64,000 nt of DNA, from assembly GCF_039634785.1 (NCBI RefSeq), contig NZ_JBBIAB010000003.1:263724-327723 (forward strand), in the 5' to 3' direction. The stretch's first letter is position 1; each line of letters begins with the position of its first letter. Under the pieces are notes generated by a model. That model did no database searches and had not been told where the DNA came from. It saw only the letters and a program-made list of their open reading frames with translations. A program made the position numbers and the translations under genes. Positions 1 to 64,000 of this stretch are shown piece after piece. This DNA comes from Tistrella mobilis. GTDB lineage: Bacteria > Pseudomonadota > Alphaproteobacteria > Tistrellales > Tistrellaceae.

Positions 1-82
1 CCAGAGGTCGCACCGGCTGGGCAGAGGCATCCCGGCCGGATATGATCCTGTCATCTCGGAAGTTATACGTCAGGATAAGACC

Positions 83-1690
83 ATGTCGAAGCGCCGGGTC
101 GTGATCGGGTTCGTGGGCACCACGCTGGATGTGGCGGCCGGCCCGCATCGCTGGAAGGCCTGGCGGCCGACAATCTCGCTGATCCAGCAGCCGGGGATCG
201 GCATCGACCGGCTGCATCTTCTGCACGGGGCCGGTGCCCGCAAACTGGTGGCGCGGCTTGTCGATGATATCCACCTGATCGCGCCCCGGGTGGAGGTGCG
301 CCCCGAAGAGGTCACGATCCGCGATCCCTGGGATTTCGAAGAGGTCTATGGCCTGCTGCATGATTTCGCGCGCAGCTTTCCCTTCGACACCGAGGCCGAG
401 GACTATCTGATCCACATGACGACCGGCACCCATGTGATGCAGATCTGCTGGTTCCTGCTGGTGGAAGCGCGCTACATCCCGGCACGGCTGATCCAGGTGT
501 CGCCGCCGCCGGCCAGGGAACGGCCGGGCGGTTTCGGCAGCCACACCATCATCGACATCGATCTGGCGCGCTATGACCGCATCGCCGGCCGCTTCGGGCA
601 GGAACGGCGCGAGCGTACCTCGTTCCTGAAAGCCGGGATCGACACCCGCAATCCCGGCTTCAACCGGCTGATCGAGCGCATCGAACGGGTGGCCCTGCAT
701 TCGACCGCGCCGATCCTGCTGACCGGCCCGACCGGCGCCGGCAAGACCGCCCTCGCCCGCCGGATCTTCGACCTGAAGAAGCAGCGCCGACAGGTCGATG
801 GCGCCTTCGTCGAGGTCAACTGCGCCACCCTGCGCGGTGACGGCGCCATGTCGGCCCTGTTCGGCCATGTCCGCGGCGCCTTCACGGGGGCGGTGGCCGA
901 ACGGGCCGGGCTGTTGCGCGCGGCCGATGGCGGGCTGCTGTTTCTGGACGAGATCGGCGAACTGGGGCTGGACGAACAGGCGATGATCCTGCGCGCGATC
1001 GAAGAGGGCCGATTTCTGCCGGTGGGTGCCGATCGCGACGCAGCGAGCCGGTTTCAGCTGATCGCCGGCACCAATCGCGACCTCGGCACCGCCGTGGCGG
1101 ACGGCCGGTTCCGCGAGGATCTGCTTGCCCGCATCGACCTCTGGAGCTTCGACCTGCCGGGGCTTGCCCGCCGGCCCGAAGACATCGACCCCAATCTCGA
1201 CGAGGAATTACGCCGTCATGGTGTCCGGGAAGGCCGCCAGGTCTCGTTCAGTCGCGAGGCCCGGCAGCGCTTCCTGGCCTTCGCCACCGGCCCAGGCGGG
1301 CTGTGGCCGGGGAATTTCCGCGACCTCGGCGCCGCAGTCACCCGGATGGCAACCCTCGCCCCCGGCGGGCGGATCACCGAAGAGGTGGTGGCGGAAGAGA
1401 TCGAGCGGCTGGAACGGGCCTGGCAGCGAAGGACTGCTTCGGCCCGGGAGGACCCGCTGCCCGGCCTGTTGGGCGAGACACGGCTGGCGGAGATCGACCC
1501 GTTTGACCGGGTCCAGCTGGCCGAGGTCGTGCGTGTCTGCCGCAGCACACCCAGCCTGAGCGCCGCCGGGCGGGCCCTGTTCGCAGCCTCGCGTGCCCGG
1601 AAAGCCGCGCCAAACGACGCCGACCGGCTGCGCAAATATCTGGCCCGGTTCGGGCTTGACTGGTCGATGATCAAGGCCAGCCCTGACTGA
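83..1690 (+). CDS. rtcR: RtcR, sigma-54-dependent activator of RNA repair genes
   Basis: The 535-residue protein has an N-terminal region (about 1-180) of the RtcR CARF-type sensor, followed by an AAA+ sigma-54 activator domain. Walker A GPTGAGKT lies at 215-222, the sigma-54 contact motif GAFTGA at 265-270 and Walker B LLFLDEIGEL at 285-294. The C-terminus is a short helix-turn-helix-like tail. In other bacteria RtcR switches on rtcBA after RNA damage, the CARF region sensing an RNA-derived ligand. Here no rtcB or rtcA is visible, but only 82 bases precede the gene, so they may lie just outside. The next gene on the same strand is an RlaP-type nucleotidyltransferase, which supports a repair role. 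Length and motifs are typical of the family. Confidence 0.93.
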   Translation: MSKRRVVIGFVGTTLDVAAGPHRWKAWRPTISLIQQPGIGIDRLHLLHGAGARKLVARLVDDIHLIAPRVEVRPEEVTIRDPWDFEEVYGLLHDFARSFPFDTEAEDYLIHMTTGTHVMQICWFLLVEARYIPARLIQVSPPPARERPGGFGSHTIIDIDLARYDRIAGRFGQERRERTSFLKAGIDTRNPGFNRLIERIERVALHSTAPILLTGPTGAGKTALARRIFDLKKQRRQVDGAFVEVNCATLRGDGAMSALFGHVRGAFTGAVAERAGLLRAADGGLLFLDEIGELGLDEQAMILRAIEEGRFLPVGADRDAASRFQLIAGTNRDLGTAVADGRFREDLLARIDLWSFDLPGLARRPEDIDPNLDEELRRHGVREGRQVSFSREARQRFLAFATGPGGLWPGNFRDLGAAVTRMATLAPGGRITEEVVAEEIERLERAWQRRTASAREDPLPGLLGETRLAEIDPFDRVQLAEVVRVCRSTPSLSAAGRALFAASRARKAAPNDADRLRKYLARFGLDWSMIKASPD

Positions 1691-1775
1691 CGGACATGTC
1701 CGGTCTCGCCCATCACGGCTGCTGATGGCATTCTGGTGGGCTTTATACCGCAGATGGATGGAGGGCCTGGTGACG

Positions 1776-2600
1776 ATGCTCCGTCGGATCGATCCGGGCA
1801 TGGACTCCGAGGTGGTGGCCCGGATCGACCGCCGCCTCGACGACCTCGAAGCCGCAGAGGACATGACCATCCTGCTGGCCGTTGAAAGCGGCAGCCGGGC
1901 CTGGGGCTTTCCCTCACCCGACAGCGATTATGACTGCCGGTTCGTCTATCTGCGTCACACGGATCGTTATCTCTCGCCCTGGCCGCCGCGCGATGTGATC
2001 GAGACCCCGGTCGAGGGCGTGTTCGACGTCAATGGCTGGGATCTGGCCAAGGCGCTGAAGCTGATGCTGAAGGGTAATGCCGTGATCCTGGAATGGCTGC
2101 GCTCCCCCATCGTCTATCGGGGAGATCAGGCCTTCCGGCAAGGCTTGCTCGACTTTGCCATGCGTCATGCCGATCGCGAACTGATCGCCCGCCATTATCT
2201 GCATCTGGGTGAACGCCAACGCATGACGTATTTCGGCGACGGGCAGTCCGTCCCACAGAAGAAGATCTTCTATGCGCTGCGGCCTGCGGCCGCCCTCAGA
2301 TGGCTGCGGCTGCATCCGGACGCAGGCATTCCACCGATGCATTTCCCGACGCTGATGGCGGAATGCGAGCCGCCTGCGGCCGTCGCGGCAATCGCCGAGG
2401 CACTGATGGCCCGTAAGGCGCGGACCCGAGAACTCGGCACCGAGCCGCTCGACCCGGTTCTGGCCACTTTCATCGACGACACCTTCGCCGAGGCCCGGGC
2501 GATCTTCATGACCGGCCGGGTACATCTGGGCGAGGCGGCGCGCGCCGAGGCGGAGACTTTCTTCCGCGACACCATCCGACGCCGCGACGCCCGCCGCTGA
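1776..2600 (+). CDS. RlaP-type nucleotidyltransferase of RNA repair operons
   Basis: This is a nucleotidyltransferase of the DNA polymerase beta superfamily, in the group named RlaP/YcgL that recurs beside rtcR and rtcB. The active-site pattern is visible near the N-terminus: a Gly-Ser pair (SGSRAWGF), then Asp-Ser-Asp-Tyr-Asp about ten residues later, which should bind two metal ions. It follows rtcR by 85 bases on the same strand. The reading frame is open back to an ATG at 1725. I prefer the ATG at 1776 because GGAGGG sits at 1760-1765 and the extra N-terminal residues do not look like the family. The substrate, presumably an RNA end, is not known from sequence. Confidence 0.85.
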   Translation: MLRRIDPGMDSEVVARIDRRLDDLEAAEDMTILLAVESGSRAWGFPSPDSDYDCRFVYLRHTDRYLSPWPPRDVIETPVEGVFDVNGWDLAKALKLMLKGNAVILEWLRSPIVYRGDQAFRQGLLDFAMRHADRELIARHYLHLGERQRMTYFGDGQSVPQKKIFYALRPAAALRWLRLHPDAGIPPMHFPTLMAECEPPAAVAAIAEALMARKARTRELGTEPLDPVLATFIDDTFAEARAIFMTGRVHLGEAARAEAETFFRDTIRRRDARR

Positions 2601-3050
2601 TCAGGCCGCGTCGGTCGCGCGGTCGAGGCCGAGCAGGCTGGCGATGTCGCAGCGCGGGCGGGTGAGGTCGGCCAGGGTGTAGCGGTCCATATGGGCATAG
2701 AAGGCTTCGGCCGCTTCGGCCAGCGCGCCGCGCAGCACGCAGGCGGGCAGGATGCGGCAATTGCCGTGGGTGTCGAAGCATTCGAGCAGGGCGCTGTCGC
2801 GCTCGGTTTCACGCAGGACCGCGCCGATGCGGATGTCTTCGGGCGCCTGCCCCAGGCGCAGTCCGCCGCCCTTGCCACGCACGGTTTCCAGATAGCCGAG
2901 CCGGCCCAGCTGGTGGACCACCTTCATCAGATGGTTGCGGGAAATGTCGTAGGCCTCGGCAATCTGGCCGATGGTGACCAGCCGGTCGGGGGCCACCGCC
3001 ACGAAGATCAGGCTGCGCAGGGCATAGTCGGAAAAGGTGGTCAGGCGCAT
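2601..3050 (-). CDS. nsrR: NsrR-like Rrf2 family nitric oxide sensor regulator
   Basis: A 149-residue Rrf2 protein with an N-terminal winged helix ([16 protein letters not shown] start, recognition region [12 protein letters not shown]) and three cysteines at 91, 98 and 104 in the spacing used by NsrR to hold an iron-sulfur cluster. NsrR represses nitric oxide detoxification genes until NO damages its cluster. No NO-detoxification gene is in this window, so targets must lie elsewhere. A dyad like the NsrR consensus lies just upstream at 3099-3121, suggesting autoregulation. IscR-like function is less likely, because the segment [10 protein letters not shown] matches NsrR better. The stop abuts the end of the convergent gene at 2600. 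Confidence 0.85.
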
Positions 3051-3098
3051 CGGCGTGCTCCGGTGGCGGCGGTGCCGGCCCCTCGGGAGCCGCTTTCT

Positions 3099-3121
3099 AA
3101 GATATATCCCGAATGCGTCTA
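3099..3121 (-). promoter_or_regulatory. Candidate NsrR operator upstream of nsrR
   Basis: This 23-base imperfect dyad begins AAGATATAT and ends GAATGCGTCTA. Position by position it agrees with the remembered NsrR consensus (AAGATGCAT half-sites around a short spacer) at about 15 of 23 bases. It lies 49 bases upstream of the nsrR start, where an autoregulatory site would be expected, and falls in an A+T-rich patch that could also hold the promoter. The match is by eye only. Confidence 0.4.
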
Positions 3122-3167
3122 TATGCCAGGGGCATCCGGCCCGGGGCGCCTCCCCCGGACAATAAGA

Positions 3168-3195
3168 CGCGGCGGCCGGTTGCCCGGCCGCCGCG
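3168..3195 (-). terminator. Intrinsic terminator after the ABC substrate-binding gene
   Basis: A perfect 12-bp inverted repeat (CGCGGCGGCCGG and its complement) with a 4-base loop lies 32 bases past the stop of the gene at 3228-4448. On the minus strand the stem is followed by TCTTATTG, a modest U-rich tail, as expected for a Rho-independent terminator. Confidence 0.7.
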
Positions 3196-3227
3196 CCTGT
3201 CGTCAGGTCTGTATCCCGAAGGATCGA

Positions 3228-4448
3228 TCAGAGCTTGGGCTCGACGATCTCGCGGGTCTCGACGGTGCCGTTCTTGAACTCGTAGATCGCGAAGGTGCCG
3301 GACACGTCGCCGGCGGCATCGAAATCGAGCGAGCCGGAAGCGCCGACATAGTCGATGTCCTTGCCTTCCTTGATCAGCTTCACCGCCTTTTCCCACTCAC
3401 CCGGCAGGATCTTCTCGCCGGGGGCGTTGGCGACCTCGCGGAGCGCATCGCGGATCTTGGTGCCGTCGGTGGAGCCGGCCTTCTCCATGGCCAGCGCCAG
3501 GACATAGACCGCGTCATAGGTGGTGTCGATATAGGGCTTGGGCGGCAGCTGCTTGAACTTCGCCTCGTAGGCGGTGCGGAACTTCGCCGCCGCCGGGCTG
3601 TCGGCCACGGCTTCCGGCGCGATGCCGACCGTGTCCTTCAGGTATTCCTCGCCGATCGCCTGCGACATTTCGGGCGCCTTCAGGCCGTCGGAGAAGACGA
3701 ACTTGGTGAACAGCCCCTCTTCCAGCGCCTGACGGACCACGGTGGTGCCGTTCTCAGGGTAGGCGATCAGGACCAGCGCCTCGGCACCGTCCTTGGCGGC
3801 ATTGGTCAGCTCACCACGATAGGAGGCGCTGCCCGGCTCGAAGGCGAGCGAGGCCGCAACCTTGCCGCCGCCCTTTTCGAAGGTCTTGGCGAATTCTTCC
3901 GCCAGGCCCTGGCCGTAGTCGTTGTTGATGTACATCACCGACACGGTCTTGTAGCCCTCGTTCGCGGCGAGCTGGCCCATCACCGTGCCCTGCAGCGCAT
4001 CCGACGGCACCGAGCGGAACAGGAAGTCCTTGTCGTCGAGCGAGGTGATCACCGGCGAGGTCGAAGCCGGCGAGATCTGCGGCACCATGCGTGCCGCCGA
4101 GACCGTGGTGGCGACCGGGATGGTCACGCCCGACGAGAGCGCGCCGACCATCGCGTTGACACCCGCCACCGAGACCAGACGCTGCGCCGCGTCCACGCCC
4201 GCCTGGGCGTTGGTCTGGGTGTCGGCCACTTCCAGGGCCAGCTTGCCGCCCAGCACGCCGCCCTGCGCGTTGATCTCTTCCATCGCAAGCTCGGAGCCGG
4301 TCACCGAGGCCACGCCATAGGCCTGAAGGTCGCCGGTCAGCGGCATCAGAGCACCGATCTTCGCTCCGGCGGCCCAGGCCGGCGCCGCAGCGACGATCAT
4401 CGAGGCGACAACGGCCGCAGTGGCGGTCCGGATCGGATTGAGCTTCAT
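3228..4448 (-). CDS. Branched-chain amino acid type ABC substrate-binding protein
   Basis: A periplasmic binding protein of the LivJ/LivK (Peripla_BP_6) family, 406 residues. The start at 4448 gives a clear Sec signal peptide (MKLNPIRTATAAVVASMIVA, cleavage after AAPAWA) and has GGGGAAG just upstream. The frame is open further upstream, but that extension has no signal-peptide character. The mature protein opens with the family pattern KIGALMPLTGDLQAYG, followed by ELAMEEINAQGG. No permease or ATPase gene adjoins it, so it probably feeds a transporter encoded elsewhere. Ligand cannot be told from sequence; branched-chain amino acids or other small organic acids are possible. Confidence 0.9.
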   Translation of the reverse strand: MKLNPIRTATAAVVASMIVAAAPAWAAGAKIGALMPLTGDLQAYGVASVTGSELAMEEINAQGGVLGGKLALEVADTQTNAQAGVDAAQRLVSVAGVNAMVGALSSGVTIPVATTVSAARMVPQISPASTSPVITSLDDKDFLFRSVPSDALQGTVMGQLAANEGYKTVSVMYINNDYGQGLAEEFAKTFEKGGGKVAASLAFEPGSASYRGELTNAAKDGAEALVLIAYPENGTTVVRQALEEGLFTKFVFSDGLKAPEMSQAIGEEYLKDTVGIAPEAVADSPAAAKFRTAYEAKFKQLPPKPYIDTTYDAVYVLALAMEKAGSTDGTKIRDALREVANAPGEKILPGEWEKAVKLIKEGKDIDYVGASGSLDFDAAGDVSGTFAIYEFKNGTVETREIVEPKL

Positions 4449-4961
4449 CGCTTCCCCATCTTTTTCTGGTTGCGATCCAACATCATGCGTCGACGACCCG
4501 GGTGCCGCGGCGTCCGGCGGGGGCCTTGGGCGGTCACCTTCGGCAACCGGCCGGCCCGGATCCGACCACCGCGAGCCGTCGTTCCGGAGCAGGAAAGCCC
4601 TGCGCCATCTCTCCCGCGCGGGCCGCCTGTCCCGGCCTCCCCGGGCTCGGGCTGGGGCCATTATGCACGGCTGAGCGCGGAACCAGAAGCGGGGAAACTC
4701 GCCTTACGCCTGATAGGAAAGCCATGCAGATCGCGCACGGGTCTGGTGCCATGCAGAAGCTGCATTGTTGCAGTGCGAAATGGACCCCTCCCGAAACCGA
4801 TCGATCAGGCGTATCTCTAGCTCATCGAAACGACACGATGCGCCGCCGCAGCTCAGGCGCCCCGACCGAGCCCCCCAAGCACGCAGCCCTGAAAGACCTT
4901 CAGGATGCGACCGGTCGAGCGGCCCGGCAGCGAAGACGGCGCAGCCCCTAGGAGACCTGTC
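4449..4961. other. Divergent intergenic region, 513 bases
   Basis: This stretch separates the minus-strand binding-protein gene from the plus-strand DUF1127 gene and should carry both promoters. No convincing sigma-70 or stress-sigma promoter was found. Two small structures are visible: a 10-bp inverted repeat, TACGCCTGAT at 4705-4714 with its complement at 4804-4813, and a 6-bp hairpin at 4888-4904 (CCTGAA/TTCAGG). Open frames here lack family resemblance and I do not call them genes. Confidence 0.5.
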
Positions 4962-5165
4962 ATGACCGCCTTCATCCCTGGCGTCATCTCGCTGAAGAAC
5001 GTTGTTGCCCGGATGATCCGGTGGCGCCTGGAGCGTCGGACCTATGCCGAGCTGAAGTCCCTCGACGACCGCATGCTGGCCGATATCGGCATCTCGCGCG
5101 GCGAGATCCGCTCGGTCGCGACCCATGGTCGCCAGGGTCACGAGGTTGCCGGCTACGGCGTGTGA
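4962..5165 (+). CDS. DUF1127 small basic protein (CcaF1-like)
   Basis: A 67-residue protein whose C-terminal half is a DUF1127 domain: RWRLERRTYAELKSLDDRML, then LADIGISRGEIRS. The start has GGAGA at 4951-4955, six bases upstream. DUF1127 proteins are abundant in alphaproteobacteria; the Rhodobacter sphaeroides member CcaF1 is an RNA-binding protein made from the same transcript as the CcsR small RNAs that follow it. Here too the gene is followed at once by a hairpin at 5176-5195 and then by an array of C-rich hairpins ending in an intrinsic terminator at 5529-5565. That shared layout is the main reason to think the function is similar. Confidence 0.88.
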   Translation: MTAFIPGVISLKNVVARMIRWRLERRTYAELKSLDDRMLADIGISRGEIRSVATHGRQGHEVAGYGV

Positions 5166-5175
5166 TCCAGCGAGC

Positions 5176-5528
5176 CCGGCTGTGGATATAGCCGGAGATC
5201 GCGCCTGAAACAAGCTTCGCATCTGGAACCGTCCTCCCCCGGATCCCGATGCGATAACTGAAGCGTTTCCCCCGCTTCAGCCTGCCCGGGCCGCTGCCGC
5301 CCTCCCTCGGCAACCGGCCCGACCCCAGCCCGGCGTCTGCTGCGCCTCCGCCTGCCCTCCCTCAGGCCCGAGTGCTGCGCGACGCCGACGGGACCGGTCG
5401 TTCCCCACTTGCGACCTGCCCCGCGATGCCTTGACGACGGTCCGGCCGCCCTCCCTCGGCCCCACCGTCCGCCCCTCTCCCCAAGGGGCCGCATCGCCGG
5501 GCCGCAAGACGGACCGGTCACCGCATCA
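5176..5528 (+). ncRNA. Hairpin array with anti-Shine-Dalgarno loops, CcsR/cuckoo-like sRNAs
   Basis: At least five stem-loops expose pyrimidine loops that could pair with ribosome-binding sites. They are: 5218-5253 (double stem, loop TCCTCCCC); 5258-5280 (8-bp stem, loop TTTCCCC); 5287-5321 (7+5 bp stem, loop CCCTCCCT); 5350-5367 (5-bp stem, loop CCCTCCCT); and 5436-5469 (6+5 bp stem, loop CCCTCCCT). A further 6-bp hairpin at 5471-5489 has loop CTCCCCA, and a plain hairpin lies at 5176-5195. The array follows a DUF1127 gene and stops at an intrinsic terminator. In Rhodobacter, CcsR RNAs have CCUCCUCCC loops and follow a DUF1127 gene on one transcript. Assignment to that family is inference from layout and loop sequence; exact RNA ends are unknown. 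Confidence 0.7.
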
Positions 5529-5565
5529 CGGCCCCGACGCTTCCCCCGTCGGGGCCGTTTTTTTT
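5529..5565 (+). terminator. Strong Rho-independent terminator
   Basis: A perfect 11-bp stem (CGGCCCCGACG and its complement) with an 8-base loop CTTCCCCC is followed directly by eight T residues. It is the strongest intrinsic terminator in the window and lies 363 bases past the DUF1127 stop, so it must end a transcript carrying the hairpin array. Its loop is itself C-rich like the others. Confidence 0.92.
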
Positions 5566-5705
5566 GCCCGCCCTTCCCCTCCTCTCCTCGCTTTCCGCAT
5601 CCCTGCCGATGGAACCCGATCGCCGCCCCTGAGGTTGGCATGTCACGGGATCCGTGTCGTTCCTGCGGCCGGCCCGTTGAGTGCACTTCAGGGATGGAGA
5701 GGGAC

Positions 5706-8489
5706 GTGTCGCGCCCGACGGACATCTCGCGCCGGGATTTTCTGCGCGCCGCCGCCGCTGCGGGGGTGACCGCATCGGTCATGCCGCTGGGCCAGGCCCT
5801 GGGGGCGATGATCCCCGAACGCAGCACCCGCCCGCCCGACTGGCTGGACGAGTCGGGGCGCATCCGCTTTCGCCATGACGGCATCCGCAAGGTGACCGGC
5901 GACAAGGTGTTCGCGGTCGACATCCGCGCCCGGGACATGCCCGGCTGGCCCAAGACCCAGGCCCATGCCTTCCTGCTGCGCGCAACCCAGGCCGACCGGG
6001 TGTTCGAGGGTGTCGACCTGTCGATGCTGCCGCCCGAACTTGCGCCCGACCGGCTGGTCACCGCGACCGAGCTTGCGGCCGACGGCGTGGCCATGCCCGA
6101 ACCCGATTTCTATGGCGACCTGCTGCTCAGATCCGGAGAGATACCGCCTCTGCTGGGCCAGCCGGTGGCGCTGCTGATCTATCACGACTATCCGCGCTTC
6201 CGCCGGGCGAAGCAGCTGCTGCAGTTCAACCAGGATGCCATCCGCTATGGCCGGGAGACGGGGGTGCAGGCCCGACCGCCCTATGGTCGCGCGCGCTTCG
6301 TGCGCATCGGCGGGGCCACCCCCTTCGCCCCCGACATCTATTCCCCCATGACCGGCACGGTGCTGCGCCCGCCCGCCGACAGCAACGACTGGCCGGCGGC
6401 CGATGCAGAGGGGGATGCGGCGGCGCGCGCCATGCATGCCGCAGAAGAGATCGCCCGCAGCCTGGAGAGCGCCGACCACGATCTTGCGGTCTTCCGGCGG
6501 GAATATCATTCGCCCTATGTCGACCCGGCGGCGCTGGAACCCGACAACGGCAATGCCTGGTACGACCCGGCCGCGGGGCGCCTGCATCTGGTGACCGGCA
6601 CCCAGTCGCCCTATACCAACGCCACCCATGTGATCGCCATGGTCCGGGCCAGCCGGTTCCGGCTGGACGAACTGCGCTTCAATGCCGGCTACACCGTCGG
6701 CTACGGCCAGAAGGAACATCATTCCCTGCCCTATTACGCGGCCATGGCCGCGCTTTACGCCGATGGCCGGCCGGTGCGGCTGGCGCTGAACCGGTGGGAG
6801 CATTTCCAGACCGCGATCAAGCGCCACCCCTTCCGGATCGATGCGGCGATCGCGGTCGACCGCCGGACGGGGCAGTTCCATACGCTGCGCATGGATCTGC
6901 TGGGCGATGGCGGCGGGCGGATGAATTTCAGCCCCTCGGTGGGCGAGGTCGCGGCAAGTGCGGCGCAGTCGATCTACTATTTTCCGCAAAGCGACCTGTC
7001 GGTGCGGGTGGAGGCGTCGCGCGCCCCGACCGCCGGGTCGATGCGCGGCTATGGCACGCTGCAATCGATGAGCGCGACCGAGATGCTGGTCGACGAGATC
7101 GCAGACGAGCTGGGGCTGGACGCCATCGAACTGCGCCGGCGCAACCTGCTGACCGCGGGCATGAAGAACACCCAGGGCGCCGTGCCGGCCGGGCTGCTCA
7201 GGGCAGGCGAACTGCTGGAGGCCGCCGCCCGCCACCCGCTCTGGACCGAACGGCACGAGCGCAAGCGGCTGCACGACCAGGACCATCCCGGTCATCACTA
7301 CGGGGTGGGCTTCGCCGCGGTGCAGAAGGATTACGGCACCGGCGCCGAGGCGGCGATCGCCCGGGTGGCGCTGGGCGCCGACGGCCATATCCATCTTCGC
7401 CATGTCTGCAACGAGATCGGCAACGGGTCGACCTCGTCGCAGATGCTGGTGGTGGCGGACTGGCTGGGCCGGCCGGCCCATGATGCCGAATTTGCGGTGA
7501 CCGACTGGCCGGAACTGCCGCTTACCTCGAATGACGAGCCCTATACCATGTCGCAGGCGGCGCAGGATCAGGCGGCGCGCGATCCCCATTGGGTACCGCG
7601 GATCACCTCGCCGCGCAGCGCCTCCAACTCGGCCTATTACCTGTCGCATGCAACGCGGGAGGCGGCGCGGATCCTGTTCGAACGCGGGCTGTGGCCGGCG
7701 GCGCTGTCGATCTGGCGCGAGGGCATCGGCGGCGGCCAGGCGGCCCCGCTCGCGATCCGGCGCGAGGAGGCGGTCTGGCGCGACGGGTTGCTGGTCGCGG
7801 CCTCGCTGGAGCCGCTGCCGCTGGCCAGGCTGGCGGCCCGCGCCCATCAGATGGGGCTGGTGACCGGCGTCGTGGTCCATACCTTCAACCGCTGGTCCTG
7901 GACCGAGGCGGAGTTCGAGCTGGAGGACGGCACCCACCGCTGGCCGATCGATGCGCTGGCGCTACGCCGGGGCGATGGCGGCTATGACTTCCAGCCCCGC
8001 CGGCGGGTCTTCTACCCGCCCGTCCAGCGCAACAATGCCGCCGTGGTCTATTACGCGCCGGTCGCAACCCTGGTCGAGCTGTCGGTGAACGGGGGTTCGG
8101 GCGAGGTCCGGCTGCTGTCGCACCACTCGTGGATGGAATGCGGCAACATGATCGTGCCCGAGCTGGTCTCGGGCCAGCTGCAGGGCGGCATCGCCATGGG
8201 CATCGGCCATGCCCTGTTCGAGGAATTGCCGCTGTATGAGGACGGGCCGGGCAACGGTACCTGGAACTTCAACCGCTACCGCCTGCCACGTGCATCGGAT
8301 GTCGCGGTCTGGTCGCAGACCGGCCAGGTGCTGCCGCCGCTTTCGCCCACCGATCCGCCCAAGGGCATCGCCGAGGTGACCATGATCCCGATCGTGGCGG
8401 CGCTCGCCAACGGCATCGCCCATGCGATCGGCCACCGCTTCCGCGACCTGCCGATCCGCCCCGAAAAGATCAGGGAGGTGCTGCTGTGA
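5706..8489 (+). CDS. Molybdopterin-binding subunit of an exported xanthine/aldehyde oxidase family enzyme
   Basis: This is the large subunit of a molybdenum hydroxylase. It begins with a Tat export signal (SRRDFLRAAAAAG) and continues with the xanthine dehydrogenase family Mo-binding domains, including the GSMRGYGTLQSM segment and a C-terminal KGIAEVTMIP segment. I start at GTG 5706 because GGAG lies six bases upstream; ATG at 5694 or 5640 (GAGG five bases upstream) are in-frame alternatives. It overlaps the 2Fe-2S subunit by four bases, and a tri-haem cytochrome c follows, so electrons probably pass Mo centre, 2Fe-2S, haem. No FAD subunit is encoded. Similar trios oxidise aldehydes, isoquinoline or nicotinate; the substrate here is unknown. 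Confidence 0.87.
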   Translation: MSRPTDISRRDFLRAAAAAGVTASVMPLGQALGAMIPERSTRPPDWLDESGRIRFRHDGIRKVTGDKVFAVDIRARDMPGWPKTQAHAFLLRATQADRVFEGVDLSMLPPELAPDRLVTATELAADGVAMPEPDFYGDLLLRSGEIPPLLGQPVALLIYHDYPRFRRAKQLLQFNQDAIRYGRETGVQARPPYGRARFVRIGGATPFAPDIYSPMTGTVLRPPADSNDWPAADAEGDAAARAMHAAEEIARSLESADHDLAVFRREYHSPYVDPAALEPDNGNAWYDPAAGRLHLVTGTQSPYTNATHVIAMVRASRFRLDELRFNAGYTVGYGQKEHHSLPYYAAMAALYADGRPVRLALNRWEHFQTAIKRHPFRIDAAIAVDRRTGQFHTLRMDLLGDGGGRMNFSPSVGEVAASAAQSIYYFPQSDLSVRVEASRAPTAGSMRGYGTLQSMSATEMLVDEIADELGLDAIELRRRNLLTAGMKNTQGAVPAGLLRAGELLEAAARHPLWTERHERKRLHDQDHPGHHYGVGFAAVQKDYGTGAEAAIARVALGADGHIHLRHVCNEIGNGSTSSQMLVVADWLGRPAHDAEFAVTDWPELPLTSNDEPYTMSQAAQDQAARDPHWVPRITSPRSASNSAYYLSHATREAARILFERGLWPAALSIWREGIGGGQAAPLAIRREEAVWRDGLLVAASLEPLPLARLAARAHQMGLVTGVVVHTFNRWSWTEAEFELEDGTHRWPIDALALRRGDGGYDFQPRRRVFYPPVQRNNAAVVYYAPVATLVELSVNGGSGEVRLLSHHSWMECGNMIVPELVSGQLQGGIAMGIGHALFEELPLYEDGPGNGTWNFNRYRLPRASDVAVWSQTGQVLPPLSPTDPPKGIAEVTMIPIVAALANGIAHAIGHRFRDLPIRPEKIREVLL

Positions 8490-9058
8490 TCCCCGCCACC
8501 AGATCGGTGCGGCTGACCGTCAACGGCCGGGATACCGGCCCGGTCGAGGTGCCCGAAGACCTGATGCTGCTTGAATTCCTGCAGGAATATCTGAACCTGA
8601 CCGGCACGCGCTATGGCTGTGGTCAAGGGGTCTGCCGTGCCTGCACCGTGATCCTGGACCGCCCCGACGGCCGGTCGCGGGCGGTGCCCAGCTGCGTGAC
8701 CGGCGTCGCCCATCTGGATGGGGCGCGGGTCCGCACCGTCGAAGGCCATGCCAGGCGGAACGAGGATGGCAGCCTGGCGCTTTCCGCCATCCAGCAGGCC
8801 TATCTGACCCATTTCTCCTTCCAGTGCAGCTATTGCACCCCGGGTTTCGTCAACGGCGCGACCGTGCTGATCGAACGCCTGGCCCGCGAGCCGGTGCCGC
8901 GCCGGGATGTGGAGCGCGTGGTGCTGGAAGGCATGGACCGGCATATCTGCCGCTGCACCGGTTATGTCCGCTATCTGGCCGCGGTGCGCGACGTGATCCT
9001 GTCGACGCCGGGTCTGACCACCGACCGGCCGGCGAGCAAACGGGATGACGGATCATGA
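8486..9058 (+). CDS. 2Fe-2S subunit of the molybdenum hydroxylase
   Basis: A 190-residue protein with the two 2Fe-2S clusters of this family. The plant-type ferredoxin cluster is at Cys45, Cys50 and Cys53 (YGCGQGVCRACT) plus a later cysteine in PSCVTG. The second helical domain carries CSYCTPGF and CRCTGY. It starts with GTG at 8486, overlapping the Mo subunit stop as GTGA, with GGGAGG at 8473-8478. It passes electrons from the Mo centre to the cytochrome encoded next. No export signal is seen; such subunits are usually carried out with the Tat-bearing partner. Confidence 0.93.
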   Translation: MIPATRSVRLTVNGRDTGPVEVPEDLMLLEFLQEYLNLTGTRYGCGQGVCRACTVILDRPDGRSRAVPSCVTGVAHLDGARVRTVEGHARRNEDGSLALSAIQQAYLTHFSFQCSYCTPGFVNGATVLIERLAREPVPRRDVERVVLEGMDRHICRCTGYVRYLAAVRDVILSTPGLTTDRPASKRDDGS

Positions 9059-10335
9059 GGCGGCGGCTGATTCTGGGGGCGCTTGCCCTGGTCGTTGTCG
9101 TGGTCGTAGCAGTGGTGGCGGTGCCGCTGCTGACCGGCGCCGGGCCGATCCCACCTGCGACGGTGGACCTGGCCCGGCTGGATGCGGGCCAGCGCACCCG
9201 GCTGGTGGAAAGAGGCCGCTACATCGCCCGTGCCGCCGACTGCGCCGCCTGCCATGTGGCCGAGGATGGCCGCGCCTATGCCGGCGGGCTGCCGATGGAA
9301 ACCCCGGTCGGCACGATCTACGGCACCAATATCACGCCCTCGCACGATCACGGCATCGGCGGCTGGAGCGCGGACGATCTCTATCGGGCGCTGGTCTACG
9401 GCATTCTCCCCGATGGCGGCCGGCTGTATCCGGCCATGCCCTATACGTCCTATCACGCCATGACCCGGGCGGATGTGGATGCGCTCTCGGCCTATCTCGC
9501 CAGCCTGCCGGCGGTGGAGAAGCCGAACCGGCCGCCGGATCTGGCCTTCCCCTTCAACATCCGGCCGGCGATCGCCTTCTGGAACCTGGTCTTCCGGCCC
9601 GAGCCGGGTGATCTGCCCCCGCCTGCAGGCAGTGCCGCGCCGGCCGGCGATCACGCCCGCGGCCGCTATCTGGTCGAGGTGCTGGGCCATTGCGGCGAAT
9701 GCCATACCCCCCGCAACCTGGCTTATGCGATGGAAGACGACCGGCATCTTCAGGGCGAGGTGATCGAAGGTGCGCTCGCCCCCGACATCACCCCGGCCGG
9801 CCTCTCGGCCCGCGGCTGGACGGCGGAAGATCTGACCGGTTTCCTGTCGACCGGCCTTTCGCCCCAGGGGACGATGACTTTCCGGATGTATCCGGTGCTC
9901 CACCATTCCACCCGCTATCTGACGGCAGAGGATGTGGGGGCGATCGCCGCCTATCTGACCGAGGGGGCCCCGCCCCCGACACGGCCCGAACCGGTCACGA
10001 CCGGCCATACGCAGAACCCCGGCCACGACATCTATCTGGGCTTCTGCGCCGGCTGCCACGGGGCCGATGGCGAAGGCCACCCCGCCGCCTCGCCGCCGCT
10101 TGCCAGCAACACCACCGCCATGCTGCAGGACCCGCGCAATCTGGTGAAGGTGATCCGCGACGGCATTCCGGCCCGCCCGCTCGCCGGCACCGGCCGGATG
10201 CAGGAAATGCCGGCCTTCGGCGACCTGCTCGACGACGGCGAGATGGCGGCGCTGGTCAACTATCTGCGCCGCCGCTGGGGCGGACAGCCCGGCGACGTCA
10301 CCGCAGAGCGGGTGGCGGAGGTGGGGCCGCGCTGA
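9055..10335 (+). CDS. Tri-haem membrane-anchored cytochrome c
   Basis: A 426-residue protein with an N-terminal membrane anchor (about residues 4-27) and three CxxCH haem sites: CAACH at 63-67, CGECH at 213-217 and CAGCH at 331-335. This three-domain arrangement is that of cytochrome subunits of membrane-bound alcohol, gluconate and aldehyde dehydrogenases. It overlaps the 2Fe-2S subunit by four bases (ATGA), so it is very likely the electron acceptor of that enzyme, delivering electrons to the quinone pool or a terminal oxidase from the periplasmic side. Confidence 0.93.
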   Translation: MRRRLILGALALVVVVVVAVVAVPLLTGAGPIPPATVDLARLDAGQRTRLVERGRYIARAADCAACHVAEDGRAYAGGLPMETPVGTIYGTNITPSHDHGIGGWSADDLYRALVYGILPDGGRLYPAMPYTSYHAMTRADVDALSAYLASLPAVEKPNRPPDLAFPFNIRPAIAFWNLVFRPEPGDLPPPAGSAAPAGDHARGRYLVEVLGHCGECHTPRNLAYAMEDDRHLQGEVIEGALAPDITPAGLSARGWTAEDLTGFLSTGLSPQGTMTFRMYPVLHHSTRYLTAEDVGAIAAYLTEGAPPPTRPEPVTTGHTQNPGHDIYLGFCAGCHGADGEGHPAASPPLASNTTAMLQDPRNLVKVIRDGIPARPLAGTGRMQEMPAFGDLLDDGEMAALVNYLRRRWGGQPGDVTAERVAEVGPR

Positions 10336-10362
10336 GCGGCCCTGCCTCAGGCTCCATCCGTC

Positions 10363-12164
10363 TCAGGCATAAAGCCCTTCGATGACATCCGTGTACTTCC
10401 TGTACACATTGCTGCGCCGGATCTTCATGGTCGCCGTCACTTCGTCGTCGTCATGGTCCAGTTCCTTGGTCAGCAGATGGAAGCGACGGATCTGCGACAC
10501 CGGGGCGAGGCCGGCATTGGCGCGGGCGATTTCGGCCTCGATCAGGGCCCGGACCTTGGGGTTTTCGGCTAGCGAGCGGAAGGTGGTATAGGCGATGCCC
10601 TGCTCTTCCGCCCAGCGCGCGACGGTGTCGTAATCGATCTGGATCAGGGCGGCGACGTATTTGCGCCGGTCGCCGATCACCACGCATTCCTTGACATAGG
10701 GGCTGGATTTGGCAGCGTTCTCGATCTCGGTCGGCGACAGATTCTTGCCGCCGGCGGTGATCATGATGTCCTTGATCCGGTCGACGATGCGGATATGGCC
10801 GTCGACCTCTTCCCCGACATCGCCGGTGTGCAGCCAGCCGTCGCGGATGGTGTCGCGGGTCGCGGCCTCGTTCTTGTAATAGCCGGCAAAGACCGAGCCG
10901 CCCCGCACCAGGATTTCGCCGGTGGCGGGGTCGAGCTTTACCTCCACCCCCTCGACGGCGGTGCCGACCATGCCAGGGCGCGCATCCTCGGGCGCCTGAC
11001 CGATGGCCACGCCCGAGGTCTCGGTCTGGCCATAGGCCTCGACCAGCGGCACGCCGATGGTGCGGAAGAAGCGCAGGATCTCAGGCGAGATCGGGGCCGC
11101 GCCGGTGATGGCGACATGCGCCCGGCGCAGGCCGATGAAGTTCTGCAGCGCCCGGAACACCAGCAGATACCAGAGCCCGAAGCGCAGCCGCTGGGCCATC
11201 GTCCAGTCGCGGCGCGGCTTCCAGGCAAGCGGCGTGCAATCGCGGACCGCCCGGTCGAACAGCGCCTTCCGCCAGCCGCCGGTCTCGGCCATCTTGATAT
11301 GGATCGCGGCGTGCAGCTTTTCCCAGATCCGCGGCACGCCCATGAAGAAGCTGGGCGCCACCTCGCGCAGATCCGACTGCACCGTGCGCAGGCTTTCGCC
11401 GAACGAGATCCGGCTGCCCAGATAGAGCGGTGCGAAATTGGTCATCGCCTGTTCGGCGACATGGCAGAGCGGCAGATAGCTGAGGCTGGAGGCCTCGCCG
11501 TCCAGATGCAGCCGCGCGACCAGCCCGGGCACGACATGGGTGATGTTGCGATAGGTGATCACGGCACCTTTGGGCTTTCCGGTCGAGCCCGAGGTGTAGA
11601 TCATGAGCGCGGTGTCATCGAGCGTCTGGGCATCGAGCAGCGCATCGGCCCGGCCGGGATCGGCGGCATGGTGTTCGGCGCCCAGCCGTTCCACCTCGTC
11701 GAAGGGGATCAGGTCGGGCTCGTCATAGCCGCGCAGGCCGCGCATGTCGACGACCACGATCCGGCGCAGTCGCGGCAGCTCCGCCCGCCGTTCCAGCACC
11801 TTGTCGGCCTGTTCCTGATCTTCGACCACCACCACGTCGACATCGGCATGGGCGAGCACATAGGCCACCTCCCCCGCCGGGCTGGTCGGATAGACGCCGA
11901 CGGTGACCGCACCGATGATGCCGGTGCCCAGCTGGGCGATCACCCATTCGGCGCGGTTTTCGGACAGCACGCCGACATGGCCGCCGGCGCCCACCCCCAG
12001 CACCTCCAGCCCCAGGCCGAAGGCGCGGGCGCGCGCGAAATAGCCGGCCCAGGTGATCGGCTGCCAGATGCCGTAATCCTTCTGGCGGATCGCGAGCCGG
12101 TCGCCCTGCCGGCGGGCATGCTCGCGCAGCATCTGGGGCATGGTCAGGGTCGGAATCGCCATGG

Positions 12165-12168
<4 letters not shown>
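10363..12168 (-). CDS. AMP-binding long-chain acyl-CoA ligase, last gene of the liv operon
   Basis: An acyl-CoA synthetase of about 600 residues in the ANL superfamily. The ATP/AMP motif is IYTSGSTGKPKGAV, the adenylate motif VEAYGQTETSG, then GWLHTGDVGE and the hinge RIKDIMITAGGKNLSP. It forms an acyl-CoA from a free acid, ATP and CoA. The ATG at 12168 overlaps the stop of the upstream ATPase gene as ATGA; a GTG at 12177 is an alternative. Its place at the end of a full branched-chain type ABC operon suggests the transporter imports an acid that this enzyme activates on entry. The chain length of the substrate is not clear. Confidence 0.92.
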
Positions 12169-12992
<824 letters not shown>

Positions 12993-13059
12993 CGGCAGGG
13001 CCCCGGTGGCTGTGGCCGGCCCGGACACCTGTCCCGGGCCGGCCGTCGGTCGGACGAGG

Positions 13060-14286
13060 TCAGGTGAGCGCGATCCAGTCGGAGGCCGGCACGTAGCGCT
13101 TCTCCGAGAACTTGACCTGGTAGATGCGGCCCACCGGCACCGAATGGGTCTTCATCGAAATCGGCAGGCCGATGATGCCGCCGGTGTCCCAGTTCTCGAT
13201 GCTTTCCAGCGCCGCCTTCATGTTTTTGGCGGTCATCTCCTGGCCGCCCTCAATCACCCGCCGGGCGATTTCGGCGAAGAGCATACCGGTGAACCAGCTG
13301 GCGACATAGGGGACGGGGCGATAGGTCACGTCCGGCGCATGCTGCTTCGTCCAGGCCCGCATGGCCTCGAAATTGGCGCCGCTGGCGTCACTGTCGTAAT
13401 AGTTGTAGGGCATCACGCCCATGAAGCCGTCGGAGGGCTCGCCCACCTGATCGATCAGCAGCTTGTCCATGGTGTAATAGGTGCCCATGAACTTCGTCTT
13501 CAGGCCCATCTGCTTCATCTGAACGATGAATTCGTTGATCGGCGACAGCACATAGCCGTGGAAGATCACATAGTCGGGGCGCGAGCGGCGCAGCTTCAGC
13601 ACCTCGGCCGAGACGTCGACGCTGCCGGGTTTGGTCACGATCTCGTCGACCAGCTCGATGCCCAGCGCCTTGGCGCGCGCCTTAGCCGAGGCGATCGGGT
13701 CGCGGCCGAATTCGGTGTCGCTGTAGACCAGCGCCAGCTTGGGCGCCGAGCCGCCCGAGGCCTCGTTCTTGATGTATTGCAGCAGGATGCCGACCTGCTC
13801 GGCATAGCTGGGGCCGGCGATGAAGTGATAGGGGTAGCGGCCGGGATCGGCCAGTTCCGAAGCGAAGCTCGCCCCCGACATCACCGTCGTGCCCAGCTGA
13901 ACCAGTTCCGAGGCGATCGCCTTTTCGAAGCCGGTGCTGTCGCCGAAATAGAAGGGCGGCTTGTGGGCGGCGGTGATCTTCTTGAAGGCCGCCACCGACA
14001 CGTCGACCTTGTAGCCGGTGTCTTCCATCACATAGCGCAGCTGGCGCCCGGCGACGCCGCCATTGGCGTTCTTCCATTCGACGAAATCGTTCAGCCCCTG
14101 ATGGCCGGCGATCCCGGCAAAGGCGAAGACGCCGGTCATCGGCAGCGAGCCGCCGATCACGATGTCGTCGGCGGCAAGCGCGCTCCGCGGATCGAGCCCG
14201 GATTTGAGCGCAAGGCCGAGGGCCGCGGCACCGCCGCCATATTTCAGGAGATCGCGGCGCGAGAGGCCGCGCATGGTGCTGGACAT
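13060..14286 (-). CDS. Tat-exported branched-chain type ABC substrate-binding protein
   Basis: A 408-residue periplasmic binding protein of the Peripla_BP_6 family. Its N-terminus has a twin-arginine motif, SRRDLLK at residues 9-15, followed by a hydrophobic stretch and an AL-A-A cleavage region, so it is likely exported folded. The mature protein begins DDIVIGGSLPMTG. The start has GGAGGAG upstream. It sits inside the liv operon between the LivM and LivF genes. Given the acyl-CoA ligase at the operon end, the ligand may be an organic or fatty acid instead of leucine. Confidence 0.92.
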   Translation of the reverse strand: MSSTMRGLSRRDLLKYGGGAAALGLALKSGLDPRSALAADDIVIGGSLPMTGVFAFAGIAGHQGLNDFVEWKNANGGVAGRQLRYVMEDTGYKVDVSVAAFKKITAAHKPPFYFGDSTGFEKAIASELVQLGTTVMSGASFASELADPGRYPYHFIAGPSYAEQVGILLQYIKNEASGGSAPKLALVYSDTEFGRDPIASAKARAKALGIELVDEIVTKPGSVDVSAEVLKLRRSRPDYVIFHGYVLSPINEFIVQMKQMGLKTKFMGTYYTMDKLLIDQVGEPSDGFMGVMPYNYYDSDASGANFEAMRAWTKQHAPDVTYRPVPYVASWFTGMLFAEIARRVIEGGQEMTAKNMKAALESIENWDTGGIIGLPISMKTHSVPVGRIYQVKFSEKRYVPASDWIALT

Positions 14287-14366
14287 GGGTGTCTCCTCCC
14301 TGAAAGGACGCCTGCCGCCGGTTCTGGCCGGCGGTCGTTGACGATCGGGCAGGCCCCGGGCACCGG

Positions 14367-15410
14367 TCAGGTGCGGAAGGGCCAGAGGTGGAAGAACCGC
14401 CGGAGCCTGCGCCACATCTCGGCCAGGCCATGGGGTTCGAAGATCAGGAACAGAACGATCAGCAGGCCGAAGACCACCTCGCGCATCGGCGACAGCACGA
14501 CCGGGGCCTGCGGATAGAAGGGGGTGACCATGGTGGTGACGAAGCGCAGGGCCTCGGGCACCAGGGTCATGAAGATCGCCCCCAGAATGCCGCCCAGGAT
14601 CGAGCCCATCCCGCCGACGATGATCGCGGCCAGGAAGAAGATCGACATGGTGAGCGGGAAGCTTTCGGGCGTCACCACCCGGAAGAAATAGGCGAAGAGC
14701 CCACCGGCGACGCCCGCATAGAAAGAGCTGAGCGCGAAGGCGTAGAGCTTCCACCGCAACAGGTCGATGCCCAGCACTTCGGCCGAGATGTCGCGGTCGC
14801 GGATGGCGATGAAGGCGCGACCGACCCGGGTGCGGAACAGGTTGCGCGCGCCCATGCAGGCGATCACCGCCACCCCCATGATCAGCCAGTACATCGACCG
14901 GTCGTCGCCCAGCACCAGGCCGAAGAGGTCGGCCGGCGGCACCTGCAGCCCGCCGATACCGCCGGTGACCGGGTCCCAATGGGCGAAGACGAAATGGGCG
15001 ATGACCGAGGCGGCGAGCGTCGCGATCGCGAGATAGAGCCCCTTGACCCTGAGCGAGGGCAGGCCGACCAGCACGCCGAAGGCGGCGGAGGCAAGCCCCG
15101 CCAGCGGCAGGGTCAGGATGAAGGGCACCCCCCAGCGGCTGGCGAGCACCGCGACCGTGTAGCCGCCGATCCCCATGAAGGCCGCCTGGCCGAGCGAGAT
15201 CTGGCCGGTGAAGCCGGTCAGGATGTTGAGCCCGGTGGCGCTGATCACGTTGATCGCGACCAGACAGGCCAGATAGATGGTGTAGTCGTTGCCGATCAGG
15301 GGAAAGACCAGGATGGCGACGATCAGGGCCGCGAACCACGCCCGGCGCACGGGCGTGTCGAAGATCATCTCGTCGGCGATATAGCTGGTCTTGGCGTCAC
15401 CGATACGCAT
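14367..15410 (-). CDS. livM: LivM-type ABC permease
   Basis: A 347-residue inner-membrane permease of the LivM family, with many hydrophobic segments from about residue 25 and the family core GLNILTGFTGQISLGQAAFMGIGGY. The cytoplasmic coupling region AFIAIRDRDISAEVLGID and C-terminal GLLIVLFLIFEPHGL are typical. It pairs with the LivH permease encoded just upstream at 15465-16343. The gene lies mid-operon, 54 bases from its neighbour. Confidence 0.94.
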   Translation of the reverse strand: MRIGDAKTSYIADEMIFDTPVRRAWFAALIVAILVFPLIGNDYTIYLACLVAINVISATGLNILTGFTGQISLGQAAFMGIGGYTVAVLASRWGVPFILTLPLAGLASAAFGVLVGLPSLRVKGLYLAIATLAASVIAHFVFAHWDPVTGGIGGLQVPPADLFGLVLGDDRSMYWLIMGVAVIACMGARNLFRTRVGRAFIAIRDRDISAEVLGIDLLRWKLYAFALSSFYAGVAGGLFAYFFRVVTPESFPLTMSIFFLAAIIVGGMGSILGGILGAIFMTLVPEALRFVTTMVTPFYPQAPVVLSPMREVVFGLLIVLFLIFEPHGLAEMWRRLRRFFHLWPFRT

Positions 15411-15464
15411 CGCGATCCGGTCTCCGGTGCGGTGGTGGCGAAGGGAACGGGGACAGACACCCGG

Positions 15465-16343
15465 TCAGAGACGCTCGATCTCGCGGGTGCCGAACAGGCC
15501 GTAGGGGCGGACGATCAGGATCGCCGCCAGCAGAGAGAAGGTGGCGAGCTGGCGGTATTCGCCGCCGAGATAGGTGCCGGCGATGGTTTCGATCCAGCCC
15601 ACGAACAGCCCGCCGATCAGCGCGCCCAGAATGCTGTCGAGCCCGCCCAGGATCACGATCACCAGGATCGACAGCCCGACCACGCCCATCTGCGGGCTGA
15701 GCCCGCCGCTGGCCGCGACCAGGATGCCCGAGATCGCGGCCGCGAAGGCCCCGGCCATCCAGGCGGCCGAGAACACCTTGGGCACGGCGATGCCCATCGA
15801 ATAGGCCGCCGCCTGGTCGGACGCCGTGGCGCGGAGCGCCACGCCGCCGCGGGAGAAGCGGAAATAGAGCAGATAGACCACGATCACGCAGGCCGCGATC
15901 ACGAAGGCCCAGCCCGATTTCGGCGCCACGAACATCTCGCCGATCATGATCGGCTCTCGCGGCAGGAAATCGGGCAGCAGCTGCGGGTCGGCGGTCCAGA
16001 GCATTTCGGCCAGGCCGATCAGCACGCTGGCGATGCCCACCGTCACCATCACCACCGAGATCGGGTTTTCGCCCAGCATCGGCCGGATCGCGACCCGCTC
16101 GATCACGCCGCCCAGAAGCGACCCGCCGATCACCGCCAGCGGCAGCGACACATACCAGGGCCAGTCCAGGATGCCGGCGAAGGTGAGGAACAGATAGGCC
16201 GAGAACATCATCATCTCGCCGACGGCGAAATTGATGACCCGCGTCGCCTTGTAGATGATCACGAAACCAAGGGCGATCAGGGCATAGAGCCCGCCGGTCG
16301 CCAGCCCTGCAAGGCTGACTTCGCCGAAGAACAGCCAATCCAA
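15465..16343 (-). CDS. livH: LivH-type ABC permease with a TTG start
   Basis: A 292-residue LivH family permease. The sequence GLATGGLYALIALGFVIIYK and INFAVGEMMMFSAY near the N-terminus, and a coupling segment GVALRATASDQAAA, mark the family. The start codon is TTG at 16343, supported by a strong AGGAGG six bases upstream. The weak start could tune the subunit level within the operon. It should form the membrane channel with LivM. Confidence 0.93.
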   Translation of the reverse strand: MDWLFFGEVSLAGLATGGLYALIALGFVIIYKATRVINFAVGEMMMFSAYLFLTFAGILDWPWYVSLPLAVIGGSLLGGVIERVAIRPMLGENPISVVMVTVGIASVLIGLAEMLWTADPQLLPDFLPREPIMIGEMFVAPKSGWAFVIAACVIVVYLLYFRFSRGGVALRATASDQAAAYSMGIAVPKVFSAAWMAGAFAAAISGILVAASGGLSPQMGVVGLSILVIVILGGLDSILGALIGGLFVGWIETIAGTYLGGEYRQLATFSLLAAILIVRPYGLFGTREIERL

Positions 16344-16430
16344 CGGCCGCCTCCTTCCACATGCAGGATGCCAGGCAAGGGGGGATATCAGGTCAGACGG
16401 GTTGGTCCGGGGAGCGGGACGGTCGGCCGG

Positions 16431-17246
16431 TCAGGCCGCCGCCTGGCCCGCCTCCAGCCGTGCGCGCATCTGCCCGACATCGCCCGCCCCCAGATAGGCG
16501 CGGATGACCTCGGGGTCTTTCTGAACCTCGGCCGGCCGGCCGGCGGCGATGCGCTTGCCGAAATTCAGCACGGCGACATGATCGGAAATGTCCATCACCA
16601 GGCCCATATCGTGTTCGACCATGAGCACGGTGACGCCCCATTCCTCTTTCACGTCCAGAATGAAGCGGGCCATGTCCTCGCGCTCCTCGCGGTTCATGCC
16701 CGCCACCGGCTCGTCCAGCATCAGCACGGTCGGCCGCATGGCGAGCGCGCGCGCCAGCTCCACCCGCTTCTGGAGGCCATAGGGCAAGGCGCCGACCGGC
16801 AGGCCGCGGATATGGTCGATTTCCAAGAAATCGATGATCCGCTCTTCCACCTCCTGCCGCAGCCGCGCCTCTTCCGCCCGCGCCCGGCCCCGATAGATCA
16901 GGGCATCGACCAGCCCGGTCTTCAGATGGACATGCGCGCCGAGCTTGATGTTGTCGAGCACGGTCATGCCGCGGAACAGGGCGATGTTCTGGAAGGTGCG
17001 GGCAAGCCCCAGCGCGGCACGGGCCGGCGGCTTCAGGCGACTGACGTCGCGGCCGCGGAAGCGCACGGTACCGGTGTTCGGCTTGTAGAAGCCCGAGATG
17101 GCGTTGAACAGCGAGGTCTTGCCCGCGCCGTTGGGGCCGATCACGGTGGTGATCGACCCCTCCTCGACGGTGAGCGACACATCGGTCAGGGCAGCCACGC
17201 CGCCGAACTTCAGACCGACGCCCTCAACTTCGAGTATGGCCGTCAT
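16431..17246 (-). CDS. livG: LivG-type ABC transporter ATP-binding protein, first gene of the operon
   Basis: A 271-residue ABC ATPase of the LivG family: Walker A GPNGAGKTS, Walker B VLMLDEPVAGMN and switch LMVEHDMGL with a histidine. The start at 17246 gives MTAILEVEGVGLKFGG, the usual LivG opening; the frame extends upstream to 17309 without likeness to the family. It is the first gene of the operon livG-livH-livM-binding protein-livF-acyl-CoA ligase. A promoter candidate lies at 17398-17426, leaving a 5' leader of roughly 145 bases. Confidence 0.93.
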   Translation of the reverse strand: MTAILEVEGVGLKFGGVAALTDVSLTVEEGSITTVIGPNGAGKTSLFNAISGFYKPNTGTVRFRGRDVSRLKPPARAALGLARTFQNIALFRGMTVLDNIKLGAHVHLKTGLVDALIYRGRARAEEARLRQEVEERIIDFLEIDHIRGLPVGALPYGLQKRVELARALAMRPTVLMLDEPVAGMNREEREDMARFILDVKEEWGVTVLMVEHDMGLVMDISDHVAVLNFGKRIAAGRPAEVQKDPEVIRAYLGAGDVGQMRARLEAGQAAA

Positions 17247-17397
17247 GTCGCGCCCGCCCGACGGCAGACGCGCGGATGCACCTCTCCCGTCTCCCCGGCA
17301 CGGGCGCATCCGTGCCGTCGATGGTGACCGTTCACCGGTAATGTCTCCCTCCCTCGCGGGGCGGTCTTTATTATTTTAGAACCACTCCCGTCCCTTC

Positions 17398-17426
17398 AGG
17401 CTAGGAAACTGTCCGGTAGGTGTCAA
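17398..17426 (-). promoter_or_regulatory. Sigma-70-like promoter of the liv operon
   Basis: On the minus strand a perfect -35 hexamer TTGACA (17421-17426) is followed after 17 bases by TAGCCT (17398-17403), a fair -10. It points at livG. A 14-bp palindrome lies directly upstream at 17433-17446. Confidence 0.6.
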
Positions 17427-17432
17427 TCGACA

Positions 17433-17446
17433 TTACCCGCGGGTAA
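17433..17446. promoter_or_regulatory. Perfect 14-bp palindrome, likely operator of the liv operon
   Basis: The sequence TTACCCGCGGGTAA equals its own reverse complement. It begins six bases upstream of the TTGACA -35 element of the liv promoter, a position where a TetR-type or activator dimer would act. No regulator gene adjoins the operon, so the binding protein is unknown. Confidence 0.5.
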
Positions 17447-17472
17447 GAAGATTTCCACGCTGTAAAAGCGAC

Positions 17473-17506
17473 AGCCCGCGCCCCCGGAGGTCCAGGGGCG
17501 CGGGCT
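17473..17506 (-). terminator. Intrinsic terminator after the MBL-fold gene
   Basis: A perfect 12-bp inverted repeat (AGCCCGCGCCCC and its complement) around a short loop lies about 50 bases past the stop of the gene at 17558-18598. On the minus strand it is followed by GTCGCTTTTAC, giving a short U run. It also insulates the liv promoter from upstream transcription. Confidence 0.78.
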
Positions 17507-17557
17507 GGCCGCAAACGGATAGATTGCACCGGTGGAACCCGGCCGGATCGGCGCCGG

Positions 17558-18598
17558 TCAGACGGCGACGAAGCGCCAGATGCCGTCCTCACCGGTCTCG
17601 CGGCGGATGGCGTTGCGGTGGACCAGATTGTTGATATGGGCCAGCGCCTCGCCGGTGGCGAAGACCAGCTGCTGGGCATCGAGCTTGCGGTTGCCGAACA
17701 GCAGCGGGAACGTGTCGCGCACGGTGCAGGGCCCGGCGCGGCAGGCGGTCAGGATCGCGTCCAGCCGGTCGTGATGATGGGCGGCCAGCGCTTCGACCCG
17801 GTGATGCAGGCCATAAAACGGCGCGTCATGGGCCGGCAGCACCAGCGTGTCTTCAGGCAGTTCAAGGAATTGCGGCATGTCGGCCAGGAACATCGCCAGC
17901 GGGTCGCCGTCGGGTTCGGTCGGCCAGACCGCGACATTGGGGCTGATCCGGGGCAGAACCTGATCGCCCGAAATCAGCACCTTGCGCTTTTCGGAATAGA
18001 GCGAGACATGCTCCACGGCATGGCCGCGGCCGATCAGCACCTGCCATTCGTCGCCGCCGAAGGCGACCTTCGCCTCGCGGCTCATGCGCAGGAAGCTTTG
18101 CGGCAGTTCCGACACGCCCTTGCGATAGCCGCTGGTGCGGCCGTGGATGCCCTCGATCTCGTCGGTGGTCAGCCCCGCCTTGCGGTAATAGGAGAGCCTG
18201 GCGTCATGGGCGCCCGAGGCGACCTCAAACCACACCGCCCGCGCCATCAGCCATTCACCCAGCGAGGCATGGAAACGCGCGCCCTCCCAGCGGCGCACCA
18301 TCCAGCCGGCCAGGCCCATATGGTCGGGATGGTAGTGGGTGACGACCACGTCGACCACCGGCCGGCCACCGAGCGTCGCCTCGAACACCTGCTCCCACAG
18401 ATCGGTGGTCATGCGGGTGTTGATGCCGGTATCAACGACGGTCCAGCCCTCGGGCCCGTCGACCAGCCAGAGATTGATGTGGTTGAGCGCGAAGGGCAGC
18501 GGCATCCGGACCCAGAAGACGCCCGGGGCGACCTCCAGGCTCTGCCCCGGCTCCGGGCGCGTGGTCAGGGGATAGACGACCCCGGCGGCACGATCCAT
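17558..18598 (-). CDS. MBL-fold metallo-hydrolase
   Basis: A 346-residue metallo-beta-lactamase fold protein with the metal motif THYHPDHMGLAGW (HxHxDH type) near residue 87, a second histidine in GRGHAVEHVSLY, an aspartate in LISGDQVLP and a histidine in LVLPAHDAPFYGL. These are the usual two-metal ligands. A C-terminal region (from about 260) is of the kind added in glyoxalase-II-like and RNase-Z-like hydrolases; it includes a run of histidines, AAHHHDR. The reaction cannot be assigned. The gene stands between the liv operon and an acyl-CoA dehydrogenase, so a thioester substrate is possible. Confidence 0.88.
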   Translation of the reverse strand: MDRAAGVVYPLTTRPEPGQSLEVAPGVFWVRMPLPFALNHINLWLVDGPEGWTVVDTGINTRMTTDLWEQVFEATLGGRPVVDVVVTHYHPDHMGLAGWMVRRWEGARFHASLGEWLMARAVWFEVASGAHDARLSYYRKAGLTTDEIEGIHGRTSGYRKGVSELPQSFLRMSREAKVAFGGDEWQVLIGRGHAVEHVSLYSEKRKVLISGDQVLPRISPNVAVWPTEPDGDPLAMFLADMPQFLELPEDTLVLPAHDAPFYGLHHRVEALAAHHHDRLDAILTACRAGPCTVRDTFPLLFGNRKLDAQQLVFATGEALAHINNLVHRNAIRRETGEDGIWRFVAV

Positions 18599-18807
18599 GT
18601 CTTGGCCTTTCCTTGCATCACCTCCCCCTCGTCAGACAGATCCGTCTTCTCAGATCCCGGCCCCCGCCTCTGCGGGCGTTCGGACCGTCGTCGTCTGCGG
18701 CACAGGCTTCCCCGCGGCTTCTGGGCGGCCGTCTTGGAAAACCGGGCCGCAACCGGGGCCTGGCGGTCGCCCGCCACGGCCCCGGTGCATGCGCATGTTC
18801 CTGGCGA

Positions 18808-20604
18808 TCAGGCCGCGAACTGCTCGGGGCTGAGCGCCATGATCGAGGCCGAACCGGCCTTGACGGTGCGGGCAAGCCCGGCCGCGAGCGGCAGGACCTG
18901 CTCGGCATAGAAGCGGGCGGTGATCAGCTTCGCTTCCAGGAAGGCCGCATCATCGGCACCTTCCGAAAGACCGCGGATCGCGGCCGCGGCCGAGATCGCC
19001 ATCATCCAGCCGCCGGCAACCGTGCCCATCAGCCGGGCATAGGCGGTGGCACCCGAGAGCACGGCCTGGGCATCGCTGCCGGCCCGGGCGATCAACCAGT
19101 CGGTGGCATCGTCGGCGGCAGCCACCGCCTCGGCCAGCGCGGCGGCGATGGTGGCGGCATCATCGCCCTCCACCGCCTTCAGCGCGTCGGCGGCAGCGCC
19201 CATCTCGGCGACCAGCGCCTTGATCGACTGGCCATTGTCCATCGACAGCTTGCGGCCGACCAGATCCATCGCCTGAATGCCGTTGGTGCCCTCGTAGATC
19301 AGGCAGATGCGGGCGTCGCGCAGATGCTGGGCGGCGCCGGTCTCTTCCACATAGCCCATGCCGCCATGGATCTGGACACCGGTCGAGGCCAGTTCGAAGC
19401 CCAGATCGGTCGACCAGCCCTTCACGATCGGGATCATCACCTCCACCCGGCGCTGGGCCTGGCGGCGGGCTTCCGCATCCTCGGTATGGCGGGCGCGGTC
19501 GATCATCGCGGCGGTATAAAGGCCGAGCGCACGGGCGGCTTCGGTCTGCGACTTCATCAACATCAGATTGCGGCGCACATCCGGATGCATGATCAGCGGT
19601 GCCGCACCCTCGGCGCCGGCGGCGCGGCCCTGGCGGCGCTCCTGCGCATAGGCGAGCGCCTGCTGATAGGCGCGCTCGGCGATCGCATAGCCCTGAATGC
19701 CGACATTCAGCCGGGCATTGTTCATCATGGTGAACATGTACTGCAGGCCGCGATTCTCTTCGCCGATCAGATAGCCGGTGGCACCGCCACCGTCGCCGAA
19801 CTGCATCACCGCGGTCGGGCTGCCATGGATGCCGAGCTTGTGCTCCAGGCTCGCGCAGCGCAGGTCGTTGCGCTGGCCCAGCGTGCCGTCGGCATTGACC
19901 AGGAATTTGGGCACGATGAACAGCGAGATGCCCTTCACCCCCGCCGGCGCATCCGGGGTGCGCGCCAGCACCAGATGAACGATGTTCTCGGTCAGGTCGT
20001 GCTCGCCATAGGTGATGAAGATCTTGGTGCCGGTGATGGCATAGGTGCCGTCATCCTGCTTCACCGCCTTGCTCCGCAGCAGCGCCAGATCCGATCCGGC
20101 CTGCGGCTCGGTCAGGCACATGGTGCCGGTCCACTCGCCCGAGACCAGCTTTTCCAGATAGGTCTGCTTCTGGGCGTCGGAGCCGTGGGCGGTCAGCGCC
20201 TCCACCGCACCGATGGTGAGCAGCGGGCACAGCCCCCAGGCCATATTGGCCGAATTCCACATCTCGGCGCAGGCCGAGGCGACGGTGATCGGCAGGCCCT
20301 GGCCGCCGAATTCCGGCTCAAACGGGATCGAGTTCCAGCCGCCGTCGACGAACTGGCGATAGGCCTCGCGCCAGCCTTCCGGCGTGCGGACCACACCGTT
20401 TTCGACCCTGGAGCCGGTCTGGTCGCCGGTGCGGTTCAGCGGCGCGATCACGCCGCCGGCCAGCTTGCCGGCTTCTTCGAGGATGGCGTCCACGGTGTCG
20501 GGGGTCGCCGCATCGCAGCCCGGAAGCTGCGACAGGCCTTCGATGTCGACGATCTCGCGCATTACGAAGCGCATGTCGCGGATGGGTGCCGTGTAACCGA
20601 ACAT
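18808..20604 (-). CDS. Acyl-CoA dehydrogenase, long (about 600-residue) type
   Basis: A 598-residue flavoprotein of the long acyl-CoA dehydrogenase group with a C-terminal extension, found in alphaproteobacterial fatty acid degradation. FAD and substrate motifs visible are MCLTEPQAGSDLALLRSKA, the TGTKIFIT segment and the active-site region LIYEGTNGIQAMDLVGRK with the catalytic glutamate. The ATG at 20604 gives MFGYTAPIRDMRFVM, matching the paralogue start at 41724, and has GAGGA upstream. A phasin gene precedes it on the same strand. The paralogue at 39934-41724 sits in a beta-oxidation cluster; this one is alone, so its chain-length range may differ. Confidence 0.93.
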   Translation of the reverse strand: MFGYTAPIRDMRFVMREIVDIEGLSQLPGCDAATPDTVDAILEEAGKLAGGVIAPLNRTGDQTGSRVENGVVRTPEGWREAYRQFVDGGWNSIPFEPEFGGQGLPITVASACAEMWNSANMAWGLCPLLTIGAVEALTAHGSDAQKQTYLEKLVSGEWTGTMCLTEPQAGSDLALLRSKAVKQDDGTYAITGTKIFITYGEHDLTENIVHLVLARTPDAPAGVKGISLFIVPKFLVNADGTLGQRNDLRCASLEHKLGIHGSPTAVMQFGDGGGATGYLIGEENRGLQYMFTMMNNARLNVGIQGYAIAERAYQQALAYAQERRQGRAAGAEGAAPLIMHPDVRRNLMLMKSQTEAARALGLYTAAMIDRARHTEDAEARRQAQRRVEVMIPIVKGWSTDLGFELASTGVQIHGGMGYVEETGAAQHLRDARICLIYEGTNGIQAMDLVGRKLSMDNGQSIKALVAEMGAAADALKAVEGDDAATIAAALAEAVAAADDATDWLIARAGSDAQAVLSGATAYARLMGTVAGGWMMAISAAAAIRGLSEGADDAAFLEAKLITARFYAEQVLPLAAGLARTVKAGSASIMALSPEQFAA

Positions 20605-20955
20605 GGATGTCCTCGGAGTCTCGGGGCCCTGGGGAAGGCTCGGGGCCTTGGGAGAAGGATGCAGATGGCTGGAAAGATCGACCGGCCAGCGTGAAAAGCA
20701 AACGCTCGCTTGGCAATATTCCACCACCAGGGGCCGCCCGAAGGACCCCTCTGGTACAAGCCGGCCCCTCGATGCGACCGCCACCCGCCGCAAGGCGGGC
20801 TGCTTTCGCCCGACGTTATAGCATCTGCGGCAGACGCGTGCAGGGGATAAACGTCACAGGGCCCGGCACCGCCGCCTGCACGGGCGACGGGCCAGGCCCT
20901 GGAGACACGGGGCCCTGGAAACACGGGGGCCCTGGAGACGCGGGCGGGACCGTGG
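20605..20955. other. Intergenic region between acyl-CoA dehydrogenase and phasin genes
   Basis: About 350 bases separate the two minus-strand genes. A possible minus-strand promoter has -10 TATAAC (20815-20820) and a poor -35, CTGCAC, 17 bases upstream. Three imperfect tandem repeats lie at 20896-20943, next to the phasin stop. Nothing else is recognised. Confidence 0.4.
20896..20943. repeat. Three imperfect 16-17 bp tandem repeats
   Basis: The unit is close to GCCCTGGAGACACGGG and begins at 20896, 20912 and 20929. Copies differ by single substitutions and one inserted G. They sit 12 bases from the phasin stop codon, in non-coding DNA. Confidence 0.8.
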
Positions 20956-21342
20956 TCAGTCGGCCGCCTGACGGCGGGCTGCCGACGGCGCCGGCGTGAC
21001 GGCCGCGGCCGAAAAGGCCTCGGTCGCCATGGCCGTCAGGCGGGTCGCCTCGTCCATATAGTCGCGCACGGCCTTTTGGGCGAAGCCGTTCGCCATCTCG
21101 ATGAAGTCGACCGGCGTGCGGCAGGCGCTCAGCTGTTTCTGGCTGGCGAAGTCGTCGTTCAGCCGGCCCATCACGAACCGGCCGTATTCCTGCGCGATCC
21201 GCCCGGCCGCATCCACGACCGCGCGGTTGATCTGGAACCAGGTCTCCACGGCCTCGCGGCCGCCGGTCATCATGGTGTCGAAAGACACCGGCGGCAGAAG
21301 CGCCGTCTCGGGTGCTGCGGATGTCGAGGGGCTGACGGTCAT
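20956..21342 (-). CDS. Phasin family protein
   Basis: A 128-residue, mostly helical protein with the phasin_2-like core WFQINRAVVDAAGRIAQEYG and FIEMANGFAQKAVRDYMDEA. Phasins coat polyhydroxyalkanoate granules. The start at 21342 is chosen for the GGAGG eight bases upstream; the frame runs on to 21390 without family likeness. N- and C-termini are rich in Ala, Pro and Ser, probably disordered. It is upstream of an acyl-CoA dehydrogenase but separated by 351 bases, so it is probably its own unit. Confidence 0.85.
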   Translation of the reverse strand: MTVSPSTSAAPETALLPPVSFDTMMTGGREAVETWFQINRAVVDAAGRIAQEYGRFVMGRLNDDFASQKQLSACRTPVDFIEMANGFAQKAVRDYMDEATRLTAMATEAFSAAAVTPAPSAARRQAAD

Positions 21343-21453
21343 GGCTGTTTCCTCCACCTCAGGGGGGCGGTGCGACAGCAGGGGTCGCATTCATCTTCCG
21401 TTTACCCTGTCACAAAAATCAATACCTTGATCTGCATCAACTTCCGGTCGGTT

Positions 21454-22353
21454 TCATGTGCCGATAAACGCCGGATCGAGCCCCAGCTCCGCAACCAGCC
21501 AGCGCAGCAGGGCGCGGATGGTCGGCTGGCGCGCGGCCAGACGCGGAAACACCAGATGATGGCCGACATAGGTGATATCGCGGGCCCGCCCCGCCAGCGG
21601 CCGGACCAACAGACCCGACCGGATCTCGCGTTCGGCCAGCCGGGTCGATTCCAGCGCCACCCCCAGCCCGTCGGCCGCTGCCGCGATGGCCAGAAAGCTC
21701 CGGTCGAACCGGGCGCCCTGGGCCGGCGGCGGCGCCAGGCCGTTCGCCTCGAACCAATGCGGCCAGCGGATCAGCTTGTTGTCGCTCTGCAGCAGCCTCT
21801 GGTGCAGCAGATCGGCAGGTTTGCGGATATAGGGCGCCAGGGCCGGGGTGCACAGCGGCACCACCGTCTCTTCGCCGAGGGGGATGACCACGATGCCGTC
21901 GCGGGGCTGCACCTCGCCATAAATGATGTCGGCATCGAATTCATTGGTCTCAAAGCGCGCGTAATCGGTGTTGGCTGCCAGGCGGACATCGATCTCGGGA
22001 TTGGCGTTCAGAAAGCGCGACAGCCGCGGCGTCAGCCAGGTGGCGGCAAAGCTCGGCGCGCAATGCAGCCGCAGCAGCCCGGGGCCGCTGGTCGAAATCA
22101 GGTCGATGCCGCGGCGGATCTCTTCGAAACCACGCCCGACATGGCCGATCAGCGCGGCCCCGTCGGGGCTGAGCCGCACCGCACGGGTGGACCGCACGAA
22201 CAGGGCCACGCCCAGCTGATCCTCCAGCTTGCGCACCGCATGGCTGACGGCGCTGGGGGTCAGGGACAATTCCTCGGCCGCCGCCCGGAACGAGCCGGTG
22301 CGTGCGGCGGCCTCGAAGGCACGAAGCAGGGAAAGCGGCAGCGGTGGGGCCAT
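21454..22353 (-). CDS. LysR family regulator (GcvA-like), divergent from the catabolic operon
   Basis: A 299-residue LysR-type regulator. The N-terminal helix-turn-helix spans about 5-65 (LSLLRAFEAAARTGSFRAAAEEL, then LTPSAVSHAVRKLEDQLG), and the rest is the co-inducer domain. The sequence style (PLPLSLLRAFEAAART, LFVRSTRAVRLSPDG) is that of the GcvA subgroup. It is divergent from the SDR gene at 22461, with 107 bases between, and a palindrome at 22373-22384 lies there. It most likely controls the operon 22461-30480 in response to that pathway's substrate. Confidence 0.92.
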   Translation of the reverse strand: MAPPLPLSLLRAFEAAARTGSFRAAAEELSLTPSAVSHAVRKLEDQLGVALFVRSTRAVRLSPDGAALIGHVGRGFEEIRRGIDLISTSGPGLLRLHCAPSFAATWLTPRLSRFLNANPEIDVRLAANTDYARFETNEFDADIIYGEVQPRDGIVVIPLGEETVVPLCTPALAPYIRKPADLLHQRLLQSDNKLIRWPHWFEANGLAPPPAQGARFDRSFLAIAAAADGLGVALESTRLAEREIRSGLLVRPLAGRARDITYVGHHLVFPRLAARQPTIRALLRWLVAELGLDPAFIGT

Positions 22354-22372
22354 ATTACGGATGAACCTGATT

Positions 22373-22384
22373 CATCAATTGATG
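22373..22384. promoter_or_regulatory. 12-bp palindrome between lysR and the SDR gene
   Basis: CATCAATTGATG is a perfect palindrome in the A+T-rich divergent promoter region, 20 bases from the LysR start. LysR proteins usually bind T-N11-A dyads in this position, so it is a reasonable operator candidate. Confidence 0.45.
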
Positions 22385-22460
22385 CAAACTTCCCGTTTGT
22401 CGGGCTGCGCGGGTTTGCCGATGCTTGGGTCAATCAAAACCCAAAACGGCGGAGGAAACC

Positions 22461-23225
22461 ATGCTCCTGAACGGCAGAACGGCCGTGATTTCAGGTGCGG
22501 CGAGTGCGCGCGGCATCGGCTACGCCACAGCAAAACTGTTCGCGGACCAGGGCGCCCGGGTGGTGATTCTGGATCTTGACGAAGCGGCCTCGTCTGCCGC
22601 TGCCGCGGACCTGCCGGCCACGCCCGCCGGCCTGCCGCATCTGGGCCTCGCCTGCGACGTCACCGACCGCGAGGCCTGCCTTGAAGCCACCGCCCGGATC
22701 ATCGCCACCTGCGGCCGGATCGACGTGCTGGTCAACAATGCCGGTGTCACCCAGCCGGTAAAGCTGCTCGACATCACCCCCCCCGACTGGGACCGCATCC
22801 AGGACGTCAACCTGCGCGGCACGCTCTATCTCAGCCAGGCGATCATCCCGCATATGTGTGCCGCCGGCGGCGGCTCCATCGCCTGCATGTCCTCGGTCTC
22901 GGCCCAGCGCGGCGGCGGCATCTTCGGCGGCCCGCACTACTCCGCCGCCAAGGCGGGGGTTCTGGGCCTCGCCAAGGCAATGGCCCGCGAATTCGGCCCG
23001 GCCGGCATCCGGGTCAACTGCATCACCCCCGGCCTTATCCAGACCGACATCACCGGCGGCAAACTGACCGACAAGATGCGCCATGAGATCCGCAAGACCA
23101 TCCCGCTCGATCGGCTGGGCGAGGCCGCAGACGTCGCCGGCGCCTGCCTGTTTCTCGCCTCGGACCTCTCGTCCTACATCACCGGCGCGGTGATCGATGT
23201 GAACGGCGGCATGCTGATTCATTGA
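22461..23225 (+). CDS. Short-chain dehydrogenase/reductase, first gene of the transketolase-TRAP operon
   Basis: A 254-residue classical SDR. The cofactor motif is in VISGAASARGIGYATA, the NNAG motif is VNNAGVTQ, and the catalytic set is Ser in SSVSAQRGG with Tyr-x3-Lys in YSAAKAG. The C-terminus VIDVNGGMLIH is typical. It has GGAGG upstream of the ATG at 22461. As first gene of an operon with a two-subunit transketolase, a TRAP transporter and a hydroxyacid dehydrogenase, it probably oxidises an imported polyol or hydroxyacid to the keto form that later enzymes use. Actual substrate unknown. Confidence 0.92.
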   Translation: MLLNGRTAVISGAASARGIGYATAKLFADQGARVVILDLDEAASSAAAADLPATPAGLPHLGLACDVTDREACLEATARIIATCGRIDVLVNNAGVTQPVKLLDITPPDWDRIQDVNLRGTLYLSQAIIPHMCAAGGGSIACMSSVSAQRGGGIFGGPHYSAAKAGVLGLAKAMAREFGPAGIRVNCITPGLIQTDITGGKLTDKMRHEIRKTIPLDRLGEAADVAGACLFLASDLSSYITGAVIDVNGGMLIH

Positions 23226-23315
23226 TTTGGCCCTCGCCGGGCGGGTGCTACCGCGCCGGTTTGGCAGCCCCTCGACGGGCGATGCTCCCTTCTTTCCAGT
23301 GCTTCGAGGTATTTG

Positions 23316-24179
23316 ATGACCACCGATGTCGATGCGGCGCGTGGGCACGCGCTGGCCAATGTCAGTCTGGCGGAGCGCGCCTGGCGCATCCGGCGGCTGG
23401 CGGTGCGGATGGGCGAGGTTCAGGGTCAGGGCTATGTCGGCCAGGCTCTCGGGGTCGCCGATCTGCTCGCCGTCTCCTATTTCCACGCCCTGCGCTACCG
23501 CCCCGAGGATCCGCTCTGGGAGGGGCGGGACCGCTTCCTGCTCTCGATCGGCCACTATGCCATCGCCCTTTATGCCGCGCTGATCGAGGCCGGCATCATC
23601 CCCGAAGACGAGCTTGAGACCTATGGCACCGACGACAGCCGGCTGCCGATGTCGGGCATGGCCGCCTATACCCCGGGCATGGAGATCACCGGCGGCTCGC
23701 TGGGCCACGGCCTGCCGATCGCGATCGGCATGGCGCTGGGGCTGAAGCGCAAGGCCTCCACCTCGTTCATCTACAACCTGATGTCCGATGGCGAGCTTGG
23801 CGAAGGCTCGACCTGGGAGGCGGCGATGTCGGCCGGCCATCACCGGCTCGACAATCTGATCGCGCTGGTCGACTTCAACGACCAGCAGGCCGACGGCCAT
23901 TCCCGCCAGGTGCTGTCGGCCGAACCCGTCACCGACAAATTCCGGGCCTTTGGCTGGCATGTCCAGCGGGTCGACGGCAACGATATCGATGCGCTGCGCA
24001 CGGCCTTCGACACCGCACGTGAGCTGGATGAACCCAAGCCCCGGGTCATCATCTGCGACACCACCATGTGCAAGGGCGTGCCGTTCCTCGAAGCCCGCGA
24101 GATCACCCATTTCATCCGGGTCGAACCCGATGAATGGCAGCTGGCCCTGGCTGCGCTCGACGAAGGAAAGCCCGCATGA
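23316..24179 (+). CDS. Transketolase N-terminal subunit
   Basis: A 287-residue protein equal to the thiamine diphosphate binding half of transketolase. The ThDP motif is seen as SDGELGEGSTWEA then LVDFNDQQADG, and the ring of histidines as GGSLGHGLPIAIGMA. Split transketolases occur in archaea and in many bacterial catabolic operons. The ATG at 23316 has GAGG six bases upstream; a TTG one codon earlier is possible. Its stop overlaps the C-terminal subunit gene as ATGA, so the two should be made in equal amounts. Confidence 0.92.
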   Translation: MTTDVDAARGHALANVSLAERAWRIRRLAVRMGEVQGQGYVGQALGVADLLAVSYFHALRYRPEDPLWEGRDRFLLSIGHYAIALYAALIEAGIIPEDELETYGTDDSRLPMSGMAAYTPGMEITGGSLGHGLPIAIGMALGLKRKASTSFIYNLMSDGELGEGSTWEAAMSAGHHRLDNLIALVDFNDQQADGHSRQVLSAEPVTDKFRAFGWHVQRVDGNDIDALRTAFDTARELDEPKPRVIICDTTMCKGVPFLEAREITHFIRVEPDEWQLALAALDEGKPA

Positions 24180-25207
24180 CCGCCCTGAAGCGCCCCGCCG
24201 GCCGCCCCGCGCCGGTCCGCGATCCCTCGCGCCCCCGGCTGACCACCTCGGCCATGATCGCCTCGCTGGCGGCCGAGGGCCAGCGCACCGAACCCGCCCC
24301 CTTCGGCCATGCCCTGGTCGAACTGGCGAAGACCCGGCCCGACATCGTGGGCCTGACGGCAGATCTTTCAAAGTACACCGATCTGCACGTCTTCGCGAAG
24401 GCCTTCCCCGACCGCTTCTACCAGATGGGCATGGCCGAACAGCTGCTGATGGGGGCAGCCGCCGGCCTCGCCCGCGAAGGCTTCATCCCCTTCGCCACCA
24501 CCTATGCGGTCTTCGCATCGCGCCGTGCTTATGATTTCGTCTGCATGGCGATCGCCGAGGAAAGCCTGCCGGTCAAGATCGTCTGTGCCCTGCCGGGCCT
24601 GACCACCGGCTATGGCCCCAGCCATCAGGCGACCGAGGATCTGGCGATCTTCCGCGGCCTGCCGAACATGACCATCGTCGATCCCTGCGACGCGATCGAC
24701 ATAGCCCAGGCGGTGCCGGCGATCGCCGCCCATGACGGGCCGGTCTACATGCGGCTGCTGCGCGGCAATGTCCCGGCGGTTCTGGACGAGTACGACTACA
24801 GCTTCGAACTGGGCAAGGCGAAGCTGCTCCGCGACGGGGCCGAGGTACTGTTCATCTCAAGCGGGCTGATGACCATGCGGGTGCTGGAGGCGGCGAAATC
24901 GCTCGCTGCCGACCGGATCGGCGCCGCGGTGGTGCATGTACCGACCATCAAGCCGCTCGACACCGAAACCATCCTGCGCGAGGCCGCCCGCCCCGGCCGG
25001 CTGGTGGTGGTGGCCGAAAACCACACCATCATGGGCGGGCTGGGCGAGGCGGTGGCCGCAACCCTGATGCGGGGCGGCGTTCATCCGGCCTTCCGGCAGA
25101 TCGCCCTGCCCGATGCCTTCCTGGATGCGGGCGCCCTGCCCACGCTGCACGACCGCTATGGCCTGTCGGCCGCAGCCGTGACCACCGCCGTGAAGGGGTG
25201 GCTCTGA
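24176..25207 (+). CDS. Transketolase C-terminal subunit
   Basis: A 343-residue protein (from ATG 24176) equal to the pyrimidine-binding and C-terminal domains of transketolase. The catalytic glutamate region is FYQMGMAEQLLMGAAAGLAREG, followed by FATTYAVFASRRAYD. The GPSHQATEDLAIFRGLP segment matches split transketolases and 1-deoxyxylulose-5-phosphate synthase relatives. About 40 residues precede the conserved core. With the N-terminal subunit it should form an alpha2beta2 enzyme moving a two-carbon ketol unit. No sugar kinase is in the operon, so the donor may be a non-phosphorylated ketose or hydroxypyruvate. Confidence 0.92.
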   Translation: MTALKRPAGRPAPVRDPSRPRLTTSAMIASLAAEGQRTEPAPFGHALVELAKTRPDIVGLTADLSKYTDLHVFAKAFPDRFYQMGMAEQLLMGAAAGLAREGFIPFATTYAVFASRRAYDFVCMAIAEESLPVKIVCALPGLTTGYGPSHQATEDLAIFRGLPNMTIVDPCDAIDIAQAVPAIAAHDGPVYMRLLRGNVPAVLDEYDYSFELGKAKLLRDGAEVLFISSGLMTMRVLEAAKSLAADRIGAAVVHVPTIKPLDTETILREAARPGRLVVVAENHTIMGGLGEAVAATLMRGGVHPAFRQIALPDAFLDAGALPTLHDRYGLSAAAVTTAVKGWL

Positions 25208-25335
25208 AGGGGGGGCTCTGAGGGGGAGCCCGATCCCGCCGACACCAGACCGGTTCCGGGCCGGACAAACCCGGACGACCGGCACCGAAAACCGGGCCGG
25301 CGCCACACGGAAAGACCAAAAGGGGGGAAAACCAC

Positions 25336-26346
25336 ATGCCGATCGAAATGCGTCGCCGCACCTTCCTGGCCGCAGGTGCCGGGCTGTTTGCCGCCCCGGC
25401 GATCCTGAGCCTGACCGGCGGCCGCGCCCGCGCCGCCACCACGCTGACCCTGGGCCATGGCGCCGCCGCGGGCAATCCGCGCGCCGTCGCCGCCGAAAAA
25501 TTCGCCGAACTGGTCAAGGCACAGACCAATGGCGAAATCGCGATCAACATCGCGGGTTCGGAACAGCTGGGCAACGACGTCGCCATGCTGACCTCGATCC
25601 GCACCGGCAGCCTGGACCTTACCGCCAACAGCCAGGGGGCGGCATCGGGCATCGTGCCGGAAATCGCGGCGCTGGGCCTGCCCTTCCTGTTCAGGGATGC
25701 CGCCGCGGCGATCCGCGTGCTCGAAGGGCCCATCGGCACCGATCTGGATGCCGCTTTCGGCAAGGTCGGCATGATCCCCCTCGACTGGTGGGACAACGGC
25801 ATCCGCCACGTCACCAATGCCAGGCGGCCGGTGGCAACGCCCGAGGACCTGAAGGGTCTGAAGATCCGCACCCCGGCCGACCCGATGACGATCTACATCT
25901 TCACCGCCCTCGGCGCCGCCACCCAGCAGATCGCCTTCAGCGAACTTTACGTGGCGCTCCAGCAGGGTGTGGTCGACGGCCAGGAAAACCCACTCGCCAA
26001 TATCGCGAGTTCCAAGCTCTACGAGGTCAACAAATACATCAGCCTGACCGCCCATAAATGGGAATCGACCCCCTTCCTGATGTCGCCGATCGCCGCCGCC
26101 CGCGTCGGCAAGGATGGGCTTGCGGCGATCAAGGCGGCAGCGAAGGAAGCGGGCGTGCTCCAGCGCCGGCTGATGGCCGAAGCGGACGTGAAGCTGCTTG
26201 CCGACTTCAAGGCCAACCCGGCAGTGGCGGTGAACGAGGTCGACCATGCGGCCTTCGTGCAGGCGACCGAGCCGGTCAACGCGGCCTGGATCGACAAGCC
26301 CTTCGGCGGCTTCGTCAAGCGCCTGATCGACGCCGCCAAGGCCTGA
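25336..26346 (+). CDS. dctP: TRAP transporter periplasmic binding protein (DctP)
   Basis: A 336-residue extracytoplasmic binding protein of the DctP family. The N-terminus MRRRTFLAAGAGLFAAPAIL has a twin-arginine look and ends at ARAA. The mature part begins TTLTLGHGAAAGNPR and carries the family helix AFSELYVALQQGVVDGQENP. The conserved arginine that grips a carboxylate is probably in GLKIRTPADPM. It hands an organic acid or related anion to the DctQ-DctM membrane unit encoded next. Confidence 0.93.
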   Translation: MPIEMRRRTFLAAGAGLFAAPAILSLTGGRARAATTLTLGHGAAAGNPRAVAAEKFAELVKAQTNGEIAINIAGSEQLGNDVAMLTSIRTGSLDLTANSQGAASGIVPEIAALGLPFLFRDAAAAIRVLEGPIGTDLDAAFGKVGMIPLDWWDNGIRHVTNARRPVATPEDLKGLKIRTPADPMTIYIFTALGAATQQIAFSELYVALQQGVVDGQENPLANIASSKLYEVNKYISLTAHKWESTPFLMSPIAAARVGKDGLAAIKAAAKEAGVLQRRLMAEADVKLLADFKANPAVAVNEVDHAAFVQATEPVNAAWIDKPFGGFVKRLIDAAKA

Positions 26347-26357
26347 TGGAGGCAATC

Positions 26358-26906
26358 ATGAAGACGCTTTCGGCCGGCGGCCCGTTCGTGGCCGCCGCCG
26401 ACGGCGTCGACCGGGTGCTGGGCGCGATCTGCCGCGCCGTGCTTCTGGTGACGCTGTCCCTGATGCTGGTTGGGTTGGGCGTGAACGTGGTGATCCGCTA
26501 CGCCGCAACCCAAGGTGGCATCGACTGGATCAACGAGGCGACCGAATTCCTGTTCCCCTGGGCGATCGCCGCCGGGATCGTGCTCGCCGTCCAGCGCGGC
26601 GCCCATATCGCCGTCGACGTGCTGTTCGGTTTCTTCGGCCCGCGCGGCGCCCGGGTGCTGGGCACGGCGATCCATCTTCTGGTCGCGGTCGCCTATCTGC
26701 TGCTGCTGAAGGTGACGATCGGGCTGATCGAAATCGTCTCGATCGAGATGAGCCCGCTGCTCGGCATCTCCCGATCCTGGGCCTATTGGGCACTGGCCTT
26801 TGGCGCCGGTGGCGCCGCCTTCGCCAATGCCGCGATCGCGCTCAGGGTCGCGCTGAACGGCATCTCCGCCCTGCCCGCCGCCCCGGCCGAGGAGAGCGTG
26901 ACATGA
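26358..26906 (+). CDS. dctQ: TRAP transporter small permease (DctQ)
   Basis: A 182-residue membrane protein with four hydrophobic segments (about 28-50, 65-85, 105-125 and 145-165). The ATG at 26358 is chosen because GGAGG at 26348-26352 is correctly spaced; an ATG at 26346 that overlaps the dctP stop is less likely. The motif ATEFLFPWAIAAGIVLAVQRGAHIAVD is typical of DctQ. It overlaps the dctM start by four bases. Confidence 0.9.
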   Translation: MKTLSAGGPFVAAADGVDRVLGAICRAVLLVTLSLMLVGLGVNVVIRYAATQGGIDWINEATEFLFPWAIAAGIVLAVQRGAHIAVDVLFGFFGPRGARVLGTAIHLLVAVAYLLLLKVTIGLIEIVSIEMSPLLGISRSWAYWALAFGAGGAAFANAAIALRVALNGISALPAAPAEESVT

Positions 26907-28162
26907 TCGGCGTGATGGTCTTCGTCTTTCTGGGCCTGCTGATCCTGGCGGTGCCGGTCGGCCATGTGCTGATGATCGCCTCGGGTGCCGCGGTGATCTC
27001 GCAGGGCATGCTGCCGCTCAGCATCATTGCCCAGCAGATGTTCAACCAGACCCAGTCCTTCCCGATGCTGGCCCTGCCCTTCTTCATCCTGGCCGGCAGC
27101 CTGATGATGAGCGGCCGGCTGGGCGACCATCTGATCGGCTTCGCCAAGATGCTGGTCCAGCGCTATCGGGGCGGCCTTGCCTCGGTCTCGGTGGTCGGTT
27201 CGGCAGTCTTCGGCGGGGTGTCGGGATCGGCGGTCGCCGATGCCACGGCGCTCGGCTCGATGCTCATCCCCTGGCAGAAGCGCGAGGGCTATCCCGGCGG
27301 TTTCGTCGCCGCCAACAATGCTGCCTCGGCGATGATCGCGATCCTGATCCCCCCCTCGATCCCGCTGATCCTCTATTCGCTGGTCTCGGGCGTCTCGGTC
27401 GCTGCCCTGTTCGTTGCCGGCGTGCTGCCGGGCGTGCTGATCACGGTCGGCTTCGTGATGATCTGCAACATCTCGGCACGACTGCGCGGCTTTCCGCTGC
27501 ATCGCGACCCTTTCGACTGGGCGGCCTTCCGCCATGTCGGGCTGCGCGCCCTGCCGGCGCTGGCCTTGCCGGTGCTGATCCTGGTGCTGCTACGGTTCGG
27601 CTTCGCCACGCCCACCGAAGTCTCGGTGCTGGCCACGATCTATGCCATGGCGGCGGGCGTGCTGATCTATCGCGATCTCACCCTCGACCGGGTGGTCAAA
27701 GCGATGATCCAGGCGGGTGTCGCAACCGGCGTGGTGATGCTGGTGATCATGGGCTCGGCCGCCGTCGGCTGGCTTATGACCTTCGCCCAGATCCCGCAGA
27801 ATTTCGCCGCCTGGTGCGTGGAAACCCTGCGCCACCCCTGGGCGATCATCCTGGCGATGAACGTGATCATGCTGATCGTCGGCATGTTCATCGACCTGCC
27901 GGCCGCGATCCTGCTGCTGGGGCCGATCTTCGTGCCGCTGGCCCAGACCATCGGGCTCGACCCGCTGCAGCTGGGCATCATGATGGTGCTGAACCTGGCC
28001 GTTGGCCTGTTCACGCCGCCGGTGGGCACGACGCTGTTCATCTCGGCCTCGATCGCCCGGGTGCCGATCCTGACGGTCACCCGCGAACTCTGGCCGTTCT
28101 ACCTGTTCACGCTTGCGGTGGTGCTGGCCTTCAGCTTCATCCCCGCCCTCACCCTCGGCTGA
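26903..28162 (+). CDS. dctM: TRAP transporter large permease (DctM)
   Basis: A 419-residue integral membrane protein with about twelve hydrophobic segments, the ion-coupled channel of the TRAP system. Family segments include PMLALPFFILAGSLM, SGSAVADATALGSMLIP and NNAASAMIAILIPPSIPLILY. The start at 26903 overlaps dctQ as ATGA. Uptake is driven by a sodium gradient in characterised members. Confidence 0.95.
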   Translation: MIGVMVFVFLGLLILAVPVGHVLMIASGAAVISQGMLPLSIIAQQMFNQTQSFPMLALPFFILAGSLMMSGRLGDHLIGFAKMLVQRYRGGLASVSVVGSAVFGGVSGSAVADATALGSMLIPWQKREGYPGGFVAANNAASAMIAILIPPSIPLILYSLVSGVSVAALFVAGVLPGVLITVGFVMICNISARLRGFPLHRDPFDWAAFRHVGLRALPALALPVLILVLLRFGFATPTEVSVLATIYAMAAGVLIYRDLTLDRVVKAMIQAGVATGVVMLVIMGSAAVGWLMTFAQIPQNFAAWCVETLRHPWAIILAMNVIMLIVGMFIDLPAAILLLGPIFVPLAQTIGLDPLQLGIMMVLNLAVGLFTPPVGTTLFISASIARVPILTVTRELWPFYLFTLAVVLAFSFIPALTLG

Positions 28163-28165
28163 TCC

Positions 28166-29179
28166 ATGACCTCACCCCGACTGGTCTTTCTGGACCGCGG
28201 GACGCTGTCGCCTGCAACCCGGCTGCGCCGCCCCGCTTTCGACCACGACGTCGTGGTGCATGACCGCACCGCTCCCGATCAGGTGGCCGGCCGCATCGCT
28301 GGCGCCAGTATCGTGATCACCAACAAGGTGCGGATCGGGGCGGAGGCGCTGGACGCGGCACCCGATCTGCGGCTGATCGCAGTTGCCGCGACCGGCACCG
28401 ATGTCGTCGACCTCGCCGCCTGTGCCGCGCGCGGCATCACCGTCTGCAACATCCGCGACTATGCCCGCCACACCGTGCCGGAACACACCTTCGCGCTGAT
28501 CTTCGCCCTGCGCCGCAGCCTTCTGGCCTATGCCGATGCGGTCAGGGCCGGGCGCTGGCAGGCGGCCGGGCAGTTCTGCTTCTTCGACCACCCGATCCGC
28601 GATCTGGCGGGATCGCGCCTTGGCATCATCGGCGACGGCGCGCTCGGCCGCGCGGTCGGGCGGATCGGAACGGCGCTGGGGCTGGATGTCGTCTTCGCCG
28701 CCCACAAGGGCCGCAACGTCGCGGGGCCGCAAGGCATGGGGCCCCTTTACACCGATTTCGACAGGGTGCTGGAAACCGCCGACATCCTGACCCTGCATGC
28801 CCCGTTGATCGAGCCTGGCCCCCATGGCCCGGGCACGAGACACATGATCGGCCGGCCGGAATTCGCCCGCATGGCCCGCCGGCCCCTGCTGATCAACACC
28901 GCGCGCGGCGGGCTGGTCGATGAAACCGCCCTGGTCGAGGCGCTGGAAGCCGGGCAGATCTCCGGCGCCGGTTTCGACGTCGCCACCGCCGAACCGCCGG
29001 CGCCGGATCATCCGCTGATGCGCATCGCGCAGCGACCCGATGTGATCGTCACCCCCCATGTCGCCTGGGCGGCTGAAGAGGCGATCCAGACGCTCGCCGA
29101 TCAGCTGATCGACCTGATCGAGGCCTTCATGGCCGGCCGGCCGCGCAATGTCGTCGCCGGCCCGGGGGCCGGATCATGA
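28166..29179 (+). CDS. NAD-dependent D-2-hydroxyacid dehydrogenase, probable hydroxypyruvate reductase
   Basis: A 337-residue dehydrogenase of the D-2-hydroxyacid family. The Rossmann motif is GIIGDGALGRAVG near residue 150, and the catalytic triad is Arg in INTARGG, Glu in TAEPPAPDHP and His in VTPHVAWAA. It begins three bases after dctM and overlaps the glycerate kinase gene by four bases. Since the next gene acts on glycerate, reduction of hydroxypyruvate to D-glycerate is the most natural reaction, but glyoxylate or another 2-ketoacid is possible. Confidence 0.9.
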   Translation: MTSPRLVFLDRGTLSPATRLRRPAFDHDVVVHDRTAPDQVAGRIAGASIVITNKVRIGAEALDAAPDLRLIAVAATGTDVVDLAACAARGITVCNIRDYARHTVPEHTFALIFALRRSLLAYADAVRAGRWQAAGQFCFFDHPIRDLAGSRLGIIGDGALGRAVGRIGTALGLDVVFAAHKGRNVAGPQGMGPLYTDFDRVLETADILTLHAPLIEPGPHGPGTRHMIGRPEFARMARRPLLINTARGGLVDETALVEALEAGQISGAGFDVATAEPPAPDHPLMRIAQRPDVIVTPHVAWAAEEAIQTLADQLIDLIEAFMAGRPRNVVAGPGAGS

Positions 29180-30480
29180 CCGGTGGTACCGATCCCCGCC
29201 GGGCGATCTTCGACGCCGCCGTGGCCGCCTGCGATCCGGGCCTCGTGCTGCCGGCCCATCTGCCCGATGCCCCGCCCCGTGGCCGGGTGGTGCTGCTGGC
29301 CTGCGGCAAGGCCGGCGCGGCGATGATCGCGGCCGCGGCCCGCCGGTATCGCGCAGCGGGGCTCCCCCCCGATCGCCTGCAGGGCCTGGCGGTGGTGCGC
29401 CATGGCTATGGCCCCCGCGACGGCGACGATCTGCCGGCGGGGGTGGAGGTGGTGGAGGCCGGCCATCCGGTGCCGGACGCGGCCGGCCTTTCCGCCACCC
29501 GCCGAGTGCTGGCGATGGCGGCGGCGGCAGGCCCGGAGGATCTGGTGCTGGCGCTGATCTCGGGCGGGGGGTCCGCCAATTGGGTGTCCCCTGCCCCGGG
29601 CATCGATCTTGCGGAGAAACAGGCGCTGACCCGCGCTTTGCTCCGCTCCGGGGCCGATATCCACGAGGTCAATGCAGTGCGCCGGCATCTTTCGGCGATC
29701 AAGGGCGGACGCCTCGCCGGGCTGATCCGCGGCCGGCTGGAAAGCTTCGCCATCTCGGACGTGCCGGGCGACGCCCCCGCCGCCATCGCCTCGGGCCCCA
29801 CGGTCGCCGACCCGACCACGCTGGCGGATGCAAGCGCAGTGCTGGAGCGATATAGCATCGCCCACTCCCCCGCCGTCACCCAGAGACTGCAGGATCCGGC
29901 GGCGGAGACACCGAAACCGGGCGATCCCGCCGTCGACCGGCATTCCTTCACCCTGATCGCCCGACCCGCCGATGCGCTGGCCGCAGCCGCCGAGACAGCA
30001 GCCGCAGCCGGCTATCGCCCGGTTCTGCTGGGCAGCGATCTTGCTGGCGAAGCGCGGGACGAAGGCATGCGTCAGGCGTCGCTGGCCCTGGCGGCTCAGG
30101 CAGAAGGGCACCGGGTGGCGCTGATCTCGGGCGGGGAGCTGACCGTCACGCTCCGCGGCGACGGCCGGGGTGGTCCCAATCAGGAATTCGCCCTGGCGCT
30201 GGCGATTGCGCTCGACGGCGCCCCGGGCATCCGGGCGCTGGCAGCCGATACCGACGGCACCGATGGCGGCGCAGGTGCCGCCAGCGATCCGGCCGGTGCG
30301 CTGGTCGACCCCGATACCCTGGCACGCGCCCGGGCCGCCGGAACCGATGCCCGCGCGGCCCTGCTGCGCAATGATTCGACCGGCTTCTTTCGGGCGGCGG
30401 GCGGGCTGTTCCACCCTGGCCCCACCCGCACCAATGTCAACGATCTGCGGGTGATCCTGATCGACCCGCTGCCGGGGTGA
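29176..30480 (+). CDS. Glycerate 2-kinase (MOFRL family)
   Basis: A 434-residue glycerate kinase of the GckA/TtuD type. The N-terminal GCKA-like domain includes ACGKAGAAMIAAA and LALISGGGSANW; the C-terminal MOFRL domain includes RVALISGGELTVTLRG, GGPNQEFALALAIAL and ADTDGTDGG. It phosphorylates D-glycerate to 2-phosphoglycerate, linking the operon to lower glycolysis. It is the last gene of the operon and converges on the gene ending at 30487. Confidence 0.93.
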   Translation: MTGGTDPRRAIFDAAVAACDPGLVLPAHLPDAPPRGRVVLLACGKAGAAMIAAAARRYRAAGLPPDRLQGLAVVRHGYGPRDGDDLPAGVEVVEAGHPVPDAAGLSATRRVLAMAAAAGPEDLVLALISGGGSANWVSPAPGIDLAEKQALTRALLRSGADIHEVNAVRRHLSAIKGGRLAGLIRGRLESFAISDVPGDAPAAIASGPTVADPTTLADASAVLERYSIAHSPAVTQRLQDPAAETPKPGDPAVDRHSFTLIARPADALAAAAETAAAAGYRPVLLGSDLAGEARDEGMRQASLALAAQAEGHRVALISGGELTVTLRGDGRGGPNQEFALALAIALDGAPGIRALAADTDGTDGGAGAASDPAGALVDPDTLARARAAGTDARAALLRNDSTGFFRAAGGLFHPGPTRTNVNDLRVILIDPLPG

Positions 30481-30486
30481 GACGCG

Positions 30487-32448
30487 TCAGTTCGCGCCCG
30501 AGGCCCGCCGGATGAAATCACCGACGGCGGTGCCACGCAGCATGGCCAGACGATAGGCCAACATCGCCCCGCGCTTGCGCAGATCCGTGGTCGCCATGTT
30601 GTCGCGCAGCTTCTTCAACCGTTCAGTGTCGAGCATTTCGCAGGCAGCCGGTGAGCGCAGAATGCCCTCGATCGTGCTGTCCAGCAGCTCCGGTTTGGCC
30701 GTCAGGGCTTCGTGCCAGTCCGGCGCCTGCAGGCCACGGCGACGTTCCGCCAGCACTTCGCGCGGCAGACGATCGGTCATGGCACGTCGCGCAAGCGCCC
30801 GACCGCCGCCATTCTCGACAAAGATCTCGTCCGGCACCCGCATCGCAAACTCGATCAGGCGGATGTCCGAGGTCGGATCCCGGCTGTCCAGCCCCCAGGC
30901 GGCCAGCGTACCCTTGTGGTAATTGCCGCCATCAAAGCGCCGCAACACCCTGAGGCGCAATTCGATGCTGTCGAGGCTGGGGCGATAGGAGAGGTCGAAG
31001 CCGGCCCTCTCTGCCGCTTCGAAGGCCCGGGCCCGCTTGTCCGGGTGCAGCAGGGAAATATTGGCGAGGTCGTTATTCCGACCGGTCAGCTTCATAAGCC
31101 CGACCCAGACCCTTGGGGGCAAGGCCGGGCCGATGGAATGCATCAGCATGCCGCGCCACCGCCACTGCCCGCCGGCACGGACATGGCCGCGCGCCTCCTT
31201 GAACCAGCGCAGGAAGCGCCCGGACAGGAACAGCTTGGGATAGAAGGTATAGCCGTCATAGCTGAGGCTCATATTCCCCATCTGCCCCGACAGCACAACG
31301 CGATGCCCGGCCTTCCGGGCCATATCGTTGATCTGATGCATCCAGACATGATTGCAGGGGTTGAGAACCGGACGGTCCATGAACTCGAAGCTCGTGCCCA
31401 GCATCTCCATCGGTGATGTGCCGTCGTTGATCACGCGCACATGATCGACATTCGGATACAGCCGGGCAGTCGCCGAGGCCAGTGGCCATTCATCAGCCAT
31501 CCGGTCACGATCGACGAACCGGTCGTCATAGCCCGGCCGAACGGTGGAGGTATAGGCCGTCACCCGGCCCGGCGCGATCAGACGCGCGGCCGTGGCCGTC
31601 ACCGACGAACTGTCGAGCCCGGAACTCAGATGGGTTGCCACCCGGTCGCCCGCGCCCCTCAGCCGGCAGCGCACCGCCCGGTCCAGTTCGGTGCGCAGGG
31701 CCTCGGCATATTCGTCACGGCTGGACAGGCGAAGAAGCGGCGGCGCGGGGTTCCACCAACGCTCGGCGCGGACGCCGCCATCGGCCGTCACCACGGCGCG
31801 GTGGCCGGGCAGGAGGCGTTCGATGCCCTCGAAGAAGGAATTGGTCCCCAGCTCCGGCAGCAGGGCCAGGAAGCCGTTGAGCCGCTCCATATCAGGCGCC
31901 ATGCGCAGCCAGGGCAGTGCGAGCAGACCGCGGGGCATGCTCGCCACGGCAAAGAACCGGCCACCGCCGGGCAGGGTTCCGGCGTGGTAGTGCAGCGGCA
32001 GGGCGCCCAAATGGTCGCGGGCCATCAGCAGGCGGCGTTCGCGGGTATCCCAGACGACGAAGGCGAAGTCGCCGTAGAAATGGTGGACGCAGTCCAGTTC
32101 CCAGCGCTCGAACGCCGCCATGGCCAGATCGGAATCAGCCATAGTTTTCAGCCGGTCGGCGCTGATGCCCAACTCCTGCGCCAGATCCTCGCGGTTGTCC
32201 AGACGCAGATCGGCCACCATGACGAAGCGGCCGCCGGCGCCTTCCACCGGCTGGCGGTCGTAAATGTCTTCAGGCAGCGACGGGTTGAGCCGCAGCCCGA
32301 TGGTGATCCGGTCGTCGCCCCAGACCTGATTCGCCGCCCCCGGGCGGGCATGCGGGGCGTAGATGGCCTGCGCGGCAAGAATCCGGCCGAGTGCGGCATC
32401 GCCTTCGGTGTTGCCGTCGACCTGCCAGAAAGCGGCGAGCGCGGTCAT
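30487..32448 (-). CDS. Asparagine synthetase / lasso peptide cyclase-like protein, stand-alone
   Basis: A 653-residue protein with the two-domain plan of asparagine synthetase B. The N-terminal Ntn-like domain starts MTALAAFWQV and lacks Cys at position 2, so it cannot use glutamine as ammonia donor; this is also true of lasso peptide cyclases (McjC type) and beta-lactam synthetases. The C-terminal ATP-pyrophosphatase domain has SSGLDSS at 275-281. The start at 32448 has GGAGG upstream. No transglutaminase-like B protein, RRE protein or exporter is nearby, so a lasso pathway is not shown. A 42-residue frame overlaps its start, but I do not call it a precursor. Confidence 0.8.
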   Translation of the reverse strand: MTALAAFWQVDGNTEGDAALGRILAAQAIYAPHARPGAANQVWGDDRITIGLRLNPSLPEDIYDRQPVEGAGGRFVMVADLRLDNREDLAQELGISADRLKTMADSDLAMAAFERWELDCVHHFYGDFAFVVWDTRERRLLMARDHLGALPLHYHAGTLPGGGRFFAVASMPRGLLALPWLRMAPDMERLNGFLALLPELGTNSFFEGIERLLPGHRAVVTADGGVRAERWWNPAPPLLRLSSRDEYAEALRTELDRAVRCRLRGAGDRVATHLSSGLDSSSVTATAARLIAPGRVTAYTSTVRPGYDDRFVDRDRMADEWPLASATARLYPNVDHVRVINDGTSPMEMLGTSFEFMDRPVLNPCNHVWMHQINDMARKAGHRVVLSGQMGNMSLSYDGYTFYPKLFLSGRFLRWFKEARGHVRAGGQWRWRGMLMHSIGPALPPRVWVGLMKLTGRNNDLANISLLHPDKRARAFEAAERAGFDLSYRPSLDSIELRLRVLRRFDGGNYHKGTLAAWGLDSRDPTSDIRLIEFAMRVPDEIFVENGGGRALARRAMTDRLPREVLAERRRGLQAPDWHEALTAKPELLDSTIEGILRSPAACEMLDTERLKKLRDNMATTDLRKRGAMLAYRLAMLRGTAVGDFIRRASGAN

Positions 32449-32598
32449 GCGCGGGTCCTCCGGCTCCGGAGGGCAACACGGCAGATGGCAGGGTCAGGAA
32501 GGCTCATGAGGCGATACGTCCCGGGAAATGCGAACCGGCCCGGATCATAGCCGATTCCGGGCCGGTCACACATCCTCTCTTTCCAGTCCCGACGGCCG

Positions 32599-33099
32599 TC
32601 AGGCGCGCCCGGATACCAGGCGGCGGAAGAGCTGAACCGGCCGCGCCGGCTCGGGACCATGCGGCTGCAGCACCAGGAACTCGGCCCAGCGGGCAATCGG
32701 CCGATCCTCGGGCGCTTCCACCGTGGTGAAGCCGCAATCGAGCAGCATGACGAACTGGTCGGGCAGAACATGGCCGCGGGCGCGGATCTCACCCTCATAG
32801 CCCATGTGCTCACGCAGCGTGCGGGCGATGGTGAAGCCGCGGCCGTCGCGGAATTTCGGGAAGTCGATCGCCACCAGATCGATCCGGTCCAGCACCTCGC
32901 GCAGCCGCTCGGGCCGGGCATCCGCCCCCAGCGCCACGCCGCGCGCCAGCTCGTCGCCCGCCATCTCGGGCGTGCCGGCCCGGGCCGCCAGGAAACGGGC
33001 CAGCGGCAGGATGGTCTCGGGCGAGGTTACCGCCTCGCCCTCGGCCGCCACCTGCCAGCGATCCGCGATCGGCTGCCCCTGATCATTTAGCAGAGCCAT
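32599..33099 (-). CDS. DUF934 protein of the sulfite reductase operon
   Basis: A 166-residue protein with the DUF934 core DLVAIDFPKFRDGRGFTIARTLRE, which is nearly always found directly after cysI in proteobacteria. It lacks cysteines in that core and its role is unsettled; partners suggest it helps assimilatory sulfite reduction. The ATG at 33099 has GGAAG six bases upstream and lies inside the end of cysI (17-base overlap), which implies translational coupling. The usual next gene, cysH, is absent here; an unrelated gene follows at 32448. Confidence 0.9.
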   Translation of the reverse strand: MALLNDQGQPIADRWQVAAEGEAVTSPETILPLARFLAARAGTPEMAGDELARGVALGADARPERLREVLDRIDLVAIDFPKFRDGRGFTIARTLREHMGYEGEIRARGHVLPDQFVMLLDCGFTTVEAPEDRPIARWAEFLVLQPHGPEPARPVQLFRRLVSGRA

Positions 33100-35098
33100 A
33101 GAGCGCTTCCTTGAACGGGGTGATGCCGATGCGGCGATAGGTGTCGATGAAGGTCTCGCCGGCCTCGCGGCGGGCGACATGGACGTTGACGATGGTCTCG
33201 ATCGCGTCGACCACGTCTTCATATGAGACCGACGGACCCACGATCTGCCCCACGGCCGCCTGCTCGTCCGCCGCACCGCCCAGCGTGATCTGATAGGCTT
33301 CGACGCCGCCGCGGTCCAGGCCCAGAATGCCGATATTGCCGATATGGTGATGGCCGCAGGCATTGATGCAGCCCGAGATGTTCAGCGTCAGCCGGCCGAT
33401 ATCGTGCTGGCGGTCCAGATCGGCGAAACGTTCGGCGATCCGCTGGGCGACGGGGATGCTGCGGGCGGTGGCCAGCGCGCAGTAATCCATGCCCGGGCAG
33501 GCGATGATGTCGCTGACCAGCCCGATATTGGCGGTCTCCAGCCCGGTGCCCTGCAGGGCCTGCCACAGCGCGTACAGCGCGTCCTGGCGGACATGGGGCA
33601 GAACCAGGTTCTGTTCATGCGCCACCCGGATCTCGCCGAAGGAGTGCCGGTCGGCAAGATCGGCGACCAGGTCCATCTGCGCATCGGTGGCATCACCCGG
33701 AATGCCGCCCACCGGCTTCAGCGAGATCACCGCCGAGATGTAGCCCGGCCGCTTGTGCGGGTTGGTGTTGGTCCGCACCCAGGCCGCAAAGGCCGGATCT
33801 GCGGCTTTCGCGCGCTCGAAGGCGTCGGAGACGGCCGGCAGCGTCTCGAAATCCGGGTCGATGAAGCGGGCGGCGATCGCCTCGACCACCTCGGGCTCAA
33901 GCCGGTAACCCTCGGCATCCATCGCCGCGAATTCTTCCTCGACCATCTCGCGGAAACGCTCGGGCTTCGTCTCGCGGACCAGGATCTTGATCCGGGCCTT
34001 GTAGAGATTGTCGCGCCGGCCGAGGGCGTTATAGACCCGCAGCACCGCTTCCATGTAGCGCAGGAAATCGGGCACCGCCACCCAGTCGGCAACCCTGGTC
34101 GCCACGATCGGCGTGCGGCCCAGCCCGCCGCCGACATGGATCTCGAACCCGATCTCGCCCGCCGCATTGCGCTTCGCCAGCACGCCGATATCGTGCAGCC
34201 GCACGGCCGCGCGGTCATTCGGGCTGCCGGTGATGGCGATCTTGAACTTGCGCGGCAGGAAGGTGAATTCCGGGTGGTCGGTCGACCACTGGCGCAGGAT
34301 TTCGGCGAAGATGCGCGGATCGACCACCTCGTCCGCAGCCGCCCCCGCGAACTGATCGGTGGTCACATTGCGAATGCAGTTGCCGCTGGTCTGGATGGCG
34401 TGGATGTCGGCATCGGCCAGCACCTCCAGAATGTCGGGGGTGTCGACCAGCCGCGGCCAGTTGAACTGGATGTTCTGCCGGGTGGTGAAATGGCCATAGC
34501 CCCGGTCATAGACCCGGGCGACATAGGCCAGCTGGCGCATCTGGTCCGACGACAGCACGCCATAGGGCACGGCCACCCGCAGCATATAGCCGTGCAGCTG
34601 CAGATAGAGGCCGTTCATCAGCCGGAAGGAGCGGAACTCCTCTTCGGTCAGCTCGCCGGCGATGCGACGCTCCACCTGACGGCGGAAGACCTCGGCGCGA
34701 TCCTTCAGGAAAGCGCGGTCCTGCTCGTCGTAATTGTAGATGCCGGCGGTCGCGCGATGCTGCGGCCGGGGGGCGTCGGTCACCGGCGGCGCCGGCGGCC
34801 AGCCGGTCTCCCCCGCCTGCTTGCCCAGATCGGCGCGCACGCTGGGGCCACGGCTGCGGATGCTCTCCCGCCGGGTGGTCGGCACCGGGCGGTCGCCGTC
34901 CACCTGGGCCGGCGCCTCGGCCACCGAGACGACCTCCTGGCGACGCTCACCTTCGGCCGCAAGCGCGCGCCCGGCCTCCAGCGTGTCGCGGTCGAAGACG
35001 GCGGCACCATCCACCCGTTCCACCCAGTCACCGGCCTGGTTCAGCCAGACGGCGACGCCGTCGGTCAGGCGGTTGGCGGAAATCACATGCAAGCTCAT
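33083..35098 (-). CDS. cysI: DUF2849-sulfite reductase (CysI) fusion
   Basis: A 671-residue protein. Residues from about 1 to 95 resemble DUF2849 (MSLHVISANRLTDGVAVWLN), normally a separate small gene before cysI in alphaproteobacteria. A linker rich in Arg and Pro leads to the sulfite/nitrite reductase core from about 115. The siroheme and 4Fe-4S ligands are Cys534, Cys540, Cys577 and Cys581 (CPGMDYC and GCINAC). The enzyme reduces sulfite to sulfide with six electrons for cysteine synthesis; DUF934 follows in the operon. No NADPH flavoprotein gene is nearby, so ferredoxin or another donor is likely. The start gives the full DUF2849 domain. Confidence 0.9.
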   Translation of the reverse strand: MSLHVISANRLTDGVAVWLNQAGDWVERVDGAAVFDRDTLEAGRALAAEGERRQEVVSVAEAPAQVDGDRPVPTTRRESIRSRGPSVRADLGKQAGETGWPPAPPVTDAPRPQHRATAGIYNYDEQDRAFLKDRAEVFRRQVERRIAGELTEEEFRSFRLMNGLYLQLHGYMLRVAVPYGVLSSDQMRQLAYVARVYDRGYGHFTTRQNIQFNWPRLVDTPDILEVLADADIHAIQTSGNCIRNVTTDQFAGAAADEVVDPRIFAEILRQWSTDHPEFTFLPRKFKIAITGSPNDRAAVRLHDIGVLAKRNAAGEIGFEIHVGGGLGRTPIVATRVADWVAVPDFLRYMEAVLRVYNALGRRDNLYKARIKILVRETKPERFREMVEEEFAAMDAEGYRLEPEVVEAIAARFIDPDFETLPAVSDAFERAKAADPAFAAWVRTNTNPHKRPGYISAVISLKPVGGIPGDATDAQMDLVADLADRHSFGEIRVAHEQNLVLPHVRQDALYALWQALQGTGLETANIGLVSDIIACPGMDYCALATARSIPVAQRIAERFADLDRQHDIGRLTLNISGCINACGHHHIGNIGILGLDRGGVEAYQITLGGAADEQAAVGQIVGPSVSYEDVVDAIETIVNVHVARREAGETFIDTYRRIGITPFKEALYGSAK

Positions 35099-35198
35099 GA
35101 CCCGAACTCCTGCTCACCGCCGGCTGCGGGGACCGTCGGTGAAGGGGCAATCCGCGAGGACGTTGTTGTTTCGCGGCTTAATCCACACACGGAGATCA

Positions 35199-35232
35199 TA
35201 TATACGGCCCGCACCGAGAATTGCAACGCAAT
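35199..35232 (-). promoter_or_regulatory. Candidate cysI promoter with overlapping dyad
   Basis: On the minus strand TTGCAA (35221-35226) is followed after 16 bases by TATATA (35199-35204), about 100 bases before the cysI start. A dyad ATTGC-AAC-GCAAT at 35220-35232 overlaps the -35 box and could be a repressor site. The region is unusually A+T-rich for this genome. Confidence 0.45.
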
Positions 35233-35357
35233 CTGATGTGAATAAAGGTGATGCCTGCATTGATGCCGGGACAATCTCACCAGAGATAGGCTCAGCCCGA
35301 GCCAGGCAGCAACCTTCCGGTAGAAACCCGGGGGAAAAACACCCAGAATTTGTTCAA

Positions 35358-36557
35358 TCAGGCATCCGGGGTGTAGAGGTGCTGAACCACCTCGACGCCA
35401 CGGAGCGCGAAGCGGCCGACCGAGGCGACCTGCTGGTCCGCCCCGTCCAGCGCATCGACGAAGGCCTGCGACAACAGCAGGCTGCGATCGACCGAGCGGC
35501 ACATGGCGGCGATGCGGGCGACCTCGTTCACCGCCGGGCCGACGACGGTGAAATCCAGCCGGTCGGGGCCACCGACATTGCCATAGAAAACCGAGCCCAC
35601 ATGCAGGGCGAGATAAAGCCCGGTGGAGGGCAGGTCCGCGCCCTCGCGCATCCGCGCCAGATCGCCGAGGCCCTGCCGGGCCGCAGCGGCGGCGGCCAGC
35701 GCCCGTTCCGCGGCCGCATGACGGTCGTCGGCGGGGAAGACGGCCAGAATGCCGTCGCCCATGAATTTCAGCACCTCGCCACCCGCAGCATGGATGGCGG
35801 CGACCACCGGTTCGACATGGTCGTTCAGGAAGGGGATCACCTGGTCGGGCGGCAGGCTGCCGCTGATCCGCGTCCAGTCGCGCAGATCGCTGAACCACAG
35901 CACGGCGTCGCGCTTTTCGGCGACCCCGCGCACGATCCGCCCCGACATCACCTGGCGGGCGACGTCGCGGCCCAGATAGGTACGGGCGATGGTATGGGCG
36001 ATGCCGGACAGCGAGGCCGCGCGCATTGCCAGCCCCAGAGACGGCATGATCGCCAGCACCGCCGCCACCTCCGGCTCGGCGAAGCCGCCCGGACGATCGG
36101 TGATCCACGAGACGTAGACGCATTCCATGCCGCCCACGCCGATCCCGTCGCCACCGGTGCCGCCGAAGCGGACGATGGTGGCCAGATAGCCGGTCTGGCC
36201 CTCGGCACGCAGCTCGGCCAGATAGCTGAATTCGCCATCGGTCGCCGGCGACAGCAGGCGCAGCAGCATCGGCGCGCCGCTCTGCTCCAGATGATTGAAC
36301 GGGCTGCCCGCCCAGCTGTCCGGATCATGATCGCGGCCATAGGCGATCACCGCCGTTTCTTCCTCGCCGGAGCGCCAGCGAAAGGCATGTCCTTCAAGGA
36401 TCGGGTGCAGGGTGTCGCAGACCATGTTGGCGCGGGTCAACGGCACCCCCGCCGCCCGCAACCGCTCGGCCGTGCCGTTCAGCAGCGCCTGCTCACCGTC
36501 TCCGGCAAGGCCGGTGTCCAGGATCCAGCGGCAGATATCTCCGACGTCGATCGCCAT
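35358..36557 (-). CDS. Class III adenylate/guanylate cyclase
   Basis: A 399-residue protein with an N-terminal sensory region of about 200 residues and a C-terminal class III cyclase domain. The catalytic domain shows WFSDLRDWT with the first metal aspartate, LKFMGDGILAVF with the substrate-reading lysine and second metal aspartate, and DFTVVGPAVNEVARI with the transition-state asparagine. Lys and Asp at the base-reading positions favour ATP over GTP. No membrane segment is evident. The start at 36557 is the first ATG of the conserved part. The N-terminal region matches similar N-termini in Rhizobiales cyclases by memory only. Confidence 0.9.
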   Translation of the reverse strand: MAIDVGDICRWILDTGLAGDGEQALLNGTAERLRAAGVPLTRANMVCDTLHPILEGHAFRWRSGEEETAVIAYGRDHDPDSWAGSPFNHLEQSGAPMLLRLLSPATDGEFSYLAELRAEGQTGYLATIVRFGGTGGDGIGVGGMECVYVSWITDRPGGFAEPEVAAVLAIMPSLGLAMRAASLSGIAHTIARTYLGRDVARQVMSGRIVRGVAEKRDAVLWFSDLRDWTRISGSLPPDQVIPFLNDHVEPVVAAIHAAGGEVLKFMGDGILAVFPADDRHAAAERALAAAAAARQGLGDLARMREGADLPSTGLYLALHVGSVFYGNVGGPDRLDFTVVGPAVNEVARIAAMCRSVDRSLLLSQAFVDALDGADQQVASVGRFALRGVEVVQHLYTPDA

Positions 36558-36640
36558 GCCCGGCCTCTTTCGCAAAGCTCCACATCCTGACCGCCTGATA
36601 TAGACTGGCTGTCGGGTGATACCATGCGCGGAGCCGGCCG

Positions 36641-36997
36641 ATGTCGCAACGCCTCCTCTTCCTGCGTCTTGCAACCGTCACGCGCCGCGACCGCCATCTG
36701 GCGACGGGTCAGGTCGCCGATGCCGTGGGCGCCGCCGGGGGCTGGATCGACGGCCACAACCAGTTCTCGAACAAGATGACCACGCTGCGTTTCACGCTGC
36801 CCGCGGGCGGTCTGGCGCCGCTCCGCAGCCGGCTGGCCGATCTCAACCTCGCCCTGACCGACGAAGCCGCCGCCGCCCTGGATGCGGCCATTGCCGCCGG
36901 CCATGATCCCGACCGCGAGGTCTCGGCCAGTTTCCAGCTGACCTTCATCCATGACGAACCGGATCTCAGGATCGACATTCCGGCCGTGCCGGGGTGA
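36641..36997 (+). CDS. Small protein of unknown function
   Basis: A 118-residue protein that I do not recognise. The start has GGAG seven bases upstream. It contains a basic N-terminus, a segment IDGHNQFSNKMTTLRFTLPAG, and a helical acidic middle (LTDEAAAALDAAIAAGHDP). There is no signal peptide or membrane segment. It is divergent from the cyclase gene (84 bases apart) and convergent with the oxygenase gene. Coding status rests on the ribosome site, codon style and lack of a better gene in this strip. Confidence 0.6.
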   Translation: MSQRLLFLRLATVTRRDRHLATGQVADAVGAAGGWIDGHNQFSNKMTTLRFTLPAGGLAPLRSRLADLNLALTDEAAAALDAAIAAGHDPDREVSASFQLTFIHDEPDLRIDIPAVPG

Positions 36998-37018
36998 CCT
37001 TCCGGCCGGCGACCGGCG

Positions 37019-37639
37019 TCAGGCGACCCGCCACTCCGGCGTGCGCAGAAAGAAGCAGGTCAGATTGTACTTCACCCCGCGCACCGGCGGGGCGCCGCGG
37101 TGGAGATGGGTCCAGAAGGGCGGGAACAGGACCAGCAGGCCCTTGGTCGGCTTGATCGCGACCTGCTGATACGGGAATTCGGTGTGCCCGCCCTCTTCCA
37201 CCGTGCGCAGATAGCAGAGCGCCGAGACGAAGCGGTCATAGGTGTCGCGCGGGCCGGCATCGATATGCCAGCCGAAGCCCTGGCCGGGTTCGATCTTCTC
37301 GATGATCGGCACGCTCATCCGGTGGTTCGACGGGTCGGCCATCCGCATCACGGACTGGTATTTCTGCGCATAGGCGCCGAGAGCCTTGTAGAGCGCCGCT
37401 TCCACCGGCGCCATCAGGTCGTCCCAATGCGGCCCTTCCATCGAGGCCATCACGCCGCTGCGATTGGCACTCTGCCCGGCGGCGGTGCGGCTGGCGAAGC
37501 GGCCCTCGTCCCGTTCGAAACGGGCGATCAGCTGATCGCAGAGCGCGTCCGGAAGGGCCTGGGGAAAGGCATCGACGAAGGCCGGTTGGGGTGGCGGTGC
37601 CGGCCGGGTGAGCGGCGGGCGGTGCGGAGCGGGCATCAT
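37019..37639 (-). CDS. 2-oxoglutarate/Fe(II)-dependent oxygenase
   Basis: A 206-residue dioxygenase of the prolyl 4-hydroxylase-like fold. The iron triad is His125-x-Asp127 (GWHIDAG) with a distal histidine in WTHLHRG (about 178-180), and the 2-oxoglutarate anchor is probably Lys190 (VRGVKYNLTCFF). The segment GGHTEFPYQ is typical of this group. The substrate may be a protein, peptide or small molecule; nothing nearby decides it. The N-terminus is proline-rich. The start codon is preceded by GGAAGGA and, further up, by a tandem 21-bp repeat. Confidence 0.88.
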   Translation of the reverse strand: MMPAPHRPPLTRPAPPPQPAFVDAFPQALPDALCDQLIARFERDEGRFASRTAAGQSANRSGVMASMEGPHWDDLMAPVEAALYKALGAYAQKYQSVMRMADPSNHRMSVPIIEKIEPGQGFGWHIDAGPRDTYDRFVSALCYLRTVEEGGHTEFPYQQVAIKPTKGLLVLFPPFWTHLHRGAPPVRGVKYNLTCFFLRTPEWRVA

Positions 37640-38043
37640 CGACAGGTCCTTCCATAATCACCAGAGACAGACAAGAAGGCACCAGAGACAGACAAGAAGG
37701 TGTGATCGACGGCACATACCCACCTTCCTGCCTGCCCCGGGGAACATGACAGTTGTCACAAATACATAGTCCCGAAGAGCGGTCTCTTCTTTTGGACTCA
37801 TGACTCAGAATCCTGACGCCTGTCTGAGATTTTCATCACAGATCGGGACAGAACATGCGATTTCCTGCTATGTGGAGAAAAATGTACATCGATCACACTT
37901 AATACATATTTGTGAAGTAAATTTCGTCTGCCTTTCGTCCTTGGGGTGATGCAAAATTGATCAAAAATAGAACAATTGAATCGCTGATAAACTTTTGAGG
38001 GAATATTCTGGTCGGCGCCAACGACACAACAGGACGAGCCGCC
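37640..38043. other. A+T-rich intergenic region before the mono-haem protein
   Basis: This 404-base stretch lies between divergent genes. Bases 37861-37980 are about one third G+C, against a clear high-GC background. It includes the tandem 21-bp repeat (37659-37700), a dyad TGACA-GT-TGTCA at 37747-37758, an inverted repeat CTCAGA/TCTGAG near 37805, and the palindrome TTGATCAA at 37957-37964. No standard promoter was convincing. It probably carries the regulated promoter of the gene at 38044. Confidence 0.5.
37659..37700. repeat. Perfect tandem duplication of 21 bp
   Basis: The unit CACCAGAGACAGACAAGAAG (plus one G) occurs twice without a mismatch at 37659-37679 and 37680-37700, in the leader region upstream of the 2OG-Fe(II) oxygenase gene. 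The identity suggests a recent slippage event. Confidence 0.9.
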
Positions 38044-39855
38044 ATGAAGACAGCCCGCTTCGTCGCCTGCGCCCTGCCGCTGCTCTGCAGCAGCGCGGCG
38101 CTGGCGCAGACGACCACCTATGCACCGGCGGCGGCATCAACCGTCGTCACCCTGCCGCCGCTTCAAGCCGACAGCCTGTCGCCCACCCCGCCCGCCGATG
38201 TGAACGGCGGGGCGGCCCAGGCCAATCTGGTCGATGCCGCCTATTTCGCCTGGCAGGAGTTCATCGCCCTCAACTGGCCGGCCCTGAAACAGAACGGCCA
38301 GGTGGTGCGCGACACCCCCGACCCGGCCGCAACCTTCGGCGACCCCAATGCCGGCCCGCTGGTCTGGGAAACCTATCGCCACAAGATCGAGATCTTCCCG
38401 GGCAGTAATTCGCCGAACGACCCGCCCCATGGGGTACCGCCCGGCACCAATGATCCCTGGGGGTACAGCACGCCGCCATCCTATGTCTATTCGCCGGCGA
38501 TCTTCGGTGCCGGCGGCCAGGTGCCCGCCTGCCCCGGCCAGCCAGCCGTGGCCCAGCCGGCCTGGATCAATCTGGACGAGACCAGCCAGATCGGCCTTGC
38601 CACCATGCATGCCGGCATTCTGGACGGCACGCCGCCCGCCAGCCCGAACAGCGCACCGTCACTGATCCGCTATCTGGCCAAGGCCAACCAGAGCGAGTTC
38701 GACTATGTCGTCAGCAACCGGCTCTGGTATATCGGCACCGACGGCACCACGCCGCTGGAGCAGCGCATCGCCACCTGGAAGGCGGGGCTGGCGGCCGGCA
38801 AGCCGGCGCCCGAAAACCAGGTCGTGACCCTGCCGGCCGGCACCATCGAGGTCAAATCCGCCTGGCGGCCGCTGGTCGCGGGCAAGGAAGATCCGACCCG
38901 CTACCACACCAACACGGTGCGCTATTATGAACCCGGCCCCAACGGCAATCCGTGCTGGTGGGAAGCCAAATGGGCGCTGGTCGCGCTCCACATCATCCAG
39001 AAAACGCCGAGCGCACCCCATTTCATCTTCGCGACCTTCGAGCAGGCCGACAACATCCTGCAGCCCGACGGCAGCCCGATCGAGGATGCGAGCGGCAATA
39101 TCGTCCAGCCGCCGGTGGGCGCCACGCCAACCACGCCTTATCTCGCCTATCAGGACAATCCGACGCATCCCTTCGTGGTTCCGCTCGGCGGCAACCAGTT
39201 CTGCAACACCCCGCAGAACCGGCTGTATTTCCAGGAACTGCCGCCGGGCGATCCGTCGGTTCAGCCGGGCACGCCGGTCGGTGGCAATCTCTGCGTCAAC
39301 ACCCGCTACGAGCCGATCAACTATACGCTCCAGCAGATCAACACCAATTTCCAGAACAGCATCCGCTCGTACATTGCCGGCAAGGGCCTCTCGTCGGCGC
39401 CCTGGCTGAACTACAAACTGGTCAATGTGCAGGTGATCCCCTTCAATCGTTCAGAGGCCCTGCCCTTCAACAACACCAACTTCATCAGCCCCAAGCTGCG
39501 CAGCGCCTTCTATCAGGCCAATATCACGGTCGAGACCGACTACACCCTGCAGCAGTTCAACGGCCGCATCGCCGCCGACAATGCGCCCACCACCTATCCG
39601 GAGGGCGGCACGCAGCAGAACTTCCAGAACGTGTACATCCGCAACCCCGGAAACACGTCCTTCACCACCTATCAGATGGGTGGCTGCATGGGCTGCCACG
39701 GCAATGCCCAGGTCGGCGGGACCGATTTCAGCTTCATCATCGGCGGCAATCCGTTGAGCCTGAAGCCGGATACGCCCGAGCCTGAGAGCGCGTCGGATGC
39801 CCGGGCCTTCTATACCGATCGGCTGAGCCGCCTGCCCTCGTTCAAGCATCCGTAA
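38044..39855 (+). CDS. Exported mono-haem protein of unknown function
   Basis: A 603-residue protein with a Sec signal peptide (MKTARFVACALPLLCSSAAL, cleavage near ALAQ). Residues 60-540 are a large domain rich in Pro, Asn, Trp and Tyr that I do not recognise, with repeated aromatic segments such as NLVDAAYFAWQEFIALNWP and YEPGPNGNPCWWEAKWALV. One CxxCH haem motif, CMGCH, lies at 548-552 near the C-terminus. This suggests a periplasmic c-type cytochrome fused to a catalytic or binding domain. It stands alone between an A+T-rich promoter region and a strong hairpin terminator, so it is a single-gene unit. Related proteins are known to me only as hypothetical. Confidence 0.85.
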   Translation: MKTARFVACALPLLCSSAALAQTTTYAPAAASTVVTLPPLQADSLSPTPPADVNGGAAQANLVDAAYFAWQEFIALNWPALKQNGQVVRDTPDPAATFGDPNAGPLVWETYRHKIEIFPGSNSPNDPPHGVPPGTNDPWGYSTPPSYVYSPAIFGAGGQVPACPGQPAVAQPAWINLDETSQIGLATMHAGILDGTPPASPNSAPSLIRYLAKANQSEFDYVVSNRLWYIGTDGTTPLEQRIATWKAGLAAGKPAPENQVVTLPAGTIEVKSAWRPLVAGKEDPTRYHTNTVRYYEPGPNGNPCWWEAKWALVALHIIQKTPSAPHFIFATFEQADNILQPDGSPIEDASGNIVQPPVGATPTTPYLAYQDNPTHPFVVPLGGNQFCNTPQNRLYFQELPPGDPSVQPGTPVGGNLCVNTRYEPINYTLQQINTNFQNSIRSYIAGKGLSSAPWLNYKLVNVQVIPFNRSEALPFNNTNFISPKLRSAFYQANITVETDYTLQQFNGRIAADNAPTTYPEGGTQQNFQNVYIRNPGNTSFTTYQMGGCMGCHGNAQVGGTDFSFIIGGNPLSLKPDTPEPESASDARAFYTDRLSRLPSFKHP

Positions 39856-39872
39856 TCGCGGATCCCACAGAC

Positions 39873-39910
39873 GACGACACCCCCGCCGGTCTCCCGGCGG
39901 GGGTGTCGTC
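39873..39910. terminator. Hairpin terminator between convergent genes
   Basis: A 17-bp perfect stem (GACGACACCCCCGCCGG and its complement) with loop TCTC lies 17 bases past the mono-haem gene stop and 23 bases past the end of the convergent acyl-CoA dehydrogenase gene. There is no clear T run on either side, so efficiency is uncertain, but the position fits a shared bidirectional terminator. Confidence 0.7.
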
Positions 39911-39933
39911 TGTCGAAACGCCGATGGTGACGA

Positions 39934-41724
39934 TCAGAACTCGTCGTCGGCCATCGCCATCACGGTCTTCGCCCCGGCCATGGCCACCGCGAAGGCGGCC
40001 AGATGCTCTGGCAGCACCTGCTCCATGAAGAAGCGGGCGGTCTTGAGCTTGCGCTGGTGGAAGTCGACATCCTCGCCGGCGGAGATCTTCACGGTTGCCA
40101 CCTCGGCCATCTTCGCCCACATGAAGGCGAGCGCGACCAGCGCGAACATGCGCAGATAGGGCGAGGCCGCAGCCCCCGCCTCGTCGGGATTGGCCATGGC
40201 CTTCTGCGCCAGACCGGCCGTCGCCTGCTGCAGGCGCTGGAAGGCCTTTGCGAAGGGGCCGATGAACTCCTTCAGCGCCGGATCCGACTTCTTCGCCGCG
40301 ATATAGGCATCGGCCGGATGGAAGAAGCGGCGCAGCAGCCGGCCCATCCCGGCCGAGAGCTTGCGGCCGACCAGATCCATGGCCTGGATGCCGTTGGTGC
40401 CCTCGTAAAGCTGGGTGATGCGGGCGTCGCGGACATACTGTTCCATGCCATGCTCACGGATGTAGCCGTGGCCGCCATAGATCTGCACGCCGCGATTGGC
40501 GTTGTCGAAGCCGAGGTCCGTGAGGAAGGCCTTGATGATCGGGGTCATCAGCTGGACCAGATCATCCGCCTCCTGCCGCACCGCCGGATCGGGGTGGTGA
40601 TGCGACACGTCGATCTCGGTGCCGATCCAGTAGGACAGCGCCCGCGCGCCCTCGTTCAGCGCGCGCATGGTCATCAGGTTCCGGCGGACATCCGGATGAA
40701 CCACGATCGGGTCGGCCGACCGGTCCGGATATTTGGTGCCGGTCAGCGCCCGGCCGGCGGTGCGGTCCAGCGCATAGGCGACCGCGCCCTGATAGGCCGC
40801 CTCGCCGATGCCCAGCCCCTGCATGCCGACGGCAAGCCGCGCGACATTCATCATGGTGAACATCGCCTGCAGGCCGCGATGGGGCTCCCCCACCATCCAG
40901 CCGATCGCGTCGTCGAAGTTGAGCACGCAGGTCGCCGAGGCCTTGATGCCCATCTTGTGCTCGATGGCGCCGCAGGCGACGCCATTGCGCTCCGCCGGTG
41001 CACCATTGGCGTCGGGGATGAATTTCGGCACCAGGAACAGGCTGATGCCGCGGGTGCCTTCGGGCGCATCCGGCAGCTTGGCCAGCACCAGATGGATGAT
41101 GTTCTCGGTCAGATCGTGCTCGCCGGCCGAGATGAAGATCTTGGTACCGGTGATGCGGAAGCTGCCGTCGTCGGCCGGCACCGCCCTGGTGCGGATCAGC
41201 CCCAGATCGGTGCCGCAATGCGGCTCGGTCAGGCACATGGTGCCCGACCAGGTGCCGTCGGAGAGCTTGGGCAGATAGCGCGCCTTCAGCTCGTCCGAGG
41301 CATGGGCGGCGATGGCGTTGTAGGCGCCGGCCGACAGGCCCGGATACATGCCGAAGGCGAGGTTGGCCGAGCAGATCATCTCCTCGACCACGAAGTTCAG
41401 CGTCTTGGGCAGACCCTGCCCGCCATATTCGGGATGGGTGGCAAGCGCCGTCCAGCCACCTTCGATGAAGGTCGCATAGGCTTCCTTGAAGCCACGGGGC
41501 GTGCGCACCACGCCGTTCTCGAAGGTGCAGCCTTCCTCGTCGCCCGGGCGGTTGAGCGGGAACAGCTCGTTCTCGCACATCTTCGCCGCCTCTTCGAGCA
41601 CGGCATCGAAGATGTCGGGGGTGGCGTCCTCGTAACCCGGCAGGTTGGAAATCCGCGAGACGTCGAGCACGTCATGCAGCACGAAGCGGATGTCGCGCAG
41701 CGGTGCCTTGTAGGTTGCGGCCAT
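39934..41724 (-). CDS. Acyl-CoA dehydrogenase, long (596-residue) type
   Basis: A flavin-dependent acyl-CoA dehydrogenase paralogous to the one at 18808-20604. Motifs include MCLTEPHCGTDLGLIRTRA, ITGTKIFISAGEHDLTENI and the active site LYEGTNGIQAMDLVGRK. It is the last gene of the unit MerR - thiolase - hydratase/dehydrogenase - dehydrogenase, and makes the first double bond in beta-oxidation of acyl-CoA. It starts 25 bases after the preceding gene with GGAG upstream. Confidence 0.94.
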   Translation of the reverse strand: MAATYKAPLRDIRFVLHDVLDVSRISNLPGYEDATPDIFDAVLEEAAKMCENELFPLNRPGDEEGCTFENGVVRTPRGFKEAYATFIEGGWTALATHPEYGGQGLPKTLNFVVEEMICSANLAFGMYPGLSAGAYNAIAAHASDELKARYLPKLSDGTWSGTMCLTEPHCGTDLGLIRTRAVPADDGSFRITGTKIFISAGEHDLTENIIHLVLAKLPDAPEGTRGISLFLVPKFIPDANGAPAERNGVACGAIEHKMGIKASATCVLNFDDAIGWMVGEPHRGLQAMFTMMNVARLAVGMQGLGIGEAAYQGAVAYALDRTAGRALTGTKYPDRSADPIVVHPDVRRNLMTMRALNEGARALSYWIGTEIDVSHHHPDPAVRQEADDLVQLMTPIIKAFLTDLGFDNANRGVQIYGGHGYIREHGMEQYVRDARITQLYEGTNGIQAMDLVGRKLSAGMGRLLRRFFHPADAYIAAKKSDPALKEFIGPFAKAFQRLQQATAGLAQKAMANPDEAGAAASPYLRMFALVALAFMWAKMAEVATVKISAGEDVDFHQRKLKTARFFMEQVLPEHLAAFAVAMAGAKTVMAMADDEF

Positions 41725-41749
41725 GGGATCGGTCTCCTCTCCGCAGGGC

Positions 41750-44083
41750 TCAGTTGCGCAGCGGCTTGCCGGTTTCGAGCATGTGCTCGATCCGGGCCAG
41801 CGTCGCAGGCGTCTTCAGAAGCGAGATGAAGGCCTCGCGCTCCAGCCGGGTGACATCATCCTCGCGCAGCGTCTCGGTGATGTCGGTGTCGCCGCCGGAC
41901 AGCACCCGGGCGAGCGCGCCCGAGACCACCACGTCATGCGGCGTGGCCTTGCCCTGCTGGAAGAAACCGTCCACCGCCATCTCCAGCGCCACCCGCGCCG
42001 AGGGGCCGGGCAGCGAGATTTCGGCAGCCTCGGGCTTCTGGTAGCCCTCGGCCAGTTCCAGCGCGCGGGCCTTGGCATCGGCCAGCACCCGGTCGCGGTT
42101 CATGGTGATCCGGTCGCGGTCGAGCAGCAGCAGCATGTCGCGCGCCTCCTCGGCGCTTTCCGACACCTTCGCGGTCGAGACCATTTCGAAGACCTGGCCC
42201 ACCGCCGGCATCGGGCCGCCCGGACGACGCTTGTTGGCCATCCAGCGGAACAGCAGCTCCTTGCAGCCGCCCCAGCCCGGCACCACGCCGACGCCGACCT
42301 CGACCAGACCCATATAGGTCTCGGCATGGGCCTGGACGGCGTCGCAATGGAGCAGGATCTCGCAGCCGCCGCCCAGCGCCATGCCGGCCGGCGCGCCGAC
42401 CACCGGGAAGGGTGCGTATTTCAGCGCCTTGTAGGCTTCCTGACCCATGCGGATCATGCCGTCGATCATGTCCCAGGCGGCGATGTTCGAGGCGAAGAGC
42501 GCAAGGCCGACATTGGCGCCGACCGAGAAGTTGTCGGCCTCGTTATAGACCACCAGCGCCTTGTAGCCGCCGCGCACGATCTCGGTCGACTTCGCGACCA
42601 TCTCGAGCACGCCCGGATCGATCGCATTCATCTTGGTGTGAAATTCGAGGCAGAGCACGCCGTCGCCCAGATCCCACAGGCTGGCCGACCCGTTGCCGTC
42701 CACCCGCTTCGAGCGCCGCTTGACGTCGGAGAGACGCAGCACGCCTTCCGGCACCGGCACCGGGGCATAGCCGCCGTCACGGGTGGAGAATTCGAGCACG
42801 CCATCCGAGATCCGATAGAAGCGGCCGGTCCCATTGCCGGCGACGGCGGCCAGGATCTCGGGCACCTTGCGGCCCTCGGCCTTCAGCCGGTCGGCGAACC
42901 AGCCGGCGCCCATACGATCGATCAGCTCGAACGGGCCATACTTCCAGCCATAGCCGAGGCGCATCGCCTCGTCGATCGCCGGCACCTCGTCGGCGATCAC
43001 CCCCACCAGATCGGCGGTGTAAGAGAGCGCCGAGGAAATCACCGCCCAGGCATAGGCGCCGCCGGCATCCTCGTGCGAGACCAGGGCGCGCAGATCCTTC
43101 GCGCCGGCACGGATGCTGGCGAGATCGGGCTTGCGCTTCGCCCGGTACTCACCGGTCGCAAGGTCGAGCGCCTCCTGAATGGTCCGGCCCCCGTCCTTGC
43201 GCCGGCGGTAGAAGCCGCCCTTGCCCTTCCGGCCGGTATAGCCCTCGGCGATCATCTTCCGGAACAGGTCGCTGTCGCGGTAGATGGCGTGATAGGCATC
43301 ATCGGCGGGCAGGGTCGCCTTCATGCTGGCGGCGACATGGGGCATGAGGTCGAGACCGACCAGATCGATCAGCCCGAACACGCCGGTCTTGGGGATGCCG
43401 ACCGGCTTCGAGAGCAGCGCGTCGACCGCCTCGACATCGAGCTTGCGGTCCATGGCCTCGGTCACCGCTGCCTGCATCCAGAAGGTGCCGATGCGGTTGG
43501 CGATGAAGCCGGGCGTGTCCTTGCAGTCGACCACGCCCTTGCCGAGCGCATGGTCGCCGAAGGCGCGGATCGCCTCCACCGCATCCGCACGGGTCTCGGG
43601 GCCGGCGACCAGCTCCAGCAGACGCATATAGCGCGGCGGGTTGAAGAAATGGGTGATCAGGAAATCGCTCTTGAACGCCGCCGACCGCCCCTCGACCAGC
43701 AGGCCGAGCGGAATGGTGGAGGTGTTCGACGACACGATCGAGCCGGGCTTGCGAACCTCGTCGAGCGTCGCATACAGCTTGCGCTTGATGTCGAGATTCT
43801 CGATCACCGCCTCGACGATCCAGTCGACATCGGCCAGCTGGCCCAGATCGTCTTCCAGATTGCCGGTGGTGACGAGCTTCGCGCGGCTCGGATGCATGAA
43901 GCTTTTGGGCCTGGTCTTCAGCATCTTCTGGACCGCGCCCTCGGCGAGCGCATTCCGGTTTTCGGCGCCCTTGGGCACGATGTCGAGCAGCACCACCGGC
44001 ACGCCGGCATTGGCGATATGGGCCGCGATGCCGGCGCCCATGACGCCGGCGCCGATCACGGCCGCCTTCTTGATTGCAGTCAT
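41750..44083 (-). CDS. 3-hydroxyacyl-CoA dehydrogenase / enoyl-CoA hydratase fusion
   Basis: A 777-residue bifunctional protein. The dehydrogenase part comes first (KKAAVIGAGVMGAGIAAHIANAG at the N-terminus, then ITHFFNPPRYMRLLELV) and the crotonase part is C-terminal, with oxyanion segments in YNEADNFSVGANVGLA and GMALGGGCEILLHCD. This order is opposite to FadB/FadJ and is the form common in alpha- and betaproteobacteria beside this dehydrogenase and thiolase. It hydrates the enoyl-CoA and oxidises the L-3-hydroxyacyl-CoA with NAD. Gene spacing of 45 bases to the thiolase gene fits an operon. Confidence 0.94.
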   Translation of the reverse strand: MTAIKKAAVIGAGVMGAGIAAHIANAGVPVVLLDIVPKGAENRNALAEGAVQKMLKTRPKSFMHPSRAKLVTTGNLEDDLGQLADVDWIVEAVIENLDIKRKLYATLDEVRKPGSIVSSNTSTIPLGLLVEGRSAAFKSDFLITHFFNPPRYMRLLELVAGPETRADAVEAIRAFGDHALGKGVVDCKDTPGFIANRIGTFWMQAAVTEAMDRKLDVEAVDALLSKPVGIPKTGVFGLIDLVGLDLMPHVAASMKATLPADDAYHAIYRDSDLFRKMIAEGYTGRKGKGGFYRRRKDGGRTIQEALDLATGEYRAKRKPDLASIRAGAKDLRALVSHEDAGGAYAWAVISSALSYTADLVGVIADEVPAIDEAMRLGYGWKYGPFELIDRMGAGWFADRLKAEGRKVPEILAAVAGNGTGRFYRISDGVLEFSTRDGGYAPVPVPEGVLRLSDVKRRSKRVDGNGSASLWDLGDGVLCLEFHTKMNAIDPGVLEMVAKSTEIVRGGYKALVVYNEADNFSVGANVGLALFASNIAAWDMIDGMIRMGQEAYKALKYAPFPVVGAPAGMALGGGCEILLHCDAVQAHAETYMGLVEVGVGVVPGWGGCKELLFRWMANKRRPGGPMPAVGQVFEMVSTAKVSESAEEARDMLLLLDRDRITMNRDRVLADAKARALELAEGYQKPEAAEISLPGPSARVALEMAVDGFFQQGKATPHDVVVSGALARVLSGGDTDITETLREDDVTRLEREAFISLLKTPATLARIEHMLETGKPLRN

Positions 44084-44128
44084 CTCAAAGCATCTCCGGT
44101 CGCTTGGGAAAGCCGTCTGGTTCCTGCG

Positions 44129-45268
44129 TCAGAGCGCTTCGAGGACCGTGGCGATGCCCTGGCCGCCGCCGATGCACTGGGTGGCCAGCGCATAGCGCCC
44201 GCCTTCCCGCTTCAGCAGCGCCGCCGCCTTGCCGGTGATGCGGGCGCCGGTGGCGCCCAGCGGATGGCCGAGGGCGATGGCGCCGCCATCCAGGTTCACC
44301 CGCGCCGGATCGAGGCCCAGATCCTGGATGCAGGCCAGCGCCTGCGAAGCGAAGGCCTCGTTCAGCTCCACCACGTCCAGATCACCGGCCTTCACGCCGG
44401 CGCGGTCCAGCGCCTTGCGGCTGGCCGCCACCGGGCCGATGCCCATGATCTCGGGCGCGCAGCCGGCAACGGCCACCGAGCGGATGCGGGCGAGCGGGGT
44501 CAGATTGTTCTTCGCCGCATATTCTTCGGTGCAGACCAGGCAGGCCGAAGCGCCGTCGGTGAGCGGCGACGAGGTGCCGGCGGTGACCACGCCATCCTTC
44601 CTGAAGGCGGGGTCGAGCCCGGCCAGACCCTCCACCGAGGCGTCGGGACGGATGCAGCCGTCGGCATCGACCGCCGGGCCCTTCTTCTGGGTGATCGCGA
44701 CGATCTCGTCGGCGAACCGGCCCTGCTCGCGCGCCGCAGCCGCCTTCTTATGCGAGGCGACGGCGAATTCCTCCTGGGCGGCGCGGCTGATCTGCCACTT
44801 TTCGGCGACGTTCTCGGCCGTGATGCCCATCGGCATATAGGCGCCGGGCATCATCTCGGCCAGCACCGGGTTCGGCGCCGGGTTGAAGCCCATCATCGGC
44901 ACGCGGGTCATCGATTCGACGCCGGCCGCGATGAAGGCCTCGCCCGCACCCAGCTGGATGGCGCCCGCCGCCATGTGCACCGACTGCATCGACGAGCCGC
45001 AGAAGCGGTTGACCGTCGCACCCGCCACCGACTGGGGCAGGCCGGCCAGCAGGCCGATCAGACGGGCGGCATTGAAACCCTGCTCACCCTCGGGGAAGGC
45101 GCAGCCCAGAATCAGGTCTTCGATCGTCTCGGGATCGATGCCGCTCCGCTCGACCAGGCTCTTGACCACCTGGGCTGCCAGATCGTCCGGACGGACCTTG
45201 GTCAGCGCGCCCTTGCGCGCGAAGTGGAAAGGCGAACGGGCATAGCCCGCGATCACGACGCTCTTCAT
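44129..45268 (-). CDS. fadA: Acetyl-CoA acyltransferase (thiolase)
   Basis: A 379-residue thiolase. The nucleophile is Cys90 in VNRFCGSSMQ, the histidine is in IALGHPLGATG, and the second cysteine is in TQCIGGGQG. It cleaves 3-ketoacyl-CoA to acetyl-CoA and a shortened acyl-CoA. ATG 45268 gives the family start MKSVVIAGYARSPF with GAGG six bases upstream; the frame is open to 45361 without likeness. It works with the two enzymes encoded downstream. Confidence 0.95.
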   Translation of the reverse strand: MKSVVIAGYARSPFHFARKGALTKVRPDDLAAQVVKSLVERSGIDPETIEDLILGCAFPEGEQGFNAARLIGLLAGLPQSVAGATVNRFCGSSMQSVHMAAGAIQLGAGEAFIAAGVESMTRVPMMGFNPAPNPVLAEMMPGAYMPMGITAENVAEKWQISRAAQEEFAVASHKKAAAAREQGRFADEIVAITQKKGPAVDADGCIRPDASVEGLAGLDPAFRKDGVVTAGTSSPLTDGASACLVCTEEYAAKNNLTPLARIRSVAVAGCAPEIMGIGPVAASRKALDRAGVKAGDLDVVELNEAFASQALACIQDLGLDPARVNLDGGAIALGHPLGATGARITGKAAALLKREGGRYALATQCIGGGQGIATVLEAL

Positions 45269-45396
45269 GGGGGCCCTCGGCTCCTGGATTTCTCTCCCGT
45301 GCGCCGGTCCGCCGGCGCGCGTGGTTTCTCTGGTGGTCTTACATGGTGGCGCGGGAACCATGACGGTTCCGCGATGCCTCTGGCGACATCCGGCAA

Positions 45397-45789
45397 TCAG
45401 CCGGCGGCATCGACGCCCTTGACGGCCAGCGCCGCCAGCACCTGGGCCTCGATGTCGCGCAGCTCGTCGAGGGTCACCATCAGGTCGCTCAGCTGGCCCT
45501 GGAGCTGTTCCATCCGCTCGGTGACCGCACTGCGCAGCTGGCGCAGCTGCTCCACCTGGGTGCGGTCGGCCTCGTAGAGGTCCAGGAACTCCTTGATCTC
45601 CGCCAGGCTGAATCCCAGCCGCTTGCCGCGCAGGATCAGCTTCAGCCGTGCGCGGTCACGATAGGAATAGACCCGGTTCATGCCCTCCCGTGCGGGCTTG
45701 ATGAGGTGCTGATCCTCGTAGAACCGGATCGCCCGGGGCGTGATCGAGAACTCCTCGGCCAGCTGGGTGATCGTGAAGGTGTCCGGCAT
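45397..45789 (-). CDS. MerR family regulator (LiuR-like) of acyl-CoA degradation
   Basis: A 130-residue MerR protein. The winged helix is at 6-75 (FTITQLAEEFSITPRAIRFYEDQHLI), followed by a coiled-coil dimer helix (about 85-115). There is no cysteine-rich metal site; LiuR-type members instead sense acyl-CoA intermediates. It is the first gene of the unit leading into thiolase, hydratase/dehydrogenase and acyl-CoA dehydrogenase. Two sites, 45904-45933 and 47780-47797, carry the same sequence pattern and are likely its operators. The start at 45789 has GGGAG upstream. Confidence 0.88.
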   Translation of the reverse strand: MPDTFTITQLAEEFSITPRAIRFYEDQHLIKPAREGMNRVYSYRDRARLKLILRGKRLGFSLAEIKEFLDLYEADRTQVEQLRQLRSAVTERMEQLQGQLSDLMVTLDELRDIEAQVLAALAVKGVDAAG

Positions 45790-45903
45790 GCGCTCCCCCG
45801 CTTGTGCACAGGCCCGGCGGGCCTCGGGGGCGGTGCCACTGCCCCGGGCCCGGTTCTTCGCCTGCGTGGCTCTTCGCCTGTGTGCCATCCCGACCCGGGC
45901 ATG

Positions 45904-45933
45904 TTAGTTAACGTTTACGTAAACGTCAACTAA
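45904..45933. promoter_or_regulatory. MerR-type operator upstream of merR and the beta-oxidation genes
   Basis: The core ACGTTTACGTAAACGT (45911-45926) is a perfect palindrome, and the flanks TTAGTTA and CAACTAA extend it to 30 bases with one mismatched pair. This is close to published LiuR-type sites as remembered. It lies 115 bases before the regulator start and 17 bases past the acyl-CoA ligase stop. Confidence 0.75.
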
Positions 45934-45949
45934 CTCCGGATCACGCCGC

Positions 45950-47680
45950 TCAACCGGCGGCCTTGCGGCGCGCCTCGTATTTCTCCTTCTCCTCCTGCAC
46001 CAGTTCCTTCTTCGACAGCTTGCCGATCAGGGTCTTGGGCAGGGCGTCGCGGAACTCGATCTGCTTGGGCATCTCGATCGGCGACAGCCGCTCCTTCAGG
46101 AAGGCGGTCAGTTCGGCCGCGGTCAGATGGGCGCCGGCCTTCAGCTTCACGAAGGCCTTGACCGTCTGGCCGCGATATTCGTCGGGAATGCCGATGACGG
46201 TGCATTCCTCCACCAGATCATGCAGATAGACCGCCTCTTCCACCATGCGCGGATAGACGTTGTAGCCGCCGGCGATGATCAGATCCTTGATCCGGTCGAC
46301 GATGAAGGCATAGCCGTCCTCGTCCAGATAGCCGACATCGCCGGTGTGCAACCGGCCGCCGGCCATGGTCTTGGCGGTCTCTTCCGGCTTGTTCCAGTAG
46401 CCGGCCATCACCTGGGGCCCGCGGATGCAGATTTCGCCGCGGCTGCCCTGGGGCAGCACGGTCTCGCCATCCTCAAGATCGACGATCTCGATCGTGGTGC
46501 CCGGCATGGGCAGGCCGATCGAGCCTTCCTTGCTGATGCCGTTGAACGGGTTGCAGTGGGTGACGGGCGAGGTCTCGGTCAGACCATAGCCTTCGACCAG
46601 GGTGCAGCCGGTCAGCTTTTCGAAGGTCTGCTTCACCTCCAGCGGCAGCGGCGCACCGCCCGACAGGCAGTAATTGATCGACGAGAGATCGAACTCGCGG
46701 ATCTTCGGATGATGGGCGATGGCCGTGTACATGGTCGGCACGCCGGGGAACAGGCTGGGCTTCTTCTTCGCCAGCGTTTCCAGAACCTGGTCCAGTTCGA
46801 AGCGCGGCAGCATGATCATGCAGGCGCCGGCCAGGACGGAGTAATTCATGCAGACCGTCATGGCGAAGACATGGAACAGCGGCAGCACCACCATGGTGCG
46901 CTCCTGCCCTGGCCGCGCATCCGGGAACCAGGCCTCCAGCTGCCGGGCATTGGCATGCAGATTGGCATGGGTCAGCATCGCGCCCTTGGGCAGGCCGGTG
47001 GTCCCGCCGGTATATTGCAGCACCGCCACCGCGGTTTCGGGATCGATCTGAACCGGGGCATAGCGCCCGTCATTCTGCATCAGCGCCTTGTGCTGAACGA
47101 TCCGGGCGCTCTTCTCGACCTTGCCGATCTCCTTGCCCTTGACCAGCGGGAACAGCAGGTTCTTCGGGAAGGGCAGCACGCCGGCCATGGGGCAGACGAT
47201 GATCCGCTCCAGGCAGGTCTTGCCCAGCAGCTCGTGAACCTTGTCGTAGACCACCGCCAGGTCCAGCGTCACCATCACCCGGGTGCCGCTGTCGTTGACC
47301 TGATGCTCGATCTCGCGCAGCGCATAAAGCGGGTTGAAGTTGACGATCGTGGCGCCGATGGTCAGCGCCGCATAGTAGTAGACGATCGAATAGGGGGTGT
47401 TGGGCAGAAACAGCCCCACCCGGTCGCCGGGCTTCACGCCGATCTGCTGCAGCCCCTTCGCGGCCTGGCCGACCATCCGCCCGATCTCGCCGAAGGTCAG
47501 GATCTTGCCCAGAAAGTCGACCGCCGGCCGATCGGCGAAGGTCTTGACCGCGTGATCCATCAGCGAGGTCAGCGGCGCGGGCGAAATCGTCTTGCGCCAG
47601 TTCACGTCGGCAGGATATTTGCGCAACCAGACCGGCTCGGCTCCGCCGGGATCGATCCCGGCACCCATCATCTGTGTCAT
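45950..47680 (-). CDS. fadD: Long-chain fatty acid-CoA ligase
   Basis: A 576-residue AMP-forming ligase. Motifs are LQYTGGTTGLPKGAML, VEGYGLTETSPV, GRLHTGDVGYLDEDGY and the hinge RIKDLIIAGGYNVYP. It activates fatty acids to acyl-CoA, feeding the enzymes encoded just downstream. ATG 47680 has GGAGG five bases upstream; the frame is open to 47836 but that part holds the operator at 47780-47797, so the longer form is unlikely. Confidence 0.94.
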   Translation of the reverse strand: MTQMMGAGIDPGGAEPVWLRKYPADVNWRKTISPAPLTSLMDHAVKTFADRPAVDFLGKILTFGEIGRMVGQAAKGLQQIGVKPGDRVGLFLPNTPYSIVYYYAALTIGATIVNFNPLYALREIEHQVNDSGTRVMVTLDLAVVYDKVHELLGKTCLERIIVCPMAGVLPFPKNLLFPLVKGKEIGKVEKSARIVQHKALMQNDGRYAPVQIDPETAVAVLQYTGGTTGLPKGAMLTHANLHANARQLEAWFPDARPGQERTMVVLPLFHVFAMTVCMNYSVLAGACMIMLPRFELDQVLETLAKKKPSLFPGVPTMYTAIAHHPKIREFDLSSINYCLSGGAPLPLEVKQTFEKLTGCTLVEGYGLTETSPVTHCNPFNGISKEGSIGLPMPGTTIEIVDLEDGETVLPQGSRGEICIRGPQVMAGYWNKPEETAKTMAGGRLHTGDVGYLDEDGYAFIVDRIKDLIIAGGYNVYPRMVEEAVYLHDLVEECTVIGIPDEYRGQTVKAFVKLKAGAHLTAAELTAFLKERLSPIEMPKQIEFRDALPKTLIGKLSKKELVQEEKEKYEARRKAAG

Positions 47681-47779
47681 TGGTCCTCCCGAGACCTTGT
47701 CGCGACCCCGGTGCCCGCCCCTGCCCGGCCCGGACCCCGTACCGCTTCCTTGATGAGCCGTCCCCCAACGGCAAAACCG

Positions 47780-47797
47780 GTTTCCGTATACGTCAAC
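47780..47797. promoter_or_regulatory. Second MerR-type operator, upstream of the acyl-CoA ligase
   Basis: GTTTCCGTATACGTCAAC matches the corresponding 18 bases of the first operator at 16 positions. It lies 100 bases upstream of the ligase start, where it could control transcription. The pairing of the two sites around one regulator gene supports joint control. Confidence 0.6.
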
Positions 47798-48074
47798 CGG
47801 CCGTTCGACTATCCCAGGACACGCGCCCCGGATCAACAGTCACGCCGCGAACCGGCGCCGGATTCTTTGCCAGCCGCATATGCCCGGACGCAACCATGGG
47901 TCTGCCCTCAACCCAGAGTTACAATACCCGGAATCATGTCTCAAGACAGGTCGGAACGATCGGGAGGATTGTCAATCGGATCGGGGCAACGTCGGGGATT
48001 GAAAGCGCATGACAGGCGGCCCAGTTTCACGGGATCATCGGTGGCATACGGCACGATCCCGGGGGAACAGAAAT
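47798..48074. other. Intergenic region before the toxin-antitoxin genes
   Basis: About 280 bases between the ligase operator and the 73-residue protein gene. It is less G+C-rich than its surroundings. A box TTGTCA is seen near 47970 without a good -10 partner. GGGGGAAC at 48061-48068 serves as ribosome site for the gene at 48075. Nothing else is recognised. Confidence 0.35.
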
Positions 48075-48296
48075 ATGTCGACAGCACCGGAGGATACTCT
48101 GGCGCGGATGCTGGACGAGGCAGGCGAGGACAGCTCAGAGGCTGCCGGACACCTCGCTGCCGGGCGCCCGATCTACTACAGAACCTCCGACCTTCCACCG
48201 CGGCAGGTCATCAAACAGTATCCTGACGGCCGCAGGGAACTGGTGAGCTTTGAAACCGGCCGGGAAACCCTGATCGGGGAGCTGTCGGCAGCGTGA
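48075..48296 (+). CDS. Small protein upstream of a zeta-like toxin, probable antitoxin
   Basis: A 73-residue acidic protein (MSTAPEDTLARMLDEAGEDS at the N-terminus) I do not recognise by family. It contains YRTSDLPPRQVIKQYPDGRREL, a pattern seen in short partners of zeta-like kinases. The gene overlaps the next by four bases (GTGA), and the next product is a zeta-type P-loop kinase, so an antitoxin role is the natural inference. No DNA-binding motif is obvious. Confidence 0.7.
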   Translation: MSTAPEDTLARMLDEAGEDSSEAAGHLAAGRPIYYRTSDLPPRQVIKQYPDGRRELVSFETGRETLIGELSAA

Positions 48297-48874
48297 CTCG
48301 CCTGTGGGTGATCGCCGGCCCCAACGGCGCCGGCAAATCGAGCCTGACGCGCCGTTACATCTCTCTTTTGACGCGGTTGCACGTCATCAATCCTGACACC
48401 ATTGCTGCGAATCTTGCGGGCGGCGGCCGCTTCACCGCAGACCAGGCGGCACGCGCCGGCAGAGTGGCCCTGAAGGAGCAGCGCCTTTATCTGGCCGAGC
48501 GCCGAAGCTTTGCCGTCGAGACGACACTGACCGGACAGGCCCCTCTCCGCCTTCTGACGACGGCAAGAGACGTCGGCTACAAAACCAGCCTCGTCTATGT
48601 CGGTCTGGACGATGTGGGCCTGTCATTGGCGCGCGTCGCGGCACGTGTTTCCGCGGGTGGCCATGACATACCGCCCGCAGATATCCTCAGACGTTTCGAC
48701 CGAAGCATGGCGAACCTCCACAGGGCCCTGCCGCTGGTGGACAGGCTCTGGCTGTTCGACAACTCCCGAGATCGGTGGCGCCTTATCCTTCGCACGGAAG
48801 GCCGACACCTTCGCTTCGCAAGCCCTGACCTGCCGCGCTGGGCAGCAGACATCGTGACAGGTTACAGGCGCTGA
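48293..48874 (+). CDS. Zeta toxin-like P-loop kinase
   Basis: A 193-residue protein with Walker A GPNGAGKSS at 9-17, a substrate region INPDTIAANLAGG, the segment FAVETTLTGQ and the C-terminal pattern ARVSAGGHDIPPADILRRFDRS. This is the zeta-like group (COG4185). Epsilon-zeta toxins phosphorylate UDP-N-acetylglucosamine and block wall synthesis; the chromosomal group is less studied. It begins with GTG inside the stop of the small upstream gene. Its 3' end overlaps the convergent gene by 13 bases. Confidence 0.82.
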   Translation: MTRLWVIAGPNGAGKSSLTRRYISLLTRLHVINPDTIAANLAGGGRFTADQAARAGRVALKEQRLYLAERRSFAVETTLTGQAPLRLLTTARDVGYKTSLVYVGLDDVGLSLARVAARVSAGGHDIPPADILRRFDRSMANLHRALPLVDRLWLFDNSRDRWRLILRTEGRHLRFASPDLPRWAADIVTGYRR

Positions 48875-49326
48875 TCGCCCGCAGACCTTGGGCGACGCGC
48901 CCCGATCACTGTTGCAACCACCCCAAGCATCACCTGCCCGGGCACGACGATCATCCGCGCCATGCCGCTGAAGGCATTGGCGTCCTTGTAGATGAAGGGG
49001 GTGATCTGTTCGGCGGGGCCGATATGAATATAGAGATACCAGCCGAGGCAGGCCCGGCCCAGCGTCAGAGCGGCGCAGGCTGCCGCCAGCGGCCAGCCGG
49101 GGCGCCCCGCCAGTCTGAGGGTGAGGAAGACCAAGGCGAGCAGGCCGCAGACGATGAACTCGACCATGAAAAAGGCGACGTCGACGATGTCGTAGGTCGC
49201 ATGCATCCCCCGAGGCGGGGCACGCAGCAGGGCCAGGAAATCCAGCACCTCGACCAGCAGAAAAGCCGCATAGGCGCCATAGGCGGCTATGACGAGGCCA
49301 AGGATGCGGCGCAGGGCGGTGGTCAT
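48862..49326 (-). CDS. Four-helix membrane protein of unknown function
   Basis: A 154-residue protein with four hydrophobic segments (about 7-32, 48-75, 80-105 and 122-142). No family is recognised. The start MTTALRRILG lies at 49326, ten bases past the stop of the exported protein at 49337, so the two are probably co-transcribed. The C-terminus is basic. Confidence 0.72.
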   Translation of the reverse strand: MTTALRRILGLVIAAYGAYAAFLLVEVLDFLALLRAPPRGMHATYDIVDVAFFMVEFIVCGLLALVFLTLRLAGRPGWPLAAACAALTLGRACLGWYLYIHIGPAEQITPFIYKDANAFSGMARMIVVPGQVMLGVVATVIGARRPRSAGDQRL

Positions 49327-49336
49327 CCGACTGCCG

Positions 49337-49969
49337 TTATCCCTGGGGTTGGAGCGCACGCAGCCGCTCCATATGGGGGCGCATCGCCTCCAGCTCGGCC
49401 GCGGGGATCGCCATCACCGGGCGGTTCATCTCTTCCGACGGGCCGTAGCTCTGCAGCAGCTGCTGCTTCTGGGCGTCGGTCAGCTGGTCGCTGTCGCGGA
49501 TCCGCGTTCTCAGGGCATCACGCTCGGCCCGGGCGGCAACCGATGCCGGGCTGTCGTAATCGAGCGTCAGATAAGCCTGCATGATCCGATCGCCGGTCGC
49601 GGCCCAGGCAGCGAGATCGGCAAAACCGCGCTTCATCATCATGGCCGAGGCCTCGTGCCATTCCGGCATGCCCTCGATCGCGGCGGTCATCGCCGCAAGA
49701 TCCCGGCCCGGCTGCGTCGGCGTCGCCGCCCGATGATCGCGGATCGCCTGGCCGATCTCCGCGCGCCGATCCGGCGGCAGAGCCCCCGACCAGGCCGTGA
49801 ACGCCTGCCAGCTGTCGAGCCAGCGGCTCACCACCTCGCCGGTCAAGGGACCGTCCTCGGCGACAGCTGCCTCCCCGGCGGCATGCGCGGCGCGGGGGGC
49901 GGCCACGACCGCGGTCATCGGAAGGGCGGCGGCAAGCGCCAGAACCAGCAGGCGGCGGGCGATCTGCAC
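49337..49969 (-). CDS. Exported protein, paralogue of its upstream neighbour
   Basis: A 210-residue protein with a signal peptide (cleavage near AHAAG). The start is GTG at 49969, with AGGAT upstream, because no ATG lies before the signal sequence. It shares an ordered set of segments with the gene at 50061-50717: a Trp-Leu-Asp segment (VVSRWLDSWQAFTAWSGALP), GDRIMQAYLTLDYDS, and LTDAQKQQLLQSYG. The mature protein is helical and resembles small periplasmic LTxxQ-like proteins, but I cannot name a family. Confidence 0.8.
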   Translation of the reverse strand: MQIARRLLVLALAAALPMTAVVAAPRAAHAAGEAAVAEDGPLTGEVVSRWLDSWQAFTAWSGALPPDRRAEIGQAIRDHRAATPTQPGRDLAAMTAAIEGMPEWHEASAMMMKRGFADLAAWAATGDRIMQAYLTLDYDSPASVAARAERDALRTRIRDSDQLTDAQKQQLLQSYGPSEEMNRPVMAIPAAELEAMRPHMERLRALQPQG

Positions 49970-50060
49970 GGGCGGATCCTCATGGCGCAGGAGAAGAGAA
50001 GGCGGGGAAGCGGGCGACGCCGACGCAGCGCCAGCCCGCCAGATCGGTCTGCCCGCCGGA

Positions 50061-50717
50061 TCAGTCGCTGCCGCCCATGCTCCGGATGCGCTCCAGATGC
50101 GGCTGCACCGCGGCAATGTCGGCCGGGTCGGCCTTGCCGGCCTGGTCCATCATCGCCCCGGCATTGCCCAGCATCTGCAGCATCATCTTCTTCTGCTCGG
50201 CGGTCATGTCGGGCGAATTCATGATCTGGCTGCGCGCAGCCTCCATCTCGGCCCGCTGGCCCTGGACGTCCTCGCCCTGCATCTCGATCGCCATATAGGC
50301 CTGCATCACGCGGTCGCCGACGGTCGCCCAGTCGTCGAGGCCCGAGAAGCCGTGTTTCGAGACGATGCCCGCCGCCTGCGCCGCCTCGGGCGCGCCGGCC
50401 ATGCGCGACACGGCGGCAGAGAGCATGCGCCCGTCGGCCATATCTCCCATCATCGCCGCAGGGTCGCCGGCCCCGTCCAGCGCCTCGCGACGGTCTTCGG
50501 GCAGGGTGTTGCTCCAGGCTTCCAGCGCCTGCGAAGCATCGAGCCAGCGGCCAACCGTGCCGCTGTCGAGGCCGGCCGCGCGGGCGGGGCCGGCAAGGCC
50601 CAAAGGCAGCGCCACGGCCAGGGCCGCGGGCAGTGCCAGGGGCAGCGCCGCGGCCAGGCTGGCCGTGGTGGCGCGGAAGGCGGCCGCGGCAAGGCGGCGG
50701 CGAAGGATCGCGGTCAT
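50061..50717 (-). CDS. Exported helical protein, paralogue of the next gene
   Basis: A 218-residue protein with a long, Ala- and Leu-rich signal peptide (cleavage near ARAAG). Segments TVGRWLDASQALEAWSNTLP, GDRVMQAYMAIEMQG and MTAEQKKMMLQMLG match its neighbour at 49337-49969 in the same order, showing tandem duplication and divergence. It is methionine-rich in the middle (MMGDMADGRM). The ATG at 50717 begins the signal; GGGAG lies about ten bases upstream. Role unknown; periplasmic. Confidence 0.8.
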   Translation of the reverse strand: MTAILRRRLAAAAFRATTASLAAALPLALPAALAVALPLGLAGPARAAGLDSGTVGRWLDASQALEAWSNTLPEDRREALDGAGDPAAMMGDMADGRMLSAAVSRMAGAPEAAQAAGIVSKHGFSGLDDWATVGDRVMQAYMAIEMQGEDVQGQRAEMEAARSQIMNSPDMTAEQKKMMLQMLGNAGAMMDQAGKADPADIAAVQPHLERIRSMGGSD

Positions 50718-50855
50718 CGTCCAGACGTCTCCCATCCAGGCGGGCCTTCTGCCCGCCGGCACGATCGGACCGGGGCCCCGGGCCGGTGGATCCGGCCTCT
50801 TGCGGTCCTGATGCGATGCATCACCCGACTATATTGCCGGACCGGCACGCCCGCG

Positions 50856-51845
50856 TCAGCGGTCGAGACGCGCGGTCAGCTCTTCCGCCGCGGCGGCCAG
50901 ACGCCGGAACGGCCCCTGCCCTGCCGGGGCACCGGCATCCGCGCGGCCCAGGCGGCGCAGACCCTCGGTTCCGAAACGATCCTTGAGCGACGAGGCGATC
51001 CAGCCTTCGGCCTGGGCCGCGCGCCGCGGCGCCAGCCGGTCTTCGGCGACCAGCCAGTCGTGATGACGGTCGGCGGCGGCGATCAGATCCCCGATCCCCT
51101 CGCCCGTCGCCGAGGCGACCTTCAGCACCGGCACCTTCCAGCCGTCAGCCCTGAGGCCCACGGCCTTGAGCGCGGTTGCGACATCGGTGCGGGCGCGTTC
51201 CGCCGCAGGCCCGATATCGGCCTTGGTCACCACCGCCAGATCCGGGATCTCCATGATCCCCGCCTTCATGAACTGCAGGCTGTCGCCCGAAGCGGGCTGG
51301 ACGCAGAACAGCACCGTGTCGGCGACCTCTTCCACATCGGTCTCGGACTGGCCGACGCCCACCGTTTCGACCAGCACCACATCGAACACCGCGCGCATCA
51401 GCACGGTGGCGGCGATGGTCAGATCGGCAAGCCCGCCCAGCCGGTCGCGGGCGGCCATCGAGCGGATGAACACGCCCTGGTCTTCGGGATCGGTCTGAAT
51501 CCGGGTCCGGTCGCCAAGCAGCGCGCCCTTGGTACGCTTCGACGACGGGTCGACGGCGATCACGCCCACGCTGCGGCCCTGGTCGCGATAGGACCGGATC
51601 AGGGCCGAAAGCAGCGAGGATTTGCCGACGCCGGGCGGACCGGTGATGCCCAGAACCCGGGCGGCCGGCGCCTCGTGCGCGGCATCGAGCAGGGCCGCCG
51701 TCTCGGGCCGCCCGGCCCGGCTTTCCAGCTCCGCCAGCGCGCGGGCGAGCGCCGGCTTGCCGCCGCCCCGGATGGCGTCGAGACGGCGGAGGCCGGCAGC
51801 GCTGCTGCCGGCCTCCATCCTGTTCCCGTCGGAACCGCCTGTCAT
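50856..51845 (-). CDS. meaB: MeaB, methylmalonyl-CoA mutase-associated GTPase
   Basis: A 329-residue G3E-type GTPase: P-loop GPPGVGKSS, switch region DPSSKRTKGALLGDRTRI, Walker B VLVETVGVGQSETD and a base-recognition segment VVTKADI. MeaB protects and reloads the cobalamin enzyme methylmalonyl-CoA mutase, which clears propionyl-CoA from odd-chain and branched acids. The mutase genes are not in the window. The start may be 51845 or 51818. It begins 17 bases after the ppdK stop. Confidence 0.92.
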   Translation of the reverse strand: MTGGSDGNRMEAGSSAAGLRRLDAIRGGGKPALARALAELESRAGRPETAALLDAAHEAPAARVLGITGPPGVGKSSLLSALIRSYRDQGRSVGVIAVDPSSKRTKGALLGDRTRIQTDPEDQGVFIRSMAARDRLGGLADLTIAATVLMRAVFDVVLVETVGVGQSETDVEEVADTVLFCVQPASGDSLQFMKAGIMEIPDLAVVTKADIGPAAERARTDVATALKAVGLRADGWKVPVLKVASATGEGIGDLIAAADRHHDWLVAEDRLAPRRAAQAEGWIASSLKDRFGTEGLRRLGRADAGAPAGQGPFRRLAAAAEELTARLDR

Positions 51846-51861
51846 GCCGCTGTCCCGGCCG

Positions 51862-54528
51862 TCAGCCGCGGGCGCGGAGCGCCGCCTGGGCGGCGGCCAG
51901 ACGCGCGATCGGCACGCGGTAAGGCGAGCACGAGACGTAGTCGAGGCCGGCGCGCTGGCAGAAGTCGATCGACGCCGGATCGCCGCCATGCTCGCCGCAG
52001 ATGCCGAGCTTGATGTCGGGGCGGGTCGAACGGCCACGCTCGGCCGCGATCTTCACCAGTTCGCCGACGCCATCCTGGTCCAGGCTGACGAAAGGATCCT
52101 GATCGAAGATGCCGGCCTCGCGATAGCTGTCGAGGAAGGCGCCCGAATCGTCGCGGCTGATGCCGAAGGTGGTCTGGGTCAGGTCGTTGGTGCCGAAGCT
52201 GAAGAACTCGCCCACCTCGGCGATCTTCGCGGCCTGAAGGGCGGCACGCGGCAGCTCGATCATGGTGCCGACCAGATATTCGACCTTCGCGCCCTTCTCG
52301 GCGAAGACCTTGGCCGCGGTGTCGTCGACCAGCTTGCGCAGGATCTCCAGCTCACGACGGGTCGCGACCAGCGGGATCATGATCTCAGGGGTCACGGTCT
52401 GGCCCAGCTCGGCCGAGACCTCGACCGCGGCTTCCAGGATCGCGCGGGCCTGCATCTCGTAGATCTCGGGATACGAGATGCCCAGACGGCAGCCGCGATG
52501 ACCCAGCATCGGGTTGCTCTCGTGCAGGGCCGAGGCGCGGGCGGCCAGCTTCTGCGCGTCCATGCCCGAGGCGGCGGCCACCTCGGCGATTTCCTTCTCG
52601 CTGTGCGGCAGGAACTCGTGAAGCGGCGGGTCGAGCAGGCGCACCGTCACCGGCAGGCCGGCCATGATCCGGAACAGCGAGACGAAGTCGCCGCGCTGCA
52701 TCGGCAGCAGCTTGGCCAGCGCCGCGCGACGGCCGTCGGCATCGTCCGACAGGATCATCTGGCGCACCGCGATGATGCGGTCGTCGCTGAAGAACATGTG
52801 CTCGGTCCGGCAGAGGCCGATGCCCTCGGCACCGAAGGTGCGCGCGGTCTCGGCATCCAGCGGGGTCTCGGCATTGGTGCGGACCTTGAGGGTGCGGATC
52901 TCGTCCGCCCAGGCCATCAGCGTGCCGAAATCGCCCGACAGGTCCGGCTTGATGGTCGGCACGCGGCCGAGCATGACCTCGCCCTTGCCGCCGTCGATGG
53001 TGATGGTCTCACCCGCCTTGACGGTGACGTCGCCGACGGTGAACTGGCCCTTCGCATAGTCGATGCGCACGGTGCCGGCGCCCGACACGCAGGCGCGGCC
53101 CATGCCGCGGGCGACCACCGCCGCATGGCTGGTCATGCCGCCGCGGGCGGTCAGGATGCCGCGGGCGGCATGCATGCCGTGAATGTCTTCGGGGCTGGTC
53201 TCGATGCGGACCAGGATGACGTCCTCGCCGCCCTGCGCACGCTTCTCGGCCTCGTCGGCGGTGAAGACCACCACACCCGAGGCGGCACCGGGAGAGGCCG
53301 GCAGACCCTTGGCGATGACCTGCTTGGGCGCCTTGGGATCCAGCGTCGGGTGCAGCAGCTGATCCAGCGCCTGGGCCTCGATGCGGGCCACGGCCTGCTC
53401 GTGGGTGATCAGCCCCTCTTCCGCCATGTCGACCGCGATCTTGAGCGCGGCGGCAGCGGTGCGCTTGCCGTTGCGGGTCTGCAGCATATAGAGCCGGCCC
53501 TGCTGGACCGTGAACTCGATGTCCTGCATATCCCGGTAGTGCTGCTCCAGCCGGTCCTTCACGGTGACCAGCTCGGCGAACACCTCGGGCATCTCCTCTT
53601 CCATCGAGGGATCGGAGGATCCGTTGGCCTGCTTGCCGGCAACCGTCAGGTGCTGCGGGGTGCGGATGCCCGCCACCACGTCCTCGCCCTGGGCGTTGAC
53701 CAGGAACTCGCCGTAGAACTCCTTGACGCCGGTCGAGGGGTTGCGGGTGAAGGCCACGCCGGTCGCGCAGTCATCGCCCATGTTGCCGAACACCATCGCC
53801 TGCACGTTGACGGCGGTGCCCCATTCGGCGGGGATGTTGTGCAGACGGCGATAGGTCTTGGCGCGCTGGTTCATCCACGACCCGAACACCGCGCTGATCG
53901 CGCCCCAGAGCTGCTCGCGCGGGTCATCCGGGAACGGACGGCCCAGCTCGCGCTCGACGATCGCCTTGTAGTCGTCGATCAGCGACTTCCAGTCCCCGGC
54001 GGTCATCTCGGTGTCGAGATGGTAGCCGCGCTCTTCCTTGCGCGCCTCCAGCCGGTCCTCGAAGAAGCTGTGGTCGACGCCCAGCACGACGTCGGAATAC
54101 ATCTGGATGAAGCGACGATAGCTGTCATAGGCGAAGCGCTCGTCGCCACTGCGGCGGGCGAGGCCTTCGACCGTCACCGGGCTGAGGCCCAGGTTCAGCA
54201 CCGTATCCATCATGCCGGGCATCGAGGCGCGGGCACCGGAGCGGACCGAGACCAGCAGCGGGTTCTCGGCATCGCCGAAGCGCATGCCCATCTCGGTCTC
54301 GACCTTGGCCAGCGCTTCCGACACCTGCGCCTCAAGCTCGGCCGGATAGCTCTGGCCGTTGGCGTAGTAATAGGTGCAGACCTCGGTGGTGATCGTCAGA
54401 CCGGGCGGAACCGGCAGGCCCAGATTGCTCATCTCGGCCAGGTTCGCACCCTTGCCGCCGAGAAGATTACGCATGTCAGCGGTGCCTTCGGAGCCGTTGC
54501 GGCCGAAACTGTACACCCACTTGGTCAT
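51862..54528 (-). CDS. ppdK: Pyruvate, phosphate dikinase
   Basis: An 888-residue enzyme with nucleotide-binding (about 1-340), phosphohistidine (about 390-510, GGMTSHAAVVARGMG with the swivelling histidine) and PEP/pyruvate domains (from about 530, with CRTEHMFF and GTNDLTQTTFG). It makes PEP from pyruvate, ATP and phosphate in gluconeogenesis. ATG 54528 lies eight bases past the glyS stop, giving the order glyQ-glyS-ppdK-meaB. This order is common in Rhodospirillales and relatives. Confidence 0.96.
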   Translation of the reverse strand: MTKWVYSFGRNGSEGTADMRNLLGGKGANLAEMSNLGLPVPPGLTITTEVCTYYYANGQSYPAELEAQVSEALAKVETEMGMRFGDAENPLLVSVRSGARASMPGMMDTVLNLGLSPVTVEGLARRSGDERFAYDSYRRFIQMYSDVVLGVDHSFFEDRLEARKEERGYHLDTEMTAGDWKSLIDDYKAIVERELGRPFPDDPREQLWGAISAVFGSWMNQRAKTYRRLHNIPAEWGTAVNVQAMVFGNMGDDCATGVAFTRNPSTGVKEFYGEFLVNAQGEDVVAGIRTPQHLTVAGKQANGSSDPSMEEEMPEVFAELVTVKDRLEQHYRDMQDIEFTVQQGRLYMLQTRNGKRTAAAALKIAVDMAEEGLITHEQAVARIEAQALDQLLHPTLDPKAPKQVIAKGLPASPGAASGVVVFTADEAEKRAQGGEDVILVRIETSPEDIHGMHAARGILTARGGMTSHAAVVARGMGRACVSGAGTVRIDYAKGQFTVGDVTVKAGETITIDGGKGEVMLGRVPTIKPDLSGDFGTLMAWADEIRTLKVRTNAETPLDAETARTFGAEGIGLCRTEHMFFSDDRIIAVRQMILSDDADGRRAALAKLLPMQRGDFVSLFRIMAGLPVTVRLLDPPLHEFLPHSEKEIAEVAAASGMDAQKLAARASALHESNPMLGHRGCRLGISYPEIYEMQARAILEAAVEVSAELGQTVTPEIMIPLVATRRELEILRKLVDDTAAKVFAEKGAKVEYLVGTMIELPRAALQAAKIAEVGEFFSFGTNDLTQTTFGISRDDSGAFLDSYREAGIFDQDPFVSLDQDGVGELVKIAAERGRSTRPDIKLGICGEHGGDPASIDFCQRAGLDYVSCSPYRVPIARLAAAQAALRARG

Positions 54529-54536
54529 CGGTCGAC

Positions 54537-56612
54537 TCACCCTTCGATCTTCGAAAAATCGGCCACGGCTTCCAGCGCCGCCCGGATCTCGGACAGCAGG
54601 TGGAGCCGGTTGCGCCGACGCTCCGGCATATCGCAATTGACCGTCACACGGTCGAAGAACGCGTCGACCGGCACCCGGATCCCCGCCAGAGCCGTCATCG
54701 CCCGCTCGTATTCCTCCCCGGCCAGCGCCGCAGCGATATCCGCCCGCGCCTGCACGAGGGCGCCGTGAAGCGCCACCTCTTCGGGTTCGACCAGCAGCGC
54801 CGCATCGGCGTCGCCACCATAGGTCGTCCCGTCCTTCTTCTCTTCGATACGCACGATGTTGCTCGCCCGCCGGTACGCCGCCAGCAGGTTCGCCCCATCC
54901 TCGCCGTCCAGGAACGACTGCAGGGCCCGCACGCGCGCCAGCAGCCGAACGACGTCGTCGTCATCCACACCGGCCAGCGTCGCCGCGATCAGATCATGGC
55001 GCACGCCGCGGTCGCGCATCAAGACCTTCAACCGATCAGCGAAAAAGCCCATCAGATCGCCATGCAGGCGGTCGATGTCGATCTCGCCCAGGATCGGCCG
55101 GTAGCCTTCGGCCGCCGCCGAAATCGCCGCCTTGAGCGGCAGGCGCACGCCGGTCTCGATCAGGATGCGCAGCACGCCCAGCGCAGCACGGCGCAGCGCG
55201 AACGGATCCTTGGACCCCGTCGGCTTCTCGTCGATCGCGAAAAAGCCGGCCAGGGTGTCGAGCTTGTCGGCCAGCGCCACCGCCACCGACAAGGGGGCGG
55301 TCGGCACGCCGTCCGACGCACCGGCCGGCGCATAGTGATCGCCGATCGCCTGGGCGACCTCGGCGGGCTCGCCGTCATGGGTCGCGTAGTAGCGGCCCAT
55401 GATGCCCTGGATCTCGGGGAATTCGCCGACCATGCCGGTGACGAGATCGGCCTTGGCCAGCCGGCCCGCCCGCTCCGCCAGCGCCGGATCGGCACCCGGC
55501 ACATGGGCCGCCAGCTGTCGGGCCAGCGCCGCGATCCGCCCGGCCTTGTCGGCGACGGTGCCGAGCTTCGCCTGGAACAGGATCGCCTGCAGCCGGTCGA
55601 GACGCGCATCCAGGCGGGTCTGACGGTCGGTATCCCAGAAGAATTTGGCGTCGGCCAGGCGCGCGCGCAGCACCCGCTCGTTGCCGTGCACGATGACCTT
55701 CGCGCCTTCGGCATCGGGGGCGAGGTTGCTCACCAGCACGAAGACCGGCGCCAGACGGCCCTCGGCATCCTCGGCGACGAAATAGCGCTGATGGGTGCGC
55801 ATGGCCGAGACCAGAACCTCGGACGGCACATCCATGAAGGCATCGTCGATACGGCCGGCCAGCACGGTCGGCCATTCGACCAGCCCGGCCACCTCTTCCA
55901 GCAGGCCTTCATCGGCGCGCAGCATCAGCCCCAGATCCGAGGCGAGTGCCGCGGCATCCGATGCGATCTTCCGCCGCCGCTCGGCCGCGTCCAGCACCAC
56001 ATGGGCGCCGGCCAGCGCCGCGCGATAGCCGGCAAAGTCATGCACCTCGATCGTGGCCGGCGCCAGGAAGCGATGGCCCTGGGTGGTGTTGCCCGCGGTC
56101 AGATGGCCGAAGCGGACCGGCACCACCGCCCCGCCGAACAGGCAGAGGATCGAGCGCAGCGGCCGCACCCAGCGGATCTGATGGGCGCCCCAGCGCATGG
56201 ATTTGGGCCAGGGCAGATCGGCGAGCGCGCCCGCGATCAGCTCGGGCAGCACCTCGATGGTCGGGCGGCCCGCTTCAAACACGTCGAGGAACCAGAAACT
56301 GCCCTTGGGCGTCTCGCGCTCGATCAGCGACGAACGGTCGGCATTGTTGGCGGCGAGGAACCCCGCCAGCGCCTGTTCGGGCGCACCGACCCGCGGGCCG
56401 CGACGCTCTTCCGCCCGGTCGGGCTGGGCGTCGGCCAGATCGTGGATCACCAGGGTCAGGCGGCGCGGGGTCGAAAAGGCCTCGGCCCGGCCGAAGGTGA
56501 TCCGCTGGGCGGTCAGCCGCTCGGTCACCAGGCGCGCCAGATCGTCGGCGGCCCGGCCCTGCATGCGGGCGGGGATCTCTTCCGACAGAAGTTCGAGAAG
56601 CAGTTCGGCCAT
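54537..56612 (-). CDS. glyS: Glycine-tRNA ligase beta subunit
   Basis: A 691-residue glycyl-tRNA synthetase beta subunit. The start MAELLLELLSEEIPARMQ is the usual family opening. Central segments such as VLVSAMRTHQRYFVAEDAEG and DKLDTLAGFFAIDEKPTGSK are characteristic, and the C-terminal anticodon-binding region is complete. It starts four bases after glyQ and forms the alpha2beta2 enzyme with it. Confidence 0.97.
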   Translation of the reverse strand: MAELLLELLSEEIPARMQGRAADDLARLVTERLTAQRITFGRAEAFSTPRRLTLVIHDLADAQPDRAEERRGPRVGAPEQALAGFLAANNADRSSLIERETPKGSFWFLDVFEAGRPTIEVLPELIAGALADLPWPKSMRWGAHQIRWVRPLRSILCLFGGAVVPVRFGHLTAGNTTQGHRFLAPATIEVHDFAGYRAALAGAHVVLDAAERRRKIASDAAALASDLGLMLRADEGLLEEVAGLVEWPTVLAGRIDDAFMDVPSEVLVSAMRTHQRYFVAEDAEGRLAPVFVLVSNLAPDAEGAKVIVHGNERVLRARLADAKFFWDTDRQTRLDARLDRLQAILFQAKLGTVADKAGRIAALARQLAAHVPGADPALAERAGRLAKADLVTGMVGEFPEIQGIMGRYYATHDGEPAEVAQAIGDHYAPAGASDGVPTAPLSVAVALADKLDTLAGFFAIDEKPTGSKDPFALRRAALGVLRILIETGVRLPLKAAISAAAEGYRPILGEIDIDRLHGDLMGFFADRLKVLMRDRGVRHDLIAATLAGVDDDDVVRLLARVRALQSFLDGEDGANLLAAYRRASNIVRIEEKKDGTTYGGDADAALLVEPEEVALHGALVQARADIAAALAGEEYERAMTALAGIRVPVDAFFDRVTVNCDMPERRRNRLHLLSEIRAALEAVADFSKIEG

Positions 56613-56616
56613 GGGA

Positions 56617-57510
56617 TCAGGCCTTTCCGGCGGCAGAGACGGAGGGGCTGCCCGCAATCCAGGCCTCGCAGCAGCCCTTGGCCAGCGCCCGCACCCGGCC
56701 GATATAGGCCGCACGCTCGGTCACGCTGATCACGCCGCGCGCATCCAGCAGGTTGAAGAGATGGCTGGCCTTGATGCACTGGTCATAGGCCGGCTGGGCC
56801 AGACGTGCCGCCAGAAGGCGGGCGCATTCGGCCTCGGCATCGGCGAAGTGCCGGAACAGCATGCCCGTGTCGGCGTGCTCGAAATTGTGCGCCGAATAGT
56901 CGCGCTCGGCCCTGAGGAAGATGTCGCCATAGCGAACGCCGCGGTCGTTATAGGCCAGGTCGTAGATGTTCTCCACGCCCTGGATGAACATCGCCAGGCG
57001 TTCCAGGCCATAGGTCAGCTCACCCGAGACCGGCTCGCATTCGATGCCGCCGACCTGCTGGAAATAGGTGAACTGCGACACCTCCATGCCGTCGCACCAG
57101 ACTTCCCAGCCAAGCCCCCACGCGCCGAGGGTCGGGCTTTCCCAGTCGTCCTCGACGAAGCGGATGTCATGGACCAGCGGATCGATCCCCAGAACCGCCA
57201 GGCTGCCCAGATACAGCTCCTGCAGGTTCTCGGGCGACGGCTTCATGATCACCTGGAACTGGTAATAATGCTGCAGCCGGTTGGGGTTCTCGCCATAGCG
57301 ACCGTCGGACGGCCGGCGCGACGGCTGAACATAGGCCGCATTCCAGGCCTCGGGGCCAAGCGCCCTGAGCGTGGTGGCCGGATGGAAAGTTCCTGCGCCG
57401 ACTTCCATGTCATAGGGCTGCATGATGACGCAGCCCCGCTCCGACCAATAGTGCTGGAGACGGAGAATGATCTCCTGGAAAGACGGCGCGCCTTTGCGCT
57501 CTGTCGCCAT
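56617..57510 (-). CDS. glyQ: Glycine-tRNA ligase alpha subunit
   Basis: A 297-residue catalytic subunit of the bacterial glycyl-tRNA synthetase. Class II motifs are seen in [38 protein letters not shown] (split here by position 95-115) and [19 protein letters not shown]. The start at 57510 gives the usual N-terminus. It is the first gene of the glyQ-glyS-ppdK-meaB unit. Confidence 0.97.
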
Positions 57511-57748
57511 GCTCAGCCCGCTGATGCGTGTCGGCAATCCTGCCGCCGACCGGTTCGTTTGGTGCGGCGCGAACATAGCCGCCGGCCGGTTGAGGGTCAA
57601 GGATCGCGCGCTTCGCGCAAGATGCGTGCGCAGCCGGGCCGCCCTGCCTTCCCCCCGTTTCCGGGGGAGATGCGGCGGCGCATCTATGATTAAGGGTTGG
57701 TTAACGCCTTAAATACACGCAAAGGATGCAGCCCTGCCCGATCGGACC

Positions 57749-58000
57749 TCATCCGACCGGGCAGTCGGCGCGGCCACAGGGGCCGGCGCCCGGCACCACG
57801 AAGCTGCCGCAGCGGGCGCAGCGGTCGGCATCGGCCACCTCGCGCGCGGCACGGCGGCGGCGCGGCACATGGCGGGGTTCCCGCCGGTCTTCGCGGCGGA
57901 TCGCCTCGCGCCGCTGGCCGAAAACCCGCGCCAGCCGGGCCCCGGTGAACACGGCCAGCACAACCAGCACCAGCAGCAGAATTTTCGACAGACTGAGCAT
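57749..58000 (-). CDS. Small membrane-anchored zinc-ribbon protein
   Basis: An 83-residue protein: one N-terminal membrane helix (SLSKILLLVLVVLAVFTGAR), a highly basic middle (RREAIRREDRREPRHVPRRR) and a C-terminal zinc ribbon with CARC and CGRADC. Proteins of this plan are found near sppA-like genes in alphaproteobacteria, with no known function. It lies 13 bases after the S49 peptidase gene on the same strand. A hairpin (57734-57765) straddles the stop codon. Confidence 0.78.
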   Translation of the reverse strand: MLSLSKILLLVLVVLAVFTGARLARVFGQRREAIRREDRREPRHVPRRRRAAREVADADRCARCGSFVVPGAGPCGRADCPVG

Positions 58001-58013
58001 GACGCCGCGTCCT

Positions 58014-58889
58014 CTAAAGACCGTAGCGCGACCAGAGCGCGCGGGCTTCGACCTGCTCGACCAACCCGGCAATGGCGGCCGAACCGGCGCGCTCGGCCTG
58101 CAAGCCCAGCCTCACCCGGCCGAACAGGCCGCTACGCTCTTCGATCATGGCGAAGCGGACCGCGTCGCCGAAACGGCTGCGCATCACGCTGCGCAGATCG
58201 CCCAGCCCGTCGGCCAGCCCCAGTTCCACGGCCCGCGCGCCGACCCAGACATCGCCTTCGAACAGCGGCGTATCACCGGCTTTCTGAAGTCGCTCACCCC
58301 GGCGCTCGCGCACCACCTCGATGAAGCGCTGGTGCACCTGTTCCTGAATGCCGCCCAGCCAGGCGATATCCTCGGCCTTCTCGGGCTGGAACGGGTCGAG
58401 CCGCATCTTGGAATTGCCCATGGTATAGACCCGGCGGTCGAGCCCGAGGCGCGCCATGGCCCGGTCGAAGCCGAAGCCGGCCGAGACCACGCCGATCGAG
58501 CCGACCATCGAGGTTTCGTCGACGAAGATCTCGTCGCCGGCCATCGCCAGCCAGTAGCCGCCGCTTGCCGCGACGTCCTCGACGAAGGCGATCACCGGCA
58601 GCTTCCTTTCGGCGGCGCGCGCCCGGATATGCTTCCAGATCAGCGAGGACTGGGCCGGCGAGCCGCCGGGGGAGTTGATCACCAGCGCCACGGCCTTCGC
58701 CTCGGGCACCTTGAAGGCACGCTCGATCAGCGGCTTCAGCGCCTCGTGCGACAGGTTCGCCTGGAAGCTGCGGCCGGACATGATCATGCCCTCGAGCCGC
58801 AGCACGGCCACGACCGGCGGCGGATTGCGGAACCGCTTCACCGGCAGCAGGCGGAGCAGGCGGCGGAAGCGGCTGGGCTTGTCGGTCAA
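58014..58889 (-). CDS. sppA: S49 family signal peptide peptidase
   Basis: A 291-residue serine peptidase of the short SppA/SohB type. The nucleophile should be the serine in VAASGGYWLA and the general base the lysine in NSKMRLDPF; LVINSPGGSP and SMVGSIGVVS are family segments. No strong membrane helix is seen at the N-terminus, though PPPVVAVLRLEGMI starts the fold early. It degrades cleaved signal peptides or other membrane peptides. Confidence 0.9.
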   Translation of the reverse strand: MTDKPSRFRRLLRLLPVKRFRNPPPVVAVLRLEGMIMSGRSFQANLSHEALKPLIERAFKVPEAKAVALVINSPGGSPAQSSLIWKHIRARAAERKLPVIAFVEDVAASGGYWLAMAGDEIFVDETSMVGSIGVVSAGFGFDRAMARLGLDRRVYTMGNSKMRLDPFQPEKAEDIAWLGGIQEQVHQRFIEVVRERRGERLQKAGDTPLFEGDVWVGARAVELGLADGLGDLRSVMRSRFGDAVRFAMIEERSGLFGRVRLGLQAERAGSAAIAGLVEQVEARALWSRYGL

Positions 58890-58940
58890 GGCGGCGTGTC
58901 TCCCGGATAAAGAGGTTGGGGGATCATATCGAGTGGCCGG

Positions 58941-59000
58941 CCGGGGCTGTCAACGCCGGGCCGGGGCTATTGGCGCCGGGTCGGGCCATCAACCCCGGGA
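58941..59000. repeat. Three imperfect 20-bp tandem repeats at the methyltransferase 3' end
   Basis: Units start at 58941, 58961 and 58981 and share the pattern CCGGGGCT-N7-GCCGGG. The third copy runs into the last codons of the gene ending at 58989. The copies have diverged by several substitutions. Confidence 0.6.
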
Positions 59001-59801
59001 TGGGGTCGCGAGCGACAGCGGTGCTGCATCTTCCAGCACCGCCCGGACCGGCGGCGTCCAGTCCCGCCCCTCCCCCGCCAGCACCAGCGGCGCCAGCAGG
59101 GTAAGCGGCGCCCGCCGGCCCTTGCGGGCCTGAACGATCACCCGGCCGGCCGGCCGGCCGTCGCCCACGGTGTGCACCGGCAGAACGCGGATGTCGCCGG
59201 CGGGCCCGGCCAGCGCGGTCAGGATCTCGGCCAGCCGGTCGGCGCGCATGACGATGGTGAAGCTGCCGCCGGGCTTCAGCCGCTTCAGCCCGGCGGCGAT
59301 CCAGGCGCCGAGGCCGATCCCGTTCTCGACATGGGCGGCGCGGCGGCCGGGATCCGGCGGCGGATCGGCGCGGACCTCCTCGAGAAACGGCGGGTTGGTC
59401 AGAACATGGTCGAAGGGCTCTGCCCGCGGATCGTCCGGCCCCTGCAACCGGGCACCGACATCCGTCTCCACCACGGTCAGCGCCGCACCGGCGAGCCCCG
59501 CATTCACCCGCGCAAGCGCGGCCGCACCGGCATCGCGTTCCACGCCCACCAGCCCGAGCCCGGGCACACGGGCGGCGAGGCAGAGACCGGCCGCCCCGGC
59601 GCCGAGGCCCAGATCCAGCACCCGTTGCCCCGGCTCCGCCGGCACGGCGGCGGCCAGCAGCACCGGGTCGACCGCGGCGCGATAGCCGCGGATGAACTGA
59701 ACGAGTTGCACCCGCCGGCCCAGAAGATGATCCAGGCTGACCGTCGACGGATCGATGCCGTGACGGGCGAGCCTGTCCTGAAGATCGATCGGCGTCGCCA
59801 T
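58989..59801 (-). CDS. SAM-dependent methyltransferase, TrmN6-like
   Basis: A 270-residue class I methyltransferase. The SAM motif is VLDLGLGAGAAGLCLAAR, the acidic loop LVGVERDA, and the amino-methylating motif NPPF in HVLTNPPFLEEV. This set is that of tRNA1(Val) adenine-N6 methyltransferase relatives. The N-terminal segment LDHLLGRRVQLVQFIRGYRAAVDPVLLAAAV fits that group. ATG 59801 is chosen; a GTG two codons earlier is possible. It follows the DUF2007 gene with no gap. Confidence 0.87.
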   Translation of the reverse strand: MATPIDLQDRLARHGIDPSTVSLDHLLGRRVQLVQFIRGYRAAVDPVLLAAAVPAEPGQRVLDLGLGAGAAGLCLAARVPGLGLVGVERDAGAAALARVNAGLAGAALTVVETDVGARLQGPDDPRAEPFDHVLTNPPFLEEVRADPPPDPGRRAAHVENGIGLGAWIAAGLKRLKPGGSFTIVMRADRLAEILTALAGPAGDIRVLPVHTVGDGRPAGRVIVQARKGRRAPLTLLAPLVLAGEGRDWTPPVRAVLEDAAPLSLATPSRG

Positions 59802-59803
59802 GT

Positions 59804-60112
59804 TCACCGTCGGGGCCCCAGCATGCGCGCCACCAGCCCGGCCAGACCGCCGGTGGCCTGCGGTGCCGGCCGGCGCGGCGGGGCCGAGATCGGCGCGGTC
59901 TCCCCCAGCCCCTGCGCCGCCTCGTCGAGCAGGCGGCGGGCGCGCGGCGCCAGGGCGTCATCCACCATCAGCCGGCGCGGAAAGGCACCGATGGAACCTT
60001 CGGCCAGGCTCATCTGTTCGTCGAAGACCAGGCTGTCGATGCCTTCGGCGGCCAGAACCGCGCGTGCCCAGGACAGGCGCACCGGATCGGTGGTCAGCAA
60101 TACGACATCCAT
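59804..60112 (-). CDS. DUF2007 domain protein
   Basis: A 102-residue protein whose first 65 residues match the putative signal-transducing DUF2007 domain (LTTDPVRLSWARAVLAAEGIDSLVFDE, then PRRLMVDDALAPRARRLLDEA). The tail is Ala/Pro-rich. It is found next to this methyltransferase in many alphaproteobacteria. Function is unknown. It is divergent from the polyprenyl synthetase gene. Confidence 0.85.
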   Translation of the reverse strand: MDVVLLTTDPVRLSWARAVLAAEGIDSLVFDEQMSLAEGSIGAFPRRLMVDDALAPRARRLLDEAAQGLGETAPISAPPRRPAPQATGGLAGLVARMLGPRR

Positions 60113-60450
60113 CAGCGGCGATCCCGGGAAGGTGAGGTCATGGCCGCCTCCCGGTCAGGCGCTGAACGAAGGGCGCTGAACGGAGGGCGCGGAAGGGAGG
60201 GGGCGAGGTGAAGAGACGGTGACGGGCACCGGACATACGCGCAGCGGCTTGTGCAACGCACACGAGCGCGGCAGGATGTGCGGCGACACACTATACCCAC
60301 CCCACGCGTCGCTGCGCATCTTGACCGCGCCGCGCGCCACTTCATATGCTCCCCAGCGCCGTGCGGAGCGTCAAGCCCTGCCGGCCCCGGGTCCAACGTT
60401 GCCCTCTTTTTCAACGTTGCCCTGAAACAAGACGGATCGGCTGCTCTCTC
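60113..60450. other. Divergent intergenic region before the polyprenyl synthetase
   Basis: About 340 bases. A plus-strand promoter candidate is TTGACC (60321-60326), 18-base spacer, TATGCT (60345-60350), giving a start near 60357 and a leader of about 95 bases. An ATG at 60346 lies in the -10 box, so the upstream extension of the next frame is unlikely to be translated. Nothing else is recognised. Confidence 0.5.
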
Positions 60451-61452
60451 GTGGATGCGCGCGCACATTCCTCGCAAGAGGTCCTCTCGACCCTTCAGGC
60501 TCTGGTGGCAGATGACCTGAAGCGTGTCAATCAGGTCATCATCGACAACATGCAGAGCCAGGTGGGGCTCATCCCCCAGCTGGCCGGCCATATCGTCTCG
60601 TCCGGCGGCAAGCGGCTGAGGCCCCTGCTGCTGCTGATGTCGGCCCGGCTCTGCGGCTATGCCGGCGACCGGCACGTACCGCTGGCGGCGTGTGTGGAGT
60701 TCATCCACACCGCAACACTGCTCCATGACGACGTCGTGGACGAAAGTGAGCTGCGGCGCGGCAAGGCCACCGCCAATGCGGTCTTCGGCAACAAGGCCAG
60801 CGTGCTGGTCGGCGACTTCCTGTTCAGCCGCGCCTTTCAGCTGATGACCCGCGACGGCTCTCTGGAGGTGCTGCGCATCCTGTCGGATGCCTCGGCGGTG
60901 ATTGCAGAGGGCGAGGTGATGCAGCTGCTCACCTCCAACGATCTGGAAACCGACGAAGCGGCCTATCTGCGCGTCATCGAAAGCAAGACCGCGAAGCTGT
61001 TCGAGGCCGCCTGCCAGATCGGCCCGGTGGTCGCCGACCGTCCGGCTGCGGATATCGAAGCGCTGGCGCGCTACGGCATGGCGCTGGGCGTGATCTTCCA
61101 GCTGACCGACGACCTGCTGGACTATTCGGCAGAGCAGGCGGCGCTGGGCAAGACCATCGGCGACGATTTCCGCGAAGGCAAGATCACCCTGCCGGTGATC
61201 GTGGCCCACGAGCGCGGCACGGCCGAGGAACGGGCCTTCTGGTCCCGGACCATGGAAGAGCTGGACCAGCGCGAGGGCGACCTGGAACAGGCCATCGAGC
61301 TGATGCGCCGCCACGACGCTTTCGGCGAAACCCTGCGCCGCGCCGAGACTTACGGCGAGATCGCCCGCGCCTCGCTGCAGGGCTTCGCCGACGGGATCGA
61401 ACGCCGCACCCTGGACGAACTGATCTCGTTCTGCATCGCCCGCGGATTCTGA
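60451..61452 (+). CDS. ispB: Polyprenyl diphosphate synthase (octaprenyl type)
   Basis: A 333-residue trans-prenyltransferase. The two aspartate-rich motifs are LLHDDVVDESELRRG and QLTDDLLDYSA, and the substrate segment SGGKRLRPLLLLMSARL precedes them. It makes the isoprenoid side chain of ubiquinone; chain length (octa-, nona- or decaprenyl) cannot be told here. The start GTG 60451 is chosen because the frame upstream (from 60346) is unlike the family and overlaps the promoter, but the ribosome site is weak. Confidence 0.88.
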   Translation: MDARAHSSQEVLSTLQALVADDLKRVNQVIIDNMQSQVGLIPQLAGHIVSSGGKRLRPLLLLMSARLCGYAGDRHVPLAACVEFIHTATLLHDDVVDESELRRGKATANAVFGNKASVLVGDFLFSRAFQLMTRDGSLEVLRILSDASAVIAEGEVMQLLTSNDLETDEAAYLRVIESKTAKLFEAACQIGPVVADRPAADIEALARYGMALGVIFQLTDDLLDYSAEQAALGKTIGDDFREGKITLPVIVAHERGTAEERAFWSRTMEELDQREGDLEQAIELMRRHDAFGETLRRAETYGEIARASLQGFADGIERRTLDELISFCIARGF

Positions 61453-61510
61453 TCGAAAACCTGCTTGCAGGGGCCGCCGGATCCCGCTATAAGGCGCCCC
61501 ACGGACGCAC

Positions 61511-61587
61511 CGGAGTGTAGCTCAGCCTGGTAGAGCACCGTCTTCGGGAGGCGGGGGCCGCAGGTTCGAATCCTGCCACTCCGACCA
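61511..61587 (+). tRNA. tRNA-Pro (anticodon CGG)
   Basis: All cloverleaf parts are present in 77 bases with encoded CCA. The acceptor stem CGGAGTG pairs with CACTCCG. The anticodon stem CCGTC/GGCGG encloses the loop TTCGGGA, with CGG as anticodon. The T arm is GCAGG-TTCGAAT-CCTGC. A terminator hairpin follows at 61609-61638. Confidence 0.97.
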
Positions 61588-61608
61588 ACTTCGGTATGTC
61601 CGATCGAC

Positions 61609-61638
61609 ACACCCCGGCAGGGCAACCTGCCGGGGTGT
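61609..61638 (+). terminator. Hairpin terminator after tRNA-Pro
   Basis: A perfect 13-bp stem (ACACCCCGGCAGG and its complement) with loop GCAA lies 21 bases after the tRNA. The T tract is weak (CGTCGTTCG), but position and stem strength fit a terminator. Confidence 0.72.
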
Positions 61639-61747
61639 CGTCGTTCGGGGGACAGGCGGGCAGATCCCGCGCGCCGCAAGGGTTGCGGATGGTCTTCCCT
61701 GCACTGCGGCATTTTGCGAGGGGCAAATGTCGACTCACATTGCAACC

Positions 61748-61770
61748 TGATGGTGATCGCGGCACCATCA
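61748..61770. promoter_or_regulatory. 8-bp inverted repeat before the histidine kinase gene
   Basis: TGATGGTG and its complement CACCATCA are separated by seven bases, in the region between the tRNA terminator and the kinase gene at 61850. It could be an operator or a leader hairpin. No regulator is suggested by context. Confidence 0.35.
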
Positions 61771-61849
61771 TGCAATGCATACGGATCAAATGTGACGCGG
61801 TCGTGCCACATCCCCGGTCTGTCATCCTGAACCACCGGACCCCTCTCTC

Positions 61850-63142
61850 ATGGCTGACGGAGAAGCCCTCGACGACGCGATGGAAGACCGCGTGCAGCAC
61901 GCCGACCGGCTGCTGCGCATGGCGGTCAACCGGATTCCGGAAGCGGTGATCATCTACGACACCGATGATCGCGTCGCCTTCGTCAATCAGGCCTATTGCG
62001 ATTTCTTCCCCTATATGCCCCCGGTCGGGGAGCTGATGGGCCAGAGCTTCGAAGACGTCATCCGCCACAGCATGGTGGCACCGGGTGTCGTGCTCGATCC
62101 GCTGGCCCGGACCGATCCGGATGCCTATATCGCCAAGCGCCGCCACCGGCTGCACAACCCGAAGCCCCAGCCCTTCGAGCAGCTGACCGCCGGACGCTGG
62201 CATCTGGTCCGCGAGGTCAGGGTGCCGGGCGTCGGCTTTTTCGGCCTGCGCAGCGATATCACCGACATCAAGCAGCGCGAGATCGAGCTGAAGATGGCGC
62301 GCGACCACCTGGCCCGCCAGACCCAGCAGCTGGCGGAGGCCCGCGAGGTGGCGATCCGTGCCCGCGAGATCGCGATCGCCGCCCGCCTGGAAGCCGAGCG
62401 CGCCAACACCGCCAAATCGGAATTCCTGGCGCGGGTCAGCCACGAGTTGCGCACCCCGCTGAACGCGATCCTGGGCTTTTCCGAAATCATCCGCGATCAG
62501 CTGCTGGGCGATCAGGCGCCGCAGCGCTATGCCGAATACGCCGCCGACATTCACCATGCCGGTTCCCATCTGCTGAAGCTGATCGACGACATCCTCGACA
62601 TGGCCAAGATCGAGGCCGGCCGGCTGGATCTGATGGTCGACGAGGTGGATCTCCACGGCCTGCTGCGCGAGCTGGTGCACACCTGCCGGCCGCTGGCCCG
62701 CCGGAACACCAACCGGTTCGAGACGCAGATCCCCAACGACATCGGCACGTTGAAAGGCGATGTCACCCGGCTGCGGCAGGTGGTGCTGAACCTTCTGTCC
62801 AATGCCTGCAAATTCACCCGCGGCGGCGCGGTGACCCTGGCCGCCCGACGGCTCGGCTCCGTCGACGGCCGGGGCGACCTGATCGAAATTACGGTCACCG
62901 ATACCGGCATCGGCATGACCGAGGCGCAGCTTGCCCGGGTTTTCGAAGATTTCATCCAGGCCGATGCCTCCATCGCCCGCACCTATGGCGGCACGGGGCT
63001 GGGCCTGCCGATCTGCCGGCGGCTCTGCCTGCTGATGGGTGGGGATATCCGCCTGGACAGCAGCCCCGGCAGGGGCACCATCGCCCGGGTGATCCTGCCG
63101 GTGGCCGGCCCGCCCGGCATTCGCCCCGCCCCGGCCGACTGA
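61850..63142 (+). CDS. PAS domain sensor histidine kinase
   Basis: A 430-residue cytoplasmic histidine kinase. A PAS domain occupies about 20-140 (RIPEAVIIYDTDDRVAFVNQ), a coiled-coil linker 140-190, the dimerisation domain follows with phospho-acceptor His198 (FLARVSHELRTPLN), then the ATPase domain with QVVLNLLSNACKFT, VTDTGIGM and GGTGLGLPI. No membrane segment and no receiver domain are present, and no response regulator gene adjoins, so it is an orphan kinase whose partner is elsewhere. Similar PAS kinases act in alphaproteobacterial cell-cycle or stress phosphorelays. Confidence 0.92.
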   Translation: MADGEALDDAMEDRVQHADRLLRMAVNRIPEAVIIYDTDDRVAFVNQAYCDFFPYMPPVGELMGQSFEDVIRHSMVAPGVVLDPLARTDPDAYIAKRRHRLHNPKPQPFEQLTAGRWHLVREVRVPGVGFFGLRSDITDIKQREIELKMARDHLARQTQQLAEAREVAIRAREIAIAARLEAERANTAKSEFLARVSHELRTPLNAILGFSEIIRDQLLGDQAPQRYAEYAADIHHAGSHLLKLIDDILDMAKIEAGRLDLMVDEVDLHGLLRELVHTCRPLARRNTNRFETQIPNDIGTLKGDVTRLRQVVLNLLSNACKFTRGGAVTLAARRLGSVDGRGDLIEITVTDTGIGMTEAQLARVFEDFIQADASIARTYGGTGLGLPICRRLCLLMGGDIRLDSSPGRGTIARVILPVAGPPGIRPAPAD

Positions 63143-63292
63143 CGCACCCCGCAACCATAAGGCGTTGCATCCAGCGACACGTCCCCGACAGCGCTTGCTA
63201 TTTCTCGCAAGGGTTGTTCATATAGGATTCAAAACAACATTAGGGTTTGCAACGACCGCAGCCGGCAGACGGATGCGGACGAAGGGGGGATG

Positions 63293-64000
63293 ATGTCGTC
63301 TGACACGCCGACCAGTGGATCGGTCCGCCCCAAAGCGGGGAGCGGTCTGGATCCGCGCCTCAGGCGGGCCCAGGCCCGCCACGCCTTCGCGATCCTGGTG
63401 CTGCCGGCCATCGGCAGCCTGATCGCCATCGGCCTCGCCGTCCATGACGGCGGCGTCCCGGCCGCGGCCCTGATTATTCTGCTCGTGTCCTATATGGCCA
63501 CCTATGCGGGCATCACCGTCGGGCTGCACCGGCTGTTCGCCCATCGCGCCTTCGAGACCACGCCATGGCTGCGGGCGGTGTTCGCCGTGCTCGGCTGCAT
63601 GGCGGCCCAGGGACCGGCGATCTACTGGGCGGCCAATCACCGGGTCCATCACATCCGTTCGGACCGTGACGGCGACCCGCACAGCCCGCGGATCGCGAAC
63701 GGGCGGCAGCTGGGGCGCTGGGAAGGGTTCTGGCACGCCCAGGCCGGCTGGACCTTCAGCCACCGCCCGGCGGATGTCTTCGCCGTGACCCGCGACCTGA
63801 CCCGCGACCGGCTGCTGATGTGGATCAACCAGCGCTATCTGTGGTGGGTGGCCCTGGGGCTGATCCTGCCGGCGCTCGCGGGTGCGCTCGCCATCGGCGG
63901 CATCCAGGGCGCGGTGCTGGGCCTGCTGTGGGGCGGCGCGGTGCGGCTGACCCTCAGCTACCACTTCACCAATGCGATCAATTCGCTCACCCACATGATC
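63293..64000 (+). CDS. Fatty acid desaturase, cut by the window end
   Basis: The first 236 residues of an acyl-CoA/acyl-lipid delta-9-type desaturase. Two of three histidine boxes are present: HRLFAH at 79-84 and HRVHH at 116-120; the third should lie past the window end. Membrane segments are at about 31-50, 55-75 and 175-215. It introduces a double bond in saturated acyl chains using a di-iron centre. ATG 63290 or 63293 follow a run GAAGGGGGG. The frame is open to the last base. Confidence 0.9.
   Translation, partial: MSSDTPTSGSVRPKAGSGLDPRLRRAQARHAFAILVLPAIGSLIAIGLAVHDGGVPAAALIILLVSYMATYAGITVGLHRLFAHRAFETTPWLRAVFAVLGCMAAQGPAIYWAANHRVHHIRSDRDGDPHSPRIANGRQLGRWEGFWHAQAGWTFSHRPADVFAVTRDLTRDRLLMWINQRYLWWVALGLILPALAGALAIGGIQGAVLGLLWGGAVRLTLSYHFTNAINSLTHMI

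Follow-up and report, generated by a model that had tools for sequence, protein, structure and literature searches.

Organization of the locus

The window, i.e., the whole 64-kb stretch of Tistrella mobilis DNA analysed here, carries a DUF1127 gene that is preceded by a predicted LsrB/VtlR-type box and followed by a series of hairpins ending in an intrinsic terminator (Table 1). The 67-residue gene named in a preliminary description of this DNA is confirmed by its Pfam match. A structured stretch begins immediately 3' of the DUF1127 stop codon on the same strand. The 5'UTR fold has a z-score of -1.0, i.e., structure was not found there, and a sigma-70 scan of the locus did not find a promoter.

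Table 1. Features of the DUF1127 locus and its hairpin array, given in window positions.
Feature	Positions	Strand	Basis
Extended LsrB/VtlR-type box ATGCA-N6-GCAT-N3-TG-N3-T, sequence ATGCAGAAGCTGCATTGTTGCAGT (predicted)	4751-4774	+	published box and weight matrix
Tentative -10-like element GTATCT	4811-4816	+	spacing to the LsrB/VtlR box only
Shine-Dalgarno AGGAGA ahead of the DUF1127 gene	4950-4955	+	sequence inspection
DUF1127 gene, 67 aa (9 R, 2 K, 7 D+E)	4962-5165	+	PF06568, E 6.1e-16; composition
H0, 5' hairpin of the 3'UTR, not of anti-Shine-Dalgarno type	5170-5202	+	fold
H1, hairpin, loop TCCTCCCC (5232-5239)	5217-5254	+	fold, unpaired probability
H2, hairpin, loop TTTCCCC (5266-5272), 8-bp stem	5258-5280	+	fold, unpaired probability
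H3, double-stem hairpin, loop CCCTCCCT (5300-5307)	5287-5321	+	fold, unpaired probability, inner-pair test
H4, long hairpin, loop CCCTCCCT (5355-5362)	5331-5387 (outer limits approximate)	+	fold, unpaired probability, inner-pair test
H5, possible hairpin, candidate loop TTCCCCACTTG (5401-5411), competes with an outer helix	5396-5416	+	
H6, double-stem hairpin, loop CCCTCCCT (5449-5456)	5436-5469	+	fold, unpaired probability, inner-pair test
H7, hairpin, loop CTCCCCA (5477-5483)	5471-5489	+	fold, unpaired probability
Intrinsic terminator, loop CTTCCCC (5540-5546), eight Ts (5558-5565)	5528-5565	+	

The DUF1127 protein is identical (100%) in T. mobilis KA081020-065 (locus L031), whose plasmid pTM3 matches the window's locus with 98.9% identity over 870 bases, and 97% identical in a sister species (genome G001). 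In our comparison set, Tistrella's order is represented by three genomes of this single genus (G000, which holds the window; G058, also T. mobilis; and G001), and a plasmid search for further relatives returned Tistrella and one 55-base Sinorhizobium match only.

An Hfq gene is present in the Tistrella genome. Only two DUF1127 matches in G000 exceed the Pfam cut-off, and for the second (contig C9) we found neither a downstream anti-Shine-Dalgarno (aSD) loop nor a box. The question of whether RNA or proteins are the target of DUF1127 proteins has been called a puzzle (PMC12501420), and a genome with two such matches makes it simple to address. The portion of that source used here gives RNA binding as demonstrated for the DUF1127 protein CcaF1 and evidence for YjiS as not found.

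Fold and exposed loops of the array

The fold of positions 5160-5570 has an energy of -211 kcal/mol (z-score -9.46), which is equalled by none of 100 shuffles. Its MFE structure displays seven aSD-type loops, each with CCTCC, CTCCC or TCCCC, and their mean unpaired probabilities are 0.99-1.00. For the eighth candidate, H5, the value is 0.55; this hairpin forms in span-limited folds of the sister-species locus (L002) and of two further T. mobilis loci (L031, L122) and is absent in the window's own locus (L001). CCUCC or CCUCCC is present in 4/7 robust loops, and the remaining ones hold CUCCC or UUCCCC.

The preliminary description had reported at least six stem-loops with pyrimidine loops, double stems that keep pairing while their arms differ, and an 11-bp terminator stem with eight Ts, and it depended on a stable fold at the array. 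The fold, with its seven exposed loops, is indeed there, and the stem-loops are confirmed as described, with a further loop (CTTCCCC) capping the terminator stem. The eight Ts are present as well; the stem, however, has 12 bp (5528-5539 paired with 5547-5558). A plus-strand terminator scan places sites only at 5528-5558 and none between the hairpins. The statement on double stems is right for the three CCCUCCCU hairpins, where 3/5 inner pairs differ on both sides and all 15 cells are paired, given three rows only; an equally good result is obtained in 22/500 column shuffles.

As a background model, we used 500 dinucleotide shuffles of positions 5166-5565, for which 0/1/2/3/4 aSD loops were observed in 230/199/57/13/1 cases. 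Within the window itself, more than two such loops are found solely in the array segment when 320 segments of 400 nt from both strands are compared. The preliminary observation of a hairpin array is thereby confirmed.

Conservation between Tistrella genomes

Positions 5257-5565 are 99.0% identical to the sister species G001 (three changes in 309), compared to a baseline of 94.0% over 24,324 aligned bases of the syntenic region of the window; this baseline leaves out one 922-base match of 71% at 40354, taken as a paralog. Among 2,279 overlapping 309-nt segments, 4 reach the identity of the array: one starts at 5251 and lies on the array itself, and the other three are found at 12011-12031. The latter cover 12011-12339, the 5' end of an acyl-CoA-synthetase-like gene (assigned by eye), which is conserved like the array (99.0-99.4%).

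Around the array, the identity to G001 is 89% for the neighbouring substrate-binding-protein gene, 95% for the DUF1127 gene, 97.7% for the 5' region (4701-4961) and 86% for the H0 stretch (5166-5215). Since the H0 stretch sits at 86% within the same block, mere recent recombination is argued against. The identity stops exactly at the last T of the terminator and G001 resumes at position 10363. The intervening 4.8 kb (5566-10362), present in T. mobilis and absent from G001, contain molybdopterin oxidase and 2Fe-2S genes (Pfam) as well as a cytochrome-like gene (by eye).

All eight candidate loop sequences are invariant in the window, L031 and G001. The changes between genomes within 5257-5565 fall into unpaired columns, except for a single broken pair (5413-5503). 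As to covariation, which the preliminary description had proposed as a check, a single compensatory change is seen: H0 pair 5181-5190 changes from T-A to C-G between species. Five pairs in total are broken in one genome each, among them two in H0 (G001) and two in H1 (one in L031, one in G001), and the array itself hardly varies; the divergence is too small for covariation between species to be judged. The conservation, together with changes confined mostly to unpaired columns, makes it most likely that selection acts on the array RNA.

Relation to CcsR-type and other anti-Shine-Dalgarno RNAs

We scored aSD loops in the 500 bases downstream of DUF1127 genes (132 loci examined, 131 scored). Respective counts of 0/1/2/4/7/8 loops are found in 87/27/11/1/1/4 loci. 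The window's own locus (L001) shows seven; eight are found for L031, L122, L002 and a CcsR-type locus in genome G023. Upstream control stretches have no loop in 116 and one loop in 10 cases, and reverse-strand controls none in 123 and one in 8. By this census, the Tistrella array is among the richest and not above the CcsR type, so that the larger loop number credited to it beforehand does not hold.

G023 and G242, two genomes of one family, served as positive controls. They were selected via CCTCCTCCC pairs 18-48 bases apart, which occur in 14/241 genomes of the class vs. 10 with the reversed control. Such a match is thus meaningful only by context, and we used only those beside DUF1127 genes. 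In G023, three motif-pair matches with 110-base spacing follow directly after the DUF1127 gene; the folded array has eight aSD loops (seven TCTCCTCCTCCCT, one ATCTCCTCCCTC). In G242, the same measure gives six aSD loops after the DUF1127 gene. In G000, the one match of this type lies in a tandem repeat on contig C1, outside the array locus. Searching the genome for further CCTCCC pairs in clusters, we obtained 27 matches vs. 30 for the reversed control, i.e., a second array was not found in this way.

The best reading of the Tistrella locus is a divergent CIN1/CcsR-type locus, i.e., a DUF1127 protein combined with an aSD RNA derived from its 3'UTR. With CcaF1-CcsR1-4 of R. sphaeroides and CIN1 it shares a short DUF1127 gene, a 3'UTR RNA and a terminator, as far as these are described in the parts of the sources considered (PMC10253847, PMC8625941), and with the G023 locus a hairpin array with exposed aSD-type loops. 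Loop length is 7-8 nt in Tistrella (CCCUCCCU, UCCUCCCC and alike), whereas the loops of G023 span 12-13 nt and those of G242 8-14 nt. In Tistrella, short inner stems sit on outer stems; the stems of G023 are mostly uninterrupted and 11 bp long. The A+T fraction of the linkers is 0.46 in Tistrella and 0.48 in G001, in contrast to 0.64 and 0.67 in the CcsR-type arrays of G023 and G242; given these less A/T-rich linkers, cutting by RNase E into single sRNAs appears doubtful. Concerning RpoHI/RpoHII patterns upstream, we found no TTG...CTAT-type site and one TTG-N-CCCC candidate at 4768, using consensus patterns that also miss the G242 locus.

The loop motif CCUCCUCCC, called ultraconserved in the alpha-r14 family in the consulted part of PMC10746234 and likewise given for SmelA075 and SmelA099 (PMC3927594), is present in none of the 8 loops of the Tistrella array. 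We therefore do not claim cuckoo/CcsR membership by loop. The likeness proposed beforehand stands for how the system is built (gene order, 3' position, shared terminator, aSD loops, conservation) and fails for strict membership; the loops are in fact slightly different, as had been noted, being CCCUCCCU and similar and never CCUCCUCCC. Several aSD-loop hairpins with diverging stems are also shared with alpha-r14 (NfeR1) and SmelA075/SmelA099 (PMC10746234, PMC3927594). These have CCUCCUCCC loops, and the portions of the two sources used here do not mention a DUF1127 gene, in contrast to the 3'UTR array with other loops in Tistrella.

A position outside Rhodobacter, presented as a novelty in the preliminary description, is none, because DUF1127 genes with CcsR-like sRNAs (CIN1 locus) are already described as frequent in alphaproteobacteria in the passages considered (PMC10253847). 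What Tistrella would add is an isolated lineage with the CcsR/CIN1 design, in which the loops violate the rule of an 'ultraconserved' CCUCCUCCC. The array thus lends itself to tests of which loop portion is important. Our literature searches found nothing on a Tistrella small RNA, and novelty is judged within such searches.

A family assignment via Rfam, also suggested beforehand, did not materialize: the sole match with E<=1 within 4500-6500 is Hrs10 on the other strand, which we attribute to chance (19.1 bits vs. a gathering threshold of 108). The gathering threshold is likewise reached in none of L002 and the CcsR-type loci L008 and L155. Since the arrays of known type in G023 and G242 go unrecognised, Rfam is uninformative either way.

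An LsrB/VtlR-type box upstream of DUF1127 genes

VtlR/LsrB of Rhizobiales is reported to activate sRNAs as well as small proteins, among which are three DUF1127 proteins in Brucella (PMC7486931, PMC12595884), via a proposed box GCAT-N3-TG-N3-T; for this box, the part of PMC7486931 used here speaks of confirmation in B. abortus and of a hypothesis in A. tumefaciens. This published pattern is found at 4762-4774, inside an extended box that all three Tistrella genomes carry and that the preliminary description had overlooked. The short pattern has 10 matches in the window and the extended pattern one (4751-4774).

Across the class, and searching either strand, the published pattern is found within 400 bases upstream of 32/121 non-redundant DUF1127 loci, compared to 5/121 in the next 400 bases upstream and 4/121 downstream. 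Many of these matches have ATGC[AG] six bases ahead of GCAT. The palindromes AAACATTCG (18/121) and TCACTTATC (10/121) are also enriched in the 400 bases upstream of DUF1127 loci and absent from 242 control stretches; these patterns were picked after seeing the sequences, such that their counts are weaker than that of the published box.

For scoring, a weight matrix was built on 26 sites at DUF1127 loci outside Tistrella. When the training sites are left out in turn, 6/26 score below 6 and are probably chance matches. The Tistrella box scores 25.6, with 11/26 left-out training sites scoring higher. Within the window, the next-best site scores 9.7; the best scores in a 360-kb genome sample and an 8.5-kb trxB-lsrB stretch are 10.2 and 11.9, respectively. 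The box is by far the top site in the 424 kb scanned. At the CcsR-type loci, the matrix gives 38.6 for G242 and 18.3 for G023. Exact matches of ATGCR-N6-GCAT-N3-TG-N3-T number 3 in G000, 2 in G058 and 2 in G001 (controls 0 each), as well as 6 in G242 (control 0) and 2 in G023 (control 1). The CcsR-type locus is one of the six in G242 and neither of the two in G023. Across 127 DUF1127 loci, the extended box shows no significant association with loop number (Fisher P 0.63, 0.29 and 0.14 for >=1, >=2 and >=4 loops), and we thus take it to mark DUF1127 genes rather than arrays.

Positions 4751-4774 are likely an LsrB binding site, as predicted from the pattern and its score. In S. meliloti, activation of the sRNA NfeR1, which belongs to alpha-r14 and has three aSD loops, strictly requires LsrB, with binding at -72 to -57, according to the part of PMC10746234 considered. 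By analogy with this distance, the DUF1127 transcript may start near 4815-4835. The box and the DUF1127 small proteins agree with the LsrB/VtlR regulon as described for Agrobacterium, Brucella and Sinorhizobium (PMC7486931, PMC12595884, both in part); Tistrella differs in standing in another order, represented here by this genus only, and in having an LsrB-like protein without cysteine.

In our searches, literature linking any two of LsrB, CcsR and anti-Shine-Dalgarno was limited to S. meliloti, with CcsR in none of it. With the box preceding the Tistrella array, the CcsR-type array of G242 and other DUF1127 genes, work on sRNAs and DUF1127 genes controlled by LsrB/VtlR in Rhizobiales can be linked to that on the CcsR RNAs of Rhodobacter; together they give a single testable model for how anti-Shine-Dalgarno RNAs may be switched on in alphaproteobacteria.

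The LsrB-like protein and a second box

A gene for an LsrB-like LysR protein lies directly after trxB in Tistrella (L216 4914-5804, G000:C22), an adjacency also described for lsrB/vtlR in the consulted parts of PMC7486931 and PMC11975290. Among PDB entries, the protein matches 9HH1 best (316 bits; next 120), which is A. tumefaciens LsrB (PMC11975290). Within NCBIfam, none of the best 25 of 55 models matched reaches its cut-off. The protein contains zero cysteines. In the text considered (PMC11975290), LsrB is described as a redox switch that works via thiols, and its occurrence as restricted to Rhizobiales; lacking cysteine, the Tistrella protein cannot use the thiol switch in the same way. 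As a putative LsrB gene, the Tistrella gene argues against such a restriction.

Two exact extended boxes are common to all three Tistrella genomes, i.e., the DUF1127 one and a second at G000:C22 20491-20514, which lies 4.7 kb past the lsrB-like gene. Downstream of this second box is a stand-alone RNA stretch (about L259 1570-1742) with serial C/U-loop hairpins and a terminator (z-score -6.1). This CUCCC-hairpin RNA is nearly invariant between species. All six Rfam matches with E<=0.1 for it stay below the gathering threshold, led by SorX (40 bits vs. 46.6) and suhB/MmgR (34.5 bits vs. 41).

We tentatively put forward, as a conceivable though somewhat doubtful extension, that a cysteine-less LsrB ortholog might command a small regulon consisting mainly of the two pyrimidine-loop arrays, with the DUF1127 array acting unprocessed and multivalently, in contrast to Rhodobacter, where the RNA is split into individual sRNAs. 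If so, LsrB would be an old, class-wide switch for anti-Shine-Dalgarno RNAs.

Pairing with ribosome binding sites

The tail of the Tistrella 16S rRNA is GGATCACCTCCTTT. We sampled the ribosome binding sites (RBSs) of 187 genes; an earlier filter that left 38 genes was discarded. GGAG is found at 64 of the 187 starts compared to 5 control positions and GGGAGG at 10 compared to 0, with GGAGG enriched as well. Given the 16S tail and these enriched words, the loops can pair with Tistrella RBSs. The RBS preference of CCCUCCCU over the same 187 genes is 2.41 kcal/mol, which is a null result with regard to the permuted (2.87) and reversed (2.47) loop, and the longer Rhodobacter-type loop fits the sampled RBSs better than the Tistrella loops.

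In each of the three genomes, the pattern AGGGAGGG-N3-9-ATG outnumbers its reversed control (G000 19/4, G058 20/7, G001 15/3), an excess that any Shine-Dalgarno-like word would likewise show. Among 13 loci inspected, we found no convincing shared theme for the genes behind AGGGAGGG-ATG; by eye, one start belongs to a substrate-binding-protein-like and one to an ABC-ATPase-like gene.

Proposed mechanism and alternatives

The explanation that we favour, and hold to be reasonably probable, is a divergent CIN1/CcsR-type operon under LsrB-like control whose aSD loops act on mRNAs; here, we infer transcription, processing, pairing and regulator binding. A single transcript would carry the DUF1127 gene and the 3'UTR RNA, probably activated by the LsrB-like regulator via the box at 4751-4774, a site predicted by sequence at which binding is presumed. 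Its products would be a small arginine-rich DUF1127 protein and an RNA with at least six robust pyrimidine-loop hairpins plus the terminator loop. The exposed C/U loops may pair with the G-rich Shine-Dalgarno regions of several mRNAs, which would lower their translation or stability, and Hfq and the DUF1127 protein might aid maturation or turnover, by analogy with Rhodobacter.

Alternatively, and in our view rather unlikely, the loops could act mainly as a sponge that binds and titrates the DUF1127 protein or a different C/U-binding protein, or in autoregulation of the mRNA that carries them, with pairing to other mRNAs being secondary. The gene for an arginine-rich small protein lies on the same strand, and CcaF1 is reported to bind RNA and to take part in CcsR maturation (PMC10253847, in part). 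In addition, the loops depart from CCUCCUCCC yet are nearly C/U-only, and their RBS fit is no better than that of a permuted or reversed loop. Set against this, the loop cores (CCUCC/CCUCCC in four of seven; CUCCC, UUCCCC) complement words enriched at Tistrella starts, and mRNAs are the predicted targets of the NfeR1/alpha-r14 aSD loops in the part of PMC10746234 considered.

It is improbable that the role of the hairpins is limited to transcription termination and to protection of the DUF1127 mRNA against 3'-5' decay. The very stable fold and the strong terminator would suit such a passive 3'UTR, but stability by itself does not call for seven pyrimidine loops (500 shuffles give no more than 4) or for 99% identity including all loops, and aSD-loop arrays follow DUF1127 genes in other families too. 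A hidden coding or DNA-level element, such as an unannotated ORF or a recombination site, is a very improbable source of the conservation: while the G001 identity edge lies exactly at 5565, beside the 4.8 kb missing there, and a 76-aa minus-strand ORF (5277-5507) lies entirely within the conserved stretch, the changes in 5257-5565 sit in unpaired columns save one broken pair, and ORFs crossing 5565 extend into DNA that G001 does not share.

Elsewhere in the window, an RlaP RNA-repair gene (1725-2600; PF10127, E 3.1e-67) lies beside a sigma-54-activator-like gene (83-1690) that appears RtcR-like by eye from its translation.
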